A stretch of 64,000 bases of DNA. Origin: Propioniciclava flava (GTDB taxonomy: Bacteria; Actinomycetota; Actinomycetes; Propionibacteriales; Propionibacteriaceae). Numbering within the stretch: the first letter of the stretch is position 1; every line of letters begins with the position of its first letter. The stretch covers positions 186,001-250,000 of the forward strand of contig NZ_PPCV01000003.1 of assembly GCF_004126535.1 (NCBI RefSeq). The letters are read 5' to 3'. The position numbers and the translations under genes are program-made. The notes below the pieces were generated by a model, which did not search any database, was not told the DNA's origin, and saw nothing but the letters and a program-made list of their open reading frames with translations. Below, in pieces: positions 1 to 64,000 of the stretch.

Positions 1-43
1 TCCGTTACACCAAGCAAAACTCCTGACCCCCCGGGGAGGATCA

Positions 44-418
44 ATGCAGCGCCCGCCATCCACCGCCCCCACCGTCCGTGCCGTGCTCCTCGGTGCCCTC
101 CTGGCCGCCGGGGCGGCCGTGGCCGTCCAGCAGTGGACGCTTCCGGTAGCCCCCATCTCGGTCGCGGTCGGGGCCGCCATCGGGGGCGCCGCGCTCGGCT
201 ACGTGGGCGCTGTGAGCGGCTGGCGCGGGACCTGGCTGCCATCCCTCATCACGGGGGTGGTCGCGACGCTGGCGTGCATGGCGGTGATGGCACGCACCGG
301 CGTCGCCGTCCTACGCCCCGACTACGCCGTGAGCTGGCTGCTCAGCGTTCTCGCCGGAACCGCGATCGCGATCCCGCTCACCCGGCTGGGCGGCAAGCTG
401 CGCGCCGAGGACGGCTGA
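44..418 (+). CDS. Small hypothetical membrane protein
   Basis: A 124-residue protein of unknown function. It is mostly hydrophobic with about four likely membrane segments (roughly residues 14-30, 37-55, 65-83 and 93-111), short charged connections and a charged C-terminus (KLRAED), so it should sit in the cytoplasmic membrane. The ATG follows a good ribosome binding site (GGGGAGGA, then TCA and the start). It ends about 50 bases before the aldo/keto reductase on the same strand, but nothing in the sequence ties the two functions together. No family is recognised. Confidence 0.7.
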   Translation: MQRPPSTAPTVRAVLLGALLAAGAAVAVQQWTLPVAPISVAVGAAIGGAALGYVGAVSGWRGTWLPSLITGVVATLACMAVMARTGVAVLRPDYAVSWLLSVLAGTAIAIPLTRLGGKLRAEDG

Positions 419-470
419 CGTCCGCCACGACGGGGCAGAATGGGGGTCCGACCACGAGAAAGGCATGCTC

Positions 471-1481
471 ATGAAGTTCCGTTACCTGGGCGACTCCGGG
501 ATGAAGATCTCCGAGGTCATCTACGGCAACTGGCTCACCCACGGATCGCAGGTCGAGAACGACGCCGCCAAGGCGTGCGTCCGGGCCGCCCTCGACGCGG
601 GAATCTCCAGCTTCGACACCGCCGACGTCTACGCCAACACGGCGGCGGAAACCGTCCTCGGCGAAGCGCTGGACGGGCAGCGCCGCGAAAGCCTGGAGAT
701 CTTCACCAAGGTGTACTGGCCCGTCGGCCCCCGCGGGCATAACGACGTCGGGCTGTCGCGCAAGCACATCCTGGAGTCGATCAACGGCTCCCTGAAGCGT
801 CTCAGGACCGACTACGTCGACCTGTACCAGGCGCACCGCTTCGACACCGAGACGCCGCTGGAGGAGACCATGCAGGCCTTCGCCGACGTGGTGCGCTCAG
901 GCAAGGCGCTCTACATCGGCGTCAGCGAGTGGACGGCCGACCAGCTTCGCGCCGGGCACGCCATGGCGAAGGATCTGGGCTTCCAGCTCATCTCCAACCA
1001 GCCCCAGTATTCGGCACTGTGGCGCGTCATCGAGGGCGAGGTGGTCCCGGCGTCGCGTGAACTCGGCATCAGCCAGATCGTGTGGTCTCCTGTGGCCCAG
1101 GGCGTCCTGACCGGGAAGTACCTGCCCGGGCAGCCGGCCCCGGCGGGCTCGCGCGCCACCGACGAGAAGGGCGGGGCGAACATGATCTCCCGGTTCATGA
1201 CCGACGAGGTGCTGACCCGCGTGCAGAAGCTGCGGCCCATCGCCGACGACCTGGGCATCACGATGGCTCAGCTCGCCGTCGCCTGGGTTCTCGCCAACGA
1301 CAACGTCGCGGGAGCGATCATCGGCGCTTCGCGGCCCGAGCAGGTCGTGGACAACGCTCGCGCCGTCGACGTCACCTTGGACGCGGCGACCCTGGCCGCG
1401 ATCGACGAGGCACTGGGGGATGCTGTCCAGGCGGATCCCTCTCTCACGCAGGCGAACGCTCCCGCTGTTCGCCCCGCCTGA
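471..1481 (+). CDS. Aldo/keto reductase family oxidoreductase
   Basis: An NAD(P)H-dependent carbonyl reductase of the aldo/keto reductase (TIM-barrel) superfamily, 336 residues, closest in style to the YghZ / potassium-channel beta-subunit branch. The catalytic tetrad is visible: Asp49 and Tyr54 (FDTADVY), Lys80 (FTK) and His122 (YQAH). The C-terminal cofactor region (GAIIGASRPEQV) is present. An ATG two codons upstream (465) is possible, but the ATG at 471 has the better spacing from GAGAAAGG. The substrate cannot be told from sequence. It is followed by a terminator-like hairpin. Confidence 0.92.
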   Translation: MKFRYLGDSGMKISEVIYGNWLTHGSQVENDAAKACVRAALDAGISSFDTADVYANTAAETVLGEALDGQRRESLEIFTKVYWPVGPRGHNDVGLSRKHILESINGSLKRLRTDYVDLYQAHRFDTETPLEETMQAFADVVRSGKALYIGVSEWTADQLRAGHAMAKDLGFQLISNQPQYSALWRVIEGEVVPASRELGISQIVWSPVAQGVLTGKYLPGQPAPAGSRATDEKGGANMISRFMTDEVLTRVQKLRPIADDLGITMAQLAVAWVLANDNVAGAIIGASRPEQVVDNARAVDVTLDAATLAAIDEALGDAVQADPSLTQANAPAVRPA

Positions 1482-1495
1482 GTTCCAGGCACCGA

Positions 1496-1529
1496 GGGGT
1501 GCTCTGTGGCTGCGGTCACGGGGCACCCC
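1496..1529 (+). terminator. Terminator-like hairpin after aldo/keto reductase
   Basis: Arms GGGGTGC (1496-1502) and GCACCCC (1523-1529) pair perfectly, 15 bases after the aldo/keto reductase stop. There is no U-tract, as is common in high-GC actinobacteria. Confidence 0.4.
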
Positions 1530-1571
1530 GCAGTGCGGGCACAATGGGCTCGCAGACTTATGTGAGGAGAC

Positions 1572-2366
1572 GTGACCGTGAAGCGGATCGTGTTGGTCGC
1601 TGTCACCGCGGTGGCGCTGAGCGGCTGTGCCGCCTCGGGCCCCATCGCCACCCCGTCCGTCCCGGTGCCGACGCCGACCACCCCGAGCGCGACTCCGACG
1701 ACGGCCCGTCCCACGGCCACCGCGAAGCACACGGCCACGACGAAGCCTGTCCCGAGCCGGACGCCCCCCGCGAAGACGCTGGCCCCCGAGAGCACTGAGG
1801 GCGTGATCGCCGGGGCCATCGGTCAGGTCCCGGCGGGGTTCTCGCTGCCTGACGAGCAGCGTCCCGCCGCCGATGAGACGACGGCCTTCGAAACGACGCC
1901 GTGGCGCCTGGCCTGCGTCAACGACGCCGGGATCACGACGACGGCGCTCGACAAGCTGACCGCGACCCGGATCAAGGCGTCCAGCGGCCCCGAACACGTC
2001 GAAGGTAACGGCCTGCTGGTGTTCGCCGACGCGTCCGCCGCGCAGTCCTTCCTCGATCAGGCCACCGCCGGCTATGCGGCGTGCCCGGCGCAAGCCCCCG
2101 TGGACAACGGGTTCCGGCCGTCGCAAAGGTCGCAGGCGGTGCCCTCCCTGGGTGAGCAGGCGGTCCAGGTCGGCTCCTGGTGGGAATACCAAAGCAAGGA
2201 CGCCTGGCTTCCGGCACCCGGAGCGGACCTCACCTATCTCGCCCGCAAGGGCCGCTTTGTCGCGTTGACCTATGAGGGCGACGAGTCCGTGGGAGACCCG
2301 ACCTCCAACGCCGACCTGAACAGCCGCGCCCAGGCCCGGATCCAGCAGATTCTCGCCCAAGTGTGA
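1572..2366 (+). CDS. Putative lipoprotein, unknown function
   Basis: A 264-residue secreted lipoprotein. Residues 1-18 are a short signal peptide (KR then a hydrophobic stretch) ending in the lipobox L-S-G-C, with Cys19 as the predicted lipidated residue. Residues 20-75 are a Thr/Pro/Ser-rich linker typical of wall-spanning lipoproteins, followed by a compact domain of about 190 residues with two cysteines (in RLACVND and YAACPAQ) that could form a disulfide. The fold resembles extracytoplasmic sensor-like domains of actinobacterial lipoproteins, but the family is not certain. The GTG start at 1572 is chosen because it follows GAGGAG at good spacing. Confidence 0.8.
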   Translation: MTVKRIVLVAVTAVALSGCAASGPIATPSVPVPTPTTPSATPTTARPTATAKHTATTKPVPSRTPPAKTLAPESTEGVIAGAIGQVPAGFSLPDEQRPAADETTAFETTPWRLACVNDAGITTTALDKLTATRIKASSGPEHVEGNGLLVFADASAAQSFLDQATAGYAACPAQAPVDNGFRPSQRSQAVPSLGEQAVQVGSWWEYQSKDAWLPAPGADLTYLARKGRFVALTYEGDESVGDPTSNADLNSRAQARIQQILAQV

Positions 2367-2391
2367 CCCGCCCGGGGCGCTCCCGGACGGG
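2367..2391. terminator. Bidirectional terminator-like hairpin
   Basis: CCCGCCCGGG pairs with CCCGGACGGG around a 5-base loop with one mismatch. It lies between the convergent lipoprotein and NADH dehydrogenase genes and could serve both. Confidence 0.4.
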
Positions 2392-2411
2392 CCGTGGCGT
2401 CTCGGCTGAGC

Positions 2412-3785
2412 TCAGGCCGTGGTGCGCGGTTCGGAGGTACCGCCCTTTTCGCCGCGCAGGAGCTTGCCGGTGACCTTCTGGCCCAGCGACTCCAGCGCGA
2501 GGCGTCCCACCATCTGCTGATTGGTGGACACGCGCTCGGTGCGTCCGGTGCCCAGGAAACTGATGAACCAGTGCAGGAGCGTGGTGATGCGGCTCTTGAA
2601 GCCTGCGATGTAGAGCAGGTGCAGGAACAGCCAGGCCACCCACGCCAGGAACCCGGTGAACTCGATCTTGCCGATCTTCACCACCGCGGAGAACTTCGAG
2701 ATGGTCGCCATGGAGCCCTTGTCGAAGTAGGAGAACGGCTCCTCAGGGACGGGTCGACCCGCTGACGCCAACGCGATGCGGTGGGCGACGTACTTGGCTT
2801 CCTGGATCGCGCCTTGCGCTACACCGGGGACGCCGGGGACGAAAGCGAGGTCGCCGATGACCGAGATTTCCGGGTGCTTCGGGAGGGTCAGGTCGGGGTT
2901 CACGATCACGCGTCCGGCCCGGTCGAGCTCGCAGCCGGTCTGTTCGGCCAGGAGGGCGCCGAGTTCGCTGCCCCGCACACCAGCGGCCCACACTTTGCAG
3001 CGGGAGCCGACCGTGACGGGTTGCTCCGCGCCTTGGGGCTGATAGGTCACGGCGTCGGCGGTCACGTCGGTGACGATGGCGTTCAAGACGACTTCGACGC
3101 CCTTGCGTTCCAGCGAGCGTTGCGTCGCGGCGCCCAGCTTCGGGCCGAATGCGCCCAGCACCTGGTGGCTGCCGTCGATGAGCACGACGCGTGCGTCCTG
3201 CGGGTCGATGGTGCGGAACTGCCCCACGAGCGTGGTGCTGGCCAGTTCGCGGATCTGTCCGGCCATCTCGACGCCGGTCGGTCCGGCGCCCACGACCACG
3301 AAGGTGAGCAGGCGTGCCCGCTCGGCCGGATCCGGTTCGACCTCAGCCATTTCGAACGCCCAGAAGATGCGGGCGCGTAGTTCGAGCGCGTCGTCGATGG
3401 TCTTCATGCCGGGCGCGAACGTCTCGAACTCGTCGTGCCCGAAGTAGGACTGCCCGGCACCGGCGGCCACGATCAGCCGGTCGTAGGGAGTCTGCTTCTC
3501 CTCGTCGTGGAAGCGCTGCGTGAGGATCCGGTTCGCGGTGTCGACGCCCGTCACCAGGCCCGTCTCGACGCGGGCGTTGGATTGCCGCTTGAGGATGTCG
3601 CGGGTGGCGGGGGCGATGGAGCCCTCCGACAAGATGCCGGTAGCGACCTGGTACAGCAACGGCTGGAACAGGTGATTGGGCGTCTTGCTGATGAGCGTGA
3701 CGTCGACATCGCTGCGACGCAGCCCTTTAGCGGCGAACAGGCCGCCAAAGCCTGACCCGATGATGACGACTCGTTTTGTAGCCAC
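2412..3785 (-). CDS. ndh: Type II NADH:quinone oxidoreductase (NDH-2)
   Basis: A single-subunit, non-proton-pumping NADH dehydrogenase that passes electrons from NADH through FAD to the quinone pool at the inner face of the membrane; 457 residues, normal for the family. The N-terminal FAD Rossmann motif is GSGFGG, the second (NADH) dinucleotide motif is GAGPTG, and the late FAD-binding VIGD motif is followed by AQGAIQEAKYVA. A C-terminal amphipathic/hydrophobic stretch (FLAWVAWLFLHLLYIAGF) is the membrane anchor region. The GTG at 3785 is preferred over upstream starts because it follows GGAGAGAGGGG. It is transcribed in the same direction as the decayed dicarboxylate transporter, with a strong hairpin between them. 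Confidence 0.95.
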   Translation of the reverse strand: MATKRVVIIGSGFGGLFAAKGLRRSDVDVTLISKTPNHLFQPLLYQVATGILSEGSIAPATRDILKRQSNARVETGLVTGVDTANRILTQRFHDEEKQTPYDRLIVAAGAGQSYFGHDEFETFAPGMKTIDDALELRARIFWAFEMAEVEPDPAERARLLTFVVVGAGPTGVEMAGQIRELASTTLVGQFRTIDPQDARVVLIDGSHQVLGAFGPKLGAATQRSLERKGVEVVLNAIVTDVTADAVTYQPQGAEQPVTVGSRCKVWAAGVRGSELGALLAEQTGCELDRAGRVIVNPDLTLPKHPEISVIGDLAFVPGVPGVAQGAIQEAKYVAHRIALASAGRPVPEEPFSYFDKGSMATISKFSAVVKIGKIEFTGFLAWVAWLFLHLLYIAGFKSRITTLLHWFISFLGTGRTERVSTNQQMVGRLALESLGQKVTGKLLRGEKGGTSEPRTTA

Positions 3786-3869
3786 GAAAGCCCCTCTCTC
3801 CAGGAGCCTCCATTCTGCTTGACCACTCAACCAGGCCACCCTGGCTCTCAGTCCTCGGCCACGGACGCG

Positions 3870-3909
3870 CGTGTGGCCCCGGGCTTGAGCCCGGACCCGG
3901 GGCCACACG
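3870..3909 (-). terminator. Strong hairpin between the dicarboxylate transporter and ndh
   Basis: CGTGTGGCCCCGGG (3870-3883) and CCCGGGGCCACACG (3896-3909) pair perfectly over 14 bp around a 12-base loop, just downstream of the transporter stop codon. It is a likely factor-independent terminator, without a U-tract. Confidence 0.6.
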
Positions 3910-3918
3910 CAGGGGGTG

Positions 3919-5163
3919 TCAGTGGATCACGAGTTCACCCAGGCCGAACCCGAAGGCCACCGCGAGGGCGATCATGATCACCCCCGGCAGGAGGAAGGAG
4001 TGATTGAACACGTACTTCCCGATCTTGGTTGAGCCCGTATCGTCCATCGCCACCGCGGCGATGAGGGTCGGGTAGGTCGGCAGGATGAACAGCGCCGACA
4101 CCGCGGCGAAGCTGGCCACCATCGAGACCGGTGCCATGCCCAGCGCGAACGCGATCGGCATGATCGCCTTGGCGGTCGCCGCCTGGGAGTACAGCAGCGC
4201 CGCAGCGAAGAACGCGACCACGGCAAGCAGCCACGGGTGAGCGGTGAGGATCCCGCCCGCGAGCGCCTCGATCTGACCCATGTGCCCCTTGACGAACACG
4301 GTGCCCAACCAGGCGACGCCCAGCACGCACACCGCCGCCGACATGCCAGCCCGGAAGGTCGGCATGAGGACGACCTCGTTGGCGTCCACCTTGCAGGTGA
4401 CGAGGATCAGCACCGCCACCGACAGCATGATCCCGATGATCGCCGAGTTGCGGTCGATGGCCGGGTTGCGGATCAGGCCCACGCTTTCCGAGATCGCCGT
4501 GGCGTAGAGCATCACGATGACGACGGCCCCCACGAACAAGGCAACGGATCGGCGGGCGCCCGGTTTGATGACGCGCTCCTGCGTCCCCCGCAAGGACACC
4601 TCCCCGGCAGCGAGTCGCCGCTGGTACTCCTCGTCTTGGTCCAGGGGCTTACCGAAGTGGTTGGCCAGCAGCGAGGTGACGATGACGGCGAGCAACGAGG
4701 AGGGGATCCACACGGCCAGCAGTTCGAGATAGCCGATGCCGTAGCGGGCCTCCATCTCCCCCGACATGTAGATGACGGCCGCCGAGACCGGGGAGGCGGT
4801 GATCGCGATCTAGGAGGCGATGACGGCCACCGACAGCGGACGCGACGGACGCACCCCGCCTTCCTTGGCGACCTCCGCGATCACGGGCAGCGTCGAGAAG
4901 GCCGTGTGCCCGGTGCCCGCCATCAGCGTCATGGCGTAGGTGATGAGCGGTGCGTACAAGGTGACGCGCTTGGGGTTCTTGCGCAGCATCTTCTCGGCCC
5001 AAGAAACCAGGTAGTCCATGCCGCCGGCGGCCTGCATGGCACCGATGGCCGAGATGACGGCCATGATGATCCCGATGACGTCGAAGGGGATGTACTCCGA
5101 CCATTTGGTGGGCAGCCCCAGGGCCCCCAGCCCCAGGACGCCCAGTCCCCCGGCGACTGCCTC
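3919..5163 (-). pseudogene. Anaerobic C4-dicarboxylate transporter (DcuA/DcuB family), truncated and interrupted
   Basis: In intact form this family exchanges fumarate, malate or aspartate for succinate in anaerobic respiration. The reading frame from about 5163 down to 3919 encodes a recognisable Dcu protein: IPFDVIGIIMAVI near the N-terminus, AAGGMDYLV, TLMAGTGHTAFSTLP, ITASPVSAAVIYM, and hydrophobic membrane segments to the C-terminus. There are two lesions. First, an in-frame amber codon at 4810-4812 lies between VIAS and IAITASP, where the family usually has Gln (CAG to TAG). Second, the first roughly 25-40 codons are missing: beyond about 5165 the homology stops and the opposite strand becomes the tail of a response regulator. 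No start codon or promoter remains. The amber could be a sequencing error; the 5' truncation is unlikely to be. Confidence 0.85.
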
Positions 5164-5379
5164 CGGGCATCCGGAACAGCCCTCACGGCTGAGGAACTGA
5201 GCGAACGGGTCGGGTTGGCCCGGGTCAGCGCCCGCCGCTATGCCGACTATCTGGTGGACGTCGGGCAGGCCGTTCGAGAGCCGCAGCGCACTGGGCAGGC
5301 GGGACGCCCGTTGCTGCGTTACCGCTGGTACACCGAGGACCCGTCCGCGAGCCGAGGGACTCCGCCGACGGCATCCTGA
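5164..5379 (+). pseudogene. 3' remnant of a CitB/DcuR-type response regulator
   Basis: About 65 codons encode only the C-terminal helix-turn-helix part of a CitT/DcuR-class response regulator: LTAEELSERVGLARVSARRY, then YLVDVGQAVREP and a terminal GRPLLRYRW. The receiver domain with its phospho-acceptor aspartate is absent, because the sequence upstream is the 5' part of the dicarboxylate transporter on the other strand. Such regulators normally stand beside C4-dicarboxylate or citrate transporters and their sensor kinase. One deletion that removed the sensor kinase, the receiver domain, the intergenic promoter and the transporter 5' end would give this arrangement. The deletion is an inference from the two truncated ends meeting. 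Confidence 0.75.
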
Positions 5380-5438
5380 CCCTCGCTCGGGAGCGAGCGG
5401 CGACGGGGAGACCTCTTCCCTCCCAGCCGTGACGCTGT

Positions 5439-5444
5439 TATGAT
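5439..5444 (+). promoter_or_regulatory. -10 box of candidate small RNA
   Basis: TATGAT, a near-consensus -10 hexamer in an otherwise gene-free stretch. No clear -35 is seen. Transcription would start near 5451. Confidence 0.35.
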
Positions 5445-5450
5445 TTGCCA

Positions 5451-5572
5451 GGCGCTGGCAACGACGACCTAGTCGGTCCTACCAGCACCGCTCCCGCCTG
5501 GGTGACCCGTGAAGCGTCCCCACCCCCAAACCCCAGCATCGGCCTCCGCGTCTGCAGACGCGGAGGCCGATG
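5451..5572 (+). ncRNA. Candidate small RNA, about 120 nt
   Basis: The stretch between the response-regulator remnant and cysK has three parts in order. First is a 5' hairpin with outer arms GCTGG and CCAGC and an inner CGAC/GTCG stem. Second is a C-rich single-stranded stretch (CCCCACCCCCAAACCCC). Third is a perfect 36-bp palindrome at 5537-5572 that can act as a terminator. A TATGAT box lies upstream. No convincing protein frame covers it. C-rich segments between hairpins are typical of small RNAs that pair with Shine-Dalgarno sequences. No known family was matched. Confidence 0.35.
5537..5572. terminator. Perfect 36-bp palindrome, likely bidirectional terminator
   Basis: CATCGGCCTCCGCGTCTG is followed directly by its reverse complement. 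It lies downstream of cysK (minus strand) and at the 3' end of the candidate small RNA (plus strand), so it could terminate both. There is no U-tract. Confidence 0.55.
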
Positions 5573-5645
5573 TGTCGTGTGGAACAGCCGTGGCCGGGGG
5601 CGGAGATCGCACCGGGTTGGGGCCCGATCACCGCCGCCGATGGAC

Positions 5646-6581
5646 TCAGTCGAGCAGGTCGGCGTACAGCACGCTGGAGAGGTAGCGCTCACCGAAGGAC
5701 GGGATGATCACCACGATGGTCTTGCCCGCGTTCTCCGGCTTCGCGGCCAGTTCACCCGCAGCGGCCAAGGCGGCACCCGAGGAGATCCCCACGAGCAGAC
5801 CCTCTTCGCGCGCCGCGCGACGAGCCCAGTCGATGGCGGTGTCGGAGGCCACGGGGATGACCTCATCGATCACGGAGCGATCCAGGATCTTCGGGATGAA
5901 GTTCGCGCCGATGCCCTGGATCTTGTGCGGGCCAGGCTGGCCACCGGACAGGATGGGGGACTCGGCGGGCTCCACGGCCACGATCTTCACCTCGGGCTTG
6001 CGCTCCTTGAGCACCTGGCCCACACCGGAGATGGTGCCGCCGGTGCCGACGCCTGCCACGACGATGTCAACGCCACCATCGGTGTCGGCCCAGATCTCCT
6101 CCGCGGTCGTCTTGCGGTGAATCTCCACGTTGGCGGGGTTCTCGAACTGGCGCGCCAGGATCGCGCCCGGGGTGGAGGCGGCGATCTCCTCCGCCTTGCT
6201 GACCGCGCCGCGCATGCCCTCCGAACCGGGGGTCAGCACGAGTTCGGCACCGAACGCGCGCAGCAGGGCGCGGCGCTCCTTCGACATGGTCTCCGGCATC
6301 GCCAAGATCACCTTGTAGCCACGGGCCGCACCCACGAACGCGAGCGCGATGCCGGTGTTGCCGGAGGTGCCCTCAACGATCGTGCCGCCCGGCTTCAACT
6401 CGCCGGAGGCCTCCGCCGCGTCCACAATCGCGACACCGATGCGGTCCTTAACCGAGTTGGCCGGGTTGTAGAACTCCAGCTTGGCCACGACGTTGGCCTG
6501 GGAGTCGCCATAGAGGCGGTTGATGCGCACCAGCGGGGTGCGTCCGATGAGGGTGGTGGCGTTGTCGAAAATAGCTGCCAT
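5646..6581 (-). CDS. cysK: Cysteine synthase A (O-acetylserine sulfhydrylase)
   Basis: A PLP-dependent enzyme that makes L-cysteine from O-acetyl-L-serine and sulfide; cytoplasmic, 311 residues, as expected for CysK. The PLP lysine is Lys45 in NPANSVKDR. The substrate-binding loop is EGTSGNTG, the phosphate-binding glycine loop is GVGTGGT, and the GISSGAA motif lies near the C-terminus. The ATG at 6581 (MAAIFDN) is chosen because AAGGA precedes it at about 9 bases; upstream in-frame starts lack support. The serine acetyltransferase that supplies its substrate is encoded at 12537-13379. A cysteine-rich leader peptide and alternative hairpins upstream suggest attenuation by cysteine supply. Confidence 0.97.
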
Positions 6582-6635
6582 GGCGGTGGATTCCTTCTGA
6601 ATGGTGTGGGTTTGGTCGTGCTCGAACACAATCCC

Positions 6636-6736
6636 GACAACACATCCGCGGACGCCCTGTGAGTTCGACGACCGCGGCACGTTCGGGCTGAACGGGCGGT
6701 CAGGCAGGTGTTGTCAGGCCTGGTGGCGACAACACC
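6636..6736 (-). promoter_or_regulatory. Alternative RNA hairpins of a putative cysteine attenuator upstream of cysK
   Basis: Three complementary segments lie in the cysK leader (read on the minus strand). Arm 1 is GGTGTTGTC (6736-6728), overlapping two Cys codons of the leader peptide. Arm 2 is GACAACACC (6715-6707). Arm 3 is GTGTTGTC (6643-6636), a copy of arm 1. Arm 2 can pair with arm 1 or arm 3 but not both, the layout of an attenuator in which ribosome stalling at Cys codons changes the downstream fold. The mechanism is inferred. Confidence 0.5.
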
Positions 6737-6791
6737 GACACATCAGCGGGAAAACGGCGCTCACGGCGTCGGCACCCGATGCGTTGGTCAT
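6714..6791 (-). CDS. Cysteine-rich leader peptide upstream of cysK
   Basis: A 25-codon open frame that ends about 130 bases before cysK on the same strand. Its C-terminal part reads M-C-R-C-C-R-H-Q-A, three Cys codons within four positions, which is rare by chance. The ATG at 6791 is exactly six bases after a TAGTTT box (6803-6798), so translation probably starts at the first transcribed base (leaderless). Polycysteine leaderless leader ORFs that attenuate sulfur genes have been described in mycobacteria; this one sits before a cysteine synthase and its Cys codons lie in one arm of a hairpin. The peptide itself probably has no function; its translation is the sensor. Confidence 0.6.
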   Translation of the reverse strand: MTNASGADAVSAVFPLMCRCCRHQA

Positions 6792-6889
6792 GCCCAGAAA
6801 CTAGCACACCGCCCAAGGACCATGGCGCGGCGTCGGGGGCTGGACTGGCGCGCCCGCACTGCACCAGCACGCGGCGGCGCCAACGCGCA

Positions 6890-6924
6890 GGAGGGGCGCC
6901 GGCTTCACAGCCGAACGCCCCTCC
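6890..6924 (-). terminator. Terminator-like hairpin after the TIM-barrel gene
   Basis: GGAGGGGCG (6890-6898) pairs with CGCCCCTCC (6916-6924), with an inner GGCT/AGCC stem, 15 bases past the stop of the TIM-barrel gene. It should end the two-gene minus-strand operon. Confidence 0.55.
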
Positions 6925-6938
6925 CACCGCTGATGTCT

Positions 6939-7787
6939 TTAGTAGCCAATCGAAGCCAGGTAGGCGCGCGAGTCGGCGATGCAATCGAACGGATCACGTC
7001 CGTAAGTGTCGTCTTGTTCGATGAAGAAGAAGTCGGCACCCGCCTTCTCCGCCGCCGGCAGCAACGCTGGCCAGTTCATGTTGCCCTGACCGACCTCGGC
7101 GAACTCCACGATGTCCTTGAACATGCGGTCGAAGGTGACGCGGTCGCCCGCGTCCAGGGCGTCAATCGCCTCCTGCGGCAGGGGCTTCACCCGGAAGTCC
7201 TTGACGTGGATGATCCGGCATACGCCCGTGTACTGCTCGAGCATGTCGAGGGGGGCCATGCCGCCTCGCTGCACCCAGTGCAGGTCCACCTCGAACCCGA
7301 CGCTGGGCGCCACGCGACGGACGATGTCGAAGATCCGCTCCCCGTCGAACTGCGCCAGGTCCACGTGGTGGTTGTGGTAGCACAGCGTGATGCCCTCGGC
7401 GGCGAGCCGTTGGGCGGCCGCCTCGCATTCGGCAGCCCACGATTCGCAGGCCGCCTTGGACGACATGGCTGCCAGCGGCAGCATGCCGATCCGCACGTAA
7501 GTCGTGCCGAGGCGGCGACAGTCGGAGACGATCTTGTCGAAGTGCTCCTCGAGGTTGTCGCCCGTCGCGGTCGGTCCCGGCTTCAGCGCGACCGACAGCG
7601 CCCCCACGGTCATCCCCAGTTCGGCGATGGCGCGCTCCAGGTCGGCGGTGTTCTCCTCCGACATCGGGATCTGGCTCACCTCCACCGCATTGATGTTCAT
7701 GTCCTTGATCCGCTGCAAGACCGCGAACATGCCCTGCTCCGCAACCTGGTCCTTCAGCATCATCATCATCACGCCCAGTTCGGCCAT
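6939..7787 (-). CDS. Sugar phosphate isomerase/epimerase (xylose isomerase-like TIM barrel)
   Basis: A 282-residue member of the xylose-isomerase-like TIM-barrel (AP endonuclease 2) superfamily, which includes sugar epimerases, IolE/IolI and hydroxypyruvate isomerases. Likely metal ligands are visible in the C-terminal half: CYHNHHVD, GFEVDLHWV and IIHVKDFR, and a late FIEQD. It starts 31 bases after the Gfo/Idh/MocA dehydrogenase, so the two are co-transcribed, a pairing common in catabolism of inositol or unusual sugars. The start at 7787 (MAELGVMMMML) is preferred: the ATG at 7796 leaves only two bases after GGAGG. The exact substrate is unknown. Confidence 0.9.
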   Translation of the reverse strand: MAELGVMMMMLKDQVAEQGMFAVLQRIKDMNINAVEVSQIPMSEENTADLERAIAELGMTVGALSVALKPGPTATGDNLEEHFDKIVSDCRRLGTTYVRIGMLPLAAMSSKAACESWAAECEAAAQRLAAEGITLCYHNHHVDLAQFDGERIFDIVRRVAPSVGFEVDLHWVQRGGMAPLDMLEQYTGVCRIIHVKDFRVKPLPQEAIDALDAGDRVTFDRMFKDIVEFAEVGQGNMNWPALLPAAEKAGADFFFIEQDDTYGRDPFDCIADSRAYLASIGY

Positions 7788-7818
7788 GGTGTTCATCCCC
7801 TCCGGTTATCTCTGGCGT

Positions 7819-8985
7819 TCAGGAGCGGGTCTCGTAGAGGCCCTCGGCGACGATGCGCTTGTTCAGTTCCTCGAGGTAGGCCTCCTCGTCGAAGTTCTCG
7901 ATGGAGACTTCGCGGCCCAGCCATGCCGAGAGGTACATCGCGTCGGCGAGGCGGACGCCGTGGATCCCGTCCCCACCCGGTGCCAGCAGCGGCTCGGTGC
8001 CCTGCACGGCGGCGGCGAAGTTACGCAGAACCTCGATGTGCTGCTGCCCCCACACCGAGCCGTAGTCCTTGGTCTCGGACGTCATGAGGGATTCGCGATC
8101 CAGTTCGCCACGGAACAGCGTGCGCACGGTTTCGATATCCATGTTGCGCGACAGGGTCTCCTCGTCCTCGACCAGGCGCGTGATCGTCACCTTGGAGGAC
8201 TCGTCCACGACGATCTTGCCCTTGTCGCAGAGGATCTCCAGGCGATCAGTGCCGACGAGGTCATGGGTGGCGGTCATGAAGGAACCGGTCGCCCCGTCGC
8301 CGAAGTCGACGAGGGCATTGACCTCGTCCTCGACGGCGATGTCGCGCCGGAAGCCGAACGACAGCTTGGCGAAGACCGACTTCGGGACGCCGCACAGCCA
8401 CTGCCACAAGTCGAGTTGGTGAGGTGCCTGGTTAACCAGGACGCCGCCGCCCTCGCCGCCCCACGTGGCGCGCCAGGAGGACTGGGCGTAGTAGGGCTGG
8501 GGACGCCACCAGTTGGTGATGATCCACGACGTGTGGCGCAGCGCGCCCAGTTCGCCGGAGTCGAGCAGCGCCTTGAGATCCTTGTAGAGGGGGTTGGTGC
8601 GCTGGTTGAAGAACACGCCGAAGGTGAGTTCGGGGTGCTCGGCGGCAACGTCGATCAGCTCACGGGCCTGCTTGGTGTACACGCCGACCGGCTTCTCCAC
8701 GAGGGTGTGGACGCCGTGCTCCAGCGCGTAGATGCCCATCTCGGGGTGGAGGTAGTGCGGGACGGTGGTCACGACGGCGTCCACGTCGCCGGAGGTGATG
8801 AGCTCTTGGTAATCGGTGTAGAACGGCACGCCCAGCTTCTCTGCGGCCTCGCGCTTGCTCTCGTCGATGTCGGCGATGGCGCCGATCCTCATGTTCGGCA
8901 CCTTGCCCTCGGAGAGGAACGTGGCGTACATGCCGCCTTCGGTGCCCAACCCGATGATGCCCAGACGGACCTGATCCGTTGCCAT
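7819..8985 (-). CDS. Gfo/Idh/MocA family oxidoreductase
   Basis: An NAD(P)-dependent dehydrogenase of the glucose-fructose oxidoreductase / inositol dehydrogenase family, 388 residues. The N-terminal Rossmann motif is GIIGLGTEG, the conserved EKPVG (catalytic Lys) lies in the middle, and the C-terminal alpha/beta domain carries NQAPHQLDLWQWLCG, with the His that completes the active site. The ATG at 8985 follows AGGGAG at six bases. A TAGAGT box at 9017-9022 (minus strand) is a plausible -10. It is the first gene of an operon with the downstream TIM-barrel isomerase. The substrate is probably a sugar or cyclitol. Confidence 0.93.
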   Translation of the reverse strand: MATDQVRLGIIGLGTEGGMYATFLSEGKVPNMRIGAIADIDESKREAAEKLGVPFYTDYQELITSGDVDAVVTTVPHYLHPEMGIYALEHGVHTLVEKPVGVYTKQARELIDVAAEHPELTFGVFFNQRTNPLYKDLKALLDSGELGALRHTSWIITNWWRPQPYYAQSSWRATWGGEGGGVLVNQAPHQLDLWQWLCGVPKSVFAKLSFGFRRDIAVEDEVNALVDFGDGATGSFMTATHDLVGTDRLEILCDKGKIVVDESSKVTITRLVEDEETLSRNMDIETVRTLFRGELDRESLMTSETKDYGSVWGQQHIEVLRNFAAAVQGTEPLLAPGGDGIHGVRLADAMYLSAWLGREVSIENFDEEAYLEELNKRIVAEGLYETRS

Positions 8986-9111
8986 GGAATGCTCCCTTGC
9001 TCGTCCTGGTGATGCCACTCTAGAAAAGGGCGCCCAACCGATGACACCGAGTTGCAGGATTCCCGCCCGGTTGGCTTCTCACCAGGGGCAACGCCGTGGC
9101 AACATTGCGCC

Positions 9112-9903
9112 GTGATGGATTTCGCCTCAGTCATCGCCGTCGAATCGCGTCGATTCGCCGCAACGCTGCGGGGGGTGGCCCCCACGGCCCCCGTACCGAC
9201 CTGCCCCGAGTGGTCCGCTGCCGACCTGGCCTGGCACCTCACCGAGGTCCACGGCTTCTGGGCTCGCGTCCTGACCTCGGGTGCGCTGACCGACGAGGAC
9301 GCCGAGGCGCTGGAAGCCTCTGCTCCCGCACGCCCTGACGATCCCACCGAGATCTGGCCGGTGTTCGAGCGCGAAACCCGCGCCCTTCTCGACGCGCTGG
9401 CGCTCCGCGACGACACCGAAGCGGCCTGGTTTTGGCTGCCCACCGCCTGCACCGTGGGGTCGACGCGACGCATGCAAGCCCACGAGGCCACCGTCCATCG
9501 CCTGGACGCCGAAGCAGCGGCCGACGTCACCTCGGCTCCCGTGGACGCCGAGGTGGCCGCCGACGCGGTGAGCCACGCCATCGAGGTGATGTGGGCCTGG
9601 TGGGGCACCAATCCCGGGTTCCTTTTCGTGCCCACCACAGGCCCGGTGGCTCTCACCGCGCTCGACGTGGACCGGGTGTGGCACGTCCAGCCGGGCCGCT
9701 GGCGCGGCGTCGGCTCCTCCGGCACCTCCTACGACATGCCCGGCGTCCGGCTCACCGAGGAAGCCCCGGCCGTCGCGCAGGTGACGGCAACCGCCGACGC
9801 GCTCATGCGCTGGCTGTGGGGCCGCGGGCCTGAACCGGCCACCTCGGGGGACGCCGCAGCCGTGGCCGCGCTCCGCGAGGCGCGCGACCAGGGCATGCAG
9901 TAA
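9112..9903 (+). CDS. Maleylpyruvate isomerase family mycothiol-dependent protein
   Basis: A 263-residue protein of the actinobacterial DinB-like / mycothiol-dependent maleylpyruvate isomerase family (TIGR03083 type). The N-terminal four-helix bundle carries CPEWSAADLAWHLTEVH, whose His belongs to the usual metal triad, and RRMQAHEATVHRLDAE supplies the second histidine cluster; a less conserved C-terminal domain follows. The family uses mycothiol, the low-molecular-weight thiol of actinobacteria, but most members have no known reaction. GTG at 9112 is six bases after CAACAT and may be leaderless; ATG at 9115 is the alternative. Confidence 0.8.
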   Translation: MMDFASVIAVESRRFAATLRGVAPTAPVPTCPEWSAADLAWHLTEVHGFWARVLTSGALTDEDAEALEASAPARPDDPTEIWPVFERETRALLDALALRDDTEAAWFWLPTACTVGSTRRMQAHEATVHRLDAEAAADVTSAPVDAEVAADAVSHAIEVMWAWWGTNPGFLFVPTTGPVALTALDVDRVWHVQPGRWRGVGSSGTSYDMPGVRLTEEAPAVAQVTATADALMRWLWGRGPEPATSGDAAAVAALREARDQGMQ

Positions 9904-9924
9904 CGCGTCGCTGCGGCGTCCGGC

Positions 9925-10953
9925 TCAGTCGAGTGTCGCCGCCCCGGGCCCCGCGCTGCCCGCGAGCGCCGAGGACTGATAGGTCTGCTTGAGCATGCGC
10001 AACGCCGGCATGGCTTCGGCAGGGCCGATCCAGAACGGTTCTGGGTCATCGACGCGGGCGTAGAAGTCGCGGATGAACAGTTCGTGGGAGACGCCCCAGT
10101 ACACGCGCCCGCCCGAGGCGGCCCGGCGCTCCTCGAACTGGTCGACCCGGCCGTCCTTCCAGGCGACGGTCAGCCCGTCGCGCACGGTGACATAGGCGTT
10201 CTCGCAGTCCAGTTCGAGTTCGACGGGGCGGTTCTGCGGCGCGGTCAGCGTCCCGTAGAACGACGTCTGGACGCCGCTGGCGTGCGTGAACAGAATCTCG
10301 GCGGTGTCCTCGACCTCCGTGACGTCAGCGAACTTGTGGGCGGCGACCCGTCCGTCGACCCCGGTCACCTCGCCGAGCATCCACTGCACCAGATCGAGGG
10401 TGTGGATGGCCTGGTTGATGAGCAGCCCGCCCCCGGCGTGCTCCTGGCTGGCCCGCCACGGCTTGGCCCGGTAGTAGTCGGCCGTCCGCGTCCACACCAC
10501 CGACGCGTAGGCGCCGTGAATCTCGCCGAGTTCGCCCGAGTCGAGCAGGCGTCGCAGTTCGACGGAGCTGACGTTGTAGCGGTTTTGGAAGCAGATCCCG
10601 ACCTTGACGCCCGCGGGCAGGTCGGCGTCCACGAGGCGTTGCGCGTCGGCGAGGTGCGCGGCCAGGGGCTTTTCCTGGATGACGTGGACGCCCAGGCGGG
10701 CCGCCTCCAGGGTGGCGCTGATGTGCTGATCGTGCGGGGTCGTGATGTGCACCACGTCGGGCTGAACGGCATCGACGAGTTCTGTGACTGTCGCGAACGC
10801 CGGGACGCCCAGGTCGGCTGTCGCTGCGGCACGGCGCGCTGGATCGATGTCGACGGCTCCGACGAGATCAACCCCCTCGATGGCGTCGATAGCTTCCCGG
10901 TGGACCGTCGCGACATCGCCCCAGCCCACGATCGCTGCCCGCTTCACTGACAT
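9925..10953 (-). CDS. Gfo/Idh/MocA family oxidoreductase
   Basis: A second NAD(P)-dependent Gfo/Idh/MocA dehydrogenase, 342 residues, clearly different from the one at 7819-8985. The N-terminus is AAIVGWGDVATVH (Rossmann fold), followed by HITTPHDQHI, the catalytic IQEKPLAAH and the C-terminal INQAIHTLDLVQWMLG. The ATG at 10953 follows CAGGAG at five bases. It is separated from the other sugar genes by the convergently placed maleylpyruvate isomerase-like gene. The substrate is unknown, probably a sugar or cyclitol. Confidence 0.92.
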   Translation of the reverse strand: MSVKRAAIVGWGDVATVHREAIDAIEGVDLVGAVDIDPARRAAATADLGVPAFATVTELVDAVQPDVVHITTPHDQHISATLEAARLGVHVIQEKPLAAHLADAQRLVDADLPAGVKVGICFQNRYNVSSVELRRLLDSGELGEIHGAYASVVWTRTADYYRAKPWRASQEHAGGGLLINQAIHTLDLVQWMLGEVTGVDGRVAAHKFADVTEVEDTAEILFTHASGVQTSFYGTLTAPQNRPVELELDCENAYVTVRDGLTVAWKDGRVDQFEERRAASGGRVYWGVSHELFIRDFYARVDDPEPFWIGPAEAMPALRMLKQTYQSSALAGSAGPGAATLD

Positions 10954-11045
10954 CTCGGCTCCTGCTTCTGGTTCAGGCCCGCGTGCGGGCTTCGGTGACC
11001 GCGGCCCGGCGCGCAGCGTCTGCGACGCGGGTGGCACCCGTCACT

Positions 11046-12431
11046 CTAGGCGCGAATGCCCAGTTGCCAGGGGCGCTTGCGCTGGTTGCCACCGGTCACG
11101 ACCCAGGCAGCCACACCACTGGCCACCGTCAAGACGACCAGCCCGATGTTGCGCGCAGCCAGGACGACGAGCGCCGCAGGAGTGGCGCCCGTGATCATCA
11201 GCAGCGCGTCGTAGGCGACGGGATAGATGACGGTGGTGAGGACGCACAGCAGGGCGAGTAAGACAAGGGTCGCCAGCGCTGGACGCCAGGGAGGGGCGTC
11301 CCCGCCGTCCCGGGACGCCTGCCCGACCAGGACGGCCGCGGACGGCGCCAGCCACAGGAGGTATTGCGGGCTCAGCGCCGGGGAAGTGACGATGAACGCG
11401 CCGATCAGCGTGAGGCTGATCCAGCCCAGCGGACGCGTGGGCGTCCCGGCGCGCAGCCAACGCAGCACCAGCACGACGCAGGCGACCACGGCGATCACCG
11501 CAGCGATCCGCGCCGCCAACAGGGCCTCGGGGACGCCCGGACCGCCGATCTCGTAGGCGTGGAACTCGCTGTAGAAGATGTGGGTCCCCTGACGCCTCCC
11601 CCAGCGCCACATCGCGTCCAGCGCCGCAACCGCCTCGATCTGCAGGCCGCGATCCCCCTGATACGTGAGCGGTGAGAGTAGACGCTCCCAGCCCCCTGCG
11701 GTGACGCTCAGGACGACGAGCACGATCCCCGAGACGGCCAGCGACACGAAGGCACGCAGCCGCGCCCGGCCCGCGAACAGGAGAGGCGCCACGATGATCG
11801 GCCACACTTTCAAGGCCGTGCCCACGGCGATCGCCACCCCCGCACGCCCGCCACGGCGCTGCACCACCAGCACCAAGGCGACCCCCGCAGCGGCGGCTGG
11901 CAGCATGTCCAGCCGCAGGAGCGGGAGCCCGCCCAGGGCTGTCGTGAGCATGACCCAACTCAGGACGGCGATCGGGCCGAGCGTCCGGCCCAGCACGACG
12001 GCGAACACGGCGTCCGCGAGCGTCGTGATGAGCATGATGGCACCCCGGTAGGAGGTGGGGTCGTCGGCGCCGAGCAGGTAGGGCGCCAGCAGCAGCCAAG
12101 CGGCGGGGGTCGGGTATTCGGGCATGGCCTGGGACAGCGTCATCGCCCAGGAGCCCGCGTGTGGCGATGCCAGCGCGGCGGCGGCGTCCCTGGCGGCGAG
12201 GAAGTAGTAGTAGGTGTCGCTGTACTCACCAACCCGGAAGACCCACCACCAACTAGACAGCGCCTTCATGCCGACCCAGGCGGCCACCACGAAGGCCACC
12301 ATGCCCCCCTGCCACGGAGCCGGTCCGTCAGGCTCACTGTCGCGTGAGGAGGCGTGAGGGGACTCCGACTGCGCGTGGCGGCTCGGGGCATCCGCCCGAC
12401 CAGCACTCTCCATGCGCGATGGTGACGACAC
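11046..12431 (-). CDS. Polytopic membrane glycosyltransferase (GT87/DUF2029-like)
   Basis: A 461-residue integral membrane protein with about 11-12 predicted transmembrane segments and a charged 35-40 residue cytoplasmic N-terminus. The first extracytoplasmic loop has the Asp-containing motif expected of GT-C polyprenyl-phosphate-sugar transferases (VGEYSDTYYY), and later segments carry ALKVWPIIVAP and SPQYLLWLAP, typical of the actinobacterial alpha-mannosyltransferase (PimE/GT87) group. It probably adds a mannose or similar sugar from a lipid-linked donor to a cell-envelope glycan. GTG at 12431, six bases after GATGAT, is the likely start; ATG at 12413 and GTG/ATG upstream are alternatives. 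Confidence 0.75.
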   Translation of the reverse strand: MSSPSRMESAGRADAPSRHAQSESPHASSRDSEPDGPAPWQGGMVAFVVAAWVGMKALSSWWWVFRVGEYSDTYYYFLAARDAAAALASPHAGSWAMTLSQAMPEYPTPAAWLLLAPYLLGADDPTSYRGAIMLITTLADAVFAVVLGRTLGPIAVLSWVMLTTALGGLPLLRLDMLPAAAAGVALVLVVQRRGGRAGVAIAVGTALKVWPIIVAPLLFAGRARLRAFVSLAVSGIVLVVLSVTAGGWERLLSPLTYQGDRGLQIEAVAALDAMWRWGRRQGTHIFYSEFHAYEIGGPGVPEALLAARIAAVIAVVACVVLVLRWLRAGTPTRPLGWISLTLIGAFIVTSPALSPQYLLWLAPSAAVLVGQASRDGGDAPPWRPALATLVLLALLCVLTTVIYPVAYDALLMITGATPAALVVLAARNIGLVVLTVASGVAAWVVTGGNQRKRPWQLGIRA

Positions 12432-12536
12432 CCCAGCATCATCCCAGACGGCGGGGACACCGGTAGCCGCATGAGGGCCCGGCAACTACCCTGGGGGCCG
12501 CAGGAGGCGGTGTCGCCACGGCGAAAGGGCCACAAC

Positions 12537-13379
12537 ATGACGGATTTCGTCCAGGACGCGGACATCTGGCCGACCCTCCGCGAGGAGGCGCAGCGCGACG
12601 CCGAGCAGGAACCCTGCCTGGCGGGGTTCCTCTACGAGTCCGTCCTGCGTCATCCCACGCTCATCGACGCCCTAGGTGGGCTGCTGTCACACAAGCTGGC
12701 GAGCGAGACGATGTCGTCGATGACGCTGCTGGCCCTCGCGCAAGAGGCGTTCTGCCGGGAGCCGCAGATCGAGGGGGCGGTGATCGCGGATCTGCAGGCG
12801 ATCATCCACCGCGACCCCGCCACCCGCGGGTACTCCCAACCGCTGCTGTACGCGAAGGGCTTTCACGCCGTCCAGGCGTACCGGATCGCTCACCACTTCT
12901 GGATCACCGAGCGGCACGCGCTCGCGCTATTCCTGCAAAGCCGGATCTCGGAGGTGTTCGCCGTCGATATCCACCCGGGCGCGCGCATCGGGCGCGGGGT
13001 CATGTTCGACCACGCCACCTCGGTCGTCATCGGCGAGACGGCCGTCGTCGAGGACGACTTCTCCATGCTGCACGAGGTCACCCTCGGCGGAACCGGCAAG
13101 GTGGGCGGGGATCGCCACCCCAAGGTCAAGCGTGGCGTCATGATCGGCGCAGGCGCCAAAGTGCTGGGCAACATCACGGTCGGGGAGGGCGCCAAGATCG
13201 GTGCGGGATCGGTCGTGCTGGAGGACGTCCCCGCGCACGCCACGGTCGCGGGCGTCCCGGCCAAGCTGGTGTCCTTCCCCGCGGAGTCCTTCCCGGCGCT
13301 GGAGATGGACCAGCGCTTCGAGTGCGGGGCGATCATCGAGAGCGCGACCCTCACGATCACCGAACATCCGGGGAACTAG
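12537..13379 (+). CDS. cysE: Serine O-acetyltransferase
   Basis: Transfers acetyl from acetyl-CoA to L-serine, giving O-acetylserine for CysK; cytoplasmic, 280 residues. The N-terminal helical SATase domain (residues about 10-130) is followed by the left-handed beta-helix of hexapeptide repeats: DIHPGARIG, GVMFDHATSVVIGE, LHEVTLGGTGK and VKRGVMIGAGAKVLGNI, ending with AGVPAKLV. The ATG at 12537 follows AAAGGG at seven bases, and a TACCCT box at 12487 could be the -10. The substrate-using cysK is 6 kb away and transcribed the other way, so the two are separately controlled. Confidence 0.96.
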   Translation: MTDFVQDADIWPTLREEAQRDAEQEPCLAGFLYESVLRHPTLIDALGGLLSHKLASETMSSMTLLALAQEAFCREPQIEGAVIADLQAIIHRDPATRGYSQPLLYAKGFHAVQAYRIAHHFWITERHALALFLQSRISEVFAVDIHPGARIGRGVMFDHATSVVIGETAVVEDDFSMLHEVTLGGTGKVGGDRHPKVKRGVMIGAGAKVLGNITVGEGAKIGAGSVVLEDVPAHATVAGVPAKLVSFPAESFPALEMDQRFECGAIIESATLTITEHPGN

Positions 13380-13413
13380 GCCGGGTTCGTGGACGCCTGG
13401 GTAGCCTACGGGC

Positions 13414-14238
13414 GTGCCGATCCCCGATCCTCGCCCTGCTGAGGTTGACGCCGTCGCGGCCGCGCTCGCCGGACGCCGTTGGGTCGCATTGACCGGTGCT
13501 GGGATCTCCACCGATTCCGGCATCCCGGACTATCGCGGCCCCCATGCTCGCCCCACCAACCCGATCACCTACACCGACTTCCTGCGGCACCCGCAAGCGC
13601 GCCGCCGCTACTGGTTCCGGTCGATGATGGGGTATCGCAGCTTCGGCGTCGCGCAGCCCAATGCCGGGCATCGCGCCCTGGCCCGCCTCGGCGTCCCGAT
13701 CATCACGCAGAACGTGGACGCGCTGCACGAGCGGGCAGGCAGCCGCGACGTAATCGACCTCCATGGCCTCATTGACAAGGTGATCTGCCTGTCATGCGGC
13801 GAGGTGACGGCACGCGCGGAGGTGCAAGCCCGCCTGGAGCACGCCAACCCGACCATCACCGGAACCATCCCGGCCGGAGCGGCTGAACTGCGCCCCGACG
13901 GGGACGCCGACATCGCCGACCCGGACGACTTCGTCGTGCCCGCCTGTCGGGTGTGCGGCGGCGTCCTCAAACCCGATGTCGTGTTCTTCGGGGAGTCGGT
14001 TCCGCCACAGCGGGTGGCGGCGTCCTTCGCGTGGGTGGATGCCGCGCAGGCGCTGTTGGTGGCTGGCTCGTCGCTCACGGTGATGTCGGGGCTGCGGTTT
14101 GCCCGGCGCGCCGCCAAGGCGGGCATCCCGCTCGTGATCGTCAATCACGGCCCGACGCGCGCCGATGATCTGGCGGATGTCCGCGTGGACGCCGGGACGT
14201 CGGCTACCTTGACGGCCCTCGCCGCAGCGTTGCCGTAG
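13414..14238 (+). CDS. Sir2-family NAD-dependent protein deacylase
   Basis: A 274-residue sirtuin that removes acyl groups from protein lysines using NAD. Motifs: ALTGAGISTDSGIPDYRGP (NAD binding), TQNVDALHERAG, and catalytic His in DLHG. The zinc site is formed by two Cys pairs (ICLSC and the later ACRVCGG), and GSSLTVMSG and VIVNHGPT complete the Rossmann part. A substrate could be an acyl-CoA synthetase, but the window gives no direct link. The GTG at 13414 is exactly six bases after TAGCCT (13402-13407), with no Shine-Dalgarno, so the mRNA is probably leaderless. Confidence 0.93.
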   Translation: MPIPDPRPAEVDAVAAALAGRRWVALTGAGISTDSGIPDYRGPHARPTNPITYTDFLRHPQARRRYWFRSMMGYRSFGVAQPNAGHRALARLGVPIITQNVDALHERAGSRDVIDLHGLIDKVICLSCGEVTARAEVQARLEHANPTITGTIPAGAAELRPDGDADIADPDDFVVPACRVCGGVLKPDVVFFGESVPPQRVAASFAWVDAAQALLVAGSSLTVMSGLRFARRAAKAGIPLVIVNHGPTRADDLADVRVDAGTSATLTALAAALP

Positions 14239-14573
14239 GGCATCGGGCGGTCGGCATGAGCGGCAGGCGGGCAGGAAAGTGGCGAGCCGTCCGTCTCTGA
14301 TTGGGGCGACCAGAGGGGGTGTGACGAAGGGCCCGCCGTGGTTCCCACGTTGCCCCATCCCTGGGTAAAGCGATACCCCGCGGCGCGAAGACGGCACCTA
14401 AGTACGACTGCCTACGTCGGCCGAAAGTACGAATCCCCCTGGTGTGATCTCTTCCCCACCGCCCGCCGTGGGTGGCGTCCAACCACGAGAAAGAAATTTG
14501 CAGTCCTGCAATCTTGCAGTACTGTTGCGAAGCACCTGGCGTTCGGTGGGTGCGCATCACGCAGGGAGTACGT
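14239..14573. other. Intergenic region between sir2 and the DHA2 exporter
   Basis: 335 bases without a convincing gene. It holds the exporter promoter and operator (14497-14527, listed separately). Further upstream are two copies of AAGTACGA (14400-14407 and 14425-14432), 25 bases apart, flanking CCTACGTCGGCC, which could be another regulator site. No open frame here has coding character. Confidence 0.4.
14497..14527 (+). promoter_or_regulatory. Exporter promoter with overlapping TetR-type operators
   Basis: A -35 (TTTGCA, 14497-14502) and -10 (TACTGT, 14520-14525) are separated by 17 bases. Two similar sites overlap them: the perfect palindrome TTGCAGTCCTGCAA (14498-14511) and the imperfect TTGCAGTACTGTTG (14514-14527). 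Binding there by the TetR protein encoded at the end of the operon would block RNA polymerase. Confidence 0.5.
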
Positions 14574-17306
14574 ATGACAGCAGTCGCCACCCGGGCCGAA
14601 TCGGGAGTTGAATCCGAGGCGGAACAGTCAGCGGCCGCAGCCCCACTGATGGATCACCGGCAGATCATGCTGGTGGTTTATGGGCTGATGGCCGCCATGT
14701 TCCTCAGTTCCATGGCGCAGACCGTCTTCGGCACCGCCATCCGGACGATCGGCGACGACCTCCACGGCCTTGATCAGCAGGCGTGGGTGACCACGGCCTA
14801 CCTGATCACCTCGACGGTCACCACTCCGCTGTACGGCAAGCTTTCCGACATCTTCGGACGCCGTCCGCTCATCATCCTCAGCATCGCGATCTTCATCCTC
14901 GGCTCGGTGCTGTCGAGTTTCTCCACTTCCATGCTGATGCTGGCTGGCTTCCGGGCCTTGCAGGGCATCGGCGCGGGCGGCCTGATGTCGCTCCCGCTCG
15001 CGATCATGGGCGACGTGCTCGCACCCCGGGAGCGAGCCAAGTATCAAGGCTTCTTCCTCGCGACGTTCGGCATCGCCGCGGTGGTGGGTCCGCTGGTGGG
15101 CGGCATCTTCGCCGGGGCCGACACCCTGTTGGGGATCGATGGCTGGCGTTGGGTGTTCCTGATCAACATCCCGATCGGTGCCATCGCGCTCGCGGCGGTC
15201 TTGTTCTTCTTGCACGTCCCGCACATCGCGCACGGTCACGCTCGCGTCGACTGGTGGGGGGCCATGCTGGTCACCACCTCGCTCGTCCCGCTGCTGCTGG
15301 TCGCCGAGCAGGGTCGCGAGTGGGGCTGGAGCTCGCCGCTGTCACTGGCCTGCTACGCCGTCGGTGCCGCGTCGCTGGTGGCGTTCGTGTTCGTGGAGCG
15401 CGCCATGGGAACGGCGGCGATCCTGCCGCTGCGGCTGTTCAATCAGAAGTTCTCCCTCGCGGTGATCCTCAGCGTCCTGATTGGCTTCGGCATGTTCGGC
15501 GCGATGATGACGATCCCGCTGTACCTGCAGATCGTGTTGGGATTCAACCCGACCGAGGCCGGTTTCGGCAGCCTCCCGATGATGCTGGGTCTGATGCTGG
15601 CGTCCATCGTGACCGGCCAGATCATCGCCAAGACGGGGCGCTACGGCGTCTTCCCGATCACCGGTTCCGCGACCACCGCCGCCGGGTTCAGCATCCTCAC
15701 CTTCATGACGCCCGAGCACGGCTACCCCTTCCTCGCCTTGGCGATGGCCGTCATCGGTCTCGGGTTGGGGCAGTTGATGCAGACGCTGACGCTGGCCGCG
15801 CAGGCGGCTGCTCCGGCCCGCGACATGGGTGTGGCGTCCAGTTCGGCGACGTTCTTCCGGCAGATCGGTGGCACGCTCGGCACGGCGATCATGTTGTCGA
15901 TGCTGTTCGGCTCGCTGCCCACCAACATCACCTCCGCCATGTCGAACACTGACACCGCCACCGCAGCCCTGGACGCGGCACTCGACCCGGCCGTCGCGAA
16001 CGCGCCCCAGAACAAGGGCGTCATGGACGCCATGTGGACGCCGATCACCGAGAAGATCACCTCGCAGATCGACAGCAAGATGACTGATGCCACGCAGCAG
16101 GTGAAGGATCAAGTCGACGCGAAGGTCCGCGAAGAGGTCTCCAAGGCGGCCCACGAGAAGGCCGCTGAAGGCGCCTCGCAGTTGGCTGACGGCGCGGGCA
16201 AGCTCAGCACGGGGCTCGGTCAGCTCGGCACCGGCACCGGGGCGTTCGTCGATGGCGTCGGCAAGATCGGCACCGGCGCGCAGGGGCTGGCGACGGGAAC
16301 GTCGAAGCTGTCCTCGGCGACCGGCCAGCTGGCCGATGGTGCGGGGAAGCTCAGCGGCGGCTTGAAGAAGCTGTCCAGCGCCACCCAGACCGCGGCGGGT
16401 TCCGCCAAGGATGCCACCACCGACTTCGGCGCTTTGCAGGCGGCCATGACGACGCTGGCCGCGGACCAGAAGAGCTGTGCCGCAGGTTCCGCCGCCGCGG
16501 ACAAGGACGCGCCCACCCCCGCGTCCTGCGCCAAGCTCCCCGAGGACCAGGCGGGCGTCGCCGCCGCGATGAAGGCGCTGGGCACCAGCGTCTACACCAC
16601 CAGCGGTTACTTGAACGGCTCGGGTGATACCCCCGGTATCGCCACGGGGTTGTCGCAGCTCAGCGGTGGCGCCGACCAGCTCGCCCAGGGCACCACGCAA
16701 CTGGGTGCGGGCATGGGGCAGGTCGCTGACGGGGCGGGCAAGCTCGCCACCGGCGCCGCCACGGCCGCCGAGAAGGGCGGAGCGCTGACGACCGGCGCCC
16801 AGGGCGCGGCGGCGGGGAGCGCCAAGCTCAGTGATGGCGCCCAGCAGTTGTCGCAGATCGAGCAGGTCATCAACGACAAGGTGGCCGAGCTCACCCCTGA
16901 CGCGGAGCAGAAGGCCCTCGAGACGGTCGCAGCCGACAAGAACCTCAGCGTCGTGGACGGCCACCTCGCCGTGAACTACGCCGATCCTGTCCAGCGTCGC
17001 GCCGTCGTCGACCAGGTGGTTCCGACCTTGATCGACCAGATCAAGAACGGGACGTCCAGCGACGCCGATACCCACGTCAGCACCAGCGACACCTCGTTCC
17101 TCAACGGCGCCGACGCCCGACTGACGGCACCCTTCATGAGTGGCTTCAACACGTCGGTGGTCGCCATTTACTGGGTGGGGTTCTGGGTTATGGTGGCGGC
17201 ATTCGTCATCACGTGCTTCTACCGTGTTCCGCCGCTGCGCACCCGCTCGGCGCTGGAGGAGAAGAACGAACTGGCTCAGGCTGAACAGGAGGCGGCGACG
17301 CTGTGA
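14574..17306 (+). CDS. DHA2-family MFS multidrug exporter with inserted repeat domain
   Basis: A 910-residue proton-driven exporter. Residues about 25-480 contain the first 13 membrane segments of a 14-segment DHA2 transporter, with LYGKLSDIFGRR (motif A) and GPLVGGIF (motif C). Between segments 13 and 14 lies an insertion of roughly 340 residues: a charged helical part, then repeats such as LADGAGKL, LGQLGTGTGA, LSSATGQLADGAGKL and LSGGLKKL, as in YhgE/Pip-type extracytoplasmic domains. It has two cysteines (KSCAAG and ASCAKL). The chain returns to the membrane with FMSGFNTSVVAIYWVGFW and ends in a charged tail. The ATG at 14574 follows GGGAG. It overlaps its TetR regulator by four bases. 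Confidence 0.88.
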   Translation: MTAVATRAESGVESEAEQSAAAAPLMDHRQIMLVVYGLMAAMFLSSMAQTVFGTAIRTIGDDLHGLDQQAWVTTAYLITSTVTTPLYGKLSDIFGRRPLIILSIAIFILGSVLSSFSTSMLMLAGFRALQGIGAGGLMSLPLAIMGDVLAPRERAKYQGFFLATFGIAAVVGPLVGGIFAGADTLLGIDGWRWVFLINIPIGAIALAAVLFFLHVPHIAHGHARVDWWGAMLVTTSLVPLLLVAEQGREWGWSSPLSLACYAVGAASLVAFVFVERAMGTAAILPLRLFNQKFSLAVILSVLIGFGMFGAMMTIPLYLQIVLGFNPTEAGFGSLPMMLGLMLASIVTGQIIAKTGRYGVFPITGSATTAAGFSILTFMTPEHGYPFLALAMAVIGLGLGQLMQTLTLAAQAAAPARDMGVASSSATFFRQIGGTLGTAIMLSMLFGSLPTNITSAMSNTDTATAALDAALDPAVANAPQNKGVMDAMWTPITEKITSQIDSKMTDATQQVKDQVDAKVREEVSKAAHEKAAEGASQLADGAGKLSTGLGQLGTGTGAFVDGVGKIGTGAQGLATGTSKLSSATGQLADGAGKLSGGLKKLSSATQTAAGSAKDATTDFGALQAAMTTLAADQKSCAAGSAAADKDAPTPASCAKLPEDQAGVAAAMKALGTSVYTTSGYLNGSGDTPGIATGLSQLSGGADQLAQGTTQLGAGMGQVADGAGKLATGAATAAEKGGALTTGAQGAAAGSAKLSDGAQQLSQIEQVINDKVAELTPDAEQKALETVAADKNLSVVDGHLAVNYADPVQRRAVVDQVVPTLIDQIKNGTSSDADTHVSTSDTSFLNGADARLTAPFMSGFNTSVVAIYWVGFWVMVAAFVITCFYRVPPLRTRSALEEKNELAQAEQEAATL

Positions 17307-17938
17307 CCGCACACCCTGCGCCGCACGCGTGCTGCGACGCCGCCAAGGAGTCCTTGCGCGAGCGAAAGAAGCGGGCCACCCGGCATCAGATCCATGAGGT
17401 CGCCTTGCGGCTGATCGGTGAGCGCGGCGCGGCGGGGGTGACGGTCGAGGAGATTTGCGACGAGGTGGGCGTCGCGCCACGAACGTTCTTCAACTACTAC
17501 CCCACCAAACTGGATGCGGCTTTCGACATCCCGCAGACTGACATCCCCGACGCGTCGGCTGAGCGATTCCTCCAGGCCGACGGCGATCTCCTCAGCGATG
17601 CCTTGGCGTTGGTGGCGTCCAGCACTGAACTGCCCGGCGACTTCCTACGGATCAAGGCGCTCCTGCACGAGCATCCCGATCTGGCGTTCACGTTCTGGAA
17701 GCAGCTCATCGGACGCCTCAAGCCGGTCCATACCCTGATGGAACAGCGCAGCGACGACCCCCCGAGCGCACGCCTAGCCTTCGCCCTCATGGTGGTCGCC
17801 GCACTGAGTTCCATGGTGCGGCCCCGCGAACAGGCCGACACCAACAGTTCCCTGGATCGGCTCCTGGCCGAGGTCGGGGCGATGAAGGCACTGCTGGGCG
17901 GCATCGACGTCCCGCACCCCGCCGAGGACGCTCAGTAG
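17303..17938 (+). CDS. TetR family transcriptional regulator
   Basis: A 211-residue TetR-type repressor. The DNA-binding domain covers about residues 18-70, with EEICDEVGVAPRTFFNYYPTK as the helix-turn-helix and following helix; the rest is the helical ligand-binding domain. An N-terminal extension contains a Cys-Cys pair (HACCDA). The GTG start overlaps the exporter stop codon (GTGA), so the two are translationally coupled. It most likely represses the operon through the tandem palindromes at 14498-14527. A hairpin follows the gene. Confidence 0.9.
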   Translation: MTAHPAPHACCDAAKESLRERKKRATRHQIHEVALRLIGERGAAGVTVEEICDEVGVAPRTFFNYYPTKLDAAFDIPQTDIPDASAERFLQADGDLLSDALALVASSTELPGDFLRIKALLHEHPDLAFTFWKQLIGRLKPVHTLMEQRSDDPPSARLAFALMVVAALSSMVRPREQADTNSSLDRLLAEVGAMKALLGGIDVPHPAEDAQ

Positions 17939-17965
17939 CGCAGTTCCCCCGGGCGACGCTCATCA

Positions 17966-17985
17966 CGCCCCAACCGTCAGGGGCG
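17966..17985 (+). terminator. Terminator-like hairpin after exporter-tetR operon
   Basis: CGCCCC and GGGGCG pair around an 8-base loop, 28 bases after the tetR stop. Confidence 0.3.
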
Positions 17986-18077
17986 CGCACCGTGAACCGC
18001 CACCAACGACCCCCTCGCGCGACCTGTGGTTTTCGCGCCAACGGCCGCGACCCCTGGGCGCTGGCTAGGCTTCGAAG

Positions 18078-18888
18078 ATGGTGTGGTTACGCAGTATCGA
18101 CGCGTCCATGAACGCGGACATTGTGGCCGCCATCGACGACCGGCTCGGCGGGGTCGCGGCCGAGCAGGGCGTCCGGATTCCGTGGGCGATCGAATCCGGG
18201 TCGCGCGCGTGGGGGTTCCCCTCTCCCGACAGCGACTACGACTGCCGGTTCTTCTATGTCCGCACCGCGGAGGAGTACTTGTCGCCGTGGCGCCCGCGCG
18301 ACGTGATCGAGACGCCCCTGGACGCCATCTCCGACGTGAACGGCTGGGATCTGATCAAGGCCGTCCGGTTGGCCGTCCGCGGCAACGCGACCGTCGGCGA
18401 ATGGCTGCGCTCCCCCTTGATCTACGGCGGCGACGAGGCGTTCCGCGCCGAACTCCTCGCCCTGGTGGACGCCGTCACGACCCGGCCCCGACTCCGCCGC
18501 CATTTACCTCTACCTCGGACGCCGCCAGCGCGCCCTGGCCGGGCTGGAGGGTGAGCAGGTGCGCCTGAAGCGGCTGTTCTACGCGGTGCGTCCTGCCGCC
18601 ACCCTGCACTGGCTCGACACCCACCCGCACGGCACCCCGCCCATGCGGCTCCAAGAACTCCTGGCGGAGGTCGACATTCCGCCCACGCTGCGCGACACCA
18701 TGGCCGAGCTCATCTCGGTGAAGTCGGTCACCCGTGAACTCGGAGAGGGCACGGTTCCGCGCGTCATCGCCGACTACATCAGCGTCCACCTGGATCAGCC
18801 GGTCCCCGTCGACGTCCCCCTCGCGCCGGACGCCCACGCGCGCGCCGCCGACACCTTCCGCTGCCTGGTGACGCGCTTCGCCCCCTAG
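18078..18888 (+). pseudogene. RlaP-type predicted nucleotidyltransferase, frameshifted
   Basis: The gene belongs to the YcgL/RlaP family (PF10127) of nucleotidyltransferase-fold proteins. The first frame (from ATG 18078) carries the catalytic signature GSRAWGFPSPDSDYD, with the two Asp of the metal site. It continues to about 18480 and then runs into non-homologous sequence. The homologous continuation (IYLYLGRRQRALAGLEGE, then VRLKRLFYAVRP) is in the +1 frame and ends at 18888. The join lies around 18478-18500, in a run of C/G-rich triplets, and needs one base to be skipped. This is a disrupted gene or a homopolymer sequencing error. The start is six bases after TAGGCT (leaderless). Confidence 0.8.
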
Positions 18889-19008
18889 CGTGCGGCGTCC
18901 GGTCGTCGCACGCCGACGCAAGGATCCGTGCCCGGCGCCGGCCGACAATCGGCTGTGGTGATCGGGGCGCGCCGTGCTCCGCGTCCGCGACCACCAGGCC
19001 GCGAAGAG

Positions 19009-22000
19009 TCAGATCAGCGCATCGGTGAGGTGGTTGGGGGTCCCGAAGCGGTGCGCGGTGATCGAGACGGCCTGCTCGCGCAGGAACGGCAGGATCTCCA
19101 GGCGGCCAGCTTCGGTGACCTCCCCGCCATACACCGCCAGGTCCGGACGCCCACCGGTCACCTCCGCGACCGCAGCCACCGACCCGCCGATCAGACGCAC
19201 CCGCCCAGCACCGTAGGCCACCACCCGGGCACCCCAGGCGGCCTCGTCCTCGACGATGACCTCCTGGGCGGCGCCGCGCAGGGCGGCCTCCACCGCAGGA
19301 GGCAGGTCACGACCGGATGACACGACGACGGCGGTCCGCGTCAGGGCGCTCGCCGCCACGACGCGCACCAGGTCACCCACCGGCGCGTCCGCGTCCAGGC
19401 GCACCAGCACGGGCCGATCCAGGGGCAGGTAGCGGAACACGTTGCGTTCCACCGGAAGCTGGGACACATCCTCGGCAATGCCGAACTGCAACCGCCACGC
19501 CTCACCGTCGCTGCGTGCGCCGCGTTCGACGCGGGCGGCGTCCGCCTCCGGCAACTCGGCCCGGGCCGCCGCGACCAGCGCGGTGACCGCCGGAGTCGTC
19601 ACGGCGGTGACCGCCGTCGCTTCCCGGCTCCGCCACGATCCCAAGCCGATCAGGTAGTTGGGGCCGCCAGCCTTGGCGCCCGCTCCGACCGCCGAACGCT
19701 TCCAGCCGCCGAAGGGCTGCCGCTGGACGATCGCCCCGGTGATCCCCCGGTTGACGTACAGGTTGCCCGCCTGCACGGTGTCGAGCCACTCCCCGATCTC
19801 GGCGGCGTCCAGCGAATGCAGCCCAGAGGTGAGGCCATAGTCGACCTCGTTGACGATCGCGATGGCTTCGCTCAGCGTCGCGGCCGTCATGATCCCCAGG
19901 ATCGGCCCGAAGTACTCGGTGCGGTGATAGGCCGAGCCGAGCCGGACGCCCTCGCGGACCCCGGGGCTCCACAGCCGCCCGGAATCGTCGAGGGGATGGG
20001 GCTCGATAAGCCATCGCTCCCCCACTCCGAGAGTGGTGAGACCCTCCAGCAGCTTGCCGGAAGCCGGTTCGATGATCGGACCCATCTGCGTGGTGGCATC
20101 GGAGGGATACCCCACAGTCAGCGAGGAGACGGCGTCCCGCAACTGCGTCCGGAACCGTCGCGAGTGCGCCACCGACCCGACCAGCACGACCAAGGACGCC
20201 GCCGAGCACTTCTGGCCCGCGTGCCCGAAGGCGGACGCAACGACATCCTTGACCGCCAGATCCAGGTCAGCGGACGGGGTGATGATGATGGCGTTCTTGC
20301 CGCTGGTTTCGGCCAACAGCGGCAGGTCAGGACGGAATGAGCGGAACAGTTCGGCGGTCTCGAAGGCACCGGTCAAGATGACTCGATCCAGGCGCGGGTC
20401 ACCCACCAGCGCCGCACCGTGCGCCTTCTCACCGACCTGAATGAGGCGCAGCACCTCGCGGGGCACCCCCGCCGACCACAAGCATTCGGCGATCAGCGCG
20501 CCGCAGCGCTGGGTGAGGGCTGCGGGCTTGAGCAGGACGGCTGAGCCTGCCGCCAGCGCCGCCAGCGCTCCCCCGGCGGGGATGGCCACCGGGAAGTTCC
20601 AGGGCGGGGTCACCAACGTCAGCGCGGACGGTTCGAACGAGGCACCATCGACGGCCTCCAGCCGCCGGGCCTGCTCGGCATAGAAGTGAGCGAAGTCGAT
20701 CGCCTCCGACACCTCGGGGTCGGCCTGGTCGAGGGTCTTGCCCGCTTCGGCGGCCATGAGTTCCCAGAACGCCTCGCGGCGGTTTTCGAGTTCCTCACCC
20801 GCGCGGTGCAAGATCGCGGCGCGTTCATCGGCGCTCCGCGCACCCCACGCCTCGCCGGCCGCACGAGTCTCGGCCAGGACGGCGTCCAACGCCTCGGGGG
20901 TGGCGATCCGGGCCGCTTCGATCGTGTCGATCCCCAGCCGCGAGCCGGGGACACGCAGCAAAGCAGCCGCAGCCGCCTCACGGTTGCTCCGCACCGACGG
21001 ATCGGTGTCGGGGGTGTTGCGGAAGGCGCCCAGCCCGCTCGGCGGGACGGCCGCATGCCGGTCGGCGACCTTGTGGGACGCCGGAACCAGACCGTCGAGC
21101 CCGGCGACGGCAGCCCGGAACCGGGCGACCTCGCGAGCAAACAGGTCCTCGTTCTCGGCCAGTTCGAACACCGCAGACATGAAGTTCTCGCTGGAGGCGC
21201 CCTCTTCCAAACGTCGGATCAGGTAGGCGATGGCCACGTCGAACTCGGCGGGCGCCACCACCGGGGTGTACAACAGCAACCCGCCGACCTCCCGGCGCAC
21301 CGCCTCGGCCTGCCCTTGGGCCATGCCGAGCAGCATCTCGTACTCCACTCCGGCCCGGACGCCACGGCGTCCGGCGAGCAGCCACGAGTACGCGACGTCG
21401 AACAGGTTGTGCCCGGCGATGCCGAGGCGAACGTTCTCGATCCGCTCGGGGTGAAGGGCGTACTCCAGGACGCGCTTGTAGTTGGTGTCGGATTCGCGCT
21501 TGCTGCCCCAGGTGGCCAACGGCCAGCCGTGCAGGGACGCCTCGACCTGCTCCATGGGCAGGTTGGCGCCCTTCACGACCCGGACCTTGATGGGGGCCCC
21601 GCCGCGGCCCCGACGCGCCGCACTCCATTCCTGGAGGCGCATCATGGCCGCGAGAGCGTCGGGCAGGTAGGCCTGCAGCACGATCCCTGCCTCCAGGTGG
21701 AGGAACTCGGGCCGGTCGAGAATGCGGGTGAAGACCGCGATGGTCAGATCGAGATCCTTGTACTCCTCCATGTCGAGGTTGATGAACTTGGGCGTCGGGA
21801 AGGACGCCGCCCGCGCAAACAGATGCGTGAGTTCGGCGACGATGTCGTTGACGGCGTCCTCGAACGCCCACGGATTGTGGGGCGCGACCGTCGCCGAGAC
21901 CTTGATGGAGACGTAGTCGACATCCTCGCGCGCCAGCAGTTGGTGGGTGCCATCGAGGCGGCGCTTGGCCTCCGAGCGGCCCAGCACCGCTTCGCCGAGC

Positions 22001-22464
22001 AGGTTCATGTTGAGGCGGATGCCCTCGGTGCGGATCTTGGCGATGGCCGGGCCGAGGCGAGCGTCGGTGGCGTCGATGATGAGGTGGCTGACCATGTCCC
22101 GCAGGACGCGGCGGGCGGTGGGGACGACGATCCCGGGCAGGACGGGCGCGAGCGCGCCCCCCAGCGCGACGGCTGCACGCATCGGCGCGGGCAGGAAGCT
22201 CGGCACCCGTGGGGCCAGCTCGCGCAGCTTGTGGGCGGCGACTTTGGTGTTTTCGGGCCGCACGACACCGTCGACGAAGCCGACGGTGAAATCCAGCCCG
22301 CCCGCGTCGCGCAGGACGTCGGCGAGACGTTCGCCTGCGGGGTCGGAGGGGTGCGCGGCTGCTTCGGTCAGCCAGCGACGCACGAGCGCGATGGCCTCCT
22401 CGATCATGGCGGGATCGACGGAGTCGGGGGCGGGCCCGGCGGCGAGCGGATGGGTGTCGGACAC
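19009..22464 (-). CDS. putA: Bifunctional proline dehydrogenase / L-glutamate gamma-semialdehyde dehydrogenase
   Basis: A 1151-residue two-enzyme protein that oxidises proline to glutamate via P5C. The N-terminal half is the FAD-dependent PRODH barrel (VDYVSIKVSATVAPHNPWAF, FINLDMEEYKDLDLT, VRVVKGANLPMEQVEA). Residues about 480-990 are the NAD-dependent aldehyde dehydrogenase, with WNFPVAIPAGG, LLAETSGKN, catalytic Cys in GHAGQKCSAASLV and the EVDYGLTSGLHS motif. About 140 C-terminal residues have no assigned role. No N-terminal DNA-binding domain is present, so it should not autoregulate. GTG at 22464 follows GGGAGG. A divergent LysR gene is the likely regulator. Confidence 0.95.
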   Translation of the reverse strand: MSDTHPLAAGPAPDSVDPAMIEEAIALVRRWLTEAAAHPSDPAGERLADVLRDAGGLDFTVGFVDGVVRPENTKVAAHKLRELAPRVPSFLPAPMRAAVALGGALAPVLPGIVVPTARRVLRDMVSHLIIDATDARLGPAIAKIRTEGIRLNMNLLGEAVLGRSEAKRRLDGTHQLLAREDVDYVSIKVSATVAPHNPWAFEDAVNDIVAELTHLFARAASFPTPKFINLDMEEYKDLDLTIAVFTRILDRPEFLHLEAGIVLQAYLPDALAAMMRLQEWSAARRGRGGAPIKVRVVKGANLPMEQVEASLHGWPLATWGSKRESDTNYKRVLEYALHPERIENVRLGIAGHNLFDVAYSWLLAGRRGVRAGVEYEMLLGMAQGQAEAVRREVGGLLLYTPVVAPAEFDVAIAYLIRRLEEGASSENFMSAVFELAENEDLFAREVARFRAAVAGLDGLVPASHKVADRHAAVPPSGLGAFRNTPDTDPSVRSNREAAAAALLRVPGSRLGIDTIEAARIATPEALDAVLAETRAAGEAWGARSADERAAILHRAGEELENRREAFWELMAAEAGKTLDQADPEVSEAIDFAHFYAEQARRLEAVDGASFEPSALTLVTPPWNFPVAIPAGGALAALAAGSAVLLKPAALTQRCGALIAECLWSAGVPREVLRLIQVGEKAHGAALVGDPRLDRVILTGAFETAELFRSFRPDLPLLAETSGKNAIIITPSADLDLAVKDVVASAFGHAGQKCSAASLVVLVGSVAHSRRFRTQLRDAVSSLTVGYPSDATTQMGPIIEPASGKLLEGLTTLGVGERWLIEPHPLDDSGRLWSPGVREGVRLGSAYHRTEYFGPILGIMTAATLSEAIAIVNEVDYGLTSGLHSLDAAEIGEWLDTVQAGNLYVNRGITGAIVQRQPFGGWKRSAVGAGAKAGGPNYLIGLGSWRSREATAVTAVTTPAVTALVAAARAELPEADAARVERGARSDGEAWRLQFGIAEDVSQLPVERNVFRYLPLDRPVLVRLDADAPVGDLVRVVAASALTRTAVVVSSGRDLPPAVEAALRGAAQEVIVEDEAAWGARVVAYGAGRVRLIGGSVAAVAEVTGGRPDLAVYGGEVTEAGRLEILPFLREQAVSITAHRFGTPNHLTDALI

Positions 22465-22599
22465 GGGAGCCTCCCAGGTCGGGGTCGAGGGACGCGCCCT
22501 TCAGGGCGTGACTACGAGTAGTCTCATCCCGATTAAGCCGTCAGGACAAGCGACTGTTTTTGACCACTATTCGTCAGTTTTCGTGATGTATGGAGGGCC
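22465..22599. promoter_or_regulatory. putA / lysR divergent promoter region
   Basis: 135 bases between divergently transcribed putA and the LysR gene, with an A/T-rich core around 22540-22590, unusual for this DNA. This is where both promoters and the LysR binding site would be expected; no single box is certain. Confidence 0.35.
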
Positions 22600-23490
22600 A
22601 TGCTGGACATCCACCGCCTCATGCTGCTGCGGGAGCTCTCGATTCGCGGGACGATGGCCGCCGTCGCCGAGTCGCTGCAATACAGCCCCTCGGCCGTCTC
22701 CCAGCAACTCACCCAGTTGGAGCGGGAGGCGGGAACCACCCTGCTGCGCAAGGCCGGGCGCACCGTCCGGCTGACCCCCGAGGCGGAGATCCTGGTCGCC
22801 ACAGCGTCCGAACTGGCCGACACGCTGGAGCGGGCCGAGGCTGAGCTGCGGGCCTCCGGCACGACGGTGCGGGGCCGCGTCCGGGTGGCGGTGTTTCAGT
22901 CGGCCGCCCTCGCATTGATGCCCGCAGCGCTAACAACGATGGCCCACCAGCACCCCGACGTCCGGGTCGAAATGGTGCAGACCGAGCCCGCCGAGGCCCT
23001 CCACCAAACGTGGGCCAGGGACTTCGACATGGTCATCGCCGAGCAGTACCCCGAGCATTCGGCCCCGTGGCTGCCGGGGCTGGTCCGGCGCGACCTGACC
23101 ACCGATGTGATCCACCTCGCCGTCCCGCTCGACTGCACGGCCGACGACCTGGCGGGCACGGTCGATCTGCCGTGGGTCATGGAACCGCACGGTGCGGCAT
23201 CGCGGCATTTCGCGGAACAGGCCTGCCGGGTCGAGGGCTTCGAGCCGGACGTCCGCTACGTCACCGCCGACTTGCAAGCTCACCTGCGCCTGGTGGAATC
23301 CGGCAACGCGGTCGCGCTCATCCCTGACCTGATGTGGGCGGGACACCCGCCCGCCTGTCGCCTGATCCCGCTGCCTCAGATGCCACGGCGCACCGTGTTC
23401 GTCGCCCAACGCGAAGCCGGGCTGGGTTGGCCCGCCTCCATCGCGCTGCTGGCCGCACTCGAAGCCGCGGCGCGCCCTCTCACGCCGTGA
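22600..23490 (+). CDS. LysR family transcriptional regulator, probable regulator of putA
   Basis: A 296-residue LysR-type regulator. The winged helix-turn-helix covers residues 1-60 (GTMAAVAESLQYSPSAVSQQLTQLE), followed by the linker helix and a periplasmic-binding-like effector domain (from about residue 90, GRVRVAVFQSAA). The ATG follows GGAGGGCC. Its divergent placement 135 bases from putA suggests that it controls proline catabolism, probably with proline or a breakdown product as effector. This is an inference from position. Confidence 0.92.
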   Translation: MLDIHRLMLLRELSIRGTMAAVAESLQYSPSAVSQQLTQLEREAGTTLLRKAGRTVRLTPEAEILVATASELADTLERAEAELRASGTTVRGRVRVAVFQSAALALMPAALTTMAHQHPDVRVEMVQTEPAEALHQTWARDFDMVIAEQYPEHSAPWLPGLVRRDLTTDVIHLAVPLDCTADDLAGTVDLPWVMEPHGAASRHFAEQACRVEGFEPDVRYVTADLQAHLRLVESGNAVALIPDLMWAGHPPACRLIPLPQMPRRTVFVAQREAGLGWPASIALLAALEAAARPLTP

Positions 23491-23506
23491 GGGGGAAGCC
23501 CACTCC

Positions 23507-24567
23507 TTAGCCTTCCTCGGATGGCGCCACGGGCGGGACGACTTGGCCGCCCTTGATGATCGCCCTCAGATGCGTCTGCGGGTCGGCCAGGATCCGCACG
23601 TCCTCCAACGGGTTGGCGTCCACGACCAGGACGTCCGCCCAGGCGCCGATCTGAAGCGTCCCCGCTTTGCCCTCCCAGCCCATCAGCCGCGCCCCGTGAC
23701 AGGTCGCCTCCTGCACCACGCGCGCCGAAGGAGCCACCTGGGCCCGCAGCAGGAACTCCTGCGACTGCGCCACCTCCATCTCCGCGAGGAGATCCGTCCC
23801 CAAGGCCATCGGAATACCGCTGCGCGCGGCGAGCGCGTAGGCGGCCAGACCGCCATCGCGCACCTCGGCGATCTTGGCCAGCGACGCCTCCCCCAGCCCA
23901 GCCGCCGCCCCTTGCTGGGCAAGCAGTTCGTAGGTGACCAGGGTGGGGACCAGCCAGGCGCCGGACGCCTTCATCAACGCGGCCGTCTCCTCATCGAGGA
24001 GGTTCCCGTGCTCGACACATCCCACCCCGGCACGCAGCGCCTGCTGAATGGCCCGCGGGTGATAGGCGTGCACGGTCACGTAGGTGTTGGCGTTGGCCGC
24101 TTCGACCACCGCCGCGCGGATCTCCTCCTCGGTGTACTGCACCGAGGAAATGTCGTCGTGCGGCGAGGCCACCCCGCCTGACGCGGTGAGCTTGAGGAAG
24201 GACGCGCCACGGCGCAACTGCTCTCGCGCCGCCCACCGCACCTGGTCGACACCATCGGCGATGACAGCGATGCCCGCTTCCTCGCAGTGGCAGCCCAGGT
24301 GCTGTTCGTTCAGCCCACGGGTGTCGCCGTGGCCTCCCGTCTGCGAGATCATCCGGCCCGCATACTGCACCCGCGGACCGAGCACGAGGCCCTCGTCGAG
24401 CGCACGAACCAAGCCCCGATCGACTCCCCCCACGTCGCGAACGCTCGTGAAGCCTCGCCGCGATCGACGATCCCGCCGTCGCGGCACAGCAGCCAGCCGT
24501 CCGGCCCGCTGAGTGTGGGGCCTTCGGGGTCGAGCAGGCGAGCATGGGTAAGGAGAAGTGTTGACAT
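23507..24567 (-). pseudogene. Amidohydrolase with internal deletion removing the metal-binding start
   Basis: A metal-dependent hydrolase of the amidohydrolase (imidazolonepropionase/prolidase-like) superfamily. The first frame (ATG 24567, after GAAAGGA) reads MSTLLLTHARLLDPEG and DGGIVDRGEA. At about 24450 homology jumps to another frame: FTSVRDVGG, then VHAYHP, VGCVEHGNLL, ALGTDLL and ADVLVVDANPLEDV to the stop. The stretch that should lie between, including the PGLIDxHVH motif with the first two metal ligands, is missing (about 60-70 codons by comparison with the usual family length), and the frame is not kept. The product is almost certainly inactive. It lies downstream of the PPDK regulator on the same strand. 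Confidence 0.85.
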
Positions 24568-24620
24568 GACGCCGCGTCCTTTCGTTGCGTGCCGCATCCG
24601 CCACAGGGCTGCCGTGGAGG

Positions 24621-25538
24621 TCAGCCTGCGGTGTGCGGGTTCAGCTCGGAGTTGATGTTGGGGACGCGTCGCAGCTTGCCACGATGGATGCGGGCCCGCT
24701 CCTCCACGATGTCGAGGATGCGTGAGGCCGACTCCTCCAGCGCCATGCCGGTGGTGTCGATGACGGGGCAGCGCAACTGCTTCATCGTCTGGCCGACCTC
24801 ATCGAGTTCGGCATAGATCTTGGCCAGGTCGACGTAGCCGTCCTTCATCGGACGCCGCACCCCGAGGCCCTTGACGCGCTCGGCGCGAATGGCCTGGAGG
24901 CGCTCGGGATCCATCGAGAGCCCGACGATGCGCCAGCGCTCGATCTCGAACAGTTCCTTGGGTGGGGTGATCCCCGGCACGAGCGGAACGTTGACGACCT
25001 TGTAGCCCATGTAGCCCAAGAAGATCGACAGCGGCGTCTTGCCCGACCGCGAGGGCCCCACCAGGCAGATGTCGCACTCGGGCAGCGTCGTCGGGGCGGC
25101 GCCGTCGTCGTTGCGGACGGCGAAGTCGATCGCAGCGATCCGGGCGAAGTAGTCAGCCTCGACGCCGACGGGGCGCAGCGGTACCTGGTCGGGTTCGATC
25201 CCGCTGATCTGTTGCAGCGCGCGCATGGCGTCGGTCATGAGGTCGGCGTAGGGAACTTCCAGCTCTTGGCAAGCGGAGGTGACGAGCCCGGCCAGTTCTT
25301 CGTCCACCAGCGTGAAGAACACGGCGGTCGGCGCCCCCGCGCGGGCACGGATCGCGTCGAGCGCCTTCATGAGCGCTGCGGTGGTGGTGACGCGGCGGTG
25401 CCGGACCAGCCGGAACTCCATCGAGGGGAACTGCGCCACCGCCGCGCGGGCCACCCGCGCCCCCGACTCGCCGGTGGAGTCGGCAAGAAGGTGGATCTCC
25501 AGCGTGGGGTCGTGGACGGAGCCGCCGTTGTCGGTCAC
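24621..25538 (-). CDS. Pyruvate, phosphate dikinase regulatory protein (kinase/phosphorylase, DUF299)
   Basis: A 305-residue bifunctional regulator. The family phosphorylates a threonine of pyruvate, phosphate dikinase (or PEP synthase) with ADP to inactivate it, and removes the phosphate with Pi to reactivate it. The P-loop GPSRSGKTP is in the middle, preceded by HLLADSTGES near the N-terminus and followed by VPLVPGITPP and GLSMDPERL, all typical. GTG at 25538 is six bases after CATAGT and could be leaderless, but it also lies seven bases after the preceding gene, so readthrough is likely. It bears on the PEP/pyruvate node, as does pflB next door. Confidence 0.92.
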   Translation of the reverse strand: MTDNGGSVHDPTLEIHLLADSTGESGARVARAAVAQFPSMEFRLVRHRRVTTTAALMKALDAIRARAGAPTAVFFTLVDEELAGLVTSACQELEVPYADLMTDAMRALQQISGIEPDQVPLRPVGVEADYFARIAAIDFAVRNDDGAAPTTLPECDICLVGPSRSGKTPLSIFLGYMGYKVVNVPLVPGITPPKELFEIERWRIVGLSMDPERLQAIRAERVKGLGVRRPMKDGYVDLAKIYAELDEVGQTMKQLRCPVIDTTGMALEESASRILDIVEERARIHRGKLRRVPNINSELNPHTAG

Positions 25539-25545
25539 GGGTTCA

Positions 25546-25989
25546 CTATGCCTGGCCACGCTCACGCAGGGCTTGAATGAAGGAGGCGTCCACCCCCGGG
25601 CCACCCGACACGGCACCGCCGTCGGACTCCTCTGTGCCGTCGGGGCGGTTGTCCCACCGCGACGTGTCCAGGACGCGGTCGCGTTCGATCAGGTGCTCGC
25701 GATGCAACGGGGGGCCCTGGAGCGCTAGTGCGGGCAGGTCGGGTGGAGCGGCGGCCGGCGTTGACGCGTCCGGGGCGCCCGTCGGCGTGGGCGGCGCGGC
25801 GAGCGGGACACCAGCCTGACGTGCTGGCTCAGGGGCCGGGCTCACTTCCGACCGCGGCGCCTCACCGGACAATGCCCGGCGCGGTCGTGGCTCCTGGGCG
25901 GCTCGGCTGCGGCGCAGGAGAAGAAGAATCACCGCGCAGGCCACCAGGGCAACCACCACGATGACGAACCAGAATGTCGGATTGCTCAT
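25546..25989 (-). CDS. Small single-pass membrane protein, unknown
   Basis: A 147-residue protein with one N-terminal transmembrane helix (about residues 6-25, FWFVIVVVALVACAVILLLL), then a basic stop-transfer stretch (RRSRAA) and a Pro/Ala-rich, probably disordered cytoplasmic tail ending in a more regular segment (ALQGPPLHREHLIERDRVLDTSRWDNRPDG). The ATG follows GGAGG at seven bases. It directly precedes the PPDK regulator on the same strand. Function unknown. Confidence 0.7.
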   Translation of the reverse strand: MSNPTFWFVIVVVALVACAVILLLLRRSRAAQEPRPRRALSGEAPRSEVSPAPEPARQAGVPLAAPPTPTGAPDASTPAAAPPDLPALALQGPPLHREHLIERDRVLDTSRWDNRPDGTEESDGGAVSGGPGVDASFIQALRERGQA

Positions 25990-26391
25990 CGTTGGGCCTC
26001 CATCTTCGGATCGACACCGTCAGTCTAGAGGAGGTCCATGACGGCGTCCGGGAGAACCGCTTTGACGACGGTGGGGCAACCGTACTCCCGTTGTTGCACG
26101 CACGCCCGCGCGCGAGGCTCGCCGCCGACCCCTCAACAACGAGGCTACATTCCCGCTTGTCACACCGTCTTTATTGCCAAACACCGAGGAGCGCCGCGAG
26201 GTCGATGAGACACATCCGTCTCACCAGACAAGAAGAAGCACCCGAATGGTCTGACCAAAGGCCTACAACGTGTAGTATTCAGGACCAGAAACGCTGTCAC
26301 ATCACACAGGTCGGTGTCCTGGACAACGCGTCCCGATCACTTTCATCTGCAGGCGTCAGCGTGCCCTAAATCCTTTGTGACTAGGAGAACC
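25990..26391. other. Region upstream of pflB
   Basis: 402 bases between divergently transcribed genes, locally richer in A/T than the surroundings. It contains the likely pflB promoter (26251-26278) and a roughly 105-base untranslated leader with the repeated element GTCACATCACAC near 26297, possibly a Crp/FNR-type site. No coding frame is credible. Confidence 0.4.
26251..26278 (+). promoter_or_regulatory. Candidate pflB promoter
   Basis: CTGACC (26251-26256) as -35, a 16-base spacer, and TAGTAT (26273-26278) as -10 preceded by TG. Transcription would start about 105 bases before pflB. Confidence 0.4.
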
Positions 26392-28662
26392 ATGACGGTC
26401 GAAGCCCCCTCGCGGGACGCAGTCAACAGCCAAGATCCATGGGAGGGATTCACGCCTGGCCCCTGGCAGAACAGCATCGACGTGCGCGAGTTCATCCTCG
26501 CCAACTACACCCCCTACACCGGTGACGCGTCCTTCCTGAGCGGCCCGACCGCCAAGACGCTGAACGTGTGGGAGACCCTGCAGCGTGACTACCTCTCCGT
26601 CGAGCGCGCCAAGCGCGTCTACGACGTCGAGACCCACATCCCCGGCGACGTGGACGCCTTCCCCGCCGGATACATCTGCTCCGACGACGACGTCATCGTC
26701 GGCCTGCAGACCGACACCCCGCTCAAGCGCCCGATGATGCCCAACGGCGGCTGGCGCATGGTCGAGACCGCCATCAAGGAAGCCGGCCTCGAACCCGACG
26801 AAGAGATCAAGACGATCTTCACGAAGTACCGCAAGACCCACAACGAAGCGGTCTTCGACATGTACACCCCGCGCATCCGCGCAGCCCGCAGCAGCCACCT
26901 GGTGACCGGCCTGCCGGACGCCTACGGCCGCGGCCGGATCATCGGCGACTACCGCCGTGTGGCCCTCTACGGCGTGGACGCCCTCATCGCGGCCAAGCAG
27001 GCCGATAAGGATTCGGTGGCCGATCAGCCGTTCAGCGAGAACTGGGCGCGCTACCGCGAGGAGCACTCCGAGCAGATCAAGGCCCTGAAGAAGCTGAAGA
27101 ACCTGGGCGCCAGCTACGGGCTGGACCTGTCCCGCCCTGCCGTGACCTTCCATGAGGCCGTGCAGTGGACGTACCTGGCCTACCTGGCCAGCGTGAAGAG
27201 CCAAGACGGCGCCGCCATGAGCATCGGCCGCCTGTCGGGCTTCTTCGACGTGTACTCCGAGCGCGACCTGGCCAAGGGCCTCATCACCGAGACCGACGCC
27301 CAGGAGATCATCGACGCGCTGGTCACCAAGCTCCGCATCGTCCGGTTCCTGCGGACCATCGACTACGACCAGATCTTCTCCGGTGACCCCTACTGGGCCA
27401 CCTGGTCGGATGCCGGGTTCGCTAACGACGGCCGCACGCTCGTCACCAAGACGTCGTTCCGTTTGCTGCAGACGCTGCGCAACCTCGGCCCGGCCCCCGA
27501 GCCGAACATCACCATCTACTGGGATCCGAAGCTGCCCGCCGGCTACAAGGATTTCTGCGCGCAGATCTCCATCGAGACCTCGGCGATCCAGTACGAGTCC
27601 GACGCCGATATCCGCGGCCACTGGGGCGACGATTCGGCCATCGCATGCTGCGTGTCCCCGATGGCCATCGGCAAGCAGATGCAGTTCTTCGGTGCCCGCC
27701 TGAACTCCGCCAAGGCCCTCCTGTACGCCATCAACGGCGGCCGCGACGAGATGTCCGGCAAGCTGATCGTCCCCGGCTACGAGGCCGTCCAGGGCGATGG
27801 CCCGCTCACCTACGACGAGGTGTGGGCCAAGTACGACGAGATGCTCACCTGGGCCGTCGAGACGTACGTCGAAGCGCTGAACATCATTCACTACAGCCAC
27901 GACAAGTACGCCTACGAGGCGATGGAGATGGCGCTGCACGACGACGAGATCGTCCGCACGATGGGCTGCGGCATCGCCGGTCTGTCGATCGTGGCCGACT
28001 CGCTGTCCGCCATCAAGTACGCGACCGTGACGCCGGTGCGCGACGAGACCGGCCTGGTCGTCGACTACCTCACCGAGGGCGAGTTCCCGATGTACGGCAA
28101 CGACGACGACCGCGCCGACGAGATCGCCGCCATGGTCGTCAAGACGGTCATGGACAAGATCCGTTCGCTCAAGCTGTACCGCGACGCCGTCCCGACCCAG
28201 TCGGTGCTGACCATCACGTCGAACGTGGTCTACGGCAAGGCGACCGGCTCGTTCCCCTCGGGCCACAAGAAGGGCACCCCGTTCGCCCCGGGCGCAAACC
28301 CGGAGAACGGCGCCGACACGCACGGCATGGTCGCGTCCATGATGAGCGTCGGCAAGCTCGACTACGACGATGCGCTGGACGGCATTTCGCTGACCAACAC
28401 CATCACCCCGCCCGCCCTCGGCCGCACCGAGGAAGAGCGGGTCGCCAACCTGGTCGGCATCCTGGATGCCGGTTTCGGTGAGGGGCTCTACCACGCCAAC
28501 ATCAACGTCTTGAATCGGGAGACGCTGCTGGATGCGATGGAGAACCCGGAGAACTACCCGCAGCTCACGATCCGCGTGTCCGGCTACGCCGTGAACTTCG
28601 TGAAGCTGACCCGTGAGCAGCAGCTCGACGTGCTCTCGCGGACGTTCCACGAGGCTCTGTGA
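26392..28662 (+). CDS. pflB: Formate C-acetyltransferase (pyruvate formate-lyase)
   Basis: A glycyl-radical enzyme that splits pyruvate with CoA into acetyl-CoA and formate in the absence of oxygen; cytoplasmic, 756 residues, the standard length. The two catalytic cysteines are Cys419-Cys420 (IACCVSPMA) and the radical is stored on Gly731 (RVSGYAVNF). The ATG at 26392 follows AGGAG and is followed by the conserved [12 protein letters not shown]. It is the first gene of the pflB-pflA-focA operon; the activase overlaps its stop. Codon use is very regular and GC-rich, as in a highly expressed gene. Confidence 0.98.
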
Positions 28663-28664
28663 GC

Positions 28665-29537
28665 ATGAGCCCACTCAGCGCGGCGGTTCCCGGGGTCACC
28701 CCCGGGGCCGCCGTGCCGCCCCCTCCGCCGGTCCGGGCGTCCATGCTCGGCGGCATCCCCGTGGCCGACCACCTCAGCCATGCCGAGCTCATGGCTGCCC
28801 AGCGCTCAGGTGAGGTCGGCTCAGTGCACTCCTGGGAGCTGGTCACGGCCGTCGACGGCCCCGGCACCCGCATGACGACCTTCGTGGCGGGCTGTCCGCT
28901 GCGCTGCCTGTACTGCCACAACCCCGACACTATGACGGCCCGCCGCGGCGTCCCCGTCCTGGCCGATGACCTGCTGGCCCGGATCAAGCGTTACCGGGGC
29001 ATCTTCCGCGCCACCGGCGGCGGCATCACGCTGTCGGGGGGCGAGATCCTCCAGCAGGCGCCCTTCGCGGCCCGCATTCTGCGCGGGGCCAAGGCGATGG
29101 ACATCCACACCGCGATCGACACGTCCGGGTTCTTGGGCGCGCACGCGTCCGACACGATGCTGGCCGATGTCGATCTGGTGCTGCTCGACGTCAAGGCTGG
29201 CGATGAGGCCACCTACCACAAGGTGACCGGACGCCGCCTGCAACCCACCTTGGACTTCGGTCGTCGCCTGTCGGCGCTGGGCATCGAGACGTGGATTCGT
29301 TTCGTGCTCGTGCCCGGCCTGACCGACAACCCGGCCACCATCGAACCCATCGCCGACTATGCGGCCTCGCTGTCGAGCGTGAGCCGGGTTGAGGTGCTGC
29401 CGTTCCACCAGATGGGCCGCGACAAGTGGGCCGAACTCGGGTTGGACTACGCCCTCAGCGACGCCCGGCCGCCTGAGCCCGCCGAGGTGGAGCCGGTTCG
29501 CGCCCGCTTCCGTTCCCGCGGCCTGACCGTCCACTGA
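28665..29537 (+). CDS. pflA: Pyruvate formate-lyase-activating enzyme (radical SAM)
   Basis: Uses a 4Fe-4S cluster and S-adenosylmethionine to make the glycyl radical on PflB. The cluster cysteines are Cys77, Cys81 and Cys84 (AGCPLRCLYCHNP), with GGGITLSGGE and later DIHTAIDTSG following as in the family. At 290 residues it is about 45 longer than E. coli PflA; the extra is an N-terminal Pro/Ala-rich segment with no known role. GTG at 28659, overlapping the pflB stop as GTGA, is an alternative start. Translation is coupled to pflB. Confidence 0.96.
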   Translation: MSPLSAAVPGVTPGAAVPPPPPVRASMLGGIPVADHLSHAELMAAQRSGEVGSVHSWELVTAVDGPGTRMTTFVAGCPLRCLYCHNPDTMTARRGVPVLADDLLARIKRYRGIFRATGGGITLSGGEILQQAPFAARILRGAKAMDIHTAIDTSGFLGAHASDTMLADVDLVLLDVKAGDEATYHKVTGRRLQPTLDFGRRLSALGIETWIRFVLVPGLTDNPATIEPIADYAASLSSVSRVEVLPFHQMGRDKWAELGLDYALSDARPPEPAEVEPVRARFRSRGLTVH

Positions 29538-29595
29538 TCTCCCACTCCCGCTGACCAGCACGTCCCCGTACGCCCGCACGACCCGAAGGACAGCC

Positions 29596-30426
29596 GTGAG
29601 CGCCTCGACCCAGACAGTTCCCCCGCAGGCGGGCTACACCGCGACCGTGTCCCGCGTCCTGGACGCCAAGATGGCGTTGTTGGACGGCGACCTTCCCCGC
29701 TACCTCCTCAAGGCCGGTCTGGCGGGCGTCCTCATCACCGTGCTGCTGCTGGCGAACTACCTGGTGGCAGGCCTCTTCGCGGCGTCCGGCATGCCGGGGG
29801 GCGCTGTCGTCGGCAAGGTGCTGGGGGCCGGGGTGTTCGGCTTCGCGCTCGTGTTCATCTACTTCCTGGGTGCCGAACTGGCGACCTCCACGATGATGGT
29901 CGCCGGCGTGGGGGCGGCCACGCGTCGCCTCAGCCCGCTGCGGTTCTGGAAGCTGCTGGGCGCCTGCATGCTGGGCAACGTCCTGGGCGGGCTCGTCATC
30001 GCCATCTTGGTGCGCTTCTCCAGCATCGTGTCGGGCTCGACGCTGGACTACCTGGGCCACGTGGTGGAAACCAAGCTGTCCTATGTGGAGAGCGGCTGGG
30101 CGGGCTACGCCGACCTGTTCGTCCGAGCGATCTTCTGCAACCTGCTCATCAATCTGGCGATGGCCGCCGTCTACAACGGCAAGGTCCATTCGGGTTTCGG
30201 CAAGGCCCTCGCCATGTGGGCGTCGGTCCTGGTGTTCATCGTCATGGGGTTCGAGCATTCCGTGGCGAACGCTGGGCTGTTCCTCTCCTACGGCTTCGTC
30301 GCCCCGATCGACTGGACGGCCGCCCTGACCGCCCTCATCATCGCGTTCCTCGGCAACACCGTCGGGGGCGCGCTGTTCATCGGCGTCCCGTTCACTTACC
30401 TGGACGCCTCGGCGCAGGGGTACTGA
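29596..30426 (+). CDS. focA: Formate/nitrite transporter family channel (FocA)
   Basis: A pentameric inner-membrane channel that exports or re-imports formate; 276 residues with six membrane segments. Family hallmarks: FCNLLINLAMA, GFEHSVANAGLF (with the central His) and FLGNTVGGALF. The GTG at 29596 follows AAGGA. It is third in the operon with pflB and pflA, whereas in enterobacteria focA comes first. Here it clearly serves formate made by PflB. Confidence 0.94.
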   Translation: MSASTQTVPPQAGYTATVSRVLDAKMALLDGDLPRYLLKAGLAGVLITVLLLANYLVAGLFAASGMPGGAVVGKVLGAGVFGFALVFIYFLGAELATSTMMVAGVGAATRRLSPLRFWKLLGACMLGNVLGGLVIAILVRFSSIVSGSTLDYLGHVVETKLSYVESGWAGYADLFVRAIFCNLLINLAMAAVYNGKVHSGFGKALAMWASVLVFIVMGFEHSVANAGLFLSYGFVAPIDWTAALTALIIAFLGNTVGGALFIGVPFTYLDASAQGY

Positions 30427-30571
30427 CGCCGGACGCTTCCCCTCCCCAGGGGCATCGACGCGACTCAGCCGGGATAAAGCCCAGCCCCAGCCGGCGGCGG
30501 GCGTCCGGGGCAAGGCTCACCGGCGCAGCCTGCGTCGGCGTCCGTGCGGCAGGCGGGACGCCCGCCCGCCG

Positions 30572-32014
30572 CTAGGGCGTGACGACGTAGGCGGGCACGG
30601 CGTCGGTGCCAGGTTGCGACAGCCCCAGCACCGGATACATGACCGCGAATCCATCCTGGAGGCCGCTATAGAAGGCGACCCCGACATGCCCGCCATGATC
30701 CAACACGCGTAGTGACGTGTGCATACCGGCCTTCTGCGCCGCCGCGGCCAGCCTGCGAGCTACGGGGAGGAACGTGGCATCGTCCTTGGCTGCGGTGAAG
30801 ACGGCGGTGCTGTCTGGCAGGTGCGCGTGGGCCAGCATGTTGATCGGCTTGGCCTGCTCATAGCGCGCGGAGTCCCCGTTGAAGAGTTGCTTCAGTGTGG
30901 CGGCAGGATTGGCGGAACCGGGGAACTCCTCGCCCGAAACGCTGACCACTCCCCGGAACGTGTTCGGGAACTCGGTCCCGAACGAAATCGCGCATTGGCC
31001 CCCGTTGGAGTAGCCGACGATCGTCCAGTAGTGCGGGTCGGAGAACACGTTCAGGTTCGCACGAATCCAGGGGACGACATCCTGCATCACGTAGGTCCGC
31101 GAGTTGCCGAGCGGGGAGTCGACACAGCCCGTGTCCTGCACGGCGGCACCCACTTGGTCGACGACGACGACGATGGGGGCCAGCCCGTTGTGGTTGGCGG
31201 CAAACGAGTCCACCACGCGTCCGATCGGGGCGGGGTCCGGGCTGCCGGGCAGGCCGTACATGAACACGACGACGGGCAGGCGCGGCGCCGGATTGGTGAG
31301 GGCTGCCGGAGGCAGGTAGATGCCCGCGTCCCGTGCCGCGAACCCGCTGTGCGTGTTGGGAATGTGCAACGTGCCCGTCTGGCTTTGCTTCGGCATGTCT
31401 GCGGGCGGTTTCCATGTGCTCCACAACGGGTGCGCCGGGGCGACGGCGGGATCCGAGGAGGAGGGTGCGGGCAAGTCGACCGGATCGTCCACCACGATCC
31501 CCATCAGGCTGGCCAGCGTGGCGTTGAGCCCGAACGCGGCGTTGATCGCCAGCGTCCCCGCCGCCACCACCGCGACCGCCGTGAGGGCAGCCACCACCCT
31601 GCGGGCGACGCCCGCCCCGCCTGCACGCTTCGTCCGAGTCGTCGCCTGGCCTGCGTCCGCGTCGGCTTGGTTCCGCCGGGCGCGACCGCCACGTGGTGTG
31701 CCTCGGCGCAGCAACGCCGCCAGGCAGACCCCGACCCCCGCCAAGGTCGCCGCCAGTAGCGCATACACGGGCAGGCCTAGGCCCACGCCGTAGAAGTTCA
31801 GCCCGCGGATGAAGACCGCCCAGAGGCCGACTGCGACGACGTCACCGAGGATCGCGCCCACCAGCGCGCCGAGGAGCGAACGCCGCGTCGGCCGCCACAA
31901 CAGCGTCACGACCAGACCCACGAGGGCGAGTGCGTACACCGTCAACGGCACCGGTCCGTCCATGATGTCGACGCGTAGCAGCGACGACCACAGCCCGGCG
32001 AAGAATTCGCTCAT
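30572..32014 (-). CDS. Membrane-anchored esterase (alpha/beta hydrolase, esterase D / antigen 85-like)
   Basis: A 480-residue protein with about four N-terminal membrane segments (residues 20-160), then an extracytoplasmic alpha/beta hydrolase of the PF00756 type that also contains trehalose mycolyltransferases. The nucleophile Ser is in GYSNGG; the conserved oxyanion region is VVFMYGLPGSP and the catalytic His is in LDHGGH. In this architecture the catalytic domain faces outward and may act on envelope lipids. The substrate is unknown. The ATG follows GAGGGG. It is convergent with focA. Confidence 0.85.
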   Translation of the reverse strand: MSEFFAGLWSSLLRVDIMDGPVPLTVYALALVGLVVTLLWRPTRRSLLGALVGAILGDVVAVGLWAVFIRGLNFYGVGLGLPVYALLAATLAGVGVCLAALLRRGTPRGGRARRNQADADAGQATTRTKRAGGAGVARRVVAALTAVAVVAAGTLAINAAFGLNATLASLMGIVVDDPVDLPAPSSSDPAVAPAHPLWSTWKPPADMPKQSQTGTLHIPNTHSGFAARDAGIYLPPAALTNPAPRLPVVVFMYGLPGSPDPAPIGRVVDSFAANHNGLAPIVVVVDQVGAAVQDTGCVDSPLGNSRTYVMQDVVPWIRANLNVFSDPHYWTIVGYSNGGQCAISFGTEFPNTFRGVVSVSGEEFPGSANPAATLKQLFNGDSARYEQAKPINMLAHAHLPDSTAVFTAAKDDATFLPVARRLAAAAQKAGMHTSLRVLDHGGHVGVAFYSGLQDGFAVMYPVLGLSQPGTDAVPAYVVTP

Positions 32015-32125
32015 CCCCTCAGCCTTCCTGGAACTGACTCGATCCGAAACCGGACAGCATCCACAATCTCATCCCCGACCGGCGGCTCCCTGACCCCCAA
32101 TCGGGGGCCGGAGTTCCACCGACGG

Positions 32126-33241
32126 TCACTTTGTCATGCGCGGCAGGTGTAACTCCACGCGGAAGCCGTCCCCCTCGGCCCCATAGACCAAGGTGCCTCC
32201 GAGAAGTTCGGCGCGTTCGTGGAGCCCTAAGAGCCCCAGATGTGAGCTCGGGAGCCGCAAAGGGGTCGAGGTGGGACAACCGTTCACGATGGCCACTGCG
32301 ACACTTCGCTCATCCGACCATTGCCGCACGGTGACCGCCGAGCCAGGAGCATGCTTGCGCACATTCGTGAGCGCTTCTTGCACCGTCCGGTACACGGCCC
32401 GCTCACGCGCCGACCCAAGATCGGGTGGCAACGAACCTTCCATGGTCACGGCGAGCCCGCTCGCGGTGACCAGATCCTCGAGGTCGGAGACGGTCGGCTG
32501 GGGGGCGAGACCGGGGCTGCGCGTTCCGGCCGCCCGCAGAAGCATGACCATGGAACGCAGTTCCTCCAGCGTCGTCGAGGCCAGCGAGCGGATGGCGGAC
32601 GCAGCCTCCTTGGCGGCGGGATCGCTGGCGGTGACCTGCAGCGCCCCGGCCTGGGCGGCGATCAGGCTGACCTGGTGGGAGACCACGTCGTGCATCTCGC
32701 GGGCCAACTGGTTGCGCTCGCGCGCCAGCACCGTCTGGGCGTAGAGCTCGCGCTCATGCTGACGGCTGGCTTCGATCTCGGTGAGCCGACTGCGCAGGTC
32801 GGCGGTCGTTTGCACGAGCTGACCCAGCAGGATCGGCGCTGCGGCCGCAGCCAGGCGATAGACGAAGGAGATGGCGGTGTGGTCTTGATCGCTGGTGAAC
32901 TGGCTGGTCAACGGCCAGCCGATCGCTTCGGCGGCTGCGAACAGTGCCCCGCACGTCAGAAGTAGCCAGTACCGTCGGCTGCGTGCCGCCAAGGTGAACA
33001 GGGCAATGATCGGTGCGGCGATGATGGTCGCCACCAGCGCGGCGGGCAGCGTCAAGACGAACGCGACGAGGGGGAACCGTCGCCGGACCAGGAGCCCGGC
33101 GCACGCGACCAGGCACAGGCCGAGCGTGAGCGGATCATCACCGCTGCGGTAGAGGAGGGCGTCGAGTAAGGCGACCCCGACGGCGAGCAGGTCGACCAGC
33201 CAGGCCGGGATCCGCCGCCATGCCGCCACCACGCGGCTCAC
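32126..33241 (-). CDS. Sensor histidine kinase (NarL/DesK type)
   Basis: A 371-residue membrane sensor kinase. Four to five N-terminal membrane segments (residues 14-140) are followed by a coiled coil, the HisKA_3 dimerisation helix with phospho-acceptor His184 (REMHDVVSHQ), and a HATPase domain (VQEALTNVRKHAPGS, then LGLLGLHERAELLGG). There is no large extracytoplasmic domain, so it probably senses the membrane or an intramembrane signal. The GTG start overlaps the upstream regulator stop by four bases (GTGA): one operon, translationally coupled. Its target may be the neighbouring MprF-like gene, which starts divergently. Confidence 0.93.
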   Translation of the reverse strand: MSRVVAAWRRIPAWLVDLLAVGVALLDALLYRSGDDPLTLGLCLVACAGLLVRRRFPLVAFVLTLPAALVATIIAAPIIALFTLAARSRRYWLLLTCGALFAAAEAIGWPLTSQFTSDQDHTAISFVYRLAAAAAPILLGQLVQTTADLRSRLTEIEASRQHERELYAQTVLARERNQLAREMHDVVSHQVSLIAAQAGALQVTASDPAAKEAASAIRSLASTTLEELRSMVMLLRAAGTRSPGLAPQPTVSDLEDLVTASGLAVTMEGSLPPDLGSARERAVYRTVQEALTNVRKHAPGSAVTVRQWSDERSVAVAIVNGCPTSTPLRLPSSHLGLLGLHERAELLGGTLVYGAEGDGFRVELHLPRMTK

Positions 33242-33900
33242 GAGGACGCGGCTCCCTTGTTGAGCAGCCCCGCCCGTTGGGCTGCGAGCGCAGCCTGGAC
33301 GCGGCTGGCAACGCCCAGCTTGGCCAAGATGGCGCTGACGCGGTCTTTGACCGTTCCTGCATCCACCGTCAGCCGGTCGCCGATCTCGGCATTGGAGAGC
33401 CCCTCGGCGACCAGCCGGAGCACCTGCTGTTCCTGATCGGTCAGCGTGGCCACGCGGCGTGCCCCCTCATCCAGCGACGCTCCGACGCCGGAGCGGTCGT
33501 CCAGCAACACCCGGGATGCGCGAGGCGACAAGACCACCCCGCCCGCGGCCAGGGCGCGGATGTAGTGGGCGAGTTGCTCAGGCTCGGTGTCTTTGAGGAG
33601 GAACCCGGCGGCGCCGCGCCGCAGCGCAGTCATGACGTATTCGTCGGCGTCGAAGGTCGTGAGCATGGCGATGGCGGGCGGTTGGGGGAGGTCACCGAGA
33701 AGCCGCAGCAGGGTCAGTCCGTCCACGTGGGGCATGCGAATGTCCAGCAGGACAACATCAGGGTGCGTGGCCGCCACGACGTCGAGCGCATCTTCCCCCG
33801 TCGCGGTTCCCACGACGCGAAGGTCATCGGTGGCGTTGAGGATCATCGTGAACCCCGTGCGGACGAGCGCTTCGTCGTCCACGATCACCACGTCGATCAT
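33238..33900 (-). CDS. LuxR/NarL-family response regulator
   Basis: A 220-residue response regulator: receiver domain (acidic pocket Asp8-Asp9, phospho-acceptor Asp53 in LLDIRMP, conserved Lys in FLLKD) and C-terminal LuxR-type helix-turn-helix (LTDQEQQVLRLVAEGLSNAEI). The ATG follows AAGGAG. A TAGCGT box at 33927-33932 (minus strand) is a candidate -10. It is the partner of the histidine kinase at 32126-33241. Confidence 0.95.
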   Translation of the reverse strand: MIDVVIVDDEALVRTGFTMILNATDDLRVVGTATGEDALDVVAATHPDVVLLDIRMPHVDGLTLLRLLGDLPQPPAIAMLTTFDADEYVMTALRRGAAGFLLKDTEPEQLAHYIRALAAGGVVLSPRASRVLLDDRSGVGASLDEGARRVATLTDQEQQVLRLVAEGLSNAEIGDRLTVDAGTVKDRVSAILAKLGVASRVQAALAAQRAGLLNKGAASS

Positions 33901-34054
33901 GTTCTCTCCTTGTCGTACCCACCTGAACGCTAGAACACTCCCCTCCCTCAGCGGCCCATGACCGCCACCTGGCCGCAGGATTCCCCACCGTAGGGGGATG
34001 CGCATACACCGGTCGGTTGACGCGGTGCGGGCGGGAATGCGATGGACTAGGGCT

Positions 34055-36031
34055 ATGCGCACCGTGTCCACCCGCCTGGTGAGCGCGCTGATGCAGTTTC
34101 CGCTCTCCCTCACCCTCGGGATGGCCGCCCTCGGTGCTGCGATCGCTCGCTTCGCCTGGGCTGGTGAGGTCGAATTTGCGGGACCGCAATTCAGCGTGGT
34201 CTCGTGGCTCTTCCTCATTGGTTCCGTGATCGCCGCCGAGCACCTCGTCGGTACGCGCTGGGCCTTAAGCATCGCCGCCGCAACCACGGCCGGCGGTGTC
34301 GTCCTGGCGTGGGCGATCCTGTCGGGCCTGGCAGCTCTCGGGGAACCCATGTCTGAGGAGGCGCTGACCTATCAGGCGTGGACGCCGTCCGTGACGAGCG
34401 CAGCACTGCTGATGGCCGTGTCGGGGCATCTGCGTCCAGCCAGCCGGAGAACGATGCGCTGGATCGTGGGCACGTTGGTGTTGGCCCTTCTCCTCACCAA
34501 CGGTCACGCATCGGATGTGTCCCGGGCGGTTGCGTCGCTCCTTGGCCTGGTCGCCGGCACCATCGGGCTGGGTGCGGTGACCGTCGTCGGGTGGCGTCCC
34601 AGCGTGCAGGCGCGCTGGCGCGGGACGCTATCTGCGGTGATGATCGTCTTGGCGAGCGCGCTGGCGTTGGCCTCCGTCGCACCGAATGCGACGGGGCCGC
34701 TGGTGTGGCCCAGCATCACGGTGGATCCCAGCTTCGCCCCCATCGCTGCAGCCCTGCTCGCGGTGAGCGCAGTCCTCGTCGCTCGCGGACGTGCCCTCGG
34801 CATCATGATAGGCGGGGCCGTGCTGGGCGCGATCGCCTGCGTGGCGCTCATGGTCTTGGTGATCCTCCCGCTGCTTGACGGGGGGATCGTGTGGACTGGG
34901 CTCAGCACCGACGAGTCCGAATGGCAGCTCATCGCCTTGCTGTCGGCGGGGGTCCCCGCAGTGGCGACGCTGCTTTTGGCGTTGGGGGCCCGGGCCGTGC
35001 TGCAACGGCGCGCCCCCGCTCCCACCGAGGCAGACCGGAACCGGCTGGAGGAGGTACTGCACGCCTGCGGCGACGGCACGTTCGCGCACATGGCGACGTG
35101 GCGCGGGAACTCCTTCTGGTTCGGTGAGGACGGGGATGCGGTCGCCTATCGGGTGCGCGACGGCGTTGCCTTCACCGTCGGCGATCCCATCTCCCAGCAC
35201 CCTGCCTCGACCGTCCGCGCGTTCGCCGCGTTCTGCGATGCAGGCGGCTGGACGCCTGCCTTCTACAGCGTCCACGATGAGGCCGCCGACGCGCTCCAAG
35301 ATGCAGGGTGGGCCCGGCTTCCTGTCGGGACGGACACGATCATCGACGTGCCCGAGTTCAGTTTGAAGGGGCGTGCCCGCCAAGACCTTCGCACGGCAGT
35401 CAATCGCGCCGGACGCGAGGGCGTGACAGCCCTGTGGACGTCGTACGCGGAGGTCACCCCCGAGGTCCGCTCCCAAATCGACGCTTTGTGTTCAGGCTGG
35501 GCGGACGGGCGTCGACTGCCCGAAATGGGGTTCACCCTGGGAGGTCTCCATGAGCTTCAGGACGCCGAGGTACGCCTCATGTTGGCGATTGACGCCGATC
35601 ATCGCGTCCACGTGGTGACCAGTTGGCTGCCCCGTTACCGCGAGGGAACCCTGGTCGGCTGGACGCTGGACGTCATGCGTCGTGAGCCGAAGGCGATGCC
35701 GGGGGCCATGGAGTTCACGATCATCTCGACGGTGCATCAGGCCGCCGAGGACGGCCTTGCGACCGTCAGCCTGTCCGGGACGCCACTCGCCGCCCACGAC
35801 GGGGACACCTCGGGGCGCTTGTTCCAGCACATGAAGCACGTGTTCGAGCCCGCCTACGGGTTCGCCTCGCTGGAGCGGTTCAAGGGCAAGTTCGGCGCCC
35901 GACATGAAGCCTTGTGGATGTGCTATCCGCAGCCCATGCAACTGGGGCGGATCGCTCCGGCGCTGCTGCGGACGTACATGCCGTCGCTTCGCCTGAGCAG
36001 CGCCCTGCGCGCCGTCCGTTCCCTCAACTGA
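34055..36031 (+). CDS. MprF/LysX-like membrane protein with DUF2156 domain
   Basis: A 658-residue protein with about eight membrane segments in its N-terminal half and a cytoplasmic GNAT-like DUF2156 domain (PF09924) in the C-terminal half (from about residue 320; WRGNSFWFGEDGDAVAYRV, VGDPI, RQDLRTAVNRAGREG, FKGKFGARHEALWMCYP). Relatives such as MprF transfer Lys or Ala from aminoacyl-tRNA to phosphatidylglycerol and flip the product, lowering the negative charge of the membrane. The exact amino acid and lipid are not deducible. Start is uncertain: ATG 34055 gives a compact N-terminus; 33998 and 34037 are in-frame alternatives. It is divergent from a two-component system that may control it. 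Confidence 0.85.
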   Translation: MRTVSTRLVSALMQFPLSLTLGMAALGAAIARFAWAGEVEFAGPQFSVVSWLFLIGSVIAAEHLVGTRWALSIAAATTAGGVVLAWAILSGLAALGEPMSEEALTYQAWTPSVTSAALLMAVSGHLRPASRRTMRWIVGTLVLALLLTNGHASDVSRAVASLLGLVAGTIGLGAVTVVGWRPSVQARWRGTLSAVMIVLASALALASVAPNATGPLVWPSITVDPSFAPIAAALLAVSAVLVARGRALGIMIGGAVLGAIACVALMVLVILPLLDGGIVWTGLSTDESEWQLIALLSAGVPAVATLLLALGARAVLQRRAPAPTEADRNRLEEVLHACGDGTFAHMATWRGNSFWFGEDGDAVAYRVRDGVAFTVGDPISQHPASTVRAFAAFCDAGGWTPAFYSVHDEAADALQDAGWARLPVGTDTIIDVPEFSLKGRARQDLRTAVNRAGREGVTALWTSYAEVTPEVRSQIDALCSGWADGRRLPEMGFTLGGLHELQDAEVRLMLAIDADHRVHVVTSWLPRYREGTLVGWTLDVMRREPKAMPGAMEFTIISTVHQAAEDGLATVSLSGTPLAAHDGDTSGRLFQHMKHVFEPAYGFASLERFKGKFGARHEALWMCYPQPMQLGRIAPALLRTYMPSLRLSSALRAVRSLN

Positions 36032-36104
36032 CCCTGCCGCAGGGCCGAAAGAGAGCTCGTTGCGTCCCGGTCGGTCTGCTGTGGCGTCCGGCACACTGGG
36101 ACCC

Positions 36105-37115
36105 ATGAGCGACCTGCACCCCACCCGGCCCCGCACGATCCTTCGCGGGATCTCCTCCCGCGCCTGGGAGCATCCCGCCGATCGAGGGGCTCTCGTAGCG
36201 TTGCGCAAGCTGCAGGGCTTCGATGTGGTCGTGCGCAAGCTCTCGGGGCTGATCAACGAGCGCATGGTCAAGATGCTGCTGCTCGGCTCGGCCGTCCGGG
36301 TCTCAGAGCGGCAGTTCCCCACGGTGCACCGGCTGTACGTCGAGGCGGCGACCACGTTGGACGTCCAGGAGCTTCCCGATCTGTTCGTGGCCGCCTCGCC
36401 GATCCTCAACGCGTCGACGATCGGCATGGACGCCCCCAAGATCGTCCTCAATTCCGCCCTCATCGACCTGCTGGACGAGGACGAACTGCGGTTCGTGCTG
36501 GGCCACGAACTCGGGCACGCGCTGAGCGGGCACGCCCTGTACCAGACCCTCCTCATCTACCTGATGATCGCCGGGCAGACGCTGTCCAGCGTTCCGTTCG
36601 GCGGGGTGGGGCTGTTCGTCGTCCGGACGGCGCTGGGCGAGTGGGCGCGTAAGGCGGAGTTGTCGGGTGACCGTGCGGGGCTGCTGGCCACGCAGGATGT
36701 CGCCGTCGCGGTCCGTGTCCAGATGAAACTCGCCTCGGGCGGACACCTTGACCAACTCGACCAGACCGAGTTCCTCGCTCAGGCCCGCGAGTACGAGAAC
36801 ACCGACAACCTGGGCGACTCACTCATGAAGATCTTCCTTCTCGACTCGATGACGCACCCGATGGGCGTCGTGCGAGCCGCCGAGCTTCGCCGCTGGATCG
36901 ATTCGGGCCAGTACGGCGCCTACCTTGCAGGCGAGTACCCCCGGCGCGAGAACGACAAGGACGCCACGATCTCCGACGAGGCAGCGGCTGCCGCCGACTC
37001 GTATGCGACGTCGTTCCAGCAAAGCGAAGACGCGGCCACCAAGCTGCTGCGCGACGTCGGTCAGGGCATCGGCAACGTGGGCCGGTGGATCGGGGATCAG
37101 TTCAAGGGTTCCTGA
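36105..37115 (+). CDS. M48-family zinc metalloprotease
   Basis: A 336-residue M48 peptidase. The zinc motif HELGH lies at about residue 140 (FVLGHELGHALSGH), followed by a hydrophobic stretch and the third-ligand region with LSGDRAGLL (Glu/Asp). Homologues (HtpX, Oma1-like) degrade misfolded membrane proteins, though this one lacks the two N-terminal membrane helices of HtpX and has a hydrophilic C-terminal tail. The ATG at 36105 is seven bases after CACACT, with no Shine-Dalgarno. A strong hairpin follows the gene. Confidence 0.9.
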   Translation: MSDLHPTRPRTILRGISSRAWEHPADRGALVALRKLQGFDVVVRKLSGLINERMVKMLLLGSAVRVSERQFPTVHRLYVEAATTLDVQELPDLFVAASPILNASTIGMDAPKIVLNSALIDLLDEDELRFVLGHELGHALSGHALYQTLLIYLMIAGQTLSSVPFGGVGLFVVRTALGEWARKAELSGDRAGLLATQDVAVAVRVQMKLASGGHLDQLDQTEFLAQAREYENTDNLGDSLMKIFLLDSMTHPMGVVRAAELRRWIDSGQYGAYLAGEYPRRENDKDATISDEAAAAADSYATSFQQSEDAATKLLRDVGQGIGNVGRWIGDQFKGS

Positions 37116-37140
37116 TCGTGGCCATGCCAGCGCTCCAAGC

Positions 37141-37167
37141 GTCCCCACGTGGAACCGACGTGGGGAC
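37141..37167 (+). terminator. Terminator-like hairpin after M48 peptidase gene
   Basis: GTCCCCACGT and ACGTGGGGAC pair perfectly around a 7-base loop, 26 bases after the peptidase stop. Confidence 0.55.
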
Positions 37168-37287
37168 AGCGCCAGACGCCTCTGCGTTGTGCACAGTTTC
37201 GGCTGTTACCGTCGAGGGCGTGACTGCGGACGACCATTTCGCCTGGGGAGCCGATCTGCGGCTGGGGCGCACCCGAAGGGAGCCCTG

Positions 37288-38520
37288 ATGGGTGCGGGTC
37301 ACTCTCACTCGCACGACGCCCCCGTACTGGGGTTGTCGGCCACGGCACGCCGGGTGACCCTCGGGCTGCTTCTCGTTGTTGCTGCGGTGACGCTCGCGGG
37401 GCTGATCTTGCTGTGGCCGACCAGCCACCCCACCAAGGACGGCTCCTCGTTAACCGCTGAGGGCGTCGACACTGTTCCTGGCCGGATCACTGCGCTCACG
37501 CCGTGTGAAGACACGGGCGAGTCGCAGGGACAAGGCCCTCAACACGCCTGTCTGGACGCCCAGGTCACGGTCACGGGTGGCCCCTCAGCGGGGCGCACTG
37601 TTCCGGTGGAACTCATCGGTGTCAGTGCGATGAGCGGATTGAAAGTGGGCGACGCCGTCAATGTCGCTGAGGTGCCAGGGATCGACGGTCAGCCGTCCAC
37701 GTGGGCGTTTATCAACACCGATCGGACGCCCGTCCTGTTGGGCTTCCTGATCGTCTTCGTCGCGGTCGTTATCGCTGTCGCGGGGCGCAAGGGCCTGTTC
37801 GGCTTGCTGGGCCTCATCGTCTCGGGGGCTGTGCTGTTCGGCTTCATGATCCCGGCGCTGACGTCGGGGCACCCGGCTGTCGCCGTGGCCATCATCGGCT
37901 CCACCGCCATCATGTTTGTGGTGCTGTACCTCGCTCACGGCGTCTCGTGGCGGACGACCTCCGCCTTCGTGGGCACCTGGCTCAGCCTGCTCGTGACGAC
38001 GGGGCTGGGCGCCTTGGGCGTCTACCTGTCGCGGCTCAGCGGCATGTCGAGTGAGGAGACGCTCGCCTTGGCTGGCGTCCTGGGCAACCTCGACTTTCCT
38101 GACATCCTCACCTGCAGCCTCGTCCTCGGTGGCCTCGGCGTCCTCAATGATGTGACGATCACCCAGGCGTCCTCTGTGTGGGAACTCCGGGCCGCAGGGC
38201 CGCACCTGACGCGCCGGGAACTGTTCACCTCCGGCATGCGGATCGGCCGGGACCACATCGCTTCCACGATCTACACGATTGTGTTCGCCTATGCCGGCGC
38301 CTCACTGTCGCTGCTGCTCCTGCTCTCGCTGTACAACCAGCCGCTGAACCTGTTGTTCTCCACGGAGGAGTTCACCGAAGAGATCATCCGCACCCTCGGC
38401 AGCGGCATCGGCCTGGTGCTCAGCGTCCCGCTGACGACCGGTGTGGCTGCCCTCACGGTCGCGGGGGCTGGCGGAGCCGCCTCACGGGCGGCGGCGAGTC
38501 GTCCCCGCCGCGCCCTATAA
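37288..38520 (+). CDS. YibE/F family membrane protein
   Basis: A 410-residue polytopic membrane protein of the YibE/F family: one membrane segment near the N-terminus, an extracytoplasmic domain of about 100 residues (with Cys in LTPCEDTG and QHACLDAQ), then about seven membrane segments. The family signature GVLNDVTITQASSVWEL is present. The His-rich start (GAGHSHSHDAP) could bind metal. Function is unknown; some members are proposed to transport small molecules. The ATG at 37288 follows AAGGGAG. Confidence 0.88.
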   Translation: MGAGHSHSHDAPVLGLSATARRVTLGLLLVVAAVTLAGLILLWPTSHPTKDGSSLTAEGVDTVPGRITALTPCEDTGESQGQGPQHACLDAQVTVTGGPSAGRTVPVELIGVSAMSGLKVGDAVNVAEVPGIDGQPSTWAFINTDRTPVLLGFLIVFVAVVIAVAGRKGLFGLLGLIVSGAVLFGFMIPALTSGHPAVAVAIIGSTAIMFVVLYLAHGVSWRTTSAFVGTWLSLLVTTGLGALGVYLSRLSGMSSEETLALAGVLGNLDFPDILTCSLVLGGLGVLNDVTITQASSVWELRAAGPHLTRRELFTSGMRIGRDHIASTIYTIVFAYAGASLSLLLLLSLYNQPLNLLFSTEEFTEEIIRTLGSGIGLVLSVPLTTGVAALTVAGAGGAASRAAASRPRRAL

Positions 38521-38585
38521 GCACTCGTCCGCTGAACTACACACATGTAGTTTTCCCCATGTTGTGGATAGGGATGTGCACAACC

Positions 38586-38939
38586 TCAGGACAACTTCTT
38601 GAGGCGGGCTTCCTCGGCCAGCACCTCACGATGCACGCTGCGCTCGTGCACCAGCCAGGCGGGCGGATCTGCGATCAGGGCGCCGATATGGTCAGCGTCC
38701 AACGCCTCGTCGACGCCGCCGCGGGCCAAGCCAGAACGAGATATCCCCAGCTTTTGCGCCACCACGTCGCGCGGGAACGGGCCGTTGCGGCGCAGGTCGA
38801 CCAGCCACGCGGGCGGGTCGTCACGCAGGTCGTCCAGGTCGGCCCGGGTGATCGGGGACTCCTGGAACTCCGCCGGGGTCGCCGGCAGGTAGACGCCGAG
38901 CTTCTTTGCCGCCGTCGCGGGCTTCATCGTCTGGCTCAC
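38586..38939 (-). CDS. DUF5997 family protein
   Basis: A 117-residue protein matching the actinobacterial DUF5997 family. It contains two related segments, DDPPAWLVDLRR and ADPPAWLVHERS, and KLGISRSGLARGG, which resembles a helix-turn-helix. It is divergent from, and 33 bases away from, an HTH-less LysR effector-domain gene; this pairing is widespread in actinobacteria and suggests that the two proteins work as a split regulator. The GTG at 38939 is six bases after TACGCT (minus strand), so the mRNA is probably leaderless. Confidence 0.85.
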   Translation of the reverse strand: MSQTMKPATAAKKLGVYLPATPAEFQESPITRADLDDLRDDPPAWLVDLRRNGPFPRDVVAQKLGISRSGLARGGVDEALDADHIGALIADPPAWLVHERSVHREVLAEEARLKKLS

Positions 38940-38972
38940 CAGGTCAGCGTATCGGCGCGATAGCCTGCCCCC
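38940..38972. promoter_or_regulatory. 33-bp divergent promoter with back-to-back -10 boxes
   Basis: TAGCCT (38961-38966, plus) and TACGCT (38951-38946, minus) stand nine bases apart. Each is exactly six bases before a GTG start codon, so both genes appear leaderless. Each -35 region would overlap the other gene's -10, implying mutually exclusive or coordinated polymerase binding. Confidence 0.6.
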
Positions 38973-39617
38973 GTGACGGAGAGGGCGCGACTACGGGTGG
39001 GATTCGTCCCCGGGGTGACGCTGCGGAAGTGGCGCACCGTCTGGGAGGAGCGCTTCCCGCGCGTCCCCCTCGACGTCGTCGAGGTCACCGAAACCGACCA
39101 GCGGACCGCGCTCACGTCCGGCGAGGTTGACCTGTGCCTCGTCCGGCTGCCACTCGACACCGCCGGACTGCACCTGATCCGGCTCTACGAGGAGGTGCGT
39201 GTCGCCTGGTCCTCGAAGGATCACCCCATCGAAGCGGTCGCTGACCTGACGTTGGACGACCTCGCGGGCGAGGAGATCCTCGACGCGGCCACCCCCGAGG
39301 CCATCCAGCAGGCCGCCTTCGCCGATGCCGTCTTGCTCGTCCCGATGTCGATCGCCCGCACCTTCAGCCGCCGCGACATGGTCTACCGTCCCGTGACCGA
39401 CGCACCCACAACCACGATCGGGCTCGCCTGGCGTATCGATGATGACAATCCGTGGATAGCCGAGTTCATCGGCGTCGTCCGCGGACGCACCGCGAACAGT
39501 TCCCGCACCGCCCAGGAACGCAATGCCACACCCCCGCCCGCCCAGAAGCCTGCACAGCGCGGCCAGAAGGGGCAGCGCCCGGCCCATCCCCGTCAGCAAC
39601 GACGCGGGCGCCGCTGA
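38973..39617 (+). CDS. LysR-type effector-binding domain protein without DNA-binding domain
   Basis: A 214-residue protein consisting only of the periplasmic-binding-like effector domain of LysR regulators: RLRVGFVPGVTLRKW, VDLCLVRLPLDTAGLHLI and EEILDAATPEAIQQ. It has no N-terminal helix-turn-helix, and the GTG start at 38973 immediately precedes the effector domain, so this is not a truncation artefact. The last 45 residues are basic and Pro/Gln-rich (RGQKGQRPAHPRQQRRGRR), perhaps contacting nucleic acid. It is paired with DUF5997. Confidence 0.85.
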   Translation: MTERARLRVGFVPGVTLRKWRTVWEERFPRVPLDVVEVTETDQRTALTSGEVDLCLVRLPLDTAGLHLIRLYEEVRVAWSSKDHPIEAVADLTLDDLAGEEILDAATPEAIQQAAFADAVLLVPMSIARTFSRRDMVYRPVTDAPTTTIGLAWRIDDDNPWIAEFIGVVRGRTANSSRTAQERNATPPPAQKPAQRGQKGQRPAHPRQQRRGRR

Positions 39618-39723
39618 CGCCGACACAGGGCGCTAGGCGTCTCACGATCCACTCCTCGCCGCAAGGGGAACCACCCCGCAGGCCCAGGACGCCAGCGGTT
39701 CAGGCACCGTCACGGACGGTTGG

Positions 39724-40380
39724 TTACGCCGCGAGGTGCCCCGTGATGACGAGATTCTGCAATGAGCGCCCCTGGGTGCGCTGCAGGCAGGTGATGACCA
39801 CCACCCGGCCAGGCACGTCCGCCCACAGCTTGCCGGTCTTGGGCAGTGCGGTCTTGTCGATCAACTGGGAGCCGTCGATCACGTAGTCGACGCCGCCGAC
39901 CGTCAGGGCCTCCCCAGGGTTGACGAGAGCCTTCGCCGACGGCACGTCAAAGAGGTAGTTCCCGGGCGCGAAGCCGTTGTTCACCGAGTGCATGACCACA
40001 TAGACCGTACCGGTGGACGCCTTGTCCAGGGGCACGCCCAGGTTGCGGACCCGGTAGGCCTGAACGAAGCCAGGCGGGGTGAGCGTGGAGCGCACCACCG
40101 ACAACTCCCCCAGCGGAACGTTCATGGAGAGGGCAGGGACGGTGAACCGCAGGCCGGTGTCGTCCGCGACCTGCATCTCCGCGATGACGCCAGCGTCGGG
40201 GACATCCCCATCGCCCAGCGCGACAGAGTTTCCGTTCAGGTCGACGGGCATGTGGGCACGCATCACGAGCGTCCCGACCACGAGCATCGCCCCAGCGAGA
40301 AGAAGCGCGACAAAGAGCATCAGCACGCCGCGTGGAGTCTTGCGCGTGGCGGCCCTGCGCCCAGTGTGGGTTCTACTCAT
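39724..40380 (-). CDS. Sortase (class E/F-like)
   Basis: A 218-residue sortase transpeptidase. Residues 17-40 form a single N-terminal membrane anchor (type II orientation), followed by the extracytoplasmic beta-barrel. Catalytic residues: His131 (VVMHSVN), Cys198 (VVVITCLQR) and Arg205 (or Arg201) shortly after. It is about 100 bases downstream of the DUF11-repeat surface protein on the same strand, which is its likely substrate. The ATG follows GAGGA. A strong hairpin between the genes may reduce transcription reaching the sortase gene. Confidence 0.88.
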   Translation of the reverse strand: MSRTHTGRRAATRKTPRGVLMLFVALLLAGAMLVVGTLVMRAHMPVDLNGNSVALGDGDVPDAGVIAEMQVADDTGLRFTVPALSMNVPLGELSVVRSTLTPPGFVQAYRVRNLGVPLDKASTGTVYVVMHSVNNGFAPGNYLFDVPSAKALVNPGEALTVGGVDYVIDGSQLIDKTALPKTGKLWADVPGRVVVITCLQRTQGRSLQNLVITGHLAA

Positions 40381-40416
40381 GGATCCTCGTTCCTGATCGA
40401 TGGTACAGACGACTAA

Positions 40417-40448
40417 GGGCGGGAGGGGTTTGATGGCCCCTCCCGCCC
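40417..40448 (-). terminator. Strong hairpin between surface protein and sortase genes
   Basis: GGGCGGGAGGGG and CCCCTCCCGCCC pair perfectly over 12 bp around an 8-base loop, downstream of the surface protein stop (minus strand). Terminator or partial attenuator before the sortase gene. Confidence 0.6.
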
Positions 40449-40481
40449 TCGTCTATGCGCGACCTAAGTCACGCTGGTGGA

Positions 40482-43085
40482 TCACTCCGTGCGGCTACGA
40501 CGAGCCACGAGGAAGGTCACCCCGGCCGCACCGACGACCAGCAAGCCCAGCCCCGCGTACAGCGCGCCGCTCGGCAAAGCCTCGCCACCGGTGTGCACCG
40601 ACGGACCCGACGGCACGACCGGCGTATGCGTCGTCGTGCAGTCCTTCTCAGAGCCCGTCACGCAGTTGGACGGAACGCCCGGGTTGTCGGGGTTGTTCGG
40701 GTTGTCCCCGCTACCCACGACGGCGTTCACCAACGTGTCGGTCTCCTTCACATCAGCGTTGACCTTCACCTGGTAGGTGAGCTTGACCGACTCGCCGGCC
40801 TTCAGGTCACCCGTCCACGTCAGGGCCGAACCGGACACGTTCGGGGTTGCCCCGATCGACGCCGCCGCCGATCCCTTCACGTAGGTGGCGTGAGCCAGCA
40901 CACGCGTCAGGTCATCGTTCACCTTGACGTTGGTCAGGTCGGTGTTACCGGTGTTCGACGCCACCACGGTGTACGTGATGACCTGGCCCGGCTTGACCGT
41001 CGTCCCGGACGCCGGATCGGCAGACTTCTTCACGGCCAGCCCCGGGATGCCCGGGATGTGGGTCGTGGTGCAGTCCTCTTCGGTACCCGCAACACAGTTG
41101 GACGGAACCTTCGGCTCGCCCGGGTTGTTCGGGTTCGTACCCTCGCCCACCACATGGTTCACCAAAACATCCTTGGCCGTCACGTCGGCGTTGACCTTCA
41201 CCTGGTAGGTGAACGTCACCGACTGACCGACCTTCAGATCGCCGGTCCAGGCCAGCTTCTGATCGGCAACCGTCGGAGCGGAACCCGCAGACGCCTTCGC
41301 CGAACCATCGATGTAGGTCGCGTGGTTCAGCACACCGGACAGGTCATCGCCCACCTTGACGTTGGTCAGGTCGGTGTTGCCGGTGTTGGTGGTGACAACG
41401 GTGTAAGTGACCGTCTGGCCCGGGTTCACGAGCGAACCCGACGCCGGATCAGCGGACTTCTTCACCGTCAGCGCGGAATCGCCCGGGGTGTGGTTCGTGC
41501 TGCAATCCGGTTCGTTACCCACAACACAGTTGGACGGGACGCTCGGGTGATCCGGGTTGTTCGGGTTCGTGCCGTCAGCCACGACATGGTTCACCAGAAC
41601 ATCAGCCGGGGTGGCGTTGGCATCAACCTTCACCTTGTAGGTCAAGGTCACCGACTCGCCAACCTTCAGGTCGCCCTTCCAGGTGAGCTTCGGGCCCGAG
41701 ACCGTCGGAGCAGAACCCATCGACGCCTTCGCAGAGCCGTTCACGTAGGCGGCGTGGTTCAACACGTTCGTCAGATCGTCCGACACCGTGACGTTCGTCA
41801 GCGGGGTGTTGCCGGAGTTCTTGGCGACGACCGTGTACTCGATCGTCTGGCCCGGGTTCACCACAGCACCGGAGGACGGGTTAGAGGACTTCTTGACCTC
41901 CAACTTGGGGAGTTGAGCAGTGTTGGTCACCGCGCAGTTGACGTCGTCACCGATCTTCACGATGACGTCGACACCCGCTCCGTTGTTGACGGAGGTGATC
42001 TCGTTACCCGGCACGTTCACGCCGTTGCGCTTGCACTGCCACACCTTGGTGTAGTCGCTCAGCGTGGAGGTGCTCCCGGACGCCATCGCTTCCTGGAACC
42101 GCACCAGGGTGCCGTTCTGGTCCGCGAGGATCGTCTCGGGCTGGGTCGAGGCAGCGTTGGTTCCGTTCGTCGCGGCAGGCGTCCCGATCGCAGCACCCGT
42201 CCCGGGGTACATCGTCGACACCACGAAGTTGTCGTTGTCGGCAACGCGGTTCGTCACAACCTTCGACGCGCTCACCTGGGCGAACATGACCGCGAAGGCC
42301 ACGCCCTGGCGGCTGGAGGACACACCGTTGAAGAACTGGATGCCCACCTCGCTCGGGGCGTTGGTCGACAGCAGCGCCGCACCGACGGGCTGCGCAGTAC
42401 CGTCATCGGGGGCACCCATGCAGGTCACCTTGTCGGTGCCCGCACCGGAGTACTCCAAGCCACACGGCTCAAGGAACCCGTCCGGGGTTACCTTTTCGTA
42501 GGTGTTCAACGGCTTGTTCGAGGTAAAGATCAATCCCTTGTGCGAGTTCGTGGATTCGGCGTCGGCAAGCACGAACGTGTGACCGCCCGTCACCACCTGC
42601 CCCGTGTTCACATCGGTCACCACAATGTTGGTGAAGTCGATGCTGCCGTTGTTCCCCACTCCCGCGGGGACGTTCTCTTGGTAAATGACCGGCTTGCCAC
42701 CGACGTTGGCGTACACCTGGTGACCGAAAACGGCCAAATCCCAGGTCGGGGCCGTCGAGGCGTAGACGGGCTTCATGAGCCCCGTCGGGCCGGCCGACTG
42801 CTTCGCCGTCATCGTGAGCCGGTAGTGGCCGATGTTCAGGCTCATCTGCTGCCCATTGGCCGTCTGTGCACGCGTCGTGTCGAACGACGACATGTCGATC
42901 CAGCAGAGTGTCTTGTTGTTCGGGCCGTTGGTCCCGTACTAGCAGCCGTCAGGCGCGGCGGCTTGGGCTTGGAGCGTCGGGAAGAACACCGACGACAGCC
43001 CCATCATGAGCACGAGCCCCAGGAAGAGCGCGCCCCAGCGGGACCGTCCTTCCGAGGTTCTACGACATCTTGTAGTTGTTCGCAA
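40482..43085 (-). pseudogene. DUF11-repeat cell-surface protein with in-frame amber codon
   Basis: The frame encodes a sortase-anchored adhesin-like protein of about 867 residues. From a TTG at 43085 (the only upstream start in this frame before a stop) it has basic residues, a signal peptide (WGALFLGLVLMMGLSSVFF), then APDGC, a TAG codon at 42939-42941, and at once YGTNGPN and LCWIDMSSFD, a conserved N-terminal domain. After about 390 residues come three 144-residue DUF11 repeats, each starting near VKKS. The C-terminus has HTGGEALPSG, a membrane helix and RRSR: a sorting signal without classical LPXTG. The TAG would leave a secreted stub of about 48 residues. It may be a real nonsense mutation, phase switching or a sequence error. 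Confidence 0.75.
40608..41903 (-). repeat. Three tandem 432-bp coding repeats (DUF11 units)
   Basis: Repeat starts at about 41903, 41471 and 41039 (minus strand), each 144 codons. Shared landmarks are VKKS, PGQ, YTVV, GNTxLTNVxV, LVN and NPNNP..VPSNCV. The second and third units are the most alike. Equal length and high similarity make copy-number change by recombination possible. Confidence 0.85.
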
Positions 43086-43334
43086 CCCTACTCACCATCA
43101 CCCTAGTGATCCCCCGAATTGGGGCCCACGAAACCAAAAGAAAAACCCTCGTGGACATCACTCCGAGAGCGGCGGAACCAGACCCCCAGAGGCAAACGCC
43201 GTCATGAGAGTAACCCAAAACGACGCTATGGGGGTGTATATGATTCCCCGGGTAGGCACGATCCCCTCGATGGGATCCTCCCGATGCAGGACCCATGACT
43301 CCCCGACGTTGGCGTCCAATGGCACCCTGGACCC

Positions 43335-46300
43335 GTGCCCGACGATGAACTGAACCGCACCGATTCGAGCGGGGTGCCCGCGCGGTTCTCCGAGGCCACC
43401 CGCGCCTGGTTCACCGGGAACTTCACCTCCCCAACCCCGGCGCAGGCGGGGGCCTGGGACGCCATCGCCGCCGGACACCACACTCTCGTGGTCGCCCCCA
43501 CCGGATCCGGCAAGACGCTGGCCGCTTTCTTGTGGGCGATCGACCGACTGGCCACCGAGCCTCAACCCGAGACGATGCGTCGCTGCCGCGTCATCTACAT
43601 CTCGCCGCTCAAGGCACTCGCCGTCGACGTACAGAAAAACCTCCGGGCCCCCCTCTTGGGCATTGGACACGCCGCCGACAGGCTTGGCCTGCCCCGCCCT
43701 GACGTGAGCGTCGGCGTCCGCTCGGGTGACACCCCCGCCGACCAGCGGCGACGCTTCGCACGCCAGCCCGACGACATCCTCATCACCACGCCAGAATCGC
43801 TCTACCTGCTCCTCACCTCGCAGGCACGCGAGGCGCTGCGGGGCGTGGAGACGGTGATCCTCGACGAGGTGCACGCCGTCGCAGGAACCAAGCGCGGCGC
43901 CCATCTGGCCCTCACCCTCGAACGACTGGACGCCCTCCTCGTCACCCCCGCGCAACGCATCGGGCTGTCCGCGACCGTGCGCCCGCTCGACGAGGTCGCC
44001 CGTTTCCTGGCCGGGGGGCGTCCCGTTACCCTCGTCGATCCACCCGCTGCCAAGCAATGGGACCTCGCCGTCCAGGTACCAGTCCCCGACATGGCAGCCC
44101 TGGCCGCCGAACCCAACGAGGATGGGGAGGCGAAGCGTCCCTCCATCTGGCCCCACGTCGAGGAGCGGATCGTCGACCTGATCCAGACGCATCGCTCCAC
44201 GCTGGTGTTCGCCAACTCGCGCCGCCTGGCCGAGACGCTCACGACCCGGCTCAATGAGATCGCCAGCCAGCGCGCCACCGGCCTCGACCCACGGGCGCAC
44301 ACCGACCAGATGGCCCCTCCCCCGCACTCGACCGGCTATGGCACCACCTCCTATGCCGCGGACGCCCCCGTCGAGATCGCCCGCGCCCACCACGGCTCCG
44401 TCTCCCACGAGCAGCGCGCCCACACCGAAGAAGCCCTCAAACAGGGGCGTTTGCCCGCCGTCGTGGCGACCTCCAGCCTCGAACTCGGCATCGACATGGG
44501 CGCCGTCGATCTGGTCGTCCAGGTTGAGGCACCCCCGTCGGTGGCTTCGGGTCTGCAGCGCGTCGGACGCGCCGGGCACCAGGTGGGGGCCACCTCCGAA
44601 GGGGTGTTCTTCCCCAAGTTCCGCGGGGATCTGGTGGCCAGCACCGTCATCGTCGAACGGATGCGCGAAGGCGCCATCGAAGCCCTCGCCGTCCCGGCCA
44701 ACCCCCTCGACGTCCTGGCCCAGCAGATCGTCGCCATGGTGGCCCTCGACGACTGGACCGTCGACGACCTGGAGACCGTCCTGCGGCGCGCCGCCCCCTT
44801 CGCGACCCTCACCCGGGGCGTGCTGGAAGCCGTTCTCGACATGCTGGCCGGGCGCTATCCGAGCGAAGAGTTCGCCGAACTGCGTCCCCGCCTCGTCTGG
44901 GACCGGCTCACCGGCACCCTGAGCGGCCGCCGCGGCGCCCAGCGGATCGCCGTCACGTCCGGGGGAACCATCCCCGACCGCGGCCTGTTCGGGGTGTTCA
45001 TCGCCGGGGACGGCCCCGGCCGTCGCGTCGGGGAACTCGACGAGGAGATGGTGTACGAATCCCGCGTCGGGGACGTCATCACACTGGGCACCTCGACCTG
45101 GCGCATCGAAGACATCACCCACGATCAGGTGCTCGTCACCCCCGCCCCAGGCCAGGCGGCGCGCCTGCCGTTTTGGAAGGGTGACACCCTGGGGCGTCCG
45201 GCCGAACTAGGCGCGGCGGTCGGCGGATTCATCCGCGAAGTGAGCGCTCTCCCGCCCAAGGCCGCCCGTGAGCGGTTGGCGTCCTCGGGCCTGGACGCCT
45301 GGGCTGCCGACAACCTCCTGGGTTATCTCACCGAGCAACGCGAGGCGACCGGGGCGCTACCCACCGATACGACGGTGGTGGTGGAGCGCTTCACCGACGA
45401 GTTGGGCGATTGGCGGATCGTGATCCATAGCCCGTTCGGGGCGCGCGTCCACGCCCCATGGGCGCTGGCGATCGGGGCCCGGCTACGCGAGCGGTTCGGC
45501 GTCGACGCCTCCACCATGCACGCCGACGACGGCATCGTGCTGCGCCTGCCCTACCTGGGCGATCCCGACGCGGACGGCGGCTTGGGCTCCGACCTGCCCG
45601 CCGACCTCCTGGACCTGATCCTGCTCGACCCCGACGAGGTGCGTGCCGTGGTCACCGACGAGTTGGGCGGATCAGCGCTGTTCGCGGCCCGCTTCCGGGA
45701 ATGCGCGGGACGGGCGCTACTGCTCCCGAACCGGCGCCCAGGCAAGCGTCAGGCCTTGTGGCAGCAGCGACAACGCTCGGCGCAGCTGTTGGAGGTGGCC
45801 AGCCAGTACCCGGGCTTCCCCATCGTCTTGGAGGCGGTACGCGAGTGCCTCCAAGACGTGTTCGACCTGCCCGGGTTGGTCGACCTCATGGGTGGCGTGC
45901 GAGCCCGCGAGGTGTCCGTGGTCGAGGTCACCACCCCCACGCCGAGCCCCTTCGCGTCGAGCCTGCTGTTCGGCTACGTCGCCCACTACCTGTACGAAGG
46001 CGATTCGCCGTTGGCCGAGCGTCGCGCCGCCGCCTTGTCGCTCGACCCGGATCTGCTCGCTGAACTCCTGGGGACCTCCGAGGGGTTGAGCCTGCGCGAC
46101 CTGCTCGATCCCGACGCCCTCACCCGCACCGAGTCCGAGTTGCAGCATCTGGAAGCGGGACGCCGAGCGCGCGACGCCGACGAACTGCACGATGTGCTGC
46201 GCGTCCTGGGTCCGCTCTCGCCCAGCGAACTGGCCGCCCGGTCGGCCGATCCGTTGGCGGTCCCCGCCTGGCTGGCCGAGTTGGAGGCGTCCCGGCGCGT

Positions 46301-47993
46301 GTTCTCCACCGTCTCCCGCGACGGCCTCGCCTCAAGCGCCGCGACCGCGACGCCGCTTTGGTGGGTGGCCGCCGAGGATGCAGGCCGCGTCCGGGATGCT
46401 CTCGGCGTCGCCTTGCCTGGCGGGTTACCGCAGGCCTTCACCGAACCGGTCGCCGACCCGCTCGCCGACCTCCTCGTGCGCTACGCGCGGACGCATGGGC
46501 CGTTCACGAGTGAGGATGTCGCCGTCCGGCTGGGGCTGGGCCGGTTCGTCGTCGAGTCGACCTACGCCACGCTGGCCGCCGACGGTCGGGTGGTGGCTGG
46601 GGATTTCTCCCCGTTCGGCTGGCAGCGCAGCAACGGCACCGCCGCCGACGGCAACACTCGAGAATGGGTCGATCCGGGCGTCTTGCGCATCATCCGTCGC
46701 CGCTCGGTGGCGGCGTTGCGGGCGGAGGTCGAGCCCGTTGAAGCAACGGCTTTTGCCCGCTTCGTGCCGTCGTGGCAGGGCGTGGGTGGGCGCTATCGCG
46801 GGGTGGACGGCGTCCTGCGGGCCGTCGAGCAACTCGCGGGAGTTCCCCTGCCGGCCTCGGCCTGGGAGACGCTGATTCTGCCCGCGCGCGTCCCGGATTA
46901 CGCTCCCGCGCTGCTGGATGAGTTGTGCGCGGCCGGTGAGCTCACCTGGCGTGGGGAGGGGGCGCTGACGGCGTCCGACGGCTGGATCAGCCTGTGGCCA
47001 GCCGACCTGGGTGCCCTGGGCGCCCCTGTGGGTGAACCCGACGGCGAGATCGAGGTGGCGCTGTTGGAGGCCCTGCGCGCGGATGGGGCTTCCTTCTTCG
47101 GCCCGCTGGCTTCGGCGCTGGAAGATCCCGCCGGTCACGACGTCGCTGAGGCGCTGTGGGCGCTGGCGTGGAAGGGCTGGGTCACCAACGACACTCTCGC
47201 CCCGGTTCGCGTCCGGCTGGGCGGCGGTGCGACGCCGACGCATCGGACGCGTGCGAGTGCCCCCCGCGGGCGTTACGGGGGGCGTCCGCGCCTGCCGCGC
47301 ACGACGCGCACGGATGGCCCCCGCAGCGTCGGCGGGCGGTGGTCGGCCTTGCCCGCCGGCACAGTCCCCACCGAGGAGCGGTTGGTGCTCACCTCGGAGT
47401 TGCTGCTGGACCGCTACGGCATCGTCACGCGCGGATCGGTGCAAGCCGAGGGTATCGACGGTGGTTTCGCGGGCGTCTACAAGGTGTTCTCGGCATCGGA
47501 GGATGCTGGCCGGTTGCGGCGCGGCTATTTCGTGGAGGGGCTGGGGGCGGCCCAGTTCGCGACCACGGGCGCGATCGACCGGCTGCGGGCGGTGGGATCC
47601 AGCGAGACGACCGGCCGGGCTCGCGCGCCCGAGGCCTTGGTGCTCGCCGCCACCGATCCGGCCAACCCGTATGGTGCCGCGTTGCCGTGGCCGGATGCCG
47701 GTGAGCATCGCCCTGGCCGTAAAGCTGGCGCCTTGGTCGTCATGGACGCGGGCGAACTGATCGTCTACCTGGAACGTGGCGGGCGCACCGCGTTGACGTG
47801 GTCGCGGGACGCCGATGCCCTTCAGCGCGCCGCGTCCACGCTGGCGGACCTGGTGCATGCGGGACGCCTCTCCGGCCTCACCGTGGAGCGTGTGGACGGT
47901 GAACAGGCCCTCGGCTCGCGCGCCCCCTTCGTCGCTGCGCTGCAACGGGCGGGGTTCCACCAGGTCCCCCAAGGTTTGCGTCTCCGTCGCTGA
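43335..47993 (+). CDS. lhr: Lhr-family ATP-dependent helicase
   Basis: A 1552-residue 'large helicase-related' superfamily 2 DNA helicase, the standard actinobacterial length. Residues about 50-500 are the two RecA-like domains: Walker A PTGSGKT (about residue 55), DEVH box, SAT motif, and motif VI QRVGRAGHQ. A winged-helix/Lhr core and a long C-terminal region follow. Homologues in mycobacteria are 3'-5' translocases linked to DNA repair. GTG at 43335 is six bases after CACCCT (leaderless-like). It is separated from the surface protein gene by a 249-base divergent region. Confidence 0.95.
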   Translation: MPDDELNRTDSSGVPARFSEATRAWFTGNFTSPTPAQAGAWDAIAAGHHTLVVAPTGSGKTLAAFLWAIDRLATEPQPETMRRCRVIYISPLKALAVDVQKNLRAPLLGIGHAADRLGLPRPDVSVGVRSGDTPADQRRRFARQPDDILITTPESLYLLLTSQAREALRGVETVILDEVHAVAGTKRGAHLALTLERLDALLVTPAQRIGLSATVRPLDEVARFLAGGRPVTLVDPPAAKQWDLAVQVPVPDMAALAAEPNEDGEAKRPSIWPHVEERIVDLIQTHRSTLVFANSRRLAETLTTRLNEIASQRATGLDPRAHTDQMAPPPHSTGYGTTSYAADAPVEIARAHHGSVSHEQRAHTEEALKQGRLPAVVATSSLELGIDMGAVDLVVQVEAPPSVASGLQRVGRAGHQVGATSEGVFFPKFRGDLVASTVIVERMREGAIEALAVPANPLDVLAQQIVAMVALDDWTVDDLETVLRRAAPFATLTRGVLEAVLDMLAGRYPSEEFAELRPRLVWDRLTGTLSGRRGAQRIAVTSGGTIPDRGLFGVFIAGDGPGRRVGELDEEMVYESRVGDVITLGTSTWRIEDITHDQVLVTPAPGQAARLPFWKGDTLGRPAELGAAVGGFIREVSALPPKAARERLASSGLDAWAADNLLGYLTEQREATGALPTDTTVVVERFTDELGDWRIVIHSPFGARVHAPWALAIGARLRERFGVDASTMHADDGIVLRLPYLGDPDADGGLGSDLPADLLDLILLDPDEVRAVVTDELGGSALFAARFRECAGRALLLPNRRPGKRQALWQQRQRSAQLLEVASQYPGFPIVLEAVRECLQDVFDLPGLVDLMGGVRAREVSVVEVTTPTPSPFASSLLFGYVAHYLYEGDSPLAERRAAALSLDPDLLAELLGTSEGLSLRDLLDPDALTRTESELQHLEAGRRARDADELHDVLRVLGPLSPSELAARSADPLAVPAWLAELEASRRVFSTVSRDGLASSAATATPLWWVAAEDAGRVRDALGVALPGGLPQAFTEPVADPLADLLVRYARTHGPFTSEDVAVRLGLGRFVVESTYATLAADGRVVAGDFSPFGWQRSNGTAADGNTREWVDPGVLRIIRRRSVAALRAEVEPVEATAFARFVPSWQGVGGRYRGVDGVLRAVEQLAGVPLPASAWETLILPARVPDYAPALLDELCAAGELTWRGEGALTASDGWISLWPADLGALGAPVGEPDGEIEVALLEALRADGASFFGPLASALEDPAGHDVAEALWALAWKGWVTNDTLAPVRVRLGGGATPTHRTRASAPRGRYGGRPRLPRTTRTDGPRSVGGRWSALPAGTVPTEERLVLTSELLLDRYGIVTRGSVQAEGIDGGFAGVYKVFSASEDAGRLRRGYFVEGLGAAQFATTGAIDRLRAVGSSETTGRARAPEALVLAATDPANPYGAALPWPDAGEHRPGRKAGALVVMDAGELIVYLERGGRTALTWSRDADALQRAASTLADLVHAGRLSGLTVERVDGEQALGSRAPFVAALQRAGFHQVPQGLRLRR

Positions 47994-48045
47994 CCTGAAC
48001 GAGGCAACGAGCGCCCCGCGCCGTCAGTCAACCGTCGGGCACCGC

Positions 48046-48384
48046 TCAGTGCTGCGCGATGCAGAACTGATTGCCCTGGGGGTCGGCCAGCACAAACCAG
48101 CGGAAGTCGCTGTAGGTGTGCTCGCCGACCAGGGTGGCGCCCGCTGCGATGGCTTCGTCACGTGCCGCGTCAAGATCGGCAGCGGTCAGATCCAGGTGGA
48201 TGCGGTTCTTCCCTGGGGTCGGATCCTCCACCTTCTGCACGGCCACGCGCGGTTCAGTGTCGAGGACGTAGAAGAAGCCGTCGTTGCCCTCGACGACCGC
48301 AGCACCGAGACGTTCGGACCACCAGCGGGCCAGTGGTTCGGGGTCGGCAGAGTCGAAGGTCACCATGCTGAGGGAGAGAGTCAT
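48046..48384 (-). CDS. VOC family protein (glyoxalase/bleomycin-resistance-like)
   Basis: A 112-residue single vicinal-oxygen-chelate domain. The paired beta-alpha-beta-beta-beta modules are visible: VTFDSADPEPLARWWSERLG, then NRIHLDLTAADLDAARDEAI and WFVLADPQGNQFCIAQH, with His and Glu/Gln positions of the metal site only partly kept. Members include glyoxalases, resistance proteins and dioxygenases; a specific role cannot be assigned. The ATG at 48384 is seven bases after TAGCGT (minus strand). Confidence 0.85.
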   Translation of the reverse strand: MTLSLSMVTFDSADPEPLARWWSERLGAAVVEGNDGFFYVLDTEPRVAVQKVEDPTPGKNRIHLDLTAADLDAARDEAIAAGATLVGEHTYSDFRWFVLADPQGNQFCIAQH

Positions 48385-48478
48385 GAGCCACACGCTAGAA
48401 GCAGCGGCTGACAAACTGCCGGCAGAAGCCTCGGCCCGCAACTGAGCGCCCCGCACGTTCACTCCCGAGGATGGGCAC

Positions 48479-49198
48479 ATGACGGTGGAACACCTCGAAC
48501 GCATCCTGGCCCTCACCTGGCCGGGCCTGGAGCGCGACCAGGTCGGTGACTGGCTTCTCCGAGCTGGGCGGGGCGTCACCTCGCGGGCCAACTCCGCGCT
48601 CGTGCTCGGCGATCCGGGACGCCCGCACGAGGACGCCCTGGATGCGGTCGTGTCGTGGTATCGGGCACGAGGGTTGTGTCCCCGGCTGCAGATCGCGGAC
48701 TGCGCGCATCGAGAGGTGGACGCGGCATGCGCGCGTCGGGGCTGGGCAGCGTCGTCATCAGCCTGGGTCATGACACGGTCTGCGGTCCTCGACGCGTCCG
48801 CCGGGGCCCCTCTCCTCGGACGGCAGCGCCCTGCAGCTCTCCCGGACGTGGAGGTGGAGTGGTCGGATGCTCCCCCGTCGACGACTGACCGTGACCGGGC
48901 CGCCGAGCAGACGGCCACGCCCGCGCTGTACGCGACATTGTGCGTCGGGGGCGCCGCCGTGGGCTGGGGTCGGTTGGCGGTGGTCGAAGGATGTGGAGTC
49001 GTCACTGATCTGGAGGTGGAGCCGGACCGGCGCAATCAGGGAGTCGGTGCCGACCTGCTTGAAGCGTTGTGCTGCAAGGCCTCGGAATCAGGCGCCACCC
49101 AGGTGGCGTTACAGGTGCTCGTCAACAACCCGGCCCATCGGCTGTACCGGCGCCTGGGCTTCAGTGAGCACCACGCCTACCACTATCGAACGGGATAG
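48479..49198 (+). CDS. GNAT family N-acetyltransferase
   Basis: A 239-residue acetyltransferase. The GNAT core is in the C-terminal half: VVTDLEVEPDRRNQGVGADLLEAL contains the acetyl-CoA pyrophosphate loop (RNQGVG), followed by LQVLVNNPAHRLYRRLGF. The N-terminal half is a degenerate second GNAT-like domain, so the protein resembles two-domain actinobacterial members. Substrate unknown. The ATG at 48479 has no obvious Shine-Dalgarno. The only plus-strand gene in the immediate vicinity; followed by hairpins. Confidence 0.88.
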   Translation: MTVEHLERILALTWPGLERDQVGDWLLRAGRGVTSRANSALVLGDPGRPHEDALDAVVSWYRARGLCPRLQIADCAHREVDAACARRGWAASSSAWVMTRSAVLDASAGAPLLGRQRPAALPDVEVEWSDAPPSTTDRDRAAEQTATPALYATLCVGGAAVGWGRLAVVEGCGVVTDLEVEPDRRNQGVGADLLEALCCKASESGATQVALQVLVNNPAHRLYRRLGFSEHHAYHYRTG

Positions 49199-49291
49199 GA
49201 AGCGCCCCACCGGGAGGATGTGGAGCGCCACTACTCCCGGCTAACCGGAGGGCGAGCCACCCCGGCAGACCGATCCCACGGGGGGACCGAA

Positions 49292-49320
49292 GCGCCGCCC
49301 CGGACTGACCGGGACGGCGC
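49292..49320 (+). terminator. Strong hairpin downstream of the GNAT gene
   Basis: GCGCCGCCCCGG and CCGGGACGGCGC pair over 12 bp with one mismatch around a 5-base loop; the strongest of a series of hairpins after the acetyltransferase gene. Confidence 0.45.
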
Positions 49321-49523
49321 TGACGGGATCGAAGCCGAGCCGACCCGAACTACTCGGTTCGGGTGAGGCCGACTCTACGATGCCGTCTCTTCATGCACCC
49401 TCTACGAGTGAGGGTAGTGACCGACACGGGTGAAGCGGGGCATCGCACGACGGCGCGCGCCGTGGCACGGGCGTCCACCAGACGGGGAGACGTGAGCTGT
49501 GGTGGGCGATGCGAGCGTCACGC

Positions 49524-49607
49524 TCAGGATTCGGTGACGAGCGGGGCGATCGCCATGGCGACGACGAGTGCGACGACGAGAACGATGAGGAGGGCTGCAA
49601 GAATCAT
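49524..49607 (-). CDS. Possible 27-residue single-helix membrane peptide
   Basis: A short frame starting at ATG 49607 that encodes almost nothing but a membrane helix: MILAALLIVLVVALVV, then AMAIAPLVTES and a stop. Length and composition resemble small one-helix membrane proteins (KdpF-like size), and there is no gene on the other strand to make it a shadow. Against it: no good Shine-Dalgarno, and Val/Ala/Leu-rich frames arise easily in GC-rich DNA. Function unknown. Confidence 0.3.
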   Translation of the reverse strand: MILAALLIVLVVALVVAMAIAPLVTES

Positions 49608-49734
49608 GCTTCAAGGTTCGCGTGCGGGCGCCCCTCTCACATCGGCTCGACGGCTCGATCCTCCTCCTCCCGTCGGTGCAGGGGATCCCCCTCAGAGCCG
49701 TGCTCCGGGAGGATCGCGCGACTAGGCTTCGAGC

Positions 49735-51102
49735 ATGGCCCTGAGCGTCTTCGATCTGTTTTCCGTCGGGATCGGGCCCTCCTCGTCCCACACGGTCGGT
49801 CCGATGCGCGCCGCGGGGCTTTTCCTCGATCTTCTGGGGGACCGCCTCGACGCCGTCGCGCGCGTCCAATGCCGGTTGTACGGCTCCCTGGGCGCGACCG
49901 GCCGCGGGCATGGCACCGACAATGCGGTGATCTTGGGGTTGCTCGGTGAACGCCCTGAGACGGTGGATCCGAGGCGGGTCGCCGACGTTGTCCGGGCCAC
50001 CTACACCGATCGGACGCTGCTGCTCGGTGGGCGTCATCGCATCGACTTCGACCCGGCGACCGACCTGCTGCTCGACGGATCGGTCGAACTACCGGCACAC
50101 CCCAACGGTCTGATCTTGTCCGCCGTTGACGCGGACGGTTCTGCGATCGCCAGCGAGACGTACTACTCGGTGGGGGGTGGCTTCGTCATCACCGGCGACG
50201 CGGCGGCTTCCGATCCTGTCGTCCCCGACGCCGCCGACGTGCCCTACCCGTACTGGACGGCGTCCGACCTGATGGCGATCTGCGACCGGACCGGTCTGTC
50301 GATCGCCCGGGTGGCGCTGGAGAATGAACGCGCCATGCGTCCCGAGGCGGAGATCAGGGCGGGGCTGGCCGAGATCTGGGCGGTGATGCAGGAGTGCGTC
50401 CGCAACGGGGCCGAGACGGAGGGGCGCCTCCCCGGCGGCCTGCGCGTCCTGCGGCGGGCACCTACCCTGCACGCCAAGCTCCTCGCCGAAGGCGACAGCA
50501 CCGACCCGCTGCGTGGGCTGGACTGGATCACGTTCTATGCGCTCGCGGTCAACGAGGAGAACGCTGCCGGGGGGCGCGTCGTCACCGCACCCACCAACGG
50601 CGCGGCGGGGATCGTCCCGGCCGTCCTGCACTACTACTGGCACTTCGTGCCCGGAGCAGACGACAAGGGTGTGGCGACCTTCCTGCTGACTGCGGCCGCC
50701 ATCGGGATGATCTTCAAGAACACCGCGTCCATCTCGGGGGCTGAGGTGGGCTGTCAGGGCGAGGTGGGCTCAGCCTGCTCCATGGCGGCCGCGGGCTTAG
50801 CTGCCGTCCTCGGCGGGACGCCGGAGCAAGTCGAGAACGCCGCCGAGATCGGTATGGAGCACAACCTGGGCCTGACCTGCGATCCCGTGGGGGGTTTGGT
50901 GCAGATCCCGTGCATCGAACGCAACGCGATCGCGTCGGTCAAGGCAGTCGCAGCCGCGCGGACCGCGCTGCGCGGGGACGGCTCGCACATCGTGAGCCTG
51001 GACAACGTCATCGCCACGATGCGCGAGACAGGGCGGGACATGCAGGCCAAGTACAAGGAGACCGCCCAAGGGGGCCTGGCCGTCAACGTCGTGGAGTGCT
51101 GA
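49735..51102 (+). CDS. sdaA: L-serine dehydratase, iron-sulfur type, single chain
   Basis: Deaminates L-serine to pyruvate and ammonia with a 4Fe-4S cluster; 455 residues, the fused (alpha plus beta domain) form. The N-terminus [21 protein letters not shown] is diagnostic. Cluster-region cysteines occur in [12 protein letters not shown] and near [14 protein letters not shown], with [11 protein letters not shown] in between. The ATG at 49735 is six bases after TAGGCT with no Shine-Dalgarno: leaderless. It supplies pyruvate for PFL and competes with CysE for serine. Confidence 0.96.
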
Positions 51103-51191
51103 TCGCGCACCACGGCGCACCCCCTGCAGAGCCAGCCCATCGTTATCGATACCGCATCGATTTATACGCTGTTATCGGGCGCACTAGGGCG

Positions 51192-52102
51192 GTGCAGAGG
51201 ATCATCGAGGCGCAACCGGGCCAAGAGGTGCCCTTGTGGATCCAGGACAAGGGCGGCTCCAAGCCCCGCCTGCGCGGGCACATCGTCATCGAGGACCTGC
51301 GCCCTGTGCTGTCACGATCGCGACCCGGCAGGGTGCCAACGGTCCGCAGAACCCCGTCACCCAGTACATGCTGGCCGAAGCGTCCAACTACCTCGCCGAT
51401 CGGCTGCTCGACGACGGCCGCATCGACGACGAGGGCAGGCCCACGATCCCCCGCACGTTGTCGGGCGCGCTGGGACACCAACCGTTCGTGGAGAGCGTCT
51501 TGGGGATGAGCCAACATCAGATGCTGCGGCGCTGGCCGCTGGCCTCCGACTGGTACAACGACGTCATCAACTACGTCCTGCGTCCCGCGCGCTTCGCCTC
51601 GCCCGCCTCCCCGCTCGCTGCCCCACTCGTCGAGTTGGCGAAGGGACCGCTGGGAGGCGTGATCCGCTTCCTGATCGACGAGGCGAATCGGGCCGCGACG
51701 ACCTCGCGCACCCTTCGGGTGGCGGAGGCCCTGCAGACGCTGTGGCCGGACTACCCGCCTGTTCGCCAGGCGCTGAACGCCTATCGTCGCGAGGTCTTGG
51801 AACTGTATGTGCCGATCTACGAGGGGCTCATGGTGACCTACGGCCTCCGGCCCCATCCTGGGGTCGACGTGGCGGCCATCAGCTGGGCGTTCAACGCCTT
51901 GTCCTCGCGCAACATTCTCGAACAGTTGGCTGGTCAAAGCCCCGTGCTGGTGGACACGCACGGGACGCCGTGGACGCTCGCGGCCCACAACTGCCTGCTC
52001 CTCATTGCAGGCTCATGCGCCGGACCCGACGGGCGGCCCCTGTCCCCGCACGACTGCGCGAACCTTCCCCCCGTCGCGCCACTCGACCTGAGCGGCGCCT
52101 GA
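51192..52102 (+). pseudogene. Unknown protein gene with probable one-base frameshift
   Basis: Two frames join into what looks like one protein. From GTG 51192 the frame reads VQRIIEAQPGQEVPLW, IQDKGGSKPRLRGHIVIEDLRPVL with strong G/C third positions up to about 51313, then loses coding character. From about 51311 a frame one base back reads VTIATRQGANGPQNPVTQY and stays well coded to 52102 (helical domain with LASDWYNDVINYVL, YRREVLELYVPIYEGLMVTYGL). A single missing base near 51310-51316 explains this. The family is not recognised; the C-terminal half is all-helical. Alternatively the second part is a separate gene without an evident start. The upstream DNA (51140-51180) is A/T-rich with GTTATCG repeats. 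Confidence 0.5.
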
Positions 52103-52136
52103 CCCGACGCTCACGCTGCCAGGCCAGGCGCACCCC

Positions 52137-54131
52137 TCACAGGTGAAGACCGAGCCGCTCCAACAAAGGCCCCAACTCGGGGTCGCGGCCCCGGAACGCG
52201 CGGTAGGTCTCCAACGGGTCGACCGAGCCGCCGGGCGCGAGCAGGGTGCGCCGGAAGTAGTCGCCGTTCTCCCGCGTTCCACCGCCGTTCTCGGTGAACC
52301 AGGCGACGGCGTCGGCGTCCATCACCTGCGCCCAGGTGTAGCCGTAGTAGCCGGCCGCGTAGCCCGAGCCCCAAATGTGGTTGAAGTAGGCCGAGCGGTA
52401 GCGCGGCGGGACGAGGGCGGAATCAACACCCCATGCGGCGAGCGCCCGCTGCTCGAACGCTTCGACCTCCTCCGCGCTGGTGGGCAACTCGGCCAGTGGT
52501 GTCTGGTGCCACGCCTGGTCGAGCAGCGTCGCCGCCATGATCTCCAGGGTTCCGAAGCCCTGATTGAACGAGGACGCCGCCTCCAGCTTGGCGAGCAGGT
52601 TCGCGGGCAGCACCCGGTCGGGCACCATCGCCCAGAACTCGTTGACCTGGGAGGGGAACTCGACGAAGTCGCGCGGCGTCGACGTGCCCGACAGCGACGG
52701 GTACTTCGTGGTGGCGAACAGTCCGTGCAGGGCGTGCCCGAACTCGTGGAACATCGTGTGGACGCCATCCCACGTGATCGTCGTCGTCGCCGGGGTGTAG
52801 TTGCAGTTGTTGGTGACCACCGGGAGCGACTTGAACACGGTCGTCTCGTTGACCAGCGACGTCATCCATGCGCCGCCCTGCTTGGTGGGGCGGGCCCAGA
52901 AGTCCATGCAGAACAGGCCGATCGGGCTGCCGTCGGCGTCGCGCACCTCGTACACGTCAGCGTCCGGGGTGTGACCGACCAGGTCGGGGCGCGGCTCGAA
53001 GGTGATGCCGTACAGGTCGTGGGCGGCCACGTAGACCGCTTCCAGGACGTGGTGCACGTCGAGGTAGGGAGCCAGTTCCGCCTCATCGATACCGAACTGT
53101 TCCGCGCGGACAACCTCGGCGACGTACTCCCAATCCCAGGGGGCGAACTCGGCGCCCGGTTCGAGCGTGGCGAAGCGCGCGGCCAGGGTGGTTGCGTCCG
53201 CGTCGGCTTGCGCCCGGGCGGCCCGGCCGAGCGGCCCCATGAGCGCGTTGACCGCGTCCGTCGTCTTGGCGCACCCCGAGGAGATGCGCAGCGCCGCGAA
53301 GTTCTCATACCCCAGCAGCGTCGCCTTCTGTGAGCGGGCCCGGGCGATCGCGGCGATGATGCCCCGAGCGTCGTGCTCACCGCCGAGCCCACGGGTGATG
53401 GACGCCTCGTACCACCGCTGCCGCAGGCCGCGGTGGTGCAGCTTGGCCATCAACGGCTGCTGGGAGGTGTTGACCAGTTCGATCCGCCAGGTGCCGTCCC
53501 CGGCATCGATGGCGGCGATTTCTTCCTCGCTGAGGCCGTCCAGTTCGGCGACATCGGTGACCACGATGGCCCCGGCGACGCGCGCCTCCCGGTTGACGCG
53601 CTGGAACTGCGTCCCCAGTTCAGCCAGTTCGGTGTTCAGAGCACGAAGCTGTGCCTGATCGGCCTCATCGAGGGCGACGCCCGCCCGGGTGAAGGACGCC
53701 AGGGTTTCGCTGAGGAGGTAGGCGTCCTCCGCGTCGAGGGTGACCTCGCCCGTCTCGGCGCGCGCCTGCAACGCGAGGAACCGCTCATAGAGGGCGCGAT
53801 CCAGCCAGATCGCATCGGAATGCTGAGCCAGTTTCGGGCTGGATTCCTCATGCAGGGCGTCGAGTTCCGGGGTGCTGTTCGCCATCCACACCGCCGAGAA
53901 CGCCAAGAGGGTGCGCTCCAGCAGCGCGCCGGACGCTTCCCAGGCGTGCAGCACGTTCTCGACGGTCGCGGGTCGGTCGTCGGCCGCCAACGCCGCTAAC
54001 GCCTCACGCTGCTGATCCATCCCGGCGAACAGCGCTTCGCGGTACTCCACAGCGGTCAGGGCCGCGAAATCGGGAAGCTGGAAGGGCAAATGGGAGCGTT
54101 CGGCAAGCGGATTGGCGGCGGAGATCGTCAT
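52137..54131 (-). CDS. M3-family oligopeptidase (peptidyl-dipeptidase Dcp-like)
   Basis: A 664-residue zinc metallopeptidase of family M3 (Dcp / oligopeptidase A / thimet group), acting on small peptides in the cytoplasm. The zinc motif is HEFGH (about residue 459, TMFHEFGHALHGLFA), followed by the third ligand Glu in a downstream helix (DFVEFPSQVNEFW), which matches Dcp closely. Length is normal. The ATG at 54131 is seven bases after TAGGTT (minus strand), without Shine-Dalgarno. Confidence 0.94.
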   Translation of the reverse strand: MTISAANPLAERSHLPFQLPDFAALTAVEYREALFAGMDQQREALAALAADDRPATVENVLHAWEASGALLERTLLAFSAVWMANSTPELDALHEESSPKLAQHSDAIWLDRALYERFLALQARAETGEVTLDAEDAYLLSETLASFTRAGVALDEADQAQLRALNTELAELGTQFQRVNREARVAGAIVVTDVAELDGLSEEEIAAIDAGDGTWRIELVNTSQQPLMAKLHHRGLRQRWYEASITRGLGGEHDARGIIAAIARARSQKATLLGYENFAALRISSGCAKTTDAVNALMGPLGRAARAQADADATTLAARFATLEPGAEFAPWDWEYVAEVVRAEQFGIDEAELAPYLDVHHVLEAVYVAAHDLYGITFEPRPDLVGHTPDADVYEVRDADGSPIGLFCMDFWARPTKQGGAWMTSLVNETTVFKSLPVVTNNCNYTPATTTITWDGVHTMFHEFGHALHGLFATTKYPSLSGTSTPRDFVEFPSQVNEFWAMVPDRVLPANLLAKLEAASSFNQGFGTLEIMAATLLDQAWHQTPLAELPTSAEEVEAFEQRALAAWGVDSALVPPRYRSAYFNHIWGSGYAAGYYGYTWAQVMDADAVAWFTENGGGTRENGDYFRRTLLAPGGSVDPLETYRAFRGRDPELGPLLERLGLHL

Positions 54132-54180
54132 GCGTCCCAACCTACTCGCGCACCCCCCGCGCCACGGCTCTCACCGCTCG

Positions 54181-54258
54181 TCAGGGCACCCGGAGCTCCT
54201 GCACCGGGTCGCGGCGGCTGGCGATGAGTGCGGGGAGCAGCGAGGCGAGGAGCGTGTG
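54181..54258 (-). pseudogene. 3' remnant of a MacB/FtsX-type ABC transporter permease
   Basis: About 25 codons up to a TGA at 54181-54183 read HTLLASLLPALIASRRDPVQ and then ELRVP, the typical end of an FtsX-like ABC permease (last membrane helix, then R-R-DPV-EL-R). No further homologous sequence, and no ATPase gene, is found upstream on this strand: the Ser/Thr kinase gene begins its tail at 54353. A truncated remnant, probably left by a deletion or rearrangement. Confidence 0.55.
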
Positions 54259-54313
54259 GCTCCGAGCGCGCCTTCAAGGGTCCCCGCGCGGAGCGCCGCG
54301 CTCTGCGGCTAGC

Positions 54314-54355
54314 GATCAGGGCGCGCTCGAGTCAGATCAGGGCCCGCTCGAGTCA
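54314..54355. repeat. Tandem 21-bp repeat at the kinase stop codon
   Basis: Two adjacent 21-base units beginning GATCAGGGC and ending CTCGAGTCA differ at one base. The second unit contains the stop codon of the protein kinase gene (54353-54355), so the last bases of the gene are duplicated just downstream, next to the permease remnant. Confidence 0.8.
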
Positions 54356-55948
54356 GATCTGGACGCGGACGGCCGACAGCGCGAACCGAAGACCGCTGGC
54401 CTCCAGAGCGCCCAGATCCCCGTTGCCGACGGCCTGGTCGAGTTTCCGGGTGAACGTGGCCAGTGCTGCCGCCGCGTCGTCGCCGGAACGGATCTGAGAT
54501 GCCGCGCTTGCCCACTGTTTGCGGAGCGTGGTGACGGCGTCCCCGCCTTGGTTGGGCAGGGCCTCCAAGGCGGTGTCGACGCCCGACAGACTCGCCTCGA
54601 GGAGGGCTTTCGTCGCGCCTGCGGTCAGCGCGTCCGGGACGCTGCTGGGGGGCGCGATCGTGGGGAGCCGCGGGGTGAAGGATTCCGTCGTTGTCCCCAC
54701 AGCCGAGGGAACCATCGAACTCCCGAGCAGGAAGGTCACCGTGAACAGGAGGATCGCCGCAAGGGTCACCCCGATCCCCTTCGCCGCAGTGCCAAGCCAC
54801 GCGACCGAGCGAGACCCCTCAGCCGCCAAGCCGGGGGCATCGCCCGTGGCGACCGCGGGCGCGCCCTCACCGGAAAAGGCGAAGGCCGAAGGCATGGCGG
54901 TACCCGCCGCCGGATCAACCCGCGGGGACACGGGGATCGGCTCGATCCGGGTCGCCTGAGCGACTGCGGATCCGGCGCGCGCCGACCCGCCCGCTCCGGC
55001 CAGTGCGGGCCCGGGCAGAACCGCCGTCGGGGCGGCCTGACTGGTCAGGCCGCCGGTGAGAGCCGGACGCGGCGTGACCGCAGGGGCGCCGGTGGACGCG
55101 GGAACGACACGGGTCGACTCAGCCTCCCGGTTGGCCTCCAGATGCGCCAGCCCCGACGCCACGATGGCCGTATCCGGGCGGGCGTTCGCGTCCTTGGCCA
55201 TCATGCGTTCGATCAGATCCGCCAGGGCCCCCGAGACACCCGGACGCAGGTCGCGCACTCGGGGAACGGGGTCGTTGAGGTGGCGATTGGCCACCTGAAT
55301 GGCGTTGTCACCCGAGTAAGGCGGCCGCCCGGTCAGCATCGCGATGAGGACGCCTCCGAGGGCGTAGACGTCCGACGCAGCGGTGGCGCGCAACCCCATC
55401 GCCTGCTCGGGAGACATGTAGGCGGCAGTCCCCAGGGTGGTGGCCGGAGCGGTGAGGTGCATGTCGGCGTCCAACTGGGCCAAGGCGATGCCGAAGTCGA
55501 GAAGGGTGGCGTCGTCACCGTTCACCATGATGTTGGCGGGCTTGATGTCGCGGTGCACCACGCCGATGGCGCGGGTCGCGACCAACGCGTCGGCAACCTT
55601 GCGGGCCAGCAGGACGGCGCGGTGCTCGCTGAGGGGCCCGTCGGCGCGCAGCACCTCGGCGAGCGTTGCGCCGGGCAGCAACTCCATGACGAGGTAAGCG
55701 ATCCGGTTCTCGGTTCCGGCGTCGAAGATCGTGACGATCCCGGGATGGTTCAGTTGCGCGGTCGCCAAGGCCTCGCGATGGAACCGGGCCGCGACCGTGG
55801 TGTCGGTCGTCTGAGAAAGGTCGACCAGCTTGACGGCGACGTCACGCTGTAGCCGCTCATCGGTGGCGCGATACACCTGCCCCATGCCGCCGCGCCCCAA
55901 ACGGGCATGCAGACGGTATCGCTGACCGATCAGCTCACCGTCACGCAT
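54353..55948 (-). CDS. PknB-like transmembrane serine/threonine protein kinase
   Basis: A 531-residue Hanks-type kinase. The kinase domain (residues 10-270) has the Gly loop LGRGGMGQVY, ATP Lys40, catalytic HRDIKPAN (Asp134), DFG (151-153) and the activation segment ending SPEQ. A Pro/Ala-rich linker (about 285-395) leads to one membrane helix (about 400-424) and an extracytoplasmic domain of about 100 helical residues, with no PASTA repeats. It could sense an envelope signal and phosphorylate cell-wall or regulatory proteins. The ATG is six bases after TAGAAT, a perfect leaderless arrangement. Confidence 0.93.
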   Translation of the reverse strand: MRDGELIGQRYRLHARLGRGGMGQVYRATDERLQRDVAVKLVDLSQTTDTTVAARFHREALATAQLNHPGIVTIFDAGTENRIAYLVMELLPGATLAEVLRADGPLSEHRAVLLARKVADALVATRAIGVVHRDIKPANIMVNGDDATLLDFGIALAQLDADMHLTAPATTLGTAAYMSPEQAMGLRATAASDVYALGGVLIAMLTGRPPYSGDNAIQVANRHLNDPVPRVRDLRPGVSGALADLIERMMAKDANARPDTAIVASGLAHLEANREAESTRVVPASTGAPAVTPRPALTGGLTSQAAPTAVLPGPALAGAGGSARAGSAVAQATRIEPIPVSPRVDPAAGTAMPSAFAFSGEGAPAVATGDAPGLAAEGSRSVAWLGTAAKGIGVTLAAILLFTVTFLLGSSMVPSAVGTTTESFTPRLPTIAPPSSVPDALTAGATKALLEASLSGVDTALEALPNQGGDAVTTLRKQWASAASQIRSGDDAAAALATFTRKLDQAVGNGDLGALEASGLRFALSAVRVQI

Positions 55949-56091
55949 GCCCGCATTCTATTTCGGCACCTCCGCGGACGCCTCAGCCCTCGGCACGACA
56001 CAGCCTCCGCCTACAGGGCCCCAGCCCCGCACCGTCCAGGCGTCCACCCACCGCGTCGACCTTGCTGAGCCGACCAGGCATGATGGCGCCC

Positions 56092-56880
56092 ATGACGGAA
56101 CCGCTCACCGAACGCCGCGTTGCCCTCGTGAGTGGGGTCTCGCGACGCGGCGGCATCGGCTACGCGATCGCGTGCCGCCTCGCCGCCCTCGGCTTCGACC
56201 TTGCGCTCACGCACTACGCCGCCCACGACGCTGACCTGCCCTGGGGTGGGGACGACATCGACGCCGTCGTCGCAGGAGTCAGCGAGCACCTCCTCAGCGA
56301 ACGCTGCGTCGTCGACGTGAGCGCCGACCTGGCCGACCCCGATGCCCCCGCCCATGTGGTCGCGTTCGCCCGGGAACGGCTGGGGCGAGTCGACGTCCTG
56401 GTCGCCAATCACGCGCGCTCCGGGGGCGACGGCCCGCTTTTGGCCACCACCGCGTCCATGCTCGACGGGCACTGGGCCGTCAACGCCCGCAGTTCGCTGC
56501 TGCTGGCCAAAGAGGTCGCCGCCGGGCACGACGGGCGTCCAGGAGGCCGGATCGTGTTCCTCACCTCCGGGCAGCAGCTAGGCCCCATGCCCGACGAGGT
56601 CTCCTACGCCGCCGCCAAGGCCGCGCTGGCAGGCATCACCCCGACGATCGCGCACGAACTGGCGCCACTCGGCTTCACCGTGAACTGCGTCAACCCGGGC
56701 CCCGTCGATTCAGCCTCCTACGTGGACGACGACCTACGGGCGAGCCTCGCCGGGCGCTTCCCGTTCGGGCGCTGGGGCGAACCCGATGATCCCGCACGGC
56801 TCATCGCGTGGCTGGTCAGCGACGACGGTCGCTGGGTGACCGGCCAGGTCATCAACACCGAAGGCGGCTTCATCCGCTAG
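56092..56880 (+). CDS. SDR family oxidoreductase
   Basis: A 262-residue classical short-chain dehydrogenase/reductase using NAD(P). The N-terminal cofactor motif is VSGVSRRGGIGYA (T/S-G-x3-G-x-G type), followed by NHARSGG (the NNAG-like motif), the catalytic Ser region LTSGQQ, catalytic Tyr-x3-Lys in SYAAAKAAL, and VNCVNPGPVDS. The C-terminus GQVINTEGGF is typical of 3-ketoacyl reductase-like members. Substrate unknown. ATG 56092 is seven bases after CATGAT; ATG 56083 and 56062 are in-frame alternatives. It is divergent from the protein kinase. Confidence 0.9.
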   Translation: MTEPLTERRVALVSGVSRRGGIGYAIACRLAALGFDLALTHYAAHDADLPWGGDDIDAVVAGVSEHLLSERCVVDVSADLADPDAPAHVVAFARERLGRVDVLVANHARSGGDGPLLATTASMLDGHWAVNARSSLLLAKEVAAGHDGRPGGRIVFLTSGQQLGPMPDEVSYAAAKAALAGITPTIAHELAPLGFTVNCVNPGPVDSASYVDDDLRASLAGRFPFGRWGEPDDPARLIAWLVSDDGRWVTGQVINTEGGFIR

Positions 56881-56903
56881 TGCGCCCGCCTCCTGGCATC
56901 ACC

Positions 56904-58691
56904 TCAGGACGCGGTGATCGCCGCCCGGAGAGCGGCCGGATCCGCCTTCGGCGTCCGATCAGGCCACGCGAGACCGTTTTGCTCCTGCATCGTGTCGGTG
57001 AGTTGCGTCCAACAGAACCCGGCCAGCCCGGAGGCCTCGCCGACCGCCCCCGCCAGCGCACCCACCGCCGTAACCAAGTCGGCGGGCGTTTCGACGCCTC
57101 CGTAGCCATCCCAGGCCGCGCCCTTCCCGTTCAGGGAGATGCCGCCGAACTCGCTCAACAGGACGGGTTGCGCGCCCACGATCCCCGCCCCCACCGGGCC
57201 TGCGCCGCGGTCGTGGGGAAGAGCCCCCGGCGGCGTCACGACGGCGGCATGGCCGCCGGGACGCCAGCGCGTCACCGTGGCGGGCAGCCCTTCGCGCGAG
57301 AAGCGGGCCCGGAGCCGGTCCGCGTCGTGGTCGTAGTCGTGCAGGGCCAGCGCATCGCCAGCGACGTGCTCCCAGCCGTCATTGCCCAACGCCAGACGTG
57401 ACGGATCCAGCGCCTTGGCGAGCGCGTGCAGCGCCACCACGGCGTGCCGCTGGGCGGCGCTGCCTTCCAGGTCGGGCAGCCCCCAACTCTCGTTGAACGG
57501 CACCCAGGCGATGACGCTGGGATGGTTCCGGTCACGCCGGATCATCCCCATGAGGTTCTCGGTGGTGCGCTCCAGCGCGTCGGGAGTGAACTGGTAGGCG
57601 GCGGGCACGTCGGCCCACACCATCAACCCCAACTCATCGCAGATCCGCAGGAATCGCGGGTCGGCACTGACCTGATGCATCCGCAGCCCGTTAAACCCCA
57701 GATCGCGGATCAGTTCGGCCTCGGCGCGCAGTTCGGCCTCACTCGGCGCGGTGAAATGCGTGGCGGGCCAGTAAGCCTGATCCAGGACCAGCCGCTGGAA
57801 GACGGGGCGCCCGTTGATCAGGACCGACTCCGGTGTCACGCTCACCGTCCGGACGCCAAACGAGGACGCCACCGCGTCCACCTCGGTGCCGTCGGCGTCC
57901 AGGACGCGCACGCTCACCTCCACGAGGCGTCCGCGGCCCGGCTGCCACTGAAGCTCCTCGGGCAGGACGGTGCGCGCCGAGGCGAGGTTGACGCCGAACT
58001 CGACGCGGGGATCCGTGGCCGCCACCGCCACCGTGGCCAGCGGCACGTCACCCAGCCGGAAAGCGGCCTCCACGGTGAGCCCCGGCCGCCAGCCGTCCAC
58101 CATCACCGAACCCTGCACCGTGCCCAGGGCGTCCAGCGGCGTCCAGGACGCCTCGCGAACAAAGGTGTCGGGGACTTCTTCGAGCCACACGCTGCGCCAG
58201 ATCCCTGAGGAGCGCCGGTACCAGATGACGGACGGCTCAGGCGTCCAGGCCTGCTTGCCGCGCGGGAGTTCGATGTCGGTCGCCGGGTCGGACGCTGCGA
58301 CGACCAGGTCGTGCTCCCCCTCAGCCGAGAGGGCGTCGGTGATGTCGAGCGTGAAGGGGGTATACCCGCCACGATGCTCCCCCACGCACTGGCCGTCCAC
58401 CCAGACGCGCGCCGTGTCGTCGACGCCTTCAAAGTGCACAAGGACGCGGCGGCCCGGTTGAGGCTGGCACGCGAAACGTCGGCGGTAGCGCGGCTCTTCG
58501 CAGGTGTCGACGCCGATCCCCGAGGCGCTCGACTCGGGCGGGAACGGCACCTCGATGGTGCGGTGATAGGCGAGGGTGAGCGGGTCGTCCCCCACGGTGC
58601 CCTCGGCGAACAGCCAGGCGCCATCAAGGCTCACCCAGTCGGGCCGGGTCAGTGTCGGGCGGGGGTGCATGGTGGTGACATCGTCGTCCAT
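56904..58691 (-). CDS. Glycoside hydrolase family 2 protein (beta-galactosidase/glucuronidase-like)
   Basis: A 595-residue GH2 enzyme with the three usual N-terminal parts: jelly-roll sugar-binding domain (VSLDGAWLF, YRRRF, FEGVDDTARVWVDG, HRGGYTPFTLDIT), an Ig-like domain, and the TIM barrel. In the barrel the acid/base Glu is in WVPFNESWG and the nucleophile Glu in LLSEFGG. No signal peptide is visible, so it is probably cytoplasmic and acts on imported oligosaccharides; the specific sugar is unknown. ATG 58691 is six bases after TAGGGT (leaderless); ATG 58670 is an alternative. Confidence 0.93.
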   Translation of the reverse strand: MDDDVTTMHPRPTLTRPDWVSLDGAWLFAEGTVGDDPLTLAYHRTIEVPFPPESSASGIGVDTCEEPRYRRRFACQPQPGRRVLVHFEGVDDTARVWVDGQCVGEHRGGYTPFTLDITDALSAEGEHDLVVAASDPATDIELPRGKQAWTPEPSVIWYRRSSGIWRSVWLEEVPDTFVREASWTPLDALGTVQGSVMVDGWRPGLTVEAAFRLGDVPLATVAVAATDPRVEFGVNLASARTVLPEELQWQPGRGRLVEVSVRVLDADGTEVDAVASSFGVRTVSVTPESVLINGRPVFQRLVLDQAYWPATHFTAPSEAELRAEAELIRDLGFNGLRMHQVSADPRFLRICDELGLMVWADVPAAYQFTPDALERTTENLMGMIRRDRNHPSVIAWVPFNESWGLPDLEGSAAQRHAVVALHALAKALDPSRLALGNDGWEHVAGDALALHDYDHDADRLRARFSREGLPATVTRWRPGGHAAVVTPPGALPHDRGAGPVGAGIVGAQPVLLSEFGGISLNGKGAAWDGYGGVETPADLVTAVGALAGAVGEASGLAGFCWTQLTDTMQEQNGLAWPDRTPKADPAALRAAITAS

Positions 58692-58748
58692 GCACCGACC
58701 CTAGCGACGCTTGTCGGAGGCGTCTGCGGTGGGGCCGCTGTTGCCCCG

Positions 58749-59645
58749 CTACCTCCGATGCCGCCCCAGCATGTGCGCTGCGGCGTCCACCACGGCGGGC
58801 TGCCCGAGCAGGACGCCCACCAGCACCGCCCCCACCCCGATCGCCTGGGCAGGACCGAACGCTTCCCCGGCGATCGTGATCCCCAAGAGGGTGGCGACGA
58901 GGGGGTTGACCAGGCCGAGCGTCCCGACGGAGGCGGCGCTGAGTCGGCGTAGTCCACGGAACCAGACCAGGTAGGCCACCCCGGTGCCCGCGATACCGAT
59001 CCAGGCGTAGCCGAGCCAGCCTGCGGCGGTGATCTCGGGCGGCGGGCCCTCGAACAGCGCCGCGAGCACCGTGAGGAACAGCCCACCGGCGACGAGTTGC
59101 CAGGTGGTAAACGTCAGCATGTCGACCGGCGGGGTCCATTTCTTGATGAGAACAAACCCGAGGCTGCTGACTGCGACCGAACCGAGCGCGGCCGCGACGC
59201 CGATCCCATCGACGACGAATCCGGCGCGCAGGACGAGGATGCCCACCCCGATGACGCCGAGGATGCCGCCCAGGATCGCCGCGCCGGAGGGCCGTTCGCG
59301 CAACACGAGCCAGGCGATCGCCATGATCAGCAGCGGCCCTGTCGCCTGCAACGTGGACGCGAGGCCACCGGGGAGCCGGTAGGCGCCCACGAATAGCAAG
59401 GCGAAGAACAATCCGAAGTTGCACACCCCCAGCAGCGCCGCCTTCCACCACCACGATCCCGTCGGAAGGGTGCGCCGCCACAGCAACATGACCACCCCGA
59501 TGGGCAGTGCCCGGATGGCTGCGGTGAACAGTGGACGATGCGGGGGTAGCCACAGTTGGGTGACGAGATAGGTCGTCCCCCACACGATCGGGGCGAAGAT
59601 GGTGAGGGCGACGTCGCGGCCACGTCCCGCCGATTTATCTTCCAC
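58749..59645 (-). CDS. EamA/DMT family exporter
   Basis: A 298-residue integral membrane protein with ten predicted membrane segments in two EamA repeats (PIVWGTTYLVTQ at the start of the first; SVAVSSLGFVLIKKW in the second). It probably exports a metabolite, amino acid or drug. The GTG start at 59645 is seven bases after TACTAT (59658-59653, minus strand), which lies inside a perfect inverted repeat. The divergent MarR regulator next to it should control it. Confidence 0.9.
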   Translation of the reverse strand: MEDKSAGRGRDVALTIFAPIVWGTTYLVTQLWLPPHRPLFTAAIRALPIGVVMLLWRRTLPTGSWWWKAALLGVCNFGLFFALLFVGAYRLPGGLASTLQATGPLLIMAIAWLVLRERPSGAAILGGILGVIGVGILVLRAGFVVDGIGVAAALGSVAVSSLGFVLIKKWTPPVDMLTFTTWQLVAGGLFLTVLAALFEGPPPEITAAGWLGYAWIGIAGTGVAYLVWFRGLRRLSAASVGTLGLVNPLVATLLGITIAGEAFGPAQAIGVGAVLVGVLLGQPAVVDAAAHMLGRHRR

Positions 59646-59670
59646 GGAAACAATAGTAGCGTCCGTGGAA
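59640..59670. promoter_or_regulatory. MarR-type operator over the EamA promoter
   Basis: TTCCACGGA (59640-59648) and TCCGTGGAA (59662-59670) form a perfect 9-bp inverted repeat. The EamA -10 box (TACTAT, minus) lies between the arms and one arm covers its GTG start, so binding there would block the exporter gene. Confidence 0.6.
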
Positions 59671-59690
59671 GCTATCGCTACCCTGGTGTC

Positions 59691-60233
59691 GTGCCGACCC
59701 GACCAGACGCCTCGACGCCCGCCCCTTCGGCACCCGAGGACGCCGTCGACCGCATCGTCGCCCAGTGGCACACCCAGCGCCCCGACCTCGATCCCTCACC
59801 GATGCAAGTGTTCGGCCGCCTCCACCGGATCGCCGAGCGCCTCTCCACCCAGATCGAGGCCACCTTCAATGAGTTCGGCCTCGGCGAAGGGGACTTCGAC
59901 GTTTTGGCCAGCCTGCGCCGGGCGGGGGATCCCTTCACCCTCTCCCCTAGCGCACTCGCCGAAGCGACCATGGTGACCACCGGCGCTACCAGCAAGCGCA
60001 TTGCGCGCCTGCAGGCCCGCGGCCTGGTTCACCGCACACAGTGCGACGACGACGGTCGCGGACGCTGGATTTCCCTCACCCCCACCGGCCTCGCGCTCGT
60101 CGATGAGGTGGTGGAGCACCACCTCGCCAATGAGCGGCGCCTGCTGGCCCCCCTGGACGCGGGCCAGCGCGACGCGCTCACGGCCCTCCTACGCCACTGG
60201 CTCCTCGCGCTGGAGCCTCCCCTCGACAGCTAA
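59691..60233 (+). CDS. MarR family transcriptional regulator
   Basis: A 180-residue winged-helix regulator. The MarR core covers residues about 40-165, with FTLSPSALAEATMVTTGATSKRIARLQARGLV as the DNA-binding helices and wing and DDDGRGRWISLTPTG as the beta-hairpin. GTG at 59691 is exactly six bases after TACCCT (leaderless). It is divergent from the EamA exporter, with a perfect inverted repeat between them, and overlaps the convergent MFS gene by 45 bases at its 3' end. Confidence 0.93.
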   Translation: MPTRPDASTPAPSAPEDAVDRIVAQWHTQRPDLDPSPMQVFGRLHRIAERLSTQIEATFNEFGLGEGDFDVLASLRRAGDPFTLSPSALAEATMVTTGATSKRIARLQARGLVHRTQCDDDGRGRWISLTPTGLALVDEVVEHHLANERRLLAPLDAGQRDALTALLRHWLLALEPPLDS

Positions 60234-61640
60234 CTCCGCGGCGTCGCTCGCCTCCTCGGGCAGGGCAGTGCGGGGTCGCAGCGCGATCCACGCGGTGAGC
60301 GCGACGACGACCTGGAGGAGCGCCGCCGCCGCGAACGCCCACGTGGAGCCGTGAAGGAAAGCCGAGCGGGCTGCGTCCGCCCAGGCGGGTTCGGCGGCGA
60401 TCCCGTAGAGGGATTCACGCACCACCTGGGGTGCGTTGCCCGGCAGGGCCAGGCGGTACCCCTGCGCCAGGACGGCGCCAACGATCGCGATGCCAAGCGC
60501 TCCCCCCACTTCCTGGAAGGTGTCGTTGAGCGCCGACCCCATCCCGGCGCGCTCCCGCGGCAATGCGTCGATGACCAGCAGCGCCGCCGCAGGCAAGGCG
60601 ATCCGCATGCCGATGATCAGCACGGCCATGCCCGCGATCACGCAGATCAGCGATCCGGGAGCGATCGCGACGACCCCGGCGCCCACGGCCAGCACCAGAA
60701 GGCCGGTGGTGACGACGGTGCGCGGGGATCGAGTCGTCGCGAACCGGGTGATGACCCCGTTCACCAGGATCACCGCGGCCAGAGCGGGAAGCTGGGCCAG
60801 CCCCGCCTGCACGGGGGTCAGTCCGAGCACCCCTTGCACCAGTTGCGTCTGGACGAACATGGCGCCCGCCATGCCGGCATAGGTCGCCGCCTCGACGGCT
60901 GCCGGGATCGCGAAGGCGCGCCGCAGGACCAGGCGCGGGTTCAGCATCGGATAGCGAGCCATCTTTTCGCGCACCCCGAAGGCGGCGAGGATGAGCAGCA
61001 CCACGCCGAAGCCGAGCAGCACCGTCGGGGAGGTGGATTCGCGCACGGTGGCCAATGCGAGCGGGATGCCGATCAGGGCCACGGGAATGTTCAGCAGGAA
61101 CAGCCAGCGCCAGTCGGCGTGCTCCAGGATGAGCCCGGCCACGAGGGGGCCGCCGCCTTGCCCGAGCATGCCCGCGATGGCCCAGATGCCCATCACCTTC
61201 TGGCGAGCGCCGCCCTCGAAAGTGGTGTAGAGCAGCGACAGCGTGCTTGGCATGACGAGCGCGGCCCCGACGCCGATGAGGGCACGCACGGCGATGAGCA
61301 TCGTCGCGGTGGTGGTGGCCAGCACCAGCACCGATCCGGTCGCCATGACCGCCATGCCCATCACGAGGACGCGGCGCCGCCCCAGACGGTCCCCCAGGTT
61401 CCCGGTGGTGAGCAGCAGGCCCCCGAACGTGACGGAGTAGGCGCTGACGATCCATTGCAGTTGCGACGCGGACGCCTCCAACTCGCGCCCGATGCTGGGC
61501 AGCGCCACGTTGAGCACCGAGTTGTCCAGCATGACGACCATCGTCGCCATGAGGAGGCCGACGAGCATGGGCCAGCGCGATCCGATCGCGGGAGGCTCGG
61601 GCGCCGCGAGTGCGTCGTCGGGCAGTGGAGTGGTGGACAT
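60189..61640 (-). CDS. MFS transporter, DHA2 (14-segment) family
   Basis: A 483-residue drug/proton antiporter with about 14 membrane segments. Motif D1-like DNSVLNVALPSIGREL, motif A GNLGDRLGRRRVL and motif C GPLVAGLI are clear. The ATG at 61640 follows AAAGG. It is divergent from a TetR gene with two operator-like sites in between, and its last 45 bases overlap the end of the convergent marR gene. Substrate unknown, probably a toxic hydrophobic compound. Confidence 0.93.
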   Translation of the reverse strand: MSTTPLPDDALAAPEPPAIGSRWPMLVGLLMATMVVMLDNSVLNVALPSIGRELEASASQLQWIVSAYSVTFGGLLLTTGNLGDRLGRRRVLVMGMAVMATGSVLVLATTTATMLIAVRALIGVGAALVMPSTLSLLYTTFEGGARQKVMGIWAIAGMLGQGGGPLVAGLILEHADWRWLFLLNIPVALIGIPLALATVRESTSPTVLLGFGVVLLILAAFGVREKMARYPMLNPRLVLRRAFAIPAAVEAATYAGMAGAMFVQTQLVQGVLGLTPVQAGLAQLPALAAVILVNGVITRFATTRSPRTVVTTGLLVLAVGAGVVAIAPGSLICVIAGMAVLIIGMRIALPAAALLVIDALPRERAGMGSALNDTFQEVGGALGIAIVGAVLAQGYRLALPGNAPQVVRESLYGIAAEPAWADAARSAFLHGSTWAFAAAALLQVVVALTAWIALRPRTALPEEASDAAELAVEGRLQREEPVA

Positions 61641-61665
61641 GGGTGGTGACCTTTCGCAGATATGA

Positions 61666-61699
61666 CGAACATTGCTCGATACTCTCGAACATCGTTCGA
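61666..61699. promoter_or_regulatory. Tandem TetR operators between MFS and tetR
   Basis: Two copies of a CGAACATnGnTCGA-type element at 61666-61679 and 61686-61699, start to start 20 bases apart. The second is a perfect palindrome, TCGAAC-ATC-GTTCGA (61685-61699). Two helical turns of spacing suggests two dimers on one DNA face. Confidence 0.55.
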
Positions 61700-61755
61700 C
61701 TCAGACAGCACACCCACTTCGAGACTGGAGCCGTCCACCCGGAAAGGACCTCCTC

Positions 61756-62517
61756 GTGACGGACAACCCCGCAGCACCCGGCGCCCGGCGCACCCGCCGC
61801 CCCAGCGAGCGGCGCGCGCGGCGTTCCGCGCCCACGCTGTCGCTGGAGGCGATCATCGCCGCGGCCATCGAGATCCTCGACATGGAAGGCCTCGACGCCC
61901 TCACCCTGCGGCGACTCAGCTCCGCGCTGGGCGTGGGCGTCGCCTCCTTGTACTGGCACATCGACGACAAGGACGACCTGCTCGACCAGTGCGCGGCCAA
62001 CATCCTGCGCCCCGTCATCGCGCGCTATCGCGAGCGCGCCATCGACCCCGATCGCTGGCGGGCCCAGATCACCGACCTCAGCACCGCGCAGTACGACCTC
62101 GTCCGGGATCACCCCTGGCTACCGCTGGCCACCTCGGAGGCCGTCAACCAGATCACCCCCTCCGGCGCTCACCTCGCCATCATCGCGGCCTGGGACCGCA
62201 CGGGTGCGCTGCTCCTCGCTGCGGGACTCTCCCCCCTGGAGGCCTTCCACGCCACCACCGCGATCAGCAACCACCTCATCGGCATGGGCGCCAGCGCCTC
62301 CCGAGCGGCGGCGGCGCAGCGCGCGGGCGCCGACCGCGCCGAGGTTTTGCGTCAGACTTCCGAGCACATGCTGGCGCTGGCCGCTCGCAGCAACGAGACG
62401 ATGCCCTACCTGATCGCCACGGCGCCGGTCCTGGCCGATCACGACGAGCGCGAACAGTTCATGGGCGCTCTCAACCTCATCCTGGACGGCGTCGAGCAGC
62501 GCGTCCGGCACGACTGA
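61756..62517 (+). CDS. TetR family transcriptional regulator (TetR C-terminal class)
   Basis: A 253-residue repressor. The N-terminus is basic (RRTRRPSERRARRS); the helix-turn-helix covers about residues 35-75 (ALTLRRLSSALGVGVASLYWHIDDKDDLL), the pattern of the TetR tetracycline-repressor class. GTG at 61756 follows GAAAGGA. It is divergent from a DHA2 exporter and should repress it through the two palindromic elements at 61666-61699. Confidence 0.92.
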   Translation: MTDNPAAPGARRTRRPSERRARRSAPTLSLEAIIAAAIEILDMEGLDALTLRRLSSALGVGVASLYWHIDDKDDLLDQCAANILRPVIARYRERAIDPDRWRAQITDLSTAQYDLVRDHPWLPLATSEAVNQITPSGAHLAIIAAWDRTGALLLAAGLSPLEAFHATTAISNHLIGMGASASRAAAAQRAGADRAEVLRQTSEHMLALAARSNETMPYLIATAPVLADHDEREQFMGALNLILDGVEQRVRHD

Positions 62518-62548
62518 CGTAGGCGACCCGACCAGGCCCCTCACATTC

Positions 62549-62564
62549 ATCGCCGATTGGCGAT
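62549..62564 (+). promoter_or_regulatory. ArsR-type operator at the arsR-CDF promoter
   Basis: ATCGCC-GATT-GGCGAT is a perfect palindrome. Its last base is the first base of the -10 box TAACAT (62564-62569), which is six bases before the ATG of the regulator. A typical autoregulation site. Confidence 0.6.
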
Positions 62565-62575
62565 AACATCGCTGT

Positions 62576-62956
62576 ATGACGACAGAGAAGGTGATGCCGG
62601 AGGCGGCCGTCGCACGCCCGGGCCCCGAGATGGCGACCCTGTTCCACGCCTTGTCTGAACCCACACGCCTGGAGATTCTCACCCACCTGGAAAGCGGCGA
62701 GCACCGCGTCCGGGATCTCGTGGAGCACCTCGGGCTGGCCCAGTCCACCGTGAGCAAGCACCTCGCCTGCCTGCGTGACTGCGGCCTCGTCGGCGTGCGC
62801 CCCGAAGGCCGGTCCTCCTGGTTCTTCCTCGCCGCCCCCGCCCTGCTGGCCGACCTGCTCGGCGCGACGGACGCCTTCGTCCGCGGCACCGGAATCGGCC
62901 CCTCGCTGCGCACCCACCACGATGCGCCAGACCCCACCCTCGAACGGAGCGCGTGA
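62576..62956 (+). CDS. ArsR/SmtB family metal-sensing repressor, CmtR-like
   Basis: A 126-residue winged-helix repressor. The recognition helix carries Cys65 and Cys69 (STVSKHLACLRDCGLV), the position of two of the three Cd/Pb ligands in mycobacterial CmtR (HLSCLRGCGLV). The third CmtR ligand, a C-terminal cysteine, is missing; a His pair (RTHHDAP) lies there instead, so metal preference may differ. The ATG is six bases after TAACAT (leaderless), and a perfect palindrome overlaps this promoter. It overlaps the CDF efflux gene, which it should repress. Confidence 0.92.
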   Translation: MTTEKVMPEAAVARPGPEMATLFHALSEPTRLEILTHLESGEHRVRDLVEHLGLAQSTVSKHLACLRDCGLVGVRPEGRSSWFFLAAPALLADLLGATDAFVRGTGIGPSLRTHHDAPDPTLERSA

Positions 62957-63894
62957 TGAGCGCCGGACACGACCACGGACATACCCACAGCCACAACCAC
63001 GCCGCAGGCAGCAACCGCGTCAGGCTCGCCCTTGCGTTCACCCTGACCGCCGCGATGGTGGTGATCCAGTTCGTCGGCAGCATCCTGACCGGCTCCCTGG
63101 CGCTACTCACCGACACCGCACACGCACTGACGGACGCGTCCGGCCTGCTGGTGGCGCTCATCGCCGCCTCACTGATGCTGCGTCCCGCCGACGCCCGCCG
63201 CACCTGGGGGTTCGCGCGGATCGAAGTGATCGCCGCACTCGGCCAGGCCACGATCCTGCTCGCCGTCGGCCTGTACACCGCCATCGAAGGCGTCCGGCGG
63301 CTCTTCAACCCGCCCGAGGTTCCGGCCGGGGAACTGCTGCTCTTCGGCGTCCTGGGACTCATCGCCAACGTGGCCGCCATCGCCATCCTGGCTGGCAATC
63401 GGGGCTCCAATCTGAACATGCGCGCCGCCTTCTTGGAAGTGCTCAACGACGCGCTGGGCTCCCTGGGCGTCATCGTGGCCGCCATCGTCATCGCGACGAC
63501 CGGATTCGAGCGGGCCGACGCGCTCGCTGGCCTGTTCATCGCCGCGCTGATCGTGCCCCGCGCGTTCACGATCCTCAAAGAGGCGTTCTCCGTCCTCATG
63601 GAGACCGCGCCCGACGGCGTCGACCTGGACGAGGTGCGCCGCCACCTGGGCGACCTCGACGGGGTCGAGGCGGTCCACGACCTGCACGCGTCCACCATCG
63701 GCACGGGGCTGCCCGTCGTCACCGCGCACCTGGTCGTCCCCGAGCAGGCGTTCACCGATGGCCGGGTTACTGCGCTGCTGGTGGAGGCCCACGACTGCCT
63801 GCGGGAACACTTCCCGGTGTGCTTCGAGCACGCCACCATCCAGATCGAGACCGACGCGTTCAGCGTGAGCGAACCCGACGCGCTCCACGCTTGA
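62956..63894 (+). CDS. Cation diffusion facilitator (CzcD-type metal efflux)
   Basis: A 312-residue metal/proton antiporter. A His-rich N-terminus (HDHGHTHSHNH) precedes six membrane segments; the metal-site motifs are LTDTAHALTD (segment 2) and EVLNDALGS (segment 5). A C-terminal cytoplasmic ferredoxin-like domain ends it (AVHDLHASTIG). It exports Zn, Cd, Co or similar ions. ATG 62956 follows GGAG at six bases and overlaps the arsR stop; GTG 62953 is an alternative. One operon with the CmtR-like regulator. Confidence 0.95.
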   Translation: MSAGHDHGHTHSHNHAAGSNRVRLALAFTLTAAMVVIQFVGSILTGSLALLTDTAHALTDASGLLVALIAASLMLRPADARRTWGFARIEVIAALGQATILLAVGLYTAIEGVRRLFNPPEVPAGELLLFGVLGLIANVAAIAILAGNRGSNLNMRAAFLEVLNDALGSLGVIVAAIVIATTGFERADALAGLFIAALIVPRAFTILKEAFSVLMETAPDGVDLDEVRRHLGDLDGVEAVHDLHASTIGTGLPVVTAHLVVPEQAFTDGRVTALLVEAHDCLREHFPVCFEHATIQIETDAFSVSEPDALHA

Positions 63895-63953
63895 CCGCAC
63901 GCCGACCCGACTGTCCTGCACCGATTGCGGACGCCCGTCGGTAGGGTGGGGCC

Positions 63954-64000
63954 ATGGCCAAGCCCGAGAAGCCGAAGCCGGAGAAGCCGCTCGAAGGCGG
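63954..64000 (+). CDS. Partial gene with Lys/Pro-rich N-terminus (cut by window end)
   Basis: An ATG six bases after TAGGGT (63942-63947) opens a frame whose first 15 codons are Lys-Pro-Glu-rich (KPEKPKPEKP). The -10/start spacing matches the leaderless genes elsewhere in the window, so this is probably a real start. Too little is present to name it. Confidence 0.55.
   Translation, partial: MAKPEKPKPEKPLEG

Follow-up and report, generated by a model that had tools for sequence, protein, structure and literature searches.

The cysteine synthase gene cysK of Propioniciclava flava is preceded, in the window analysed here (the whole stretch of 64,000 nucleotides), by a short leader ORF with a cluster of Cys codons. 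Leaders of this kind recur before cysK in relatives, and the RNA arms and stems at and behind the end of the leader are conserved in one congener. The leader is read here as an attenuator that acts on cysK in cis through ribosome stalling at its Cys codons, by either a translational or a transcriptional output, and we assign this reading a probability of roughly 0.8. Translational output taken by itself is given slightly less than even odds.

Architecture of the cysK leader region

Read 5' to 3' on the minus strand, the hexamer TAGTTT is followed after 6 nt by the leader ATG (6791), the 25-codon frame extends to 6714, and cysK begins with an ATG at 6581. The distance between the leader stop codon and the cysK ATG is 132 nt. 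As in polycysteine short ORFs, the Cys codons are clustered close to the leader stop, upstream of a sulfur-assimilation gene. The congener used for comparison (genome G001) carries its leader at locus L085. The following features, all on the minus strand, were assigned:

6798–6803, minus strand: −10-like hexamer TAGTTT, read in the sequence, which would put the transcript start at the first base of the leader ATG or close to it
6714–6791, minus strand: leader ORF of 25 codons, MTNASGADAVSAVFPLMCRCCRHQA followed by the stop; the homologue in the congener (L085) is MTNASGIGAARAAAHVMCRCCRPRA followed by the stop
6729–6740, minus strand: putative sensor codons TGT CGG TGT TGT (Cys-Arg-Cys-Cys), with identical DNA in the congener
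6728–6736, minus strand: arm 1, GGTGTTGTC, overlapping Cys codons 2 and 3; predicted probability of pairing with arm 2 (1:2) of 0.85 in the free RNA
6707–6715, minus strand: arm 2, GACAACACC, overlapping bases 2 and 3 of the leader stop codon; kept in the congener
6680–6694, minus strand: hairpin a, stem CGTTC/GAACG, within the 2:3 fold; same stem and one loop change in the congener
6646–6677, minus strand: hairpin b, stem CCGCGG-t-CGTC/GGCG-t-CCGCGG; same stem and altered loop in the congener
6632–6643, minus strand: arm 3, GTGTTGTC (6643–6636) plus GGGA, rival of arm 1 for arm 2; kept in the congener, where the conserved block stops at GGG
6633–6687, minus strand: alternative long hairpin CCCGAACGTG-CCGCGG ... 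CCGCGG-ATGTGTTGTCGGG, which also uses arm 3; −29.4 kcal/mol in P. flava and −36.7 kcal/mol in the congener
6591–6598, minus strand: Shine-Dalgarno-like sequence of cysK, AGAAGGAA, read in the sequence
6559–6570, minus strand: candidate arm 4, TTTCGACAACGC, cysK codons 4–8, complementary to arm 3 over 12 bp with G-U pairing
5646–6581, minus strand: cysK, cysteine synthase of 311 aa (PALP domain, 1e-78), the presumed regulated gene

The initial annotation of this DNA had described a 25-codon frame with three Cys codons in four positions, an ATG six bases behind TAGTTT, a 9-bp arm that pairs with a downstream arm, and a second copy of the first arm. All four elements were recovered: the frame translates as listed, TAGTTT (6803–6798) is separated from the ATG by 6 nt, the arms form a perfect inverted repeat (6736–6728/6715–6707), and the second copy lies at 6643–6636. 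The Cys codons had been placed inside the first arm, which applies to codons 2 and 3 (6734–6729), whereas the first (6740–6738) lies just upstream.

A TANNNT motif recurs at a distance of 6–7 nt 5' of the relatives' leaders, which had been selected for TANNNT at 4–9 nt. A scan of 6560–6830 with the sigma-70 consensus did not find a promoter-like site. The stability of the leader-region fold is ordinary (z = −0.87) and thus carries no argument for the leader. None of the NCBIfam models matched the 11 leader peptides searched, so that such leaders may be missed in annotation. A riboswitch was set aside because the Rfam search of the window gave no family at gathering score and the Cys codons are explained by the leader ORF. 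A functional peptide was likewise set aside: the middle of the peptide diverges between P. flava and the congener, while the RNA 3' of its stop codon stays.

Proposed attenuation mechanism and folding of the leader RNA

The probable transcript start is the leader ATG (6791), and translation of the leader probably needs no ribosome-binding site. When Cys-tRNA is ample, the ribosome would read UGU-CGG-UGU-UGU and exit at the stop codon; arms 1 and 2 would pair and arm 3 would be free. The free arm 3 could pair with the first cysK codons (arm 4), which is the option favoured here, closing a loop around the Shine-Dalgarno sequence and the start codon, or alternatively fold into the long hairpin just upstream, and cysK expression would be low either way. 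When Cys-tRNA is scarce, we infer that the ribosome stalls at the Cys codons, where it masks arm 1. Pairing between arms 2 and 3 would then create a junction that includes hairpins a and b, and arm 3, held by arm 2, could not block cysK, so that cysteine synthase would rise upon starvation.

The folding ensembles predicted for P. flava and the match of arm 3 to its cysK start suggest that 1:2 together with 3:4 represents the off state and 2:3 the on state. For P. flava, the free RNA has 1:2 at a probability of 0.85, and nascent RNA with the ribosome over arm 1 has 2:3 at 0.99–1.00. The Shine-Dalgarno to AUG region of cysK is unpaired at 0.35 in the free and 0.60–0.64 in the stalled full-length RNA. 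The proposed off helix 3:4 reaches only 0.07 in the free RNA. When the ribosome on the full-length RNA holds the first Cys codon in its A site, 3:4 (0.93) prevails over 2:3 (0.03), contrary to the model unless folding is kinetic; stalling at the other two Cys codons gives 2:3 at 0.85 and 0.51. The switch would need kinetic folding, in which 2:3 is formed before cysK is transcribed. For the congener, 2:3 amounts to 0.00–0.02 in the full-length RNA and, in the nascent RNA, to 0.68 for one of the three positions of the stalled ribosome and to 0.00–0.04 for the remaining two. The openness of its Shine-Dalgarno to AUG region is unchanged (0.50–0.55), and the long hairpin outcompetes the junction (−36.7 vs −32.3 kcal/mol). 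Of the mutually exclusive hairpins originally claimed, the arms themselves are kept in the congener; the switch is predicted by folding for P. flava only, partially, and not for the congener. The long copy of arm 1 that serves as arm 3 was found only in these two genomes among the leaders tested.

Pairing of arm 3 (GTGTTGTCGGGA) with cysK codons 4–8 of P. flava (TTTCGACAACGC) beats that with 190 of 191 other CysK starts, in a comparison from which seven loci were dropped or in which they were incomplete. The hexamer GACAAC is present in 12/192 CysK starts, and the match between arms 3 and 4 is hence not simply forced by the protein. The corresponding match in the congener does not stand out (15 of the 191 other starts do as well), and it is absent from loci L221 and L197, for which 92 and 176 of the 191 other starts, respectively, are as good. 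The complete four-arm translational attenuator is put forward tentatively and is, on balance, unlikely in this full form: the duplicated copy of the Cys-codon arm would switch between arm 2 and cysK codons 4–8, and Cys leaders of the same family would drive either a translational switch or an intrinsic terminator, with the output changed and the sensor kept.

Premature termination as a possible alternative output

Leader and sensing may be the same and the output premature transcription termination, brought about in the unstalled state by the long hairpin with arm 3 or by Rho acting on the untranslated leader. This alternative is a possibility clearly short of an even chance. The long hairpin is stable in both P. 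flava and the congener, and Rho has been proposed for the cys leaders of Mycobacterium and Propionibacterium acnes (PMC1262725). However, the intrinsic terminator of a classical attenuator is not present: no terminator-like site was found on the minus strand between 6560 and 6830, and the long hairpin (6633–6687) is not followed by a U run.

Three Propionibacteriaceae loci of lower GC (0.52–0.58 over 480 nt), L156, L216, and L217, bear on this alternative. They carry hairpins (41-nt segments of −13.7, −14.3, and −16.5 kcal/mol, respectively) followed by T7, T6, and T6, which were located by inspection and folding within about 20 nt 3' of the leader stop. A ribosome at the first of the four Cys codons of L217 lowers the predicted terminator probability from 0.99 to 0.06, a loss that resembles classical attenuation, but the terminator stays at 0.96–0.99 at the other three Cys positions of L217 and at 0.99–1.00 at every position of L156 and L216. 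The terminator pattern scan yielded one site in L216 (shuffle mean 0.9) and two overlapping sites in L217 (0.6), which is near the shuffle expectation, so that the scan alone is not evidence and the case rests on position and form. Before the 3' arm is made, the 5' arm of the terminator is paired upstream more often with the ribosome at a Cys codon than at the stop codon, which applies to 13 of 14 positions. These terminator-like relatives would permit a direct comparison of two outputs governed by one sensor.

Conservation of arms and stems

At the DNA level, the two congeners agree in the first codons of the leader and differ in its middle. From the Cys codons through arm 3 the agreement is nearly complete, and it is lost again past arm 3 up to the Shine-Dalgarno region of cysK. 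The congener retains the start of the peptide, its MCRCCR end, and arms 1–3. Within the 112-nt block, none of the 56 paired columns and 12 of the 56 unpaired columns differ (p = 2.5e-4), and 3' of the stop codon alone the counts are 0/45 paired vs 9/36 unpaired (p = 3.6e-4), in a partly post hoc test whose paired columns (arms 1–3, hairpins a and b) were drawn from the P. flava fold and which, being based on one species pair, is support and not proof.

In a wider set of cysK leaders that includes this pair, ungapped helices were compared with shuffled sequences. A group of eight terminator-free leaderless leaders, put together after inspection from seven family loci and L033, had summed 1:2 helices above shuffles (p = 0.004), with single-leader values of 0.045–0.28 and 0.96 for L173. 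The summed 2:3 helices of the same group were above shuffles as well (p = 0.001), mainly owing to P. flava and the congener. The counterpart of arm 2 in L150 pairs with its own arm 1 using two G-U pairs, and that in L168 does so with a single G-U pair and with its outer pair exchanged. The 1:2 helices were not above shuffles in the leaders preceded by a Shine-Dalgarno sequence (SD-led; p = 0.59), in the five leaders of the group leaderless_g7 (p = 0.80), or in the three terminator leaders (p = 0.15), so that conservation reaches further for the Cys run than for the arms. For the 2:3 helices, p values in these groups were 0.70, 0.54, and 0.01, respectively. A duplex scan that allowed long bulges, and is noisy for this reason, gave p < 0.05 for 1:2 in 0/35 leaders and for 2:3 in 4/35 (L001, L085, L197, L221), with L068 at 0.050.

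The missing 1:2 signal in these three groups favours an explanation that dispenses with an RNA switch: the Cys codons would do no more than slow ribosomes or affect their traffic towards cysK, and the arms would be incidental. Such an effect is improbable, given the 132 nt between the leader stop and the cysK ATG and the conservation of stems against loops in the congener.

Recurrence of Cys leaders upstream of cysK

Matches to CysK comprised 80 named loci, and all 13 genus genomes had a match at E ≤ 0.001. At E ≤ 1e-90, CysK was found in at least 164 of 198 family genomes and in 12 of the 13 genus genomes (P. flava included), in both cases among the matches listed. The upstream regions of cysK were examined at 199 loci, a subset of all matches, of which 80 were hand-picked from the family list, with none of the genus labelled g4, and the others were obtained directly with the CysK searches. 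After exclusion of the distant paralogues L100 and L109 and merging of identical upstreams, 188 regions remained, 118 from Propionibacteriaceae and 70 from others, a grouping made by hand from locus labels and record titles.

ORFs with three or more Cys within seven codons were detected in 22 of the 118 distinct Propionibacteriaceae upstreams (shuffles 2.4%). Seventeen of the 118 had a leaderless-type ORF, with TANNNT 5–8 nt before the start (shuffles 0.08%), including that of a second, frame-disrupted cysK-like gene of P. flava (L002), and one of the 22 Cys-cluster upstreams was SD-led. Among the 70 non-family upstreams, 18 contained a Cys-cluster ORF (shuffles 1.6%); 15 had SD-led Cys leaders (shuffles 0.07%) and three a leaderless-type ORF (shuffles 0), two of which (L015 and L082) look doubtful. 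A smaller count of 95 loci (L003, L006, L100, and L109 excluded) gave 23 with a Cys cluster and 8 with TANNNT in addition, compared with 2.3% and 0.1% in shuffles and 5 and 0 in the reverse complements. Outside the cysK upstreams of L005–L084 (1,004,582 strand-bases), 83 Cys-cluster ORFs were counted, 1 of them leaderless-type and 10 SD-led, corresponding to rates of 0.033, 0.0004, and 0.004 per 400 nt, respectively. Cys leaders, some of them leaderless-type and some SD-led, are thereby placed upstream of cysK in a portion of the Propionibacteriaceae and also in loci of Cellulomonas, Cellulosimicrobium, Demequina, Oerskovia, Georgenia, and Actinotalea. These relatives strongly support the proposal that cysK has a leader ORF which senses cysteine and is probably leaderless, and the predicted conservation of the leader was borne out by the congener, which keeps the start and the MCRCCR end of the peptide, and by the 17 leaderless-type leaders of the family.

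It is very improbable that the leader is a chance ORF in an ordinary 5' UTR: short ORFs (8–45 codons) in which three or more Cys fall within seven codons are common in the window (10, five per strand, with 5.8 expected in all), but the leader is the only one of these ten with TANNNT 5–8 nt before its start, 20 dinucleotide shuffles produced no such ORF, and promoter-adjacent Cys-cluster ORFs recur upstream of cysK in relatives.

Within the genus, the leader was found in P. flava and the congener G001 only; 10 of the 11 further genus genomes whose CysK match reached E ≤ 1e-90 showed none. At L086–L089, cysK appears by eye to follow another gene, and the gene preceding cysK at L142 encodes a PLP enzyme of Cys/Met metabolism. 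Judging from these few loci, leaders may perhaps be confined to cysK genes at the head of a transcript. A DNA search of the 198 family genomes with the leader gave matches in 42 at E ≤ 0.01, of which only that in G001 covered most of the leader; the others had E values of 5.5e-5 or weaker and extended over about 50 nt or less.

The second Cys leader of P. flava, located before the cysK-like gene L002, has a GTG start, ends in RCCCR before the stop, and carries TACGTT six bases 5'. The cysK-like match at this place (L002/L003, G000:C4:39763-40667) is split over two overlapping frames, which indicates a frameshift or an assembly error. A search for Cys leaders before other P. flava genes, made on the plus strand of four loci from the Cys/Met-metabolism and cysteinyl-tRNA-synthetase-like families, gave a single leaderless-type candidate, L242, which has 57 residues and a form unlike the other Cys leaders. 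Upstream of the serine acetyltransferase-like gene of the window, two candidates without a Shine-Dalgarno sequence were found, neither of them with TANNNT. The PAPS reductase family (PF01507) had no match in the whole P. flava genome and matches in all 14 control genomes; sulfate reduction by the PAPS reductase route may be absent from P. flava, which may rely on CysK together with other sources of sulfur. The SD-led leaders of four Demequina loci (L024, L044, L051, L056) are very Cys-rich, with 7 to 9 Cys per 33–35 codons. Short Cys-containing ORFs (e.g., MKLPFAMCMCMCTTRG...) also precede cysK at L082, L083, and L084, whose records bear Chloroflexi, Anaerolineae, and Longilinea titles.

Comparison with known systems

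Propionibacterium acnes belongs to the same family as P. flava, the Propionibacteriaceae. The kind of element described here is already known: Cys-run leader peptides were reported before the cys operons of Mycobacterium and P. acnes and before cbs of Bifidobacterium longum (Seliverstov et al., 2005, PMC1262725), which corrects the remark in the initial annotation that no description of the element was known for this lineage. According to the accessible text of that report, the leaders have no obvious terminators, Mycobacterium lacks a conserved hairpin able to serve as one, Rho was suggested, and the mode of action was left open; for such leader peptides, the cysK leader provides a concrete, testable candidate for an RNA switch. 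The two sets share Cys runs near the leader stop and the absence of an obvious terminator, with P. acnes among the earlier leaders. They differ in the stems conserved in one congener and in the terminator-like hairpins of three relatives, both features of the cysK leaders.

In mycobacteria, Cys-rich uORFs with ribosome occupancy (PMC4633059), Cys-dependent attenuation in M. smegmatis (described in PMC9031893 and PMC13236596), and polycysteine leaderless short ORFs (Canestrari et al., 2020, as cited in PMC9031893, PMC13236596, PMC9094748, and PMC4633059) have been reported. The cysK leader resembles the latter in that the ORF lies at the expected 5' end of the transcript, the Cys cluster is near its end, and a sulfur gene follows; translational attenuation has been proposed there, too. 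Unlike the mycobacterial ORFs in these descriptions, it precedes cysK in a Propionibacteriaceae genome. Its arms and stems are conserved between two congeners, in a comparison made with the published descriptions of the mycobacterial ORFs, and some of its relatives have terminator-like hairpins while others are SD-led.

The uORFC-8-2 motif before cysS of Rhodobacterales is a terminator-linked Cys attenuator (PMC8632094). It shares with the cysK leader the Cys codons within a stem and the proposed ribosome-mediated attenuation, and it differs by its occurrence in Alphaproteobacteria, its target cysS, and its intrinsic terminator; a competing copy of the first arm is not mentioned in the accessible description (PMC8632094). 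The leader was not assigned to this motif, as its target is cysK, the nearest CysK matches are from Propionibacteriaceae, and the window has no Rfam match at gathering score.

In a classical trp-type transcription attenuator, the sensor codons of a leader peptide act together with arms that exclude each other. The cysK leader has putative sensor codons and candidate arms kept in the congener, and an ensemble switch between the arms is predicted for the nascent RNA of P. flava, not for that of the congener. In contrast to the classical type, a terminator hairpin with a U run is absent from the window. The ilvB1 case of such an attenuator is described in PMC13236596. In the open-licence literature, as far as its text was accessible, we found no description of the cysK leader set or of the conservation of its arms 1, 2, and 3, and none of Propionibacteriaceae Cys leaders with terminator-like hairpins, which are not reported there for any actinobacterial cys leader.

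The 'metL' peptide of Streptomyces lividans, located before metNIQ (PMC8079986), ends in ...GARCMCRRMCAF before the stop and has three Cys near its end; as given there, it is no less similar to a Cys leader than to a Met leader.
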